DNA of 32,024 nt. Origin: Bacteroidota bacterium (GTDB lineage Bacteria > Bacteroidota > Bacteroidia > JAADEI01 > JALVCQ01). Shown piece after piece: positions 1-32,024 of the stretch. The notes beneath the pieces are model-generated. The model worked only from the letters and a program-made list of their open reading frames with translations, ran no database searches and had not been told where the DNA came from. Where the stretch lies: the NCBI GenBank assembly GCA_027009805.1, contig JALVCQ010000091.1, positions 1 through 32,024 on the forward strand, read 5' to 3'. Both the position numbers and the translations under genes were made by a program. Position 1 is the stretch's first letter; the number at the start of each line of letters is the position of its first letter.

Positions 1-503
1 GAAATACAGTGCGCCTCATCCACCGCCACAAACGACACCTTGATTTGCTTCAGCAGTTCCAGCGTCGATTCCTTCGTCAGGGTCTCGGGCGCCACATACA
101 CCATCTTGGCCTTCCCCTGCAAGATGTCACTGCGCACCGTTTCCAGCTGGCGCTTCGTCAGGCTCGAATTAAGAAAGTGGGCGATGTTGTCCTGCTCGCC
201 GTATGCCCGAATGCTGTCCACCTGATTTTTCATCAGCGCAATCAGCGGCGAGATGATGACCGCAATGCCCGGCGAGATCAGCGCCGGCAGTTGATAGGTC
301 AGGCTCTTGCCGCCGCCGGTGGGCATCACCACAAACACATTGTGCCCTTGCAGCAGGCTCACGATCACGTCTTCCTGTTGGCCCCGAAAGCTCGAAAAGC
401 CGAAATACTCGTGCAGGGCTTTGCGGGCCGCCTCCCGAAGCGCCGACTCATCTCCTTCCAGCACAGGGGGCAATGTCGGCGCCTTCACGTCTTCCTTCGT
501 CAT
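1..503 (-). CDS. recQ: ATP-dependent DNA helicase RecQ, N-terminal part (truncated by window edge)
   Basis: Reverse-strand translation from ATG at 503: MTKEDVKAPTLPPVLEGDESALREAARKALHEYFGFSSFRGQQEDVIVSLLQGHNVFVVMPTGGGKSLTYQLPALISPGIAVIISPLIALMKNQVDS...VAVDEAHCIS. Has the RecQ motif 0 (FRGQQ), Walker A (MPTGGGKSLTYQLPA) and DEAH box. Absent from the ORF track because it runs off the left edge. Confidence 0.95.
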   Translation of the reverse strand, partial: MTKEDVKAPTLPPVLEGDESALREAARKALHEYFGFSSFRGQQEDVIVSLLQGHNVFVVMPTGGGKSLTYQLPALISPGIAVIISPLIALMKNQVDSIRAYGEQDNIAHFLNSSLTKRQLETVRSDILQGKAKMVYVAPETLTKESTLELLKQIKVSFVAVDEAHCI

Positions 504-528
504 GCACAGTCCGTTGTAAAGCGTTTGA

Positions 529-559
529 CAAAGATAATCATCTATCCAGATGTCTTCAA
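529..559 (-). promoter_or_regulatory. Putative Bacteroidota-type promoter for recQ
   Basis: On the minus strand TTG-N20-TATCTTTG (plus strand: caaagata at 529-536, caa at 557-559), matching the TTTG-N19-21-TAnnTTTG pattern, about 25 nt upstream of the recQ ATG. Confidence 0.5.
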
Positions 560-598
560 CGCTTTTCGCTGTTTGGTTTGTTCTTTTTTCGATGCATG

Positions 599-811
599 AT
601 TTGGGCGTGCCCCTCCGGCCCTGACGGGCCTTCGGGTCGGGCCCCTGCGGGCTCGGCGGTTCGCCTCGGCCCTTCCGCCGCCTTCCCACCGCACCGCCCG
701 CGCGGCATTTCTAGCCCATAGGGCGACGCACGCGTCGCCCCTACAACCCCCACCCCACCAGCGGCGTCGGTCCGCCTCGCTCCCGCTCGGCGCCCTCCGG
801 GCCCCTCACGC
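599..811 (+). repeat. Intergenic repeat copy A (diverged)
   Basis: Starts atttgggcgtgcccc..., contains gtcgggcccctgcgggctcggcggttcgcctcggccc, ends gctcggcgccctccgggcccctcacgc. The ends match copies at 16973-17188 (same strand) and 13744-13983 (opposite strand); the middle differs and carries an extra hairpin (gggcgacgc-ac-gcgtcgccc, 721-740). Confidence 0.85.
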
Positions 812-814
812 GAT

Positions 815-842
815 GTAGGGGCACGGCATGCCGTGCCCCTAC
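815..842. repeat. Perfect 28-nt palindrome GTAGGGGCACGGCATGCCGTGCCCCTAC
   Basis: gtaggggcacggca / tgccgtgcccctac are exact reverse complements; related elements at 8663-8692 and 13715-13736. Confidence 0.9.
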
Positions 843-913
843 GGAACGCATGTCCATGCGGGCCGTGTTGGTCATCCATCCGTCGGGGCCGACCGGACGG
901 TCGCTCCTGATTG

Positions 914-1465
914 TCATCCGTTGCCTCCGGCAAAGTCCGGATGCATCTGCAACAGGGTGTGATAGAGGACGATGCCGCCGGCGACGGCTACGTTCAGGGA
1001 ATGTTTGGTGCCGAATTGCGGGATTTCTATGGCGCCGTCCGCCGCCGTTAGAAACGGATCCGACACGCCATAGACTTCATTGCCCAGCACCAACGCCACC
1101 CGCTCGGAAGGCCCGATGGACCATTGCGGCAGCGGTATGCTTTCATCGGTCTGCTCCACCACCCAGAGCGCCCAGCCGTCGGCCCGCAGGCGGTCGATCA
1201 ACGGCGGGGCGGCCGCAAAGTATTCCCAAGCCACGCTGCGCGTGGCGCCCAGCGCCGTCTTTTCAATTTCCCGATGCGGCGGGCGGCCTGTGATTCCCAC
1301 CAGAAAAATTTTTTCCACCAAAAAGGCATCGGCCGTCCGAAACAACGACCCCACATTCAACAGGCTTCGAATGCCGTCGAGCACCAGACTCACCGGTAAC
1401 TTCGGCCGAGCCCGATATTCCTCCGCCGAAGGCCGCCCCAACTGATCGAGCGACAACCGGCGCAT
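914..1465 (-). CDS. SpoU/TrmH family RNA 2'-O-methyltransferase (short form)
   Basis: Translation MRRLSLDQLGRPSAEEYRARPKLPVSLVLDGIRSLLNVGSLFRTADAFLVEKIFLVGITGRPPHREIEKTALGATRSVAWEY...VALVLGNEVYGVSDPFLTAADGAIEIPQFGTKHSLNVAVAGGIVLYH. Has SPOUT motifs (N.GS.FRTAD, LGNE..G, IP..G..SLNV). The ATG at 1465 overlaps the stop of the upstream gene; the longer ORF to 1822 is just the open frame inside the amidohydrolase. Confidence 0.93.
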   Translation of the reverse strand: MRRLSLDQLGRPSAEEYRARPKLPVSLVLDGIRSLLNVGSLFRTADAFLVEKIFLVGITGRPPHREIEKTALGATRSVAWEYFAAAPPLIDRLRADGWALWVVEQTDESIPLPQWSIGPSERVALVLGNEVYGVSDPFLTAADGAIEIPQFGTKHSLNVAVAGGIVLYHTLLQMHPDFAGGNG

Positions 1466-2661
1466 CACGAGGGGATGGCAAAGGCCGCCGAGGTCATCGT
1501 CAGCAGGCCGTAATAAAACACATCGGGATGGACGTCGAAGGTGGCCGTGTGCACCTGCCGGATACCGGGCCACGCGGGGTCTTTTACGCCGATGCGAAAG
1601 AAACAGCCCGGCACCTCCTGCACGTAGAAGGCGAAGTCTTCGGCCGTCATCCGCGGCAGGATGGGCCGCACGTTGTCCTCGCCCAGCATCGCGGCCACCT
1701 GACGGCGCACTGCCTCGGTGGCCGCCGGGTCGTTGACCAGCGGCGGATAGCCGTCCACCAGCCGCACTTCCGCCGTCGCCCCCCAGAAGCGCACCCATGG
1801 CGGCACCTCGTCCCGAAGCCATTTCTTAATGCGGCGGCGCAGCGGCTCGTTGAACGTCCGCAACGTGCCCAGCAATTCCACTTCGTCCGGCACCACGTTC
1901 ACGGCATGGCCGCCGGCAAACTTGCCGAAGTTGAGCACTACCGGCTCAAATGGTGAGACTTCAAACGACAGCCGCGTCTGGATGGCCGACACCAGATGCG
2001 CCCCCACCCGAATGGGGTTGATGGTCTCGTGCGGAATGGCGGCATGCCCGCCTTTGCCGCGAAGGGTCATGTGAATCTCATCGGTGGAAGCCATAAAGGG
2101 CCCCGGACAAAAGCCCGCCGAGCCCACCGGCAAATCAGGCGCCACGTGTTGGCCGTAAATAACCTTTACTCCATCTAATACGCCTTCCCGGATCATCAGC
2201 GAAGCGCCCCCGGGCGACTTTTCTTCCGCCGGCTGGAAAATCAACTTCACCGAGTAAGGCAGTTCCGATTGCATCTGTTGCAGCAGCCGGGCCGCCCCCA
2301 ACAACAACGACGTGTGGACGTCGTGCCCGCATGCATGCATCACCCCCGGATTTTCCGACCGATAAGGCACGTCGTTTTCCTCGGCGATCGGCAGGGCGTC
2401 GATATCGGCCCGAAGCGCCACCCATACCTGCGGTTCCTTGCCGCGGATATAGCCTATCGTCCCCGTGTCGGCCGCCGTATCGTAAGGGATGCCCCAGCTG
2501 TTGAGTTGGTCCCGAATGAATGCCGCCGTGCGGTGTTCTTCAAATGACAATTCGGGACGGCGATGAAGATGTTCGCGCCAGCGGCGCACTTCCGGCGCCA
2601 TGGCGGCCGCCGATTGTTTCAACCGTTCCCGAAGAACCGAGGTGAACGTTGTTTGAGTCAC
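1465..2661 (-). CDS. M20 family amidohydrolase / N-acyl-amino-acid deacylase (hippurate hydrolase-like)
   Basis: 398 aa. WREHLHRRPELSFEEHRTAAFIRDQL, ALRADIDALPIAEENDVPYRSENPGVMHACGHDVHTSLLLGAARLL, FQPAEE: classic M20D amidohydrolase motifs. Confidence 0.93.
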   Translation of the reverse strand: MTQTTFTSVLRERLKQSAAAMAPEVRRWREHLHRRPELSFEEHRTAAFIRDQLNSWGIPYDTAADTGTIGYIRGKEPQVWVALRADIDALPIAEENDVPYRSENPGVMHACGHDVHTSLLLGAARLLQQMQSELPYSVKLIFQPAEEKSPGGASLMIREGVLDGVKVIYGQHVAPDLPVGSAGFCPGPFMASTDEIHMTLRGKGGHAAIPHETINPIRVGAHLVSAIQTRLSFEVSPFEPVVLNFGKFAGGHAVNVVPDEVELLGTLRTFNEPLRRRIKKWLRDEVPPWVRFWGATAEVRLVDGYPPLVNDPAATEAVRRQVAAMLGEDNVRPILPRMTAEDFAFYVQEVPGCFFRIGVKDPAWPGIRQVHTATFDVHPDVFYYGLLTMTSAAFAIPS

Positions 2662-2764
2662 TATCAGGGTTTGAGCAATTGCAAAATAAAGCGTTCAGTG
2701 CCTTTCGATGATTTTTCGGCAATTGGCCCCAATCCGGTATTTTTATGCCCCCGAATTCGAATCC

Positions 2765-5197
2765 GTGGCAAGCCTATCCCATAAACTACTGATCGGTCTT
2801 CTTTTCCTTGGGCTCATGGAGGGCCGCGCACAACCTTCGTTGGAGGCCGGCAACTGGTTTTTCGGCGACCGGGCGGGCATAACCTTCTTGACTCGGCCGC
2901 CTTCGCCGCTGATGGCGGGGCAAACCCATCTTCACAATTACGGCCCCTATCCCCAACGAGGCGTGAGCACCATCAGCGACCGCAACGGCCAGCTTATCTG
3001 TTACACCAACGGCGAAATGTTATTCAACCGCCATCACGGGACGGCTGTCAACGGCGGCAACATCGGCGGGCATGGCTTTGCCTCGCAGACGCTGATTCTG
3101 CCGCAACCGGGAAATCGAAGCCTCTATTACATCTTCACCACCGACAGCTGGATGCGCAACTACGGCAACGGGCTTCGCTATTCCATATACAATGCTTGTT
3201 CCGACTCGGTCATCTCCAAAAACAACCCGCTCCTGGCCAATGCGGCTGAAAACGTGGCCGCCATTCAGCATGCCAACGGCACCGACTACTGGATAGTTTC
3301 TTATACCCGCAACACCGACAGCTTTTACACATTCCGTCTTTCGGACCTGGGTCTGACCGCCGGCCCGACCAGCCAGAGCGGTTTTTCAGCGGCGCCCACC
3401 AGCCAGCCCAAACGGGGAAAAATGGGCCAGGGCGAGCTGAAAATATCCCCCAACGGCACCTATCTGGCCATGGCCCACACCGCCGTGCCCGACACACTGT
3501 ATGCCACGCTGGTGGTATGCCGGTTCGACCGCAACACAGGCGCTGTTTCCAATTGCATTCAATTGCCCACCGACGGCGCCGAATGGAGTCTGGCTTTCTC
3601 GATGGATGAAAGCCGCCTGTTCGTCGGTCAGCTGGCGGGACGCATAGTCAGCTATACACTCTCGCCCACCCTCGACTCCGCCACGATTCAGAACTCCCGC
3701 ACCATCGTAGTTGATACGCCCACTGGCATCATCGGCGGGTTGCAACTGGGCATCGACTCCAATATTTACGTGACAAGAGGTTTTTATTTAGGCCGCATTT
3801 CTCCGCTGACAGGCTATGCCTTTCAAGACAGCTTCATCAACCTTCAAGGCCGCTATGCCCGATATTCGCTGCCCAATCTGCCGGCCGGGTTCCGATATTT
3901 TCCCAAAGCGTGGTTTCATACGCCCTATATCGAGCTGGCGGACAGCACGGTATGTGCGGGGTCCGAGTCGGCGGTGGCTTTTTATCCGGAAGGAGAAGGG
4001 GGATGGCATTATTACTGGGATTTCGGGGACGGCTCTCCTATCTATCACACCCTGAACGACTCCGGAAAAGCCACCCATATTTATAATCAGCCGGGGCAAT
4101 ATGCTGTTCAGCTCGTTGTTGATGACGGCTGTTTTATCGACACCGCCGACACCACCACGGTCACCGTTGTGGGCATCTCGGCCGTGTTGCCCATCGACAC
4201 GATGTTTTGCCTCAACACCACCGCCGAGGTGCCGCTGCACACCGAGGGCACCGATTCCGCCGTGTCCGTCTCATGGTTTTTAAACGATACGCTGCAATGC
4301 ATAGACTGCGACACCTTTCGTTTTTTCGTCGCTGACAGCGCCGGAGGGGAAGTCAAACTGCAAGTGGTGTCATCGGAGGGATGCATCACCACCGATTCAT
4401 TTTCCTTTCTCATTTCGGCTCCGCCGCCACCTGATTTTACCATCCTCAACGTCCCCTGTGAGGGCGACACCGCTTTCTTTTACAACCAAACCGACACTTC
4501 CCGCTTTGTGATGTTTGAATGGCACTTTGCCGATTTTCAAGACGGCCAAGATTACACATATCACGCCACTTACATTTATGATCATGCCGGCCATTACGAC
4601 CCTTTTCTGGTGAGCATCGACTCGTTCGGGTGTCGCGACACGGTCAGTCGGCCGATTCGGGTAAAACATCAACCCAAATTCTCCGCCGGTGCGGATATGA
4701 AATTGTGTGCCGGTCAGGCCGCCACCTTAGGATTTGGGGCCGACTCGTTGATTGCACGGTATAACTTTCTCTGGACGCCGTCCGACTATCTCTCTTGCTA
4801 CCGCTGTCCGCACCCTATCGCCACCCCCCGAGACTCCATCACCTATACGCTGACGGTTATTGACACCAACGGATGTCAGGCCAGCTCTTCGGTCCGCCTC
4901 CTTATCCCCTATTATGAAGACAAGGCCTTCTTTCCCAACGCGTTTACGCCCAATGACGACCGTCGAAACGACAGGCTCTTTCTGGTGGGGACCTGCATCC
5001 GACGTTCCTATCTGGCCGTTTACAGCCGATGGGGCGACCTGCTTTATGAAACCGACGATCCCCGCCGGCCATGGGACGGGAGCATCCCCGGCCGAGGCGG
5101 GAAAATCGGTGAAGGCGTTTACCTTTACGACCTCTTTATCGAATTTTACAGTGGACGACGAGAACGACACCGCAGCACCCTACAAGTGCTTTATTAA
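2765..5197 (+). CDS. Secreted PKD-domain protein with T9SS gliding-motility-type C-terminal domain (CHU_C)
   Basis: ORF 2708-5197; in-frame GTG at 2765 gives MASLSHKLLIGLLFLGLMEGRAQ, a better signal peptide. PKD-like segments (YYWDFGDGSPIYHTLNDSGKATHIYNQPGQYAVQLVV; FEWHFADFQDG...YIYDHAGHYDPFLV). C-terminus FFPNAFTPNDDRRNDRLFLVG...LAVYSRWGDLLYETDDPRRPWDGS...GEGVYLYDL. Confidence 0.9.
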   Translation: MASLSHKLLIGLLFLGLMEGRAQPSLEAGNWFFGDRAGITFLTRPPSPLMAGQTHLHNYGPYPQRGVSTISDRNGQLICYTNGEMLFNRHHGTAVNGGNIGGHGFASQTLILPQPGNRSLYYIFTTDSWMRNYGNGLRYSIYNACSDSVISKNNPLLANAAENVAAIQHANGTDYWIVSYTRNTDSFYTFRLSDLGLTAGPTSQSGFSAAPTSQPKRGKMGQGELKISPNGTYLAMAHTAVPDTLYATLVVCRFDRNTGAVSNCIQLPTDGAEWSLAFSMDESRLFVGQLAGRIVSYTLSPTLDSATIQNSRTIVVDTPTGIIGGLQLGIDSNIYVTRGFYLGRISPLTGYAFQDSFINLQGRYARYSLPNLPAGFRYFPKAWFHTPYIELADSTVCAGSESAVAFYPEGEGGWHYYWDFGDGSPIYHTLNDSGKATHIYNQPGQYAVQLVVDDGCFIDTADTTTVTVVGISAVLPIDTMFCLNTTAEVPLHTEGTDSAVSVSWFLNDTLQCIDCDTFRFFVADSAGGEVKLQVVSSEGCITTDSFSFLISAPPPPDFTILNVPCEGDTAFFYNQTDTSRFVMFEWHFADFQDGQDYTYHATYIYDHAGHYDPFLVSIDSFGCRDTVSRPIRVKHQPKFSAGADMKLCAGQAATLGFGADSLIARYNFLWTPSDYLSCYRCPHPIATPRDSITYTLTVIDTNGCQASSSVRLLIPYYEDKAFFPNAFTPNDDRRNDRLFLVGTCIRRSYLAVYSRWGDLLYETDDPRRPWDGSIPGRGGKIGEGVYLYDLFIEFYSGRRERHRSTLQVLY

Positions 5198-5222
5198 TCA
5201 TCACACCTAAAACGATACGTTT

Positions 5223-6584
5223 ATGGCCGTTACATCTTCTAAGAAGCGGGGCTCGTGGAGTTCCTCCCTTGGATTCATTCTGGCGGCCGCCGGCTCGGCC
5301 GTAGGGCTGGGCAATATCTGGCGGTTTCCTTATCTGACGGGACAAAACGGCGGTGCCGCGTTCGTGCTGATATACGTCGCCTGCGTAGTGCTTATCGGCA
5401 TCCCGCTGCTTTTCAATGAAATGGCGCTGGGCCGCTTTACCCGCAAAGGGCCTGTGGGAGCATTCAAAGCCATTAAGCCGGGCTCTCTCTGGGCACTGGT
5501 GCCCTGGCTGTCTGTGATATCCTGCTTTGTGGTGCTCAGCTACTACAGTGTCATCGCCGGCTGGACGGTTGGATACGTGGGAAAGCTGCTCATCGGCGAC
5601 GCTACGCCCTTCGGGGATTTCGTTAAAAACCCGGCGATTGTGCTGGGCACGATGGCCGTCTTTATCTTCCTGACCATCTACATCGTCTCCGGCGGCGTGG
5701 AAAAAGGCATTGAAAAATGGTCGAAAATCCTGATGCCGATCCTCTTCTTATTACTGGTGATGATTACCATACGAAGTCTTACTCTCGATGGGGCCGGTAA
5801 GGGGGTGGATTTCTATCTGGTTCCTGATTTTTCTAAAATTACATGGCAAACCTGGCTGGTGGCGCTGGGGCAGGCCTTCTTCTCGATGAGCGTGGGATGG
5901 GGCATCATGATAGCTTATGCATCATATATGCCCCGTGAAACCAACATGGTCAGCAGTGGATTGTGGGTGGCTGTAGCCGACACGGCCGTGGCGCTATTGG
6001 GCGGCTTGATGATTTTCCCCGCTGTGTTCGCCTTCGGCAAAGAGCCTGCCGCAGGTGCTACGCTGGTGTTTCAGGTGCTTCCCGATATTTTTTCGCAAAT
6101 GCCGCTGGGTAATATTCTTGGCGCTCTGTTTTTCGTGTTGTTGGTGGTGGCTGCCCTCACCTCGTCTATCTCGATGCTGGAAGTCTCTGCCGGCTATTTT
6201 GTTGATGAAAAAGGATGGAACCGAAAAATGGCTGTGTGGATTGTGGGAATTGCCGCCTTCCTTGTGGGCATTCCGTCTGCGCTGTCATTTGGTGCCAGCG
6301 AGTGGCTTTCCAGTATTTCCTTGCTGGGCAAAACCGGCTTCCTCGAAATCGTCGATCACCTGTTCGGCAACTTTGTCATCATCTTCTTTGCCCTGCTGAC
6401 CACGGTGTTTGTGGGATGGGTGTGGGGCCACCGCCATGCTATTAAGGAACTGGCCACCGGAGCAGCCGGTTTTGCCCGCCCCCTCATTGGAGGACTTTCC
6501 GCCGGCGACATCTGGGCCTTTTTTATCCGCTTCATTGCCCCCATTGTCATCTTTCTGATGATTTACTTTCAGGTTTCGGAATAG
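5223..6584 (+). CDS. Sodium-dependent transporter, NSS/SNF family
   Basis: 453 aa, multi-pass. WSSSLGFILAAAGSAVGLGNIWRFPYLTGQNGGAAFVLIYVACVVLIGIPLLFNEMALGR is the diagnostic N-terminal Na+/neurotransmitter symporter motif. Confidence 0.96.
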   Translation: MAVTSSKKRGSWSSSLGFILAAAGSAVGLGNIWRFPYLTGQNGGAAFVLIYVACVVLIGIPLLFNEMALGRFTRKGPVGAFKAIKPGSLWALVPWLSVISCFVVLSYYSVIAGWTVGYVGKLLIGDATPFGDFVKNPAIVLGTMAVFIFLTIYIVSGGVEKGIEKWSKILMPILFLLLVMITIRSLTLDGAGKGVDFYLVPDFSKITWQTWLVALGQAFFSMSVGWGIMIAYASYMPRETNMVSSGLWVAVADTAVALLGGLMIFPAVFAFGKEPAAGATLVFQVLPDIFSQMPLGNILGALFFVLLVVAALTSSISMLEVSAGYFVDEKGWNRKMAVWIVGIAAFLVGIPSALSFGASEWLSSISLLGKTGFLEIVDHLFGNFVIIFFALLTTVFVGWVWGHRHAIKELATGAAGFARPLIGGLSAGDIWAFFIRFIAPIVIFLMIYFQVSE

Positions 6585-6590
6585 GGATGG

Positions 6591-7439
6591 GTGTGGCGGC
6601 ACATTAGGGATTTCGCCCGATTTTTCACGGGCGACTTTTTCCGTCTTCATCGCCTCGAACGGGTCGGATATGCCGCTGTCGGCGTCTTCCTGTTGCTGGC
6701 AATTGTCACGATTAATTACTTGATTCCGCGCTTTACGGCACCGCCCGCCGTTGACTCGGCGGCCCTTTCCCGGGCATGGCAGCACCTAAAAGAACAGACC
6801 CGCATCCGCATCATCCATCCCTTTGACCCCAACCATGTATCCGACACCTTCCTGCGGGCCATGAACCTCCCTGAGGACGTGATCCAGCAGTGGATGCGCC
6901 GACTGGAATGGGGACACCAATTCAGGGAGGCCACCGACTTATGGCAACTGCCGGCGATGGACTCGGCGCTGTGGGAACAACTGGCCCCGGCGCTCATCTT
7001 TCCTTCCCGGCAAAAACCAGTGCCACAAACGCCGAAGCCGGCTCCTCCCGCCCCTCACCGGGATCTGAACCACGCCTCCGAAGCGGAGCTCCAACGTCTC
7101 GTTCCTCAATGGCTGGCCCGCCGAATCATCAAATACCGCCGGCTGCTCGGCGGGTTCGTCCGATGGGAACAACTGCGGGAGGTGTATGGATTGAAACCGC
7201 CCACCCTCCAACGCCTTCAACAGCATTTCTTTTTGCCCGACACGCCGCTGCAACGCATCCACGTCAACAAAGCCTCTTTTTACACCCTCCGCCGCCATCC
7301 TTACATATCCGAAGGCATGGCCCGACGGCTCGTGGAATGGCGCCGCTGGAACGGCCCTGTCCCGTCCCTCGACACGCTGGCTGCGCTGTGGCCCGCCGAC
7401 ACCTTTCAGCGGCTCCGGCCCTACCTGACCGCTGAATAG
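6591..7439 (+). CDS. Helix-hairpin-helix (ComEA-like) DNA-binding domain protein with N-terminal TM segment
   Basis: 282 aa, GTG start. TM segment VGYAAVGVFLLLAIVTINYLI; repeated HhH-like units (RDLNHASEAELQRLVPQWLARRIIKYRRLLGGFVRWEQLREVYGL; IHVNKASFYTLRRHPYISEGMARRLVEWRRWNGPVPSLDTLAAL). Confidence 0.82.
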   Translation: MWRHIRDFARFFTGDFFRLHRLERVGYAAVGVFLLLAIVTINYLIPRFTAPPAVDSAALSRAWQHLKEQTRIRIIHPFDPNHVSDTFLRAMNLPEDVIQQWMRRLEWGHQFREATDLWQLPAMDSALWEQLAPALIFPSRQKPVPQTPKPAPPAPHRDLNHASEAELQRLVPQWLARRIIKYRRLLGGFVRWEQLREVYGLKPPTLQRLQQHFFLPDTPLQRIHVNKASFYTLRRHPYISEGMARRLVEWRRWNGPVPSLDTLAALWPADTFQRLRPYLTAE

Positions 7440-7472
7440 TAGCTTTGCAACTTCATCTAACCGCCATTCTAC

Positions 7473-8624
7473 ATGTATTTCGAGCCTACGGAAAACCAGC
7501 GGATGATCACCGAAATGGTCGATGCATTCGCCGAACGCTTTATCCTGCCCCATCGCCTCGAATGGGACGAAACCCAACACTTTCCGCGGGATGTGTTTAC
7601 CCGCCTCGGGGAGTTGGGACTGATGGGTATTTTCGTTTCGCCCGAATACGGCGGATCGGGCATGAATTATCAGGAATACGTCACGGCGGTGAAGGAAATC
7701 AGCAAGCACGACCCCTCCATCGGCCTTTCCGTGGCTGCCCACAACTCGCTGTGCGTGGGCCATATTTACTATTACGCAAGCGACGAGCAAAAGCGCCAAT
7801 ACCTTCCCCGACTGGCATCCGGTGAGCATCTCGGTGCATGGGCGCTGACCGAACCCAACACCGGTTCCGACGCCGGCAGCATGGAAACCGTGGCCCGCAA
7901 AGAAGGCGACGAATGGGTCATCAACGGCGCGAAAAACTTTATCACCCACGGCATCAGCGCCGACGTGTACGTGATCATGGCCCGCACCGGCGAGAAAGGC
8001 GCGAAAAACAACGCCACTGCATTCATCGTCGAGCGGGGCACGCCGGGCATCCGGGGCGGCAAAAAAGAAAACAAGCTGGGCATGCGGGCGTCCGAAACAG
8101 CGGAAGTCATCCTCGAAGATTGTCGGGTGCCCGATGCCAACGTCATCGGAAAGGTGGGTGAGGGCTTCAAGCAGGCCCTTGGCGTGCTGGACGGCGGCCG
8201 CATCTCCATTGCCTCGCTGGCGCTGGGCATCGCCGAAGGCGCCTATCGCACCGCCCGCGACTATGCCCTCGAACGCCATCAGTTCGGACGGCCCATCGCA
8301 TCGTTTCAGGCCATTGCCTTCAAAATCGCCGACATGCGCACCCAACTGGAAGCCGCCGAACTGCTCACCCGACAAGCCGCCTACCTCAAAGACCACGGCA
8401 AACCCGTCACCCTCACCTCCGCCATGGCCAAATATTACGCCTCCGAAGTGTCGGTGGCCGTAAGCCTCGACGCCGTCCAGATCCTCGGCGGCTACGGCTA
8501 CATCAAAGATTTCCCCGCCGAAAAGTTCTACCGCGACGCCAAACTGTGCACCATCGGCGAAGGCACCTCCGAAATCCAGAAGCTGGTCATCTCCCGCCGA
8601 TTGCTGAAAAGCCGGATTATTTAA
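7473..8624 (+). CDS. Acyl-CoA dehydrogenase
   Basis: 383 aa. ALTEPNTGSDAGSMETVARKEGDEWVINGAKNFITHG and ALERHQFGRPIASFQAIAFKIADM...AVQILGGYGYIKDFPAEKFYRDAKLCTIGEGTSEIQKLVISR are full ACAD signatures. Confidence 0.97.
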   Translation: MYFEPTENQRMITEMVDAFAERFILPHRLEWDETQHFPRDVFTRLGELGLMGIFVSPEYGGSGMNYQEYVTAVKEISKHDPSIGLSVAAHNSLCVGHIYYYASDEQKRQYLPRLASGEHLGAWALTEPNTGSDAGSMETVARKEGDEWVINGAKNFITHGISADVYVIMARTGEKGAKNNATAFIVERGTPGIRGGKKENKLGMRASETAEVILEDCRVPDANVIGKVGEGFKQALGVLDGGRISIASLALGIAEGAYRTARDYALERHQFGRPIASFQAIAFKIADMRTQLEAAELLTRQAAYLKDHGKPVTLTSAMAKYYASEVSVAVSLDAVQILGGYGYIKDFPAEKFYRDAKLCTIGEGTSEIQKLVISRRLLKSRII

Positions 8625-8662
8625 GCGACGGCCTTTTACCTTTCAACCGGCGTGAAACTATG

Positions 8663-8692
8663 GTAGGGGGGCACAGCATGCTGTGCCCCTAC
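8663..8692. repeat. Isolated palindromic element (variant of the 815-842 palindrome)
   Basis: gtaggggggcacagcatgctgtgcccctac; left arm has two extra G. Lies between the acyl-CoA dehydrogenase stop and the SDR start with no attached long repeat. Confidence 0.8.
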
Positions 8693-8770
8693 TATTGGCG
8701 ACGAGACGCCCCACTACCCGCAGCCGTCAAGCCCGCATCCATTAAGTTTGTGTAGTAAGTGGGATTTCAC

Positions 8771-9613
8771 ATGGGTGCGCAGCAGTGGAAGAACAAAGTA
8801 GTGGTCATCACGGGGGCTTCGTCGGGCATCGGCGCGGCGCTGGCGCGGGCGTTCGCCCGTCGTGGGGCGCTGCTGACGCTGGCTGCCCGACGGGAAGATG
8901 CCCTTGCCACAGTGGCCCGGGAATGTGAGGCGCTGGGCGGACAGGTCCGCATCGTGCCCACCGATGTGACCCGAAAAGAAGACTGCCAACGCCTGATAGA
9001 CACCACCGTCAGCACATGGGGACGGCTGGACGTGCTCATCAACAATGCGGGCATCTCGATGCGCGCACTCTTCGTGGAAACCGACCTCGAAGTGCTGGAA
9101 AAGGTGATGGCGGTGAATTTCTGGGGCACCGTCTATTGCACCCGCTACGCCATCCCGCACCTGCTGGAAGCCCGCGGAACGGTGGTGGGCATCTCTTCCA
9201 TTGCCGGATTTAAGGGGTTGCCGGCCCGGGCGGCTTATTCGGCTTCCAAATTCGCCATGAACGGCTTCCTCGAAACCCTGCGCATCGAGACCCGCCGCAC
9301 AGGCATGCACGTGCTCATCTGCGCGCCCGGCTTCACCGCCTCCAACATCCGCAACACCGCCCTCACCGCCGACGGAACACCCCAGGGCGAAACCCCGTTA
9401 CAAGAAGAGAAACTGATGAGCCCCGATGAAGTGGCTGAACATACCATCCGGGGTATGGAAAAACGCCGCCGATACGTTATCCTTACGCTGCAGGGGAAAC
9501 TGACCGTATGGCTCAACAAATGTTTCCCCGGCCTGATGGACCGGCTGGTTTTTAATCACATGATGAAAGAAAAAGATTCGCCGCTGGAAAAGATGAAACG
9601 GTGGTGGCCCTAA
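8771..9613 (+). CDS. SDR family NAD(P)-dependent oxidoreductase
   Basis: ORF from GTG 8759, ATG at 8771. VVITGASSGIGAALARAFARRGA, LINNAGIS, YSASKFAMNGFLETLRIE. Confidence 0.95.
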   Translation: MGAQQWKNKVVVITGASSGIGAALARAFARRGALLTLAARREDALATVARECEALGGQVRIVPTDVTRKEDCQRLIDTTVSTWGRLDVLINNAGISMRALFVETDLEVLEKVMAVNFWGTVYCTRYAIPHLLEARGTVVGISSIAGFKGLPARAAYSASKFAMNGFLETLRIETRRTGMHVLICAPGFTASNIRNTALTADGTPQGETPLQEEKLMSPDEVAEHTIRGMEKRRRYVILTLQGKLTVWLNKCFPGLMDRLVFNHMMKEKDSPLEKMKRWWP

Positions 9614-9627
9614 GATAAAAGACAACG

Positions 9628-12285
9628 ATGTATGGGATAACGACACGGTGGGGAGGGTTGGTCGGGCTGTGGATGGCGGTGCTGCCGTCGCTGTATGCCA
9701 CCCACAACCGGGCCGGTGAGATCACCTACCGCCAACTGGGGCAGACCACCTATGAAGTAACGCTGATCACCTACACCGATTCGCGCAGCACCCAGGCCGA
9801 TCGTCCGCAAATCGACCTGCTGTGGGGCGACAACACCCAAAGCACCATTCCCCGCAGCGAACGCCGCTATCTGGGCAACTTCGTGCAATACAACCGCTAT
9901 ACCGACACGCACACCTATCCGGGCCCCGGCCGCTACGTCATCCAGTTTTTCGACCCCAACCGGGTGGCCGGCATCAACAACATTTCCAACTCCGTCAACA
10001 TTCCGTTTTACGTAGAGACCGAGCTGATTATCGACCCTTTCCAGGGCGTCAATAACTCGCCGGTGCTGCTGCAGCCGCCCATCGACTTTGCGCAGGTGGG
10101 CGTGCCGTTTGTGCACTATCCCAACGGCTACGACCCCGACGGTGACAGCATCGCTTACCGCTTTACCGTGCCCAAACAAAACGTCAACATGCCGGTGCCG
10201 GGCTATTTCGACCCGCCGGCCAGCGACCATTTCTCGCTCGACCCTTACACGGGGCGACTGGAATGGGATGCGCCCACCACGCCGGGCATCTACAACATTG
10301 CCATCCAGATCGAAGAATATCGCAACGGCCGCCGCATCGGCTACATTGTGCGCGACATGCAAATCATCGTGGCGCCGGCCGACAACCATCCGCCGGTGAT
10401 CGCGCCGTTGACGGACACCTGCGTGTTGGGCGGCGATTCTTTGTCGCTGGACATTACTGCTTCCGACACCGACACCGGGCAATACGTGTTCCTGCAAGCC
10501 ACCGGCGGGCCCTTCGAGCAAAGCGTCACCCCCGCCCGACTGGAACCCGCCGCCCCGCAGGGTTTGCAAACCGTCTCGGCGCGCTTTACGTGGCGGGTGG
10601 CCTGCGAAAGCATCCGCAAACGCCCCTATCGGGTGGTCATTCGGGCGGTGGATGACCATCCCTTCCTTCCGCTGGCCGACCTGAAACACTTCGACATCAA
10701 GGTCGTCGGGCCGCCGCCCCGGCTGGATACGCTCGAACCGGCGGGACGAACGCTGACCCTCCGATGGCAACCACCGGCGGCGTGTCATGGACCCGAACTC
10801 AAAGGGTTTTATATCTACCGGCGGGAAGATTCTTCGGGATGGACGCCGGGCGCTTGCGAAACAGGCGCACCGGGCTTTCAGCGCGTCGCTTTTCTGAAAG
10901 ACCCGACCCTGACGGCGTGGACGGATTCCAACGGCGGGGCGGGGTTGTATCCGGGCCGCCGCTATTGCTACCGCCTCACCGCCATATATCAAGGCAGCAC
11001 CCATTACGAACCCGCCGAAGGACAGGCTTCCAACGAACGATGCTTTGTCTTCTCCGACGGCGTGCCGCTGCTTACGCAAGCCTCGGTAATTTCTACCCAT
11101 TCCACCGAAGGAAAAACGCGGGTGCGATGGTATCTGCCGCCGCTGGATACCACCCAGTGGACGCCGCCCTACGTCTTCACCTTGCGGCGCGGTCGGCCGC
11201 CCGCCACCTTGCTGGCCCGGCAATTTACCTCTTACGCCGATTATCTGGCCGCCGACACGGTCCTGATAGACAGCACCCTCAACACCGAGGCGGCGCCTTA
11301 TGAATATGAAGCACAGCTCAAAGCCACGGTGTTGGGGCGGCCGCTGACCACTGCCTCCGGACCGGCCCAAACGCCCTTCCTGACCATTTCCACCGGCAAC
11401 CAGTCGCTGCAACTGCGATGGACGACGCAAACGCCCTGGCAGAACTACGAAACCGTTATTTACCGGCTGCATCCCGATTCGTCGGACTATGAGCCCGTGG
11501 CATTGGTGCCCTCTGCCACCTATTGGGAAGACACCGGCCTGGAAGTGGGCCGGACCTACTGCTATTTTGTGGAAACCCACGGGCGCTATCCGGCCGCCGA
11601 TCCGCCATACGAACCGTTTATTAACCTATCGCAGCGGGTGTGTGCCGTGCCACGCGACACCATCCCGCCCTGTCCGCCCACCCTCTCCCTCGTTGCATTT
11701 TGCGAGATGGAAGGCCACGAAAACATCGTCCAGCCCTATCATCGGTTGTTCTGGTATCCGGCCGTCGATACTGCATGCGTGGAGACGCCGCACCAGTATG
11801 GGATATATTTCCGGCGCACCGACTCCAGCGCGTTTGAGCGGCTGGCGATGCTGCCCGCTTCCCGGCTCGAATGGGAAGACCGGCGCGACAGCCTTGTCTT
11901 TTCCGCCGCCGGGTGCTATTACGTGACGGCTCTTGACGAATTCGGCAACGAAAGCCGGCCCAGCAACTTCGTATGCGCCGACAATTGCCCGCGCTACGTG
12001 CTGCCCAACGTGATGACGCCCAACGGCGACGGCTTCAACGACACCTTCCGGCCTATTCCGCCGGTGCACTTCGTTCAGCGGGTGGTCATCCATATCTTCG
12101 ACCGGTGGGGACGGCGGATTTTCACCTCGGAAGATCCGTTCTTTGCATGGGACGGCACCGACGTGCAGGGGCGTCCCATGCCCGAGGGCGTCTATTATTA
12201 TCATTGCACGTATGAGACCGTTTTCCTGCATCGTCCTGAGCCGGTGCGTCACCGCTTGCAGGGCACCATCCAACTCATCCGCTGA
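9628..12285 (+). CDS. Large secreted protein with Ig/FnIII-like domains and T9SS gliding-motility-type C-terminal domain (CHU_C)
   Basis: 885 aa. Signal-like N-terminus MYGITTRWGGLVGLWMAVLPSLYATHNRAGEITYRQLG; FnIII-like segments with RYCYRLTAIY / RTYCYFVETHG; C-terminus YVLPNVMTPNGDGFNDTFRPIPPVHFVQRVVIHIFDRWGRRIFTSEDPFFAWDGTDVQGRPMPEGVYYYHCTYET. Confidence 0.9.
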   Translation: MYGITTRWGGLVGLWMAVLPSLYATHNRAGEITYRQLGQTTYEVTLITYTDSRSTQADRPQIDLLWGDNTQSTIPRSERRYLGNFVQYNRYTDTHTYPGPGRYVIQFFDPNRVAGINNISNSVNIPFYVETELIIDPFQGVNNSPVLLQPPIDFAQVGVPFVHYPNGYDPDGDSIAYRFTVPKQNVNMPVPGYFDPPASDHFSLDPYTGRLEWDAPTTPGIYNIAIQIEEYRNGRRIGYIVRDMQIIVAPADNHPPVIAPLTDTCVLGGDSLSLDITASDTDTGQYVFLQATGGPFEQSVTPARLEPAAPQGLQTVSARFTWRVACESIRKRPYRVVIRAVDDHPFLPLADLKHFDIKVVGPPPRLDTLEPAGRTLTLRWQPPAACHGPELKGFYIYRREDSSGWTPGACETGAPGFQRVAFLKDPTLTAWTDSNGGAGLYPGRRYCYRLTAIYQGSTHYEPAEGQASNERCFVFSDGVPLLTQASVISTHSTEGKTRVRWYLPPLDTTQWTPPYVFTLRRGRPPATLLARQFTSYADYLAADTVLIDSTLNTEAAPYEYEAQLKATVLGRPLTTASGPAQTPFLTISTGNQSLQLRWTTQTPWQNYETVIYRLHPDSSDYEPVALVPSATYWEDTGLEVGRTYCYFVETHGRYPAADPPYEPFINLSQRVCAVPRDTIPPCPPTLSLVAFCEMEGHENIVQPYHRLFWYPAVDTACVETPHQYGIYFRRTDSSAFERLAMLPASRLEWEDRRDSLVFSAAGCYYVTALDEFGNESRPSNFVCADNCPRYVLPNVMTPNGDGFNDTFRPIPPVHFVQRVVIHIFDRWGRRIFTSEDPFFAWDGTDVQGRPMPEGVYYYHCTYETVFLHRPEPVRHRLQGTIQLIR

Positions 12286-12881
12286 TGTTTACGGGGATTA
12301 TTGAGGCCGTGGGCACGGTGGCGGCCGTAACCGCAGAAGGAACCAACCGCCGCTTTATCATCGAGGCGCCCTTTGCTGAGGCACTGACGGCGGGTCAGAG
12401 CGTAGCGCACGACGGGGTGTGTCTCTCCGTGGAAGAAGTGATAGACGCCGAGCACTACGCTGTGACGGCGGTGGAAGAGACCCTTGCCGTGACCACGTTG
12501 TCGAAATGGAAAGCCGGCACGCCCGTCAATCTGGAACGAGCGCTCCGGCCACAGGCTTTTCTGGACGGCCACATCGTTCAAGGACACGTGGATACCACTG
12601 CCGAATGTATCCGGCGTGAAGCGCTGGTAGGCAGCCACCGCTTCACCTTCCGCCTGCCGCCGATGGCGCAATATCCGGTGATCTATAAAGGCTCCATCGC
12701 CCTCAACGGCGTGAGTCTGACGGTGGCCCGATGGGAGGCGCCGCTGCTGGACGTAGCGATTATTCCCATCACGCTTCGGGACACTACGTTTCGGCATTTG
12801 CAGCCCGGCGACCGTGTGAACGTCGAGTTCGACGTGGTGGGGAAATATGTGTTCGAGTGGATGCGGCAGACGGCCTTGTAA
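12285..12881 (+). CDS. ribE: Riboflavin synthase (alpha subunit)
   Basis: 198 aa. MFTGIIEAVGTV start motif, two lumazine-binding repeats (VAHDGVCLSVEEV; ALNGVSLTVA), DGHIVQGHVDTTA. ATG overlaps the stop of the upstream gene (tgATG). Confidence 0.96.
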   Translation: MFTGIIEAVGTVAAVTAEGTNRRFIIEAPFAEALTAGQSVAHDGVCLSVEEVIDAEHYAVTAVEETLAVTTLSKWKAGTPVNLERALRPQAFLDGHIVQGHVDTTAECIRREALVGSHRFTFRLPPMAQYPVIYKGSIALNGVSLTVARWEAPLLDVAIIPITLRDTTFRHLQPGDRVNVEFDVVGKYVFEWMRQTAL

Positions 12882-12895
12882 CATGGCTGTGCTTG

Positions 12896-13699
12896 ATGGT
12901 TCGGAAGATTGACAGCCCGCGCAACGATTATATCAAGTCGCTGGTGCGTTTGCATCGGGGCCGGCACCGGCGGCGGGCGGGGCGTTTTCTGGTGGAAGGC
13001 ATCCGGCCGCTCCAACTGGCCGAGCAGGCGGGCCGGCAGCCGGTCGAAGTGCTCTATAATCCGAAGGGGCTTCACCCTGCGGAGGTCGTTTTGTTAGAAA
13101 AGTGGCGGGAGGTGCCGGCCGTGGAGGTGAGCCCGTCGGTGATGCGGGCTTTGTCGGTGCGGGAGGCACCGGGCGGCTTGGTGGCCGTGATGCCGTGGCG
13201 GCTGCCTTCGCTGAATGACTTTTCTCTGGTGCCGCAAGGCGTGTATCTGGTGGCGGCTTCGGTGGAAAAACCCGGCAATCTGGGGGCGCTCTTCCGCAAT
13301 GCCGACGGGGCGGGCTGCTCGGCACTGCTGATAGCCAATCCGATCGTTGATCCCTTTCATCCGCAGGTGATTCGCAACAGTCAGGGCACGGTGTTCAGCG
13401 TTCCGTGGGTAGTGGGTGAGACAGCGGCGATGATGCATCGGCTTCGGCGGGAAGGCATTGCCGTGGCGGTGGCCACGCCCGAAGCGACCGTCCCTTTGTG
13501 GGAGGCGGAGCTGGAGCCGCCTGTAGCGGTCGTGGTAGGCACCGAACACGCCGGCGTGCCGCCGCCGTGGAAGGAAGCCGCCGACGTGCGGTTTTCCATT
13601 CCGATGTATGGCCGGATCGACAGCCTGAACGTGTCGGTGTCGGCGGCGCTGGCCCTTTACGAGGTTCGGCGGCGGATGGCGGCGGCCGGAAAGCAGTAG
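12896..13699 (+). CDS. TrmH/SpoU family RNA 2'-O-methyltransferase (long form with N-terminal substrate-binding domain)
   Basis: ATG 12896: MVRKIDSPRNDYIKSLVRLHRGRHRRRAGRFLVEGIRPLQLAEQAG...VYLVAASVEKPGNLGALFRNADGAGCSALLIANPIVDPFHPQVIRNSQGTVFSVPW...VAVVVGTEHAGVPPPWKEAADVRFSIPMYGRIDSLNVSVSAALALYE. Confidence 0.93.
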   Translation: MVRKIDSPRNDYIKSLVRLHRGRHRRRAGRFLVEGIRPLQLAEQAGRQPVEVLYNPKGLHPAEVVLLEKWREVPAVEVSPSVMRALSVREAPGGLVAVMPWRLPSLNDFSLVPQGVYLVAASVEKPGNLGALFRNADGAGCSALLIANPIVDPFHPQVIRNSQGTVFSVPWVVGETAAMMHRLRREGIAVAVATPEATVPLWEAELEPPVAVVVGTEHAGVPPPWKEAADVRFSIPMYGRIDSLNVSVSAALALYEVRRRMAAAGKQ

Positions 13700-13714
13700 G
13701 GGCGACCGTTTGTC

Positions 13715-13736
13715 GGGGCACGGCATGCCGTGTTCC
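13715..13736. repeat. Degenerate copy of the GTAGGGGCACGGCATGCCGTGCCCCTAC palindrome
   Basis: ggggcacggcatgccgtgttcc: core cacggcatgccgtg is perfect; outer arm has two cc-to-tt changes that would still pair as G-U in RNA. Adjacent to repeat copy B. Confidence 0.75.
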
Positions 13737-13743
13737 TTGCGTC

Positions 13744-13983
13744 GCGTGAGGGGCCCGGAGGGCGCCGCGGCTTGCGCCGCGGCGGACCGCCCTTCGACAA
13801 GCTCAGGGACCGTCGCCCATGGGAAACACCCGCTGGCTGAGCAGAGTCGAAGCCACGCGGGTGGCGCAGGATGTGGAGTGGAATGACGGGCGGTCCGAGG
13901 CGAACAGCCCTTCGACAAACTCAGGAACCGCCGAGCCCGCAGGGGCCCGACCCCGAGCCGCAAGGCGAGGGGGCACGCCCAAA
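13744..13983 (-). repeat. Intergenic repeat copy B (inverted relative to A and C)
   Basis: Reverse complement reads atttgggcgtgccccctcgccttgcggctcggggtcgggcccctgcgggctcggcggttc...cctgagcttgtcgaagggcggtccgcc...gccctccgggcccctcacgc, near-collinear with 16973-17188. Confidence 0.9.
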
Positions 13984-14045
13984 TCGAAAAAATGGTTTCA
14001 TTTGCCGCGGGCCGTCGTAATTTCGCTTTTCCAATTTTTTGGCGC

Positions 14046-15011
14046 ATGCAAGTTTTCGATTGGGAGAAGCCTGTGGTGGAGCTGGAAGAGAAGCTTAAAG
14101 AGCTGTATGAGCAGTTTGAAGAGGGCAAGATGGCCGACCGTCAGGCGATCGAGGCGATGGAGGCGCAGCTTGCGCAGTTGAAAAAGTCGTTGTATTCGAA
14201 CCTGACGCCCTGGCAACGGGTGCAGATGGCGCGGCATCCCGACCGGCCTTATTCGCTGGACTATATCGAGCACATCTTCGACGACTTCATTGAGCTTCAC
14301 GGCGACCGGCGTTTTGCCGACGACAAGGCCATGGTGGGCGGGCCGGCCGTGCTGGACGGCAAAAGCGTGATGGTCATCGGTCAGCAAAAGGGGCGCACCA
14401 CCAAAGAGCGGCAATATCGCAACTTCGGGATGCCGAATCCGGAGGGCTATCGGAAGGCGCTGCGGCTGATGGAGCTGGCCGAGCGGCACGGGTTGCCGGT
14501 GATTACGTTTATTGATACGCCGGGTGCGGCGCCCGGCATCGGCGCCGAAGAGCGCGGGCAAGGCGAGGCCATTGCCTACAACCTGCTTCGGATGAGCGAG
14601 TTGCGCGTGCCTATCGTGTCGGTGGTCATCGGGGAAGGGGCCTCGGGCGGGGCGCTGGGCATCGGGGTGGCCGACCGCTTCCTGATGATGGAAAACACGT
14701 GGTTTTCGGTGATTTCGCCCGAGTCGTGCTCGTCGATCTTGTGGCGAAGCTGGGACTATAAGGAAAAAGCCGCCGAAGAGCTGAAGCTGGTGCCCGAAGC
14801 ATTGCTGAAATACGGCATCATCGATGAGATCATCCCCGAACCGCTGGGCGGAGCGCACCGCGACCCCGACGCCGCCTATGCGGCTGTGAAGGCGGCCCTG
14901 CAAGCCAACCTTAAAAAGCTGCGCAGCCAGCCCATCGACAAGCTGACGGCCCGCCGGAAAGAGAAATACTTTCAGATGGGCCGGTATGAAGAAAAGCGGG
15001 TAGTGGAATGA
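14046..15011 (+). CDS. accA: Acetyl-CoA carboxylase carboxyltransferase subunit alpha
   Basis: [23 protein letters not shown]...[50 protein letters not shown]...[29 protein letters not shown]...[42 protein letters not shown] at 14046 preferred over ORF start 13992. Confidence 0.97.
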
Positions 15012-15871
15012 GCGTCGTGCGGCTGGTGGAATGTCCGCGCGACGCCATGCAGGGCATCCGGACGTTCATCCCGACGGAAGAAAAGGTAGCCTATTTGCAG
15101 CAGTTGCTGGCGGTGGGCTTCGACGTGCTCGACTTCGGCAGCTTCGTCTCGCCGCGGGCCGTGCCGCAGATGCGCGACACCGATGCGGTGGTTCAGCAGC
15201 TGGACCTTTCGGCAACCTCTACGCAGCTGCTGGCCATTGTGGTCAATCAGAAAGGCATCGAACGGGCGCTGCCTTACGAACAAATCCGCTATCTGGGCTA
15301 TCCGTTTTCGATTTCGCCGACCTTCCAGCAGCGCAACGCCCGCAAAACGCTGGAAGAAAGCTACGACGAGCTGGCCCGCAACCTCGACGCCGTTCGGGCC
15401 GGCGGCAAGGAGATGGTTGTTTATATCTCGATGGGCTTTGGCAATCCCTACGGTGATGCATGGAGCCCCGGGTTGGTGGTGGACTGGGTGGGGCGGTTGT
15501 CGGCACTGGGGCTGACGGTCTTTTCCTTGGCCGATACGGTGGGGACGGCCGACGCCGTCACCATCCGCAGCGTGTTTGAGCAGGTTACGACGGCGTTTCC
15601 GCAGCTTGACGTGGGCGTGCACCTGCACGCCACGCCGCGCACCCGCCGGGCAAAGATCGACGCCGCCTATCGGGCGGGCTGCCGCCGTTTCGACGCCGCC
15701 ATGCAGGGCTACGGCGGCTGTCCCTTCGCCGAAGATGAATTGGTGGGCAACGTGGCCACCGAAGATCTCGCGGCCTATCTCAAAGCCGAAGGCGTGCCGC
15801 TTTTGCTGGACGATGCGGCCTTTCGGGAGGCTTCGGAAGCAGCCCGCCGCCTCTTCTCCACCTATGCTTAA
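15008..15871 (+). CDS. mvaB: Hydroxymethylglutaryl-CoA lyase
   Basis: 287 aa HMGL-like TIM barrel: [102 protein letters not shown]. 4-nt overlap with accA. Confidence 0.9.
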
Positions 15872-15877
15872 TCCGTC

Positions 15878-16966
15878 ATGAACCGCGCCGCCCTTCTTCG
15901 CTTGCTTTCGGTTGTCCTGGTGTTGGTGGGGGCGTGGTATTTTCGGGATATCGTGCTTTACGTGGTGGTGGCTGCGGTGCTCTCCCTCATCGGGCGGCCG
16001 CTGATGAAGCGGCTGAGTGGTCGCAAGGTCGGCCCTGTGCGCATTTCGCCCGCCATCGCCGCCCTCACCACGCTGGTGGTTATCCTGGGACTGTTCACCG
16101 CCCTGGCGTGGATATTCTTTCCCGTGCTGGTGCGCGAGCTGATCACACTCTCGGAAGCCGATCCGGCGGTGTTGATGGCCTTGCTGGCCAAGCCGCTGGC
16201 GGTGTGGCAACACCGTTTCGACAACTGGGGCGTGGACATCCAGCTTCAGACGCGCGTGCAAGCGGCCATCCGGGAAGAGATGGCGGCTTTTTTCAGCTTC
16301 GAACGGCTGACCGGCCTGCTGGGGCGCCTCTCCCTCTTCGTCGGCAACCTGTTCGTGGGCCTGCTGGCGGTGGTGTTCATCACCTTTCATTTCCTACGTG
16401 AGCCCGAGCTGGAAGCCCGCCTCGTGTTGGCCTTCACGCCCCGGCCGTGGCGCGACGAGATGCGCCAGTTTCTGCACCGCGTCCACGAAGTGCTGAGCGC
16501 CTATTTCCTCGGCCTGATGGTGCAGGTGGTGCTCGTGAGCGCCGCCACCTACGCCGGCTTACTGCTCATCGGCGTGGAAGACGCCTTCATCATTGCCCTG
16601 TTCACCGGCCTGAGCAACATGATTCCCTTTCTGGGGCCCCTCATGGGCGCCACGTTCGGCGTGGTCCTGTCGTTTTCGGCGCATCCTGAGATGCTGGCTT
16701 CACCGCACATCTGGCAGCCGTTCCTCATTAAGCTGGTGGCGGTCTTCATCGTCGTCCAGATCCTCGACAATATGGTGTTTCAGCCGCTCATCTTCTCGCG
16801 GGTGGCGCGGGCCCACCCGCTGGAAATCTTTCTGGTCATCCTGGCCGCCGCCGAACTGGCCGGCGTGGCGGGCATGCTGGTGGCTGTGCCCTCTTACATG
16901 CTCATCCGGATTGCGCTGCGGGAGTTTTTCGTCAAATTTCAGCGGCAACTTTTCGAAGACGATTAA
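15878..16966 (+). CDS. AI-2E family transporter (UPF0118/PerM-type permease)
   Basis: 362 aa, multi-pass. LIGVEDAFIIALFTGLSNMIPFLGPLMGATFGVVLSF, VFIVVQILDNMVFQPLIFSRVARAHPLEIFLVILAAAELAGVAGMLVAVPSYMLIRI. Confidence 0.94.
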   Translation: MNRAALLRLLSVVLVLVGAWYFRDIVLYVVVAAVLSLIGRPLMKRLSGRKVGPVRISPAIAALTTLVVILGLFTALAWIFFPVLVRELITLSEADPAVLMALLAKPLAVWQHRFDNWGVDIQLQTRVQAAIREEMAAFFSFERLTGLLGRLSLFVGNLFVGLLAVVFITFHFLREPELEARLVLAFTPRPWRDEMRQFLHRVHEVLSAYFLGLMVQVVLVSAATYAGLLLIGVEDAFIIALFTGLSNMIPFLGPLMGATFGVVLSFSAHPEMLASPHIWQPFLIKLVAVFIVVQILDNMVFQPLIFSRVARAHPLEIFLVILAAAELAGVAGMLVAVPSYMLIRIALREFFVKFQRQLFEDD

Positions 16967-16972
16967 ATCGTT

Positions 16973-17188
16973 ATTTGGGCGTGCCCCCTCGCCTTGCGGC
17001 TCGGGGTCGGGCCCCTGCGGGCTCGGCGGTTCGCCTCGGCCCGCCCGTCATCCCATTCCACACCCTGCGCCACCCGCATGGCTTCGACTCCGCTCAGCCA
17101 GCGGGCGTTCACAGGCGGCGTCGGTTCCTGAGCTTGTCGAAGGGCGGTCCGCCTCGCTGGCGCTCGGCGCCCTCCGGGCCCCTCACGC
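16973..17188 (+). repeat. Intergenic repeat copy C
   Basis: atttgggcgtgccccctcgccttgcggctcggggtcgggcccctgcgggctcggcggttcgcctcggcccgcccgtcatcccattccacaccctgcgccacccgc...cctgagcttgtcgaagggcggtccgcctcgctggcgctcggcgccctccgggcccctcacgc; same order as copy B read on the minus strand. Confidence 0.9.
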
Positions 17189-17195
17189 TATTTTT

Positions 17196-18860
17196 CTACA
17201 ACCGTTCTTTTATCAGATCCGCCACCCGAAAAGCGTTGGCGTAGATGGTCCATGTATAAGGGATGCTTCCGCCGGTGGGCATGAAACTGCCGTCGGTGAC
17301 GTAGAGGTTATCGGCATCGTGAACCCGACAGGAAGGATTGAGCACGGAGGTGCGCGAATCAGTGCCAAAGCGGCATCCGCCGGCTTGCAAGTTGGAGGGC
17401 GGATAGGTGCTCACGCTGCCGGTGACGTCCTGAGCGCCCATCTCGTGAAGGATTTCTCGGGCCCGCGCCACCAGAAAGCGCCCCACTTTCAGGTCATGGG
17501 GGTGGTAGCCCAGCCGCACCTTCGCCACCGGGAGTCCCCATTTGTCTTTGACCGAACGAGAAAGCGTCACGTAGCAATCGGCATGCGGCATCCAATCGGC
17601 AAAGACCTCGAAGCGCAGGCGCCGCTGCTGCTGAAAAGCTTTCATCAGGCGCTGTTTCAGCGGTCGTCCGATGCGCAGGCGGTCGCCGTCCCACTTTTGC
17701 CGTATGGCCTTGCGGATGGGGTTGTCATGTTCAAATAAAAAGTCGATGATGCCGCCTTTGATGGGGCGGCCCGTGTGGGGATCGTCAAAGACATACCATT
17801 CCACGGCCGAGCGGTTGACGAACACGCCGCGGCGGCGCAGGGCGGCTGCCTGCGCCTGTGGCAGGTCGTTATAGGCAAAGGTGCCGAACCCCGACCCCCC
17901 GGCGGAAAAGATGAGATGTCGCCCCAGTTGCCCATGGGCGTTGCCGATGCCGTCGGGATACTCTTTATTCTGGCTCATCCGCAGCAGTCGGACGGTCTCG
18001 ATGGCCTGACAGGCCACCACGAAGAGGCGGGCCGTTACCGACTGGCGTTTTCCTTCGGCATCGAAATACCATGCCCGCCGGATGCGGTGCCGGCCGTCGC
18101 TTTCCAGCGCAAAGACGTGGCTCAGCGGGCGCAAGTCCACCCGCCCCGTTTGCAATGCCGGCTCGATGAGCGCAGCCCGGGCGCTGCCCTTGGCGTCGGA
18201 CGCACAGCCATAGCTGCCGCAATAGTTGGAATAATAACAACTGCGGCGCCCTGCTTCGGGGCGGCTGAGGATGGCCCGCGGCGTCGGGATGACCGCTATG
18301 CCCAGCCGTTGCGCCGCCGCATCGATCCACTGCGATACCACGTTCTCATCCAGCGGTGGATAGGGAAAGTCAGGCCGACTTCTCGGCGGCTGCCACCGAT
18401 AGGGTACCGCCCGCCCCGAAATGCCGATGACGGTCTCGCATTTCGTGTAGTAAGGTTCGAGGTCTTCGTAAGTGATGGGCCAGTCAGTCACAGCGGCACC
18501 TTCGATGTCGCCGAACTCCGACCGCAGGCGGAAATCCACCGGATGCATCCGGTGAAAATATCCGCTCATCAGGTTGGACGAGCCACCCACGCAGTTGCCG
18601 TTCCAGAAAGAAGCACCCGAACGGGCGGTGGAAACAGCTTCCCACCCCTTGCCGGACGGTGTTTCCAGCACCTGCGGTTCTTCCAAATACGACGAAGCGT
18701 ACGCATCGCGCCGACAGCAGGCCATCTCATCTTTCCGGAAATCAGCCGTTTTGAAATAGGGTCCCTTCTCGAGCACCACCACCCGAAACCCCGCCTTTGC
18801 CAGCTCGTAAATAATCGGACCGGCACCCGCACCGCTGCCGATGACGCACACGTCAAACAT
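17196..18860 (-). CDS. GMC family oxidoreductase
   Basis: 554 aa. MFDVCVIGSGAGAGPIIYELAKAGFRVVVLEKGPYF (FAD-binding), FWNGNCVGGSSNLMSGYFHRMHP, C-terminal GGCRFGTDSRTSVLNPSCRVHDADNLYVTDGSFMPTGGSIPYTWTIYANAFRVAD. Confidence 0.94.
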   Translation of the reverse strand: MFDVCVIGSGAGAGPIIYELAKAGFRVVVLEKGPYFKTADFRKDEMACCRRDAYASSYLEEPQVLETPSGKGWEAVSTARSGASFWNGNCVGGSSNLMSGYFHRMHPVDFRLRSEFGDIEGAAVTDWPITYEDLEPYYTKCETVIGISGRAVPYRWQPPRSRPDFPYPPLDENVVSQWIDAAAQRLGIAVIPTPRAILSRPEAGRRSCYYSNYCGSYGCASDAKGSARAALIEPALQTGRVDLRPLSHVFALESDGRHRIRRAWYFDAEGKRQSVTARLFVVACQAIETVRLLRMSQNKEYPDGIGNAHGQLGRHLIFSAGGSGFGTFAYNDLPQAQAAALRRRGVFVNRSAVEWYVFDDPHTGRPIKGGIIDFLFEHDNPIRKAIRQKWDGDRLRIGRPLKQRLMKAFQQQRRLRFEVFADWMPHADCYVTLSRSVKDKWGLPVAKVRLGYHPHDLKVGRFLVARAREILHEMGAQDVTGSVSTYPPSNLQAGGCRFGTDSRTSVLNPSCRVHDADNLYVTDGSFMPTGGSIPYTWTIYANAFRVADLIKERL

Positions 18861-19407
18861 GGCCGCCGTGCCGCTTTTGCATCAGCACCTCATACCGGGT
18901 TTTCGCATCCGGGCGAGGCTTTCCTTCGTAATGATGCAACCAATGCCATCCCGCCTTTTCCACATTGCCGCCGTATATCGGGTCGGAAAGCAGCGCTTCC
19001 AGCACCACCGAAATCATGCGGGACAGCCAACCGTCACCCTCCTCGGCCATGGCGTTGACCATGGCTGCTTGGGCTTCCGCATCCAGCGCCGTAAACGAAC
19101 GCCCGTGCATCTTCTTTGCCCGCCTGTCAAGGTCATCAATGCCTTTCACGATAAGCCGCTGAATGTCAGGATCATAAAACGGGTCGCTCAGCGTCCAGCG
19201 TAAAAATTCCAGTGCATGGATTGCATCGGCGCCCGGCCCTAATTCATCATCAGGCAAGATGATCTGCATGACCCGCCGGGCAATGGCGGCCTGTCGCCGA
19301 GATAACGGCCCGCCCGTGTCCGGCGAGCAACGCATCCACACCGGCACCGAAGAAGCCAGCACCAGCGCAGCGGATCCTTTGATAAACTCCCGACGCGTCA
19401 GCGGCAT
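18853..19407 (-). CDS. Gluconate 2-dehydrogenase subunit 3 family protein with Tat-type signal
   Basis: 184 aa. MPLTRREFIKGSAALVLASSVPVW twin-arginine motif; RRQAAIARRVMQIILPDDELGPGADAIHALEFLRWTL typical of the subunit-3 family; overlaps the GMC gene by 8 nt. Confidence 0.85.
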   Translation of the reverse strand: MPLTRREFIKGSAALVLASSVPVWMRCSPDTGGPLSRRQAAIARRVMQIILPDDELGPGADAIHALEFLRWTLSDPFYDPDIQRLIVKGIDDLDRRAKKMHGRSFTALDAEAQAAMVNAMAEEGDGWLSRMISVVLEALLSDPIYGGNVEKAGWHWLHHYEGKPRPDAKTRYEVLMQKRHGGHV

Positions 19408-19410
19408 CGC

Positions 19411-20625
19411 TCATATTTTCATCCGAAGAGAGAGCATCGCTCCCATGCTGGTCTTGCGCGGGAGCCCCAGCAGATACGGCACCTTGATCATCACTTCCCA
19501 CGCCGGCTTTCGGTAGCCCGCCTGCACGCCGAAGCCCGCCACGCCTGCGGCGTTCCATTGCACCAGCGGTCGAACCACCCAGGCGTGCCGGTCCGACAGG
19601 ACGTCGCCGCCGGCCTCAATCCGCCAATAGGGCGTGTAGCCCATCGGCCACACCATGCCGTTGAGGAAGAACGTCCGTCCGCCGGTGGTATAGTTCAGCG
19701 CCAGTTTTACGTCGCCGGTCACCGGCGGCAACGGCGTTGTTGAAGTCGATACGGAGACGCCTTCGAGGCTGTCCAGGCCGCCTTCCAGCAAGGTGAGTAT
19801 GGTCTCCCGGCGGACGGTATCGAACGGGTCGGCGGCACGGGCGGCGAGTTGCACGTTCCACCGGTCGGTGGTGCCCGGCGGCGAAAAGACCAGCCCCCAA
19901 TCGTCGAACAGCAAGGCCACCCGCCACGGCCCCAGCGTTCGTTCCCATCCCAGCGAAAACATCAAGGCTATGGCATCGGCCGCCCTCATTTCCCGCTCGA
20001 ACACGCCCGTCAACGCAATCGTATCCGCCGATTCGGGAAAATAGAGGCTGCCCGCCTCTGCAATCACCTGCTGAGAGGCCACCTGTCCCACCCCCAGCGC
20101 CAGCCGCCAACCGCTGCGTCGAACGCCCACCTGAACGGCGGTCAGCCGTTGGGCTGCCAGATGGCCCGATCGCCAGTGATAGTAGCTTCCCGGCGGATTG
20201 CCCACCGAAAGAAAGCGCGCCAGATCGGCGTCCGCCCGAATCCACAGGCGGGTCACATTCCGCACCGCTATCCATCCAACCAGATCGGACCGAAAACGCC
20301 GGTGCCACATCAGTGAAAACGGCATCACTTCCATAAAAAATCCCCGCGGGCTGATCTCAGAAGGAATAATAATCGGCGGATTCAGCGTATCCGGATTGAT
20401 ACCAAACCCGTTCGATCCACCCGCCTCGGGACCTCGATAATAAAGGGAAGGATTCCATACGCCCGTGGTCATGCCATCCAATGCAAAACCGCGACTTAGA
20501 AAATTCGAAGCGTTGTGAAAGCCGCTTTGAAAGACCACTTCATTGCGCGGTTGGGTCGAATCCGCCGCCGTCAGGCGAAACAAACCCAGCCCGCTGACGG
20601 CCAGTAGCAAGAAAAAACGCGTCAT
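19411..20625 (-). CDS. Hypothetical secreted protein, probable outer-membrane beta-barrel
   Basis: 404 aa. Signal peptide MTRFFLLLAVSGLGLFRLTAA; alternating hydrophobic/aromatic strands (GVRRSGWRLALGVGQVASQQ, LGPWRVALLFDDWGLVFSPP, DVKLALNYTTGGRTFFLNGMVWPMGYTPYWRIEAGGDV). Family not recognised with certainty. Confidence 0.6.
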   Translation of the reverse strand: MTRFFLLLAVSGLGLFRLTAADSTQPRNEVVFQSGFHNASNFLSRGFALDGMTTGVWNPSLYYRGPEAGGSNGFGINPDTLNPPIIIPSEISPRGFFMEVMPFSLMWHRRFRSDLVGWIAVRNVTRLWIRADADLARFLSVGNPPGSYYHWRSGHLAAQRLTAVQVGVRRSGWRLALGVGQVASQQVIAEAGSLYFPESADTIALTGVFEREMRAADAIALMFSLGWERTLGPWRVALLFDDWGLVFSPPGTTDRWNVQLAARAADPFDTVRRETILTLLEGGLDSLEGVSVSTSTTPLPPVTGDVKLALNYTTGGRTFFLNGMVWPMGYTPYWRIEAGGDVLSDRHAWVVRPLVQWNAAGVAGFGVQAGYRKPAWEVMIKVPYLLGLPRKTSMGAMLSLRMKI

Positions 20626-20631
20626 GTAAAG

Positions 20632-22704
20632 CTATTTAACAGGAATGTTTGTGGTGGTTTCTGCATACACCGAAAAGTGAAGGGCATAATCGTCGTAAAA
20701 TACGACATGACGGTTGGGCGGCCGGGTATTCATTTCCGCCCTCACTATCCAATGGGTGCCGCTTTGCCATGTCTGCATCCGTTCCGGCGTGAGCGGGACC
20801 CTGCCTTTGCTTTCGGTGGTATCGAACACCCGCCCCATCGGGTCGGACGAGGCGCCTTGCGGCTCGGCCGGTTGAATTTGCATGGGTCCGTCGATAAACA
20901 GCGAGTCGAGAATCCGCCCGCCGGCGGAATCCCATACATACGCCTGGATGCGTATCGCCACGGGATATTGATTAGCGGCTTTCCAGTGCATCCACATCAC
21001 CGAGGCCCCGCCGTCCATCGGCAAGTCGGTCATTTCAAAGGTATCGGAGACCCGCAAGTCTTGAATGCGCACCCGCAGCGGCAATTCATACTCCACCCCC
21101 ACGGAAAATGACGACTGTTCGGTCATGAATTGGTCCCGCCGGCCGGGAAAAGCGGTCGGGTTGGCAATGATTCGCCCTTTTATCATCCACCGATCGGGTG
21201 ACAGGTTGATCAAATCGGTGATGTTCGAGTGAACGCTGTCGAACACCAGCGAGTCCTGCACCGGCCACCCGGCGGGGTCCGACATCCCGTCGATGCGGTG
21301 CGTTTGCCCCAACAGCGAAGAAGTCAGCGAAACAGCCTGAGAAGGCGCCAGGCGAACGGCCTGCAACGAATCAATCCGGAAGGAAAAGTCCATGCCGAAG
21401 GCATTTTCCATAAAAAATTTCACCGCCGCCTCCCGAAAGTGAAACGCCCCCCACCGCTTTGCCGACACATCATCCACAGCAACCTCCTCCCGAAAATCGA
21501 CGGTGTCTTTTCCCAGATAGCCGCGGACATACGCCAGCCGCTGATTGCGCAACGAAGAAAAGACACGCACGCTGTCTTGCGCAGTGAGCGTGATGACGCC
21601 GACGGAAGAGTCCATCCGCAGGCGCCGGACGGCAAAAGAAACGTTGAAAGAGTCGCCGTCGATGCCGCGCAAGTCGGAATGGTAGCCCGCCAAGTCTATC
21701 TCTACCGAATCCCGCCGGGCCGTTCCATCGGGCGAAGCAGGCACGTCCACCTGAATTTCCAGCGGCGCGCCGTTGCGCCTAAGATCCGGCGCCTGATAAA
21801 TCAGGTGCATGCCTACGGGAAAGGTATGTTCAAGGCCTAACACCAGCGTGCCCGACCGGTAGCGCACTTCTTCGATTTGCTGATCATCAAGGTGATATAT
21901 CACATCGATGGAATCGTGCACGATGTCTTGCTCCGGAAAGCGGGCCGTAGCTGACTGCACCCGCATATCGGCCGTGGTCACCTTGATCTGAAGGGCGTCG
22001 TTGGTGTCGATGACGATAGGATAGACGGGCGTGCCCGGACTGCTCACGTTCACCATCTGGGCCGTCAATTGCCCTTCGATGGTCAGCCCCGCCATGCTGA
22101 ACTGGCTGGTATGGGTCTGCCCCACCGCCAGATAGGGAATGGAATCGCGCAATACCACCGTGCCCAAGTTCTTGTTGCGGACTTCGAGCACGAGCTCCCG
22201 CAAGTCTATCTTAAACCCGTTGGTCACTTCCAGCGTCATCGTCCCCGCCAGAAAAGCGGCCTGCACAAACAGGTCGGTGATGTCCACGTCCACCGGCGGC
22301 GAGTGTGAATCATCGAAACTGTCGATAAACCGAAGTTTCCCGTGATTCAGCAAAATATCGTTGCCCAGGCTGTCGTTCATGGCCCGGGCGATTTGTCCAA
22401 GCGTGACGCCGGAAGTGGACACCCGCGTGCCCAGCGTGAGGTTTTCGATCTTCTCGGAAGTGACGGTCATGGTGTCGTCCAGCATCAGTAAAGAATCCGC
22501 ATCGAAGCGGAATGCCGCCTGCCGGCTTCTCAACACCACTGTGCCGTCGTCATCCACACTCACCACCGAGTCGGGAAGCAGATCGACCAGCCGCCATTGG
22601 GATTTAAACAGCGGCAAATAAGCCTTTTGCTGCCAGACATCGCCATCCCGCCGGCAGGAAAGGATCAGCATCGCCGACAAGCCGAAAAATATCCATTTGC
22701 GCAT
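20632..22704 (-). CDS. Hypothetical lipoprotein, paralog 1 of tandem pair
   Basis: 690 aa. Lipobox MRKWIFFGLSAMLILSC|RRDGD; shares motifs with the adjacent ORF (LTLGTRxxTxxxTLGQIAR; VRNKNLGTVVLRDSIPYLA; VIDTNDAL; DSIDVIYHLD; YVRGYLGKDT). Confidence 0.8.
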   Translation of the reverse strand: MRKWIFFGLSAMLILSCRRDGDVWQQKAYLPLFKSQWRLVDLLPDSVVSVDDDGTVVLRSRQAAFRFDADSLLMLDDTMTVTSEKIENLTLGTRVSTSGVTLGQIARAMNDSLGNDILLNHGKLRFIDSFDDSHSPPVDVDITDLFVQAAFLAGTMTLEVTNGFKIDLRELVLEVRNKNLGTVVLRDSIPYLAVGQTHTSQFSMAGLTIEGQLTAQMVNVSSPGTPVYPIVIDTNDALQIKVTTADMRVQSATARFPEQDIVHDSIDVIYHLDDQQIEEVRYRSGTLVLGLEHTFPVGMHLIYQAPDLRRNGAPLEIQVDVPASPDGTARRDSVEIDLAGYHSDLRGIDGDSFNVSFAVRRLRMDSSVGVITLTAQDSVRVFSSLRNQRLAYVRGYLGKDTVDFREEVAVDDVSAKRWGAFHFREAAVKFFMENAFGMDFSFRIDSLQAVRLAPSQAVSLTSSLLGQTHRIDGMSDPAGWPVQDSLVFDSVHSNITDLINLSPDRWMIKGRIIANPTAFPGRRDQFMTEQSSFSVGVEYELPLRVRIQDLRVSDTFEMTDLPMDGGASVMWMHWKAANQYPVAIRIQAYVWDSAGGRILDSLFIDGPMQIQPAEPQGASSDPMGRVFDTTESKGRVPLTPERMQTWQSGTHWIVRAEMNTRPPNRHVVFYDDYALHFSVYAETTTNIPVK

Positions 22705-22705
22705 T

Positions 22706-24787
22706 TCAAAAAGGCACCTTTTGAAACACTTCGCCGAAAACAGTGAATGCCAGCCGATAATCCGAATACAGGATCACTTGCTTACCATCCGGCAAGGTTC
22801 TTCCCCGGGCGCGCACCACCCAATGGGTGGCCCGATTCATCCGCTCGGCATGTTCGGGCGTAATCGTCAGGGAAGCCTGATGATAAGCCATGCCGAACAC
22901 GCGTCCCAGAGGTGCCGCAGCCGACGGGTCTTTCAACGGCGCCGCAGCCACCGCAGCCGGTGCGGCAAACAACGAATCCACCACCTCGCCGACGGTGCTG
23001 TCGTAGGCATATATCTGCACATCCCACGCTATGGGATATTCATTAAAATAGCGCCAGAACAGCCGTACACTGTCGGCATCTCCCATATCCAACGGCGACA
23101 ACGGCAGCGTATCCTGCAAATGGACGTCTGTGACCGAGAGCCGAAGCGGTGCTTCTATGCGGACTTTTACCGCCAGCGCGGAGGTGTCGTAAAAAAAGTC
23201 GGTCAGTCGGGCCGGATCGCCAGAAGGATTGCGAAACACCGTGCCCGTCACTTCGATGCGGTCGGGCATATTGGCCAGGAAATCCACCAGATTGGAAGAA
23301 GTCGAAGACACCGGAATGGCAAGCACAGCCGGCGTCAGCGGTGCGTCTGCGGCGGCCGGCAGATGATAACGCCGTCCCAACAACGGCGCCGACAACACGG
23401 CATACCGCTTTGTATAACTATTGTATCCGGAAATCGACTGCACCACCACGTCGGCATCAAAACCGAAGGTGTTTTCCAACACCAGCGCCGCTTCCACTTC
23501 ATCAAAGCGCACTGCGCCCGCCGAGAAAAGGTCTCGCATCCAGGGCAACAAAGCCGTCCCCGCCGCCGCCGTGGTGTCTTTCCCCAGATATCCCCGCGCA
23601 TACCGCGGCCGCATCGACAAAAGCCGATAGCGCAAGTAGATGCTGTCTTGCAGCGAAAGGTGCACTTTGCGCCCCGTCGAGTCGAAGGAAAGCACCGTAA
23701 TCTGATAAAACGAGTTGAACGTGTCATGATCCCGCCCCGTGAAGTCGATGGCGTAGCCGTTCAATGCATAATTCTCATAGCGCCGGACGCTGTCGCCCGT
23801 GGGCGAAGGCCGCAACGCCCAATCCACCGCCAACGGCCGGCCCGTTCCATCGGTCACACCCGGCAACGAAAGATGAAAAAACATCGAATCGGGCATCGTA
23901 TGCACCGCCGTCACGTCCAAGTTGCCCGACTTCACCTCGGCATACACCAGCCGCAGCGGATCCAGATGATAATATACATCCAGGCTGTCGTTGACCATCT
24001 TTTGCGAAGGAAAAACGGCTACCGCTTCCTGCACATACATGTTACGCCCTTGCAGGTTGAGCGTTACCGCATCGTTTGTGTCAATGACGACCAGTCCGCC
24101 GCTGCCGGGCGAGCTCATCGACAACAACTCAAACAGCAACTTCCCTTCCACCGTCTTGCCCGACAGGTCGTAGCTGTCCACGAATGTGGAATTTTTCGCC
24201 AGGTAGGAAATGGTGTCCCGAATGACGGTGGTACCCAGATTTTTGTTGCGCAGCTCAAAGATGACGTTCTGTAAATCGATGGGCAGGCCGTTAAACAAGT
24301 TGATATGCAGTTTTCCGGAGATGAAGGTGGCTTGCTCGAACATCGCGGTGATATCGATTTCCGACGGATCCGCCGACACATCCGAAAAGGGCGGGATAAA
24401 CGCCGGACTGCCGTGGGCAAGAAGAATGGTCTGTCCCGCCGTCCCAAGTCCACGGGCGATTTGCCCCAACGTCATCTGATAGGTCACCGAGCGGGTGCCC
24501 AACGTCAGTGTTTTCAGCGAGACGTTTTTTTCAAAAGAAGTGTCGGGAAAATGCCAGAACTCGTCGAGGGTCATGCGGTAAACCGTCTTTTCCATCGATA
24601 GGATGAGCATTCCCGAAGAGTCGGGATGCACCCGACCCGACAGGGCTTTTTCCAGAGAAAGTTCCGACCGGATGAGCGGAAGGTGCGCCCTGACCGAAAG
24701 GAAATCGCCCTCTTTTCGACATCCCGCCGCTATTCCCACCACTATTCCCAACCACAAAGCCGGTTTCCACCACTTTCTATAATGCAT
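22706..24787 (-). CDS. Hypothetical lipoprotein, paralog 2 of tandem pair
   Basis: Start placed at ATG 24787 (MHYRKWWKPALWLGIVVGIAAGC|RKEGD, lipobox) rather than ORF start 24982, which lies inside comEC. Shares LTLGTRSVTYQMTLGQIARG, LRNKNLGTTVIRDTISYLA, VIDTNDAV, DSLDVYYHLD, YARGYLGKDT with paralog 1. Confidence 0.8.
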   Translation of the reverse strand: MHYRKWWKPALWLGIVVGIAAGCRKEGDFLSVRAHLPLIRSELSLEKALSGRVHPDSSGMLILSMEKTVYRMTLDEFWHFPDTSFEKNVSLKTLTLGTRSVTYQMTLGQIARGLGTAGQTILLAHGSPAFIPPFSDVSADPSEIDITAMFEQATFISGKLHINLFNGLPIDLQNVIFELRNKNLGTTVIRDTISYLAKNSTFVDSYDLSGKTVEGKLLFELLSMSSPGSGGLVVIDTNDAVTLNLQGRNMYVQEAVAVFPSQKMVNDSLDVYYHLDPLRLVYAEVKSGNLDVTAVHTMPDSMFFHLSLPGVTDGTGRPLAVDWALRPSPTGDSVRRYENYALNGYAIDFTGRDHDTFNSFYQITVLSFDSTGRKVHLSLQDSIYLRYRLLSMRPRYARGYLGKDTTAAAGTALLPWMRDLFSAGAVRFDEVEAALVLENTFGFDADVVVQSISGYNSYTKRYAVLSAPLLGRRYHLPAAADAPLTPAVLAIPVSSTSSNLVDFLANMPDRIEVTGTVFRNPSGDPARLTDFFYDTSALAVKVRIEAPLRLSVTDVHLQDTLPLSPLDMGDADSVRLFWRYFNEYPIAWDVQIYAYDSTVGEVVDSLFAAPAAVAAAPLKDPSAAAPLGRVFGMAYHQASLTITPEHAERMNRATHWVVRARGRTLPDGKQVILYSDYRLAFTVFGEVFQKVPF

Positions 24788-24789
24788 CG

Positions 24790-26802
24790 CTATTCTATTG
24801 AAAGCGGAAAAAGTAACGCTTTTTGCGGGACTATTCGCTCTTCTCTCCATAACGGACGAAACGGAGCCATCGACATCCGTCGGAACCGCTTTCGAGACGA
24901 CAGAGTAATCACCGTCTTTTCCACCCACGGCCACCGGTCGCCGCGGACGTGCACCTGAAACTCCTGTTTTCCCACCATCCACAACGGACGACGAACCATC
25001 ACCAGGCGGTCGGAATACCGTTCAGGAAACGACCTGAACACTACTTTTTTCACAAACCAACTATCCAGCATCCGGCGATGCCGGCGCACAAACTCGTCAG
25101 GAGCAGCCCGATGAAGAAACACCACAGCTCTCCGCCCATTCGGAACAACCAATGCCATTCCGGAAGAGACAGCCACCCAGGCGCCCCGCGGATGCGACAT
25201 CACCCGCCACTTCCGAACCGTGCGCACCGTTCCATACACCGCCAACACCAACCAGAGCCCCACCCATGCCTCCCACCGACGGATATAATAAAACACAACC
25301 GCCGACATCACCACCAAAAGCAACCCCAGCATCATTTCAACGTCTGATAAATACAAACCTTCCCACATCGCCCCGCGCCACGAAGACACCCAAAAAGAAG
25401 CCGCCTTCAAACCACGCAATGCATACAGCAACACCATCCCCAACAGTTCCGACCACACCCCAACCCCCAGCAACGAATAAGCCAACAAATAGGCCAGCCC
25501 CACATACACCACCACCGTCACCAACGGAATCACCATCAGGCTGCTCAGCACACTGTAAAGCGGCAGCTTTCCAAAATAATAAATCACCAGCGGTGCGGTG
25601 GAAAGCACCGCCGCCGCCGACATCATCATCAACATCACCGCCCACTGAACCCACCCGGAAGAAAAAGCCACCCAGCGCCGCCATATGCCCACAAACACGA
25701 TGATGCCCATCACCGCCGCATATGAAAGCTGAAATCCGGCATCTAACAAATAAGCCGGCTGAATGACCAACATCAAGAAAAACGACACAAGGGCCGTATT
25801 AAGCGACCACTGATCCCGTTCGACCGAGAGGGCCATGCCAAAGAGAAAAAACATCAACGCCGCCCGAACCACCGACGGTGAAAAACCCGTCAGCGCCGCG
25901 TATCCGCCCAACACCACCGCCATCAAAACCAGCCGCAACCACCGCAGCCACCTTCCATACCGCCAGCGCCGAAGCAGCCAGGCCAGCGGCAGGTAAATAA
26001 TTCCCACATGCAGCCCCGAAATAGCCAGCACATGCACCGCACCGGCCCGCACGAATCCTTCCCGGAGCCGACTGTCCATCCCCTCCCGAATCCCCAATAA
26101 AATCGCCCGACCCAACTTCAATGCATCCCCCGACAACACTTGCGCAAGCGCACCATCCAGAAACCGCCGCCAGCGAACTATTACGCCCTCACGCTCAGTG
26201 GCCGCCACCGCCCATCGACGCGGATACAACACGTGCCGAATCGACGGCCACTTCCGACGGTTCCAGTTGATCCAGAACGGCGAATCTCCCTTAAACAACG
26301 CTCTCGCATACGCCTCCATCACATATACCCCTTCCTCCGGACCCTTTCCCCTCGGAAATCTCACCAGCACCGTTTCCGCACCTTTCACTTCCCGCCCTTT
26401 TTTCGTTTCAGGTTGCCAACACCAAACCTTCCCCCGATAGGTCTCAAAATAATCGCTTACCTTCACCTTCTCATCCAGCAATATCACGGCTTTCCCCTTT
26501 CCCGCACTCACCACCCCTTCTTTCGGCGGCCCACACCTTACCAGATACCACGCTGCCCCCAACAATCCGAAAGCCGTCACCTGAAATCCCATCGACGCCT
26601 TTCCCTTCACCCACCACGCCAACCCACCCATTACCACCGTCCCTCCTATCAAAACCACCGGATGAACCACCTCCCCGTATCGATACGCCGACAGAATCCC
26701 CGCCGCAAACGGCAACAAAATCCGAAGAATTGGAAGGTGTTGATATCGCAGAGAAACCCGGTGAAAAAACAAGGGACTTTTTACCATACCCGATTTTTCC
26801 AC
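24790..26802 (-). CDS. comEC: ComEC/Rec2 family competence protein
   Basis: 670 aa. AGAVHVLAISGLHVGIIYLPLAWLL (competence-domain motif), many TM helices, ALTGFSPSVVRAALMFFLFGMALSVERDQWSLNTALVSFFLMLVIQPAYLLDAGFQLSYAAVMGIIVF. Starts GTG 26802 or ATG 26787. Confidence 0.92.
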   Translation of the reverse strand: MEKSGMVKSPLFFHRVSLRYQHLPILRILLPFAAGILSAYRYGEVVHPVVLIGGTVVMGGLAWWVKGKASMGFQVTAFGLLGAAWYLVRCGPPKEGVVSAGKGKAVILLDEKVKVSDYFETYRGKVWCWQPETKKGREVKGAETVLVRFPRGKGPEEGVYVMEAYARALFKGDSPFWINWNRRKWPSIRHVLYPRRWAVAATEREGVIVRWRRFLDGALAQVLSGDALKLGRAILLGIREGMDSRLREGFVRAGAVHVLAISGLHVGIIYLPLAWLLRRWRYGRWLRWLRLVLMAVVLGGYAALTGFSPSVVRAALMFFLFGMALSVERDQWSLNTALVSFFLMLVIQPAYLLDAGFQLSYAAVMGIIVFVGIWRRWVAFSSGWVQWAVMLMMMSAAAVLSTAPLVIYYFGKLPLYSVLSSLMVIPLVTVVVYVGLAYLLAYSLLGVGVWSELLGMVLLYALRGLKAASFWVSSWRGAMWEGLYLSDVEMMLGLLLVVMSAVVFYYIRRWEAWVGLWLVLAVYGTVRTVRKWRVMSHPRGAWVAVSSGMALVVPNGRRAVVFLHRAAPDEFVRRHRRMLDSWFVKKVVFRSFPERYSDRLVMVRRPLWMVGKQEFQVHVRGDRWPWVEKTVITLSSRKRFRRMSMAPFRPLWREERIVPQKALLFPLSIE

Positions 26803-26996
26803 GTAAATTACATCATCCGTCCGCTACTTTTACACGTGAAAACCGCCGATGTGAATTGTGTGAACTGGCGAGAATGCAGGATAAATCCAGAACCTTCCCC
26901 AATACAAAAAGGGCGAAAGAGCTGTGAATTCACCGTTTCCACCCGATTATTTCCTACTCTACGATCTTTTAGGTAAGAGAATTGATGTAACAACTA

Positions 26997-27032
26997 AAAG
27001 CGGGGAAACGCCAAAAAGCATTTCCCCACTTT
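26997..27032 (-). terminator. Rho-independent-like hairpin downstream of the YadA/S74 gene
   Basis: Minus strand AAAGTGGGGAAA-TGCTTTTTGGCG-TTTCCCCGCTTT followed by TTAG; 12-bp stem with one U-G wobble, 25 nt after the stop of the 27057-29021 ORF. Confidence 0.65.
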
Positions 27033-27056
27033 AAAGTATCAGTTGGGGTATGAAAC

Positions 27057-29021
27057 CTATCGTTTTGTTTCAGCTTCTAATTCGGAAAGTCGGTGCTCTA
27101 ACCGCTGAATGTGTTGTTGTTGCTGCTGAATAGCATTAATAAGCACAGGAACCAGCCGGGTGTAATCCACCGACCAGAGGCTTTTGCTTTCGTCGGCTGG
27201 TTTACTCACGGCCTCAGGAATGACCTGATAAAGTTCCTGGGCGAGTAATCCCACGGTGTGTTCTTTATTGTTTTTGTCTATCACCAACTGACTGTTTTCA
27301 AAATGGGAAGAATGATGAACATATTCCACGGGTCGCAGTTTCATTACCGCATCCACTCCATAATGTATGTGTCGAATGTGGCTTTTGATGCGCTGGTCAG
27401 AATAAGTTAACCACGCATTAGCCCGTCCTTTTCCAATGCTGCTATCGGTGTTGTTGGGTAGTTCCAGTGCATAGGCAGGGCTGTCAAGATTTATTCCCAC
27501 GCGATAAGTATTGCCGTTTGGTCCAATGAGAAAAACATTTGATGTATTGATGGTGGGAGGAGATGAGGATACGTTATATCCAAATGCAAAAGTGTGAGAG
27601 GCGGTAAAGTCTAATTTCATGCCCCTTCCCATGGAAACAGAGTAGCTGCCGGAAGCTGTATTGTTTTGTCCCCCTAACACGGCAGCGGCGAATCCCGTTG
27701 CAGTGTTGCTTTGTCCTCCGGCAACGATGGTGTAGTCTCCGCTTGCTGTATTACTTCGTCCCGCTACGGTGGAATATTGCCCACTTGCATTGTTCGCAAA
27801 TCCTCCTACAATAGTGGCGAGATTTCCACTTGCGTTGTTGATCCATCCACCACATACGGTAGTTCTTGGTCCGCCGGCTGTATTATTTTCTCCTCCTCCA
27901 ACGGTGGAGCGTTCTCCGCTTGCTGTATTGTTCTGACCTCCTGCAATCACAGCGGCCATTCCGCTTGCCGTGTTGTTGGAACCGCCGCCCACAGTGGAGC
28001 TTGATCCACTTGCAGTATTATTTGAACCGCCACTTATAGTAGTGCTCGAATTGCTTGCCGTGTTGTTGATACCAAAAGCTACCGAGAAATTTCCTGTGTT
28101 GATATAGTCCCATTGATTACCTGTGACTCGTCCTGCCCGAATGGCGGATTTGCGTGGGTTCCATATAAAAGCAGTTTTTGCTCCGGCTGGGATGGTGTCC
28201 CCTGATCCATAATTTCCTTCTGCGTACATCATTCCATCGCCGATGAGGTGCAACTGATAGTTGGGACTTGTTGTTCCGACGCCGACGTTACCAGCGTCGG
28301 ATATGACCACATTGGTAGCATTATTGGCATGAATATAGGTGCCTGCATCAGTCCACTGTCCACTTCCTCCACTGCTTCCTCCAAGGTTCGTCCATGTGCC
28401 GCCGTTGTTCTTAAACTGTATAATTCCTCCATTGTCTCTAATTCCATACCCCCAGTATCCCACGGCTGATCCAAAGTTGTGATAGCTATTGGCGGATTGA
28501 AGCATATTGCCTACTACGTGCAATTTTGTTGTCGGACTTGCCGTTCCAATGCCCAGTTTTCCGCTGTTAATCACCATATTTCCGAATTCGTTTAATCTGA
28601 ACATCCACGTCCCGTTTTCATCAAATGCCTCGAAAAAAGACCAGGCACTGGACGTTGTTCTTGTCATACTAATCCCGATTTGGCCTGTTCCTTGAACGGT
28701 AACTAATTTTCCGGCACCGGGCGCTCCTGATGGTAGCGTTGCACTTCCTGTCATAATCTTTCCTGTTACCGTTAATTGTGCATCCGGGTTTGCTGTTCCG
28801 ACGCCTATGTTACCATTATTCTTAACGACTAAATAGGTATTGCTTCCATGCTGAATGTGCAATAGGCTGCCGGTGTATGTGGTTGGTGCTTGAATGTCTA
28901 ACCGGGCAGCCGGCACAGTGGTCCCTATACCCACTTCCTGGGAGTATGTAAAAGTTGTTGATAAAAACGAAAACAAGATAGCAGGTGTTGAAAAGATTTG
29001 CTTATTCATATTATTGCTCAT
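27057..29021 (-). CDS. Secreted protein with YadA-head/Hep_Hag-type repeats and C-terminal intramolecular chaperone (peptidase S74) domain
   Basis: 654 aa. Signal peptide MNKQIFSTPAILFSFLSTTFTYSQ; about ten ~15-aa repeats (NNTASGSSSTVGGGS NNTASGMAAVIAGGQ...); C-terminal AWLTYSDQRIKSHIRHIHYGVDAVMKLRPVEYVHHSS...EHTVGLLAQELYQVIPEAV, then coiled coil INAIQQQQQHIQRLEHRLSELEAE. Start may be the second ATG (29009). Confidence 0.88.
   Translation of the reverse strand: MSNNMNKQIFSTPAILFSFLSTTFTYSQEVGIGTTVPAARLDIQAPTTYTGSLLHIQHGSNTYLVVKNNGNIGVGTANPDAQLTVTGKIMTGSATLPSGAPGAGKLVTVQGTGQIGISMTRTTSSAWSFFEAFDENGTWMFRLNEFGNMVINSGKLGIGTASPTTKLHVVGNMLQSANSYHNFGSAVGYWGYGIRDNGGIIQFKNNGGTWTNLGGSSGGSGQWTDAGTYIHANNATNVVISDAGNVGVGTTSPNYQLHLIGDGMMYAEGNYGSGDTIPAGAKTAFIWNPRKSAIRAGRVTGNQWDYINTGNFSVAFGINNTASNSSTTISGGSNNTASGSSSTVGGGSNNTASGMAAVIAGGQNNTASGERSTVGGGENNTAGGPRTTVCGGWINNASGNLATIVGGFANNASGQYSTVAGRSNTASGDYTIVAGGQSNTATGFAAAVLGGQNNTASGSYSVSMGRGMKLDFTASHTFAFGYNVSSSPPTINTSNVFLIGPNGNTYRVGINLDSPAYALELPNNTDSSIGKGRANAWLTYSDQRIKSHIRHIHYGVDAVMKLRPVEYVHHSSHFENSQLVIDKNNKEHTVGLLAQELYQVIPEAVSKPADESKSLWSVDYTRLVPVLINAIQQQQQHIQRLEHRLSELEAETKR
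27624..28073 (-). repeat. Approximately ten tandem ~45-nt coding repeats (YadA-like beta-roll)
   Basis: Recurring gcttgccgtgttgtt/gcttgctgtattgtt-type units on the plus strand encode (N/S)NTASGxxxxVxGGx on the minus strand. Confidence 0.85.
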
Positions 29022-29037
29022 TTAAGCGGGTTTGCCG

Positions 29038-29072
29038 CAAATATACTGGTTGTTTTTTTATATTTTGTAAAC
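29038..29072 (-). promoter_or_regulatory. Putative Bacteroidota-type promoter of the YadA/S74 gene
   Basis: Minus strand TATATTTG (plus caaatata, 29038-29045) matches TAnnTTTG; a weak TTTA about 23 nt upstream in an A/T-rich spacer. Confidence 0.4.
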
Positions 29073-29110
29073 AGGATTAGAATGGAGCAATATTTCCCTA
29101 AGGGTAGCAG

Positions 29111-29905
29111 CTACTTGTTTGTAAGAGTTTTAGGAACCTGCCCGAACAGCCGTTTAACTTCCCGCGGCGTGAGGTGTCGCCAATGGCCGCGGGGAAGTTT
29201 TTTCTTGGTCAGTCCGGCGAATGCGGTTCGGTCCAGATGGGTGACCTCATACCCTAAGGCCTTAAAGGTGCGCCGGATGATGCGGTTTCGACCGGAATGC
29301 AGTCGAACGCCCAACATCTTTTTTTCTTCATCCAATATGGCTGCTTCGTCGAATGTGGAGAGTCCATCTTCGAGGGGCACGCCTTCCACCAACTTTTGAA
29401 GGTCGGTCCGGGTGATGGGCTTGTTGAGTCGGACCCGATAGATTTTTTCCACCCGACTGGAAGGATGGGTGAGCGCATGGGCCAGCGAGCCGTCATTGGT
29501 GAGCAGAATCAATCCGGTGGTCTGGCGGTCGAGCCGGCCCACCGGAAACACCATCTCCCGTAAATCGGCCGGTAAAAGGTCCATGACGGTTTTCCGTCGC
29601 CGTTCGTCTTTTCGGGTGGTGATGACGTCTTTGGGTTTGTTGAGAAGGATATATACCTTTTCATTGGCAGGATGAATGGTTTTCCCATCCACCTGAACTT
29701 CGTCCCGTCCCGGGACAACGCGAACGGCCGGTGAGGTGGCGGTTTTTCCGTTGACTTTGACGCGGCCGGAGAAAACAAGCTGGTCGGCTTCCCGCCGTGA
29801 CCAGCGGCCCGACATGGCAATGTAGCGATTGAGTCGGATTTTCTCGGCCGGCCCACTTTGATCTATATTCCTATTTTTGGGCTCCCAAACGTTTTTCGAA
29901 TGCAT
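29111..29905 (-). CDS. rRNA pseudouridine synthase, RluB/RsuA family
   Basis: 264 aa. N-terminal S4 domain (IRLNRYIAMSGRWSRREADQLVFSGRVKVNGKTA), VYILLNKPKDVITT, FPVGRLDRQTTGLILLTNDGSLAHALTHPSSRVEKIYRVRL, GRNRIIRRTFKALGYEVTHLDRTAFAG. Confidence 0.95.
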   Translation of the reverse strand: MHSKNVWEPKNRNIDQSGPAEKIRLNRYIAMSGRWSRREADQLVFSGRVKVNGKTATSPAVRVVPGRDEVQVDGKTIHPANEKVYILLNKPKDVITTRKDERRRKTVMDLLPADLREMVFPVGRLDRQTTGLILLTNDGSLAHALTHPSSRVEKIYRVRLNKPITRTDLQKLVEGVPLEDGLSTFDEAAILDEEKKMLGVRLHSGRNRIIRRTFKALGYEVTHLDRTAFAGLTKKKLPRGHWRHLTPREVKRLFGQVPKTLTNK

Positions 29906-31636
29906 CTTCGGTGGCTGATTTTAGCTTTGTTGTTTCCGGTTTGGGGAATGACGCAAACGCACATCATTCGCGTATGTCCCGACGGAAATAACGTCACGGT
30001 TCACATTGATTGGAAGGCCCCCGATACCTGTCAGCAGATACTTTTCGGCCTGGTGTATGGCAGCAGCGACGGCCTGACTTATTCGTTTCTGGATACAGTG
30101 CATATTTCCGATGCTTCTTATAGTCATGCCGATGCGCTTAAGCAATCCAACACGTGGTCGTATCACATCCGATATCTGGTCAAATGCGGCATACAAACCT
30201 ATTGGTTTTATTCCGACACGGTGGTGTTGGATGATGTGGCGCCCGATTCGGTGTTGCTTCATCGGGCCACGGTGATGAACGATTCGGCTTATCTCTTCTG
30301 GACGAGCAATGATTCGACGGTGGCGTTTTACCTTGTCTATCATGCCAACGCATCGTCCGATCCCAGCGTTCCCATCGATACGGTCCGGGGGCGCACGTGG
30401 TGGGGCACCGCCTTTGCCGACTCGATGGCTGATAAAGTATATCGGGTGGCTGCTGTGGACAGCTGCGGCAACGTCTCCCTTTTAAGTCAGCCGCTTTCGC
30501 CTATGAGTTTGACCTATGTGTCGGATTCGTGCCTTCCGCTGGTCACATTTCAATGGAATCATCGCGTATCGCCTGTCTATCTTCCCATTGAAGCCTATCT
30601 CTTGGTGATAGTGGACACCGGCGTTTACGACCGGGTCCCGCTGGACAGTCTCTCGCAGCGTGCGATGCAATATGATATGACGGGCTTTCCGCACGATTCC
30701 TTTTATGCTGTTGTCCAATATATCGGCGGCGGCGGAGATACGGCATATTCACGGTGGTTAACCATCCCTTCCACCAACCTTTATTATCCGCCGTCGATGA
30801 CGATAGAGAATATCACGGTGGAATCGGATTCGCTGTGGATTCTCACGCACATAAGTTTTCCGATGAATATCGCTTCGGCGGAACTTCAACGAAGGACCCC
30901 CAGCGGCACGTATCAGACTGTTTTGGCTTCCGGAGGTCCCTTCACGGATTGGATGCTCCTGATGGATTCGACGGCCGACGTTCACCTGCAATCCTATACC
31001 TATCGGTGGTTATGGAAAGGAAAATGCGGTGACAACGGCGTCACCTCGGCCCGGGACAATTCCCTTCACCTGCATGCCGCTTCGGGACCGGAAGGGTATG
31101 CGTTTCGATGGAATTTTTACACCACATGGCCGGCTTTCGATTCCTTTTACATGCAGCGTCGAATCATCGGAAAGGGCGAAGTGAAAGCGGTGGCGGCTTT
31201 TGACTATACGACCACGCGGGCTTACCTGCCCCGGTTCGATGATGTCGATTCGTTGTTTGACACAGTCTGTTTTCGCCTTGAAGTGCACCGCCCGCCTACC
31301 CAGCCGGTCCGATGGCTGGATACGGCGCATTCCAACTGGCAATGCTTCCTTCCGCAACCCATTTTCTACGCACCCAATGCTTTTCGTCCTTACTTCGGCG
31401 TCAACAAAGTGTTTCGACCGAGCATTATCAATGTGGACACCGGCCATTTCTTGATGGTGATTTTCAATCGATGGGGACAGGAGGTCTATCGGACCACCCG
31501 GTTTGAGCAGGGATGGGACGGCCTGACGAAAGACGGTAAACCCCAGCCGGAAGGCTTATACCTTTACTACATTGCTTACTACTCTACCGATGGTCGTAAA
31601 TACGAGGATTTCGGTGAAGTGCACCTTTTGTGGTAG
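29900..31636 (+). CDS. Secreted protein with FnIII-like repeats and T9SS gliding-motility-type C-terminal domain (CHU_C)
   Basis: ATG at 29900 gives signal peptide MHLRWLILALLFPVWGMTQ (ORF track begins 29858). C-terminus FYAPNAFRPYFGVNKVFRPS...FLMVIFNRWGQEVYRTTRFEQGWDGLTKDGKPQPEGLYLYYIAYYSTDGRK. Confidence 0.88.
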   Translation: MHLRWLILALLFPVWGMTQTHIIRVCPDGNNVTVHIDWKAPDTCQQILFGLVYGSSDGLTYSFLDTVHISDASYSHADALKQSNTWSYHIRYLVKCGIQTYWFYSDTVVLDDVAPDSVLLHRATVMNDSAYLFWTSNDSTVAFYLVYHANASSDPSVPIDTVRGRTWWGTAFADSMADKVYRVAAVDSCGNVSLLSQPLSPMSLTYVSDSCLPLVTFQWNHRVSPVYLPIEAYLLVIVDTGVYDRVPLDSLSQRAMQYDMTGFPHDSFYAVVQYIGGGGDTAYSRWLTIPSTNLYYPPSMTIENITVESDSLWILTHISFPMNIASAELQRRTPSGTYQTVLASGGPFTDWMLLMDSTADVHLQSYTYRWLWKGKCGDNGVTSARDNSLHLHAASGPEGYAFRWNFYTTWPAFDSFYMQRRIIGKGEVKAVAAFDYTTTRAYLPRFDDVDSLFDTVCFRLEVHRPPTQPVRWLDTAHSNWQCFLPQPIFYAPNAFRPYFGVNKVFRPSIINVDTGHFLMVIFNRWGQEVYRTTRFEQGWDGLTKDGKPQPEGLYLYYIAYYSTDGRKYEDFGEVHLLW

Positions 31637-32024
31637 CCGTATGGGTTGAATCCGAAAATGCGGCGCAATTAACGCCCACGGAACAGACGATATGGCGGTC
31701 TTTTCCGCGTTTTGTCGAAGAAGCGTTTCTTCCACATTATGAAAAGGACTTTTTGCAGTGGAGCGTGGAATTTTTAGATGACGCTGCCATGGCGACACGC
31801 AACCATCAGATTATGCAACATGCGGGCCCGACGGATGTCATCACCCTGACCTTAAGCAAGCGGCCGTGGATTGTGGAGACCTATCTCGGCGTGGAAACAA
31901 TGCGGAACAATGCCCGAGCGTGGCATGAAGCCCCCGAGGTGGAACTTTTGCGCTTGCTTTTTCATTCGCTTCTTCACGGGCTGGGGTATGACGACCGGAC
32001 TCCGGAGCAACGCCGGCGGATGCG
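31630..32024 (+). CDS. ybeY: Endoribonuclease YbeY (rRNA maturation factor), truncated by window edge
   Basis: Frame from GTG 31630: VVAVWVESENAAQLTPTEQTIWRSFPRFVEEAFLPHYEKDFLQWSVEFLDDAAMATRNHQIMQHAGPTDVITLTLSKRPWIVETYLGVETMRNNARAWHEAPEVELLRLLFHSLLHGLGYDDRTPEQRRRM. TDVITL and HSLLHGLGYDD match the Bacteroidota YbeY pattern. No ATG-initiated ORF is in the track. Confidence 0.82.
   Translation, partial: MVAVWVESENAAQLTPTEQTIWRSFPRFVEEAFLPHYEKDFLQWSVEFLDDAAMATRNHQIMQHAGPTDVITLTLSKRPWIVETYLGVETMRNNARAWHEAPEVELLRLLFHSLLHGLGYDDRTPEQRRRM

Follow-up and report, generated by a model that had tools for sequence, protein, structure and literature searches.

Tandem sandwich lipoproteins and a candidate DUF5723-type barrel in a Bacteroidota genome: a putative derived version of a two-gene module of the outer membrane

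Two-gene units consisting of a lipoprotein and an outer-membrane barrel are represented in the Bacteroidota by the uptake pairs SusC-SusD and BtuB-BtuG. The SusC and BtuB barrels are TonB-dependent transporters and are far larger than the barrel described here. Another pairing is found in the BAM complex of Bacteroidota, in which the lipoprotein BamH docks on the barrel BamG (PMC12578637, PMC12611786). BamG, which is FadL-like, has been described in published work as universal in the phylum.

The locus described here is in a 32,024-nt stretch of DNA from a Bacteroidota bacterium, analysed as a whole and termed the window (contig JALVCQ010000091.1 of assembly GCA_027009805.1). Two paralogous lipoprotein genes are found next to a gene for a predicted outer-membrane barrel. 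On balance, the locus is best read as a derived copy of a Bacteroidota outer-membrane module of two genes, a lipoprotein stalk and a DUF5723-type barrel, with a presumed role in scaffolding or assembly.

The locus and its paralogous lipoproteins

The three open reading frames of interest are on the minus strand with inter-gene gaps of 1 and 6 nt (Table 1), and the tight packing and coordinates of the original prediction were reproduced. That prediction also placed the barrel gene upstream in transcription order and took the unit to be three genes. Instead, transcription reaches the barrel gene after both lipoprotein genes, comEC precedes the three, and the same-strand run has six members: comEC, lipoprotein 2, lipoprotein 1, barrel, Gluconate_2-dh3 and GMC oxidoreductase, with gaps of 2, 1, 6, 3 and −8 nt. 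comEC is probably co-transcribed with lipoprotein 2, and a terminator-like hairpin is the likely upstream limit of the transcript. The third-codon-position GC of the three genes (0.68-0.72) is that of their neighbours.

Table 1. Features of the locus (positions in the window)
Feature	Position	Strand	Basis or remark
GMC oxidoreductase, 8-nt overlap with the Gluconate_2-dh3 gene	17196..18860	-	PF05199 E 7e-23
Gluconate 2-dehydrogenase subunit 3-like, TAT signal, 3 nt downstream of barrel	18853..19407	-	PF13618 E 8e-17, TIGR01409
Outer-membrane beta-barrel, 404 aa, highly diverged; occupies the position of DUF5723 elsewhere	19411..20625	-	AlphaFold2, PDB fold matches
Barrel Gly142-Asn143, in register with invariant GN of (F)xxDLFxLxFxGN	20197..20202	-	alignments
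Lipoprotein 1, 690 aa, paralogous to lipoprotein 2	20632..22704	-	alignment, tree, AlphaFold2
Lipoprotein 1 sandwich S4, residues 561-690, common to two-sandwich forms	20635..21024	-	hhalign, model, domain profiles
Lipoprotein 1 sandwich S3, residues 421-560	21025..21444	-	hhalign, model, domain profiles
Lipoprotein 1 sandwich S2, residues 259-420	21445..21930	-	hhalign, model, domain profiles
Lipoprotein 1 sandwich S1, residues 96-258, missing in ~535-aa short forms	21931..22419	-	hhalign, domain profiles
Lipoprotein 1 N-terminal segment, residues 18-95, W(D)xxxLAPL...DSLL region of family	22420..22653	-	alignments
Lipidated Cys17 of lipoprotein 1	22654-22656	-	mature N-terminus CRRDGDV
Lipoprotein 2, 693 aa, first transcribed of three	22706..24787	-	long form, four sandwich repeats
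Lipidated Cys23 of lipoprotein 2	24719-24721	-	mature N-terminus CRKEGDF
comEC/Rec2-like gene, separated by 2 nt from the lipoprotein 2 gene downstream	24790..26802	-	PF03772 E 2e-48, TIGR00360
Terminator-like hairpin of 16 pairs, located between comEC and the S74-type gene upstream of it	26997..27032	-	pattern match only

The GMC oxidoreductase and TAT-signalled Gluconate_2-dh3 genes (17196-19407, minus strand) lie directly 3′ of the barrel gene, 3 nt away. On the other side, positions 27057-29021 (minus strand) encode a protein of 654 amino acids in which a Peptidase_S74 (endosialidase chaperone) domain is accompanied by beta-roll-like repeats; the third-position GC of this gene is 0.43, compared with 0.65-0.73 in its neighbours. 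A weakly similar protein is encoded just downstream of a lipoprotein-DUF5723 pair in a genome of the same order (G002, L151:11809-13746).

Lipoboxes (MLILSC and GIAAGC) are confirmed in the two lipoproteins, the lipid-bearing cysteine being invariant in 87 aligned family members. The proteins align end to end with 34% identity (E about 1e-130) and are sisters with full support in the tree, and the proposal that they arose by duplication and divergence holds. Identity between the paralogs is highest in sandwich S1 (44%) and lowest in S3 (26%). As the tree joins them with full support, the duplication is lineage-specific. No significant match to Pfam or NCBIfam was found for either lipoprotein, nor a convincing one for 28 relatives.

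The AlphaFold2 model of lipoprotein 1 is all-beta (pLDDT 91.9, pTM 0.74), and by profile comparison the protein falls into four sandwich repeats. S1 is a repeat of S2 (hhalign probability 96%, E 1.5e-9) and has a weaker relation to S4; the label beta-sandwich for these repeats comes from PDB matches and from the pattern of strands. Domain profiles distinguish three forms in the family, with S1+S4 (~360 amino acids), S2+S3+S4 (~535) and S1-S4 (~700), and the shortest of these is also found beside DUF5723. Among the credible fold matches to lipoprotein 1, 4H3W (BDI_1231, a putative secreted protein of Parabacteroides distasonis) ranks first, with E 1.8e-10 and probability 1.00. This structure is also the top PDB match of the family sequence profile, at E 0.26, and shares with the family a motif N-x-x-P-F-(D/E) ... 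D-E-N. However, it covers only part of the lipoprotein 1 model (TM 0.47 by target, 11% identity) and is itself uncharacterised, and a profile of the two-sandwich form has no match in PDB, 4H3W included. Fold matches to Cry toxins, reelin and viral coat proteins, with TM-scores near 0.1, were set aside as generic beta-sandwich noise.

A widespread lipoprotein family and its barrel neighbour

The tandem-sandwich lipoprotein family, which carries no name, is defined by alignments A1/A3 through a lipobox cysteine and a full-length profile match. The window lipoproteins match the family profile at E 1.6e-154 and 6.2e-146, both being rows of A1; independent single-sequence matches reach 3.9e-67 in other families. 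Single-sequence searches detect relatives in 45 of 60 related genomes. With the profile, the family is detected in 215 of the 293 Bacteroidia genomes that were sampled; in a phylum-wide sample of 149 genomes, other classes included, 49 have it. Thus the family is not private to this genome. The genome itself has an ordinary second copy, at C25, where a 520-amino-acid lipoprotein is followed by a DUF5723 barrel; in the tree this lipoprotein is on a long branch, far from the window paralogs.

Of 91 other loci, 85 have a DUF5723-type barrel encoded directly downstream on the same strand; with the window's two added, the figure is 85 of 93 distinct loci, in a non-random sample that favours stronger profile matches. 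The barrel gene usually overlaps the lipoprotein gene or is a few bases away, and PF18990 itself is matched by 21 of 28 aligned barrels. Where a genome has multiple copies, a barrel is found beside every lipoprotein copy, with three pairs in G059 and two in G015. The pair is also carried by the order-mates G002, G003 and G004. Six loci besides that of the window are without a recognised DUF5723 neighbour. At one locus (L022, G030:C9), the family lipoprotein is followed by a protein of ~320 amino acids that reads like another outer-membrane barrel, not DUF5723.

No second tandem lipoprotein pair was found among the matches listed or the loci examined. Since loci elsewhere and at C25 have a lone lipoprotein gene with a barrel gene, the conserved unit consists of these two genes, and the tandem lipoproteins are peculiar to this lineage. 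The original prediction had proposed the two-paralog plus barrel arrangement as the system, and had called for a survey of its conservation across Bacteroidota. The lipoprotein-barrel order is indeed conserved; the three-gene order is absent elsewhere in the loci examined, and the system as proposed is not sustained. The related claim, of lipoproteins that work with an outer-membrane barrel and belong to an undescribed family, is supported for the lipoprotein, which has no curated model and adjoins the barrel at 85 of the 91 loci. The barrel type is already catalogued, as DUF5723 (PF18990), and the window's own barrel is tentatively assigned to it.

Genes beyond the pair vary among loci, and no consistent enzyme, inner-membrane transporter or functional pointer was found there. 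Some neighbours recur within clades: a small membrane protein upstream on the opposite strand (21 loci), a rarA-like gene upstream (8 loci) and a kdsA-like gene downstream (8 loci), all three named by reading their sequences and not by scan. In G061 and G095 (L157, L158) a lipoprotein of ~190 amino acids precedes DUF5723 and weakly matches the sandwich-lipoprotein profile, which suggests a one-sandwich form. DUF5723 proteins of 730-870 amino acids are also found without a lipoprotein gene (L160, L161, L163, L165, L172 and others). From a reading of their sequence ends, these appear to terminate in OmpA-like regions, and might represent a second, lipoprotein-free use of the barrel.

The window barrel and the side of the membrane

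The 404-amino-acid barrel of the window is highly diverged. It has no Pfam or NCBIfam match and gives no hit to PF18990 at the curated cut-off of 26.8 bits. Against a DUF5723 profile built without it, neither HMMER nor hhalign gives a significant result, and a single-sequence search of 60 genomes finds the barrel itself alone. The lack of any significant sequence match or relative might mean that an unrelated outer-membrane barrel took the place of DUF5723 beside the duplicated lipoproteins, and locus L022 indicates that at least one other family member seems to have a different barrel downstream. This substitution is nevertheless considered rather unlikely. The window barrel has the position and length of DUF5723, and two DUF5723 motifs, the GN of DLFxLxFxGN and the DxG of DxGxI, are in register in alignments A2 and A4. 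Global-alignment z-scores reach 6.1 (median 3.0), whereas those of the reversed sequence are at most 3.1 (median 0.4). AlphaFold2 run on the DUF5723 alignment predicts a beta-barrel with moderate confidence (pLDDT 72.5, pTM 0.72), though this alignment presupposes the relation. The top PDB fold matches of the model are solved outer-membrane barrels (autotransporters, porins), with a FadL homologue and solute channels also among the matches. The window barrel is thus probably a diverged DUF5723 protein; as the model is not independent of that assumption, the identity stays tentative.

DUF5723 adjoins the lipoprotein family nearly everywhere, including the second locus of this genome and the order-mates. 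It also occurs without a sandwich lipoprotein, as in the apparent OmpA-like fusions, and the window barrel has no match to its model. A literature search found no paper using the family name.

The strict signal for lipoprotein export to the surface is C-x-K-(D/E)2 (PMC5080379). With K or R allowed, it is present in 7 of 87 family members; C-x-(K/R)-(D/E) is found in 50 of 87, and the usual mature N-terminus in the family is C-(R/K)-(K/R)-(D/E). Both window lipoproteins lack the strict signal but have two acidic residues among the first six after the cysteine, which is the looser criterion applied to BAM surface lipoproteins. Surface exposure is plausible. Bacteroidota O-glycosylation sequons are in excess in the window lipoproteins (15 found where 3.7 are expected, and 11 where 3.1 are expected) and across the family (6.7 compared with 2.6). 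This excess fits export across the inner membrane and does not separate the two sides of the outer membrane; part of it may represent a structural motif.

A periplasmic location has also been considered, with the sandwich stack hung from the outer membrane and spanning the periplasm or touching peptidoglycan, and the barrel acting as an anchor. The rarity of the strict export signal is in keeping with such an arrangement, as are the OmpA-like C-terminal regions carried by some DUF5723-type barrels. The acidic residues near the cysteine of both window lipoproteins speak against it, and calibration of the export signal from this lineage is limited, the genome having no SusD. We regard the periplasmic location as possible but doubtful.

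Proposed role and comparison with known systems

Near-fixed adjacency and co-duplication point indirectly to a physical partnership of lipoprotein and barrel, and the variable count of stacked domains suggests that a barrel anchor carries a stalk whose length can be adjusted. In the family lipoprotein, the lipid anchor is followed by a conserved stretch of limited length and then by beta-sandwich domains in tandem, two to four of them. The rod-like protein would bind its barrel in the outer membrane and project as a stalk that is longer or shorter according to how many sandwich repeats it has. In the reading favoured here, that of a derived scaffold or assembly module, the pair would serve as an envelope scaffold or as an accessory of assembly or export, by analogy with BamH on BamG, and not as a nutrient importer. 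In this lineage, doubling of the lipoprotein gene would have placed two diverged stalks on one fast-diverging barrel.

Uptake systems of Bacteroidota are usually laid out as a lipoprotein plus a barrel, and the pair may be one of them. The DUF5723 barrel would then resemble FadL or a porin and let a hydrophobic or small solute through, with the lipoprotein capturing substrate at the channel mouth as SusD does for SusC, and the FadL homologue and solute channels among the PDB matches are compatible with this. However, no carbohydrate-binding or substrate-binding domain is recognised, no enzyme or inner-membrane transporter recurs consistently among the adjoining genes, and a sandwich number of two to four is more easily reconciled with a stalk than with a binding pocket. 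Uptake is accordingly judged improbable, and the scaffold module is retained as the preferred reading.

Roughly three in four of the Bacteroidia genomes sampled have the pair, with its gene order kept; its lipoprotein has no curated model, and it appears that nobody has studied the sandwich lipoprotein family. On a more speculative level, and with low confidence, the module might represent an undescribed, phylum-wide complex with a role like that of BamGH, in which it would assemble or display structures at the cell surface; repeat number and, in this lineage, lipoprotein doubling would tune it. The modular lipoprotein and the present family definition make a knockout or pull-down in a laboratory strain straightforward.

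Identity with the described pairs was examined. No PDB chain with a BamG or BamH annotation is matched by either alignment, and the 50 best fold matches include no BAM subunit. A FadL identity of the window barrel was tested and not upheld. Toluene_X/FadL (PF03349) has no match in this genome, whose own BamG may have diverged strongly or be absent from the assembly. For SusC-SusD, the lipoproteins have no SusD_RagB or other Pfam match, and PF07980 is not found in the genome.

Of the known systems, BamG-BamH is alike in combining an outer-membrane barrel with a large lipoprotein and in having a paralogous pair, BamG2-BamH2, in an operon (PMC12578637, PMC12611786). It differs in that BamG is FadL/Toluene_X-like, whereas the window barrel has no such Pfam match. 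SusC-SusD and BtuB-BtuG share the two-gene lipoprotein and barrel layout and the phylum, but the window barrel, of ~400 amino acids, is far smaller than SusC and BtuB, and the lipoproteins have no SusD match. Most likely, the lipoprotein and barrel form a stable outer-membrane complex that is analogous to BamH-BamG or SusD-SusC and matches neither.
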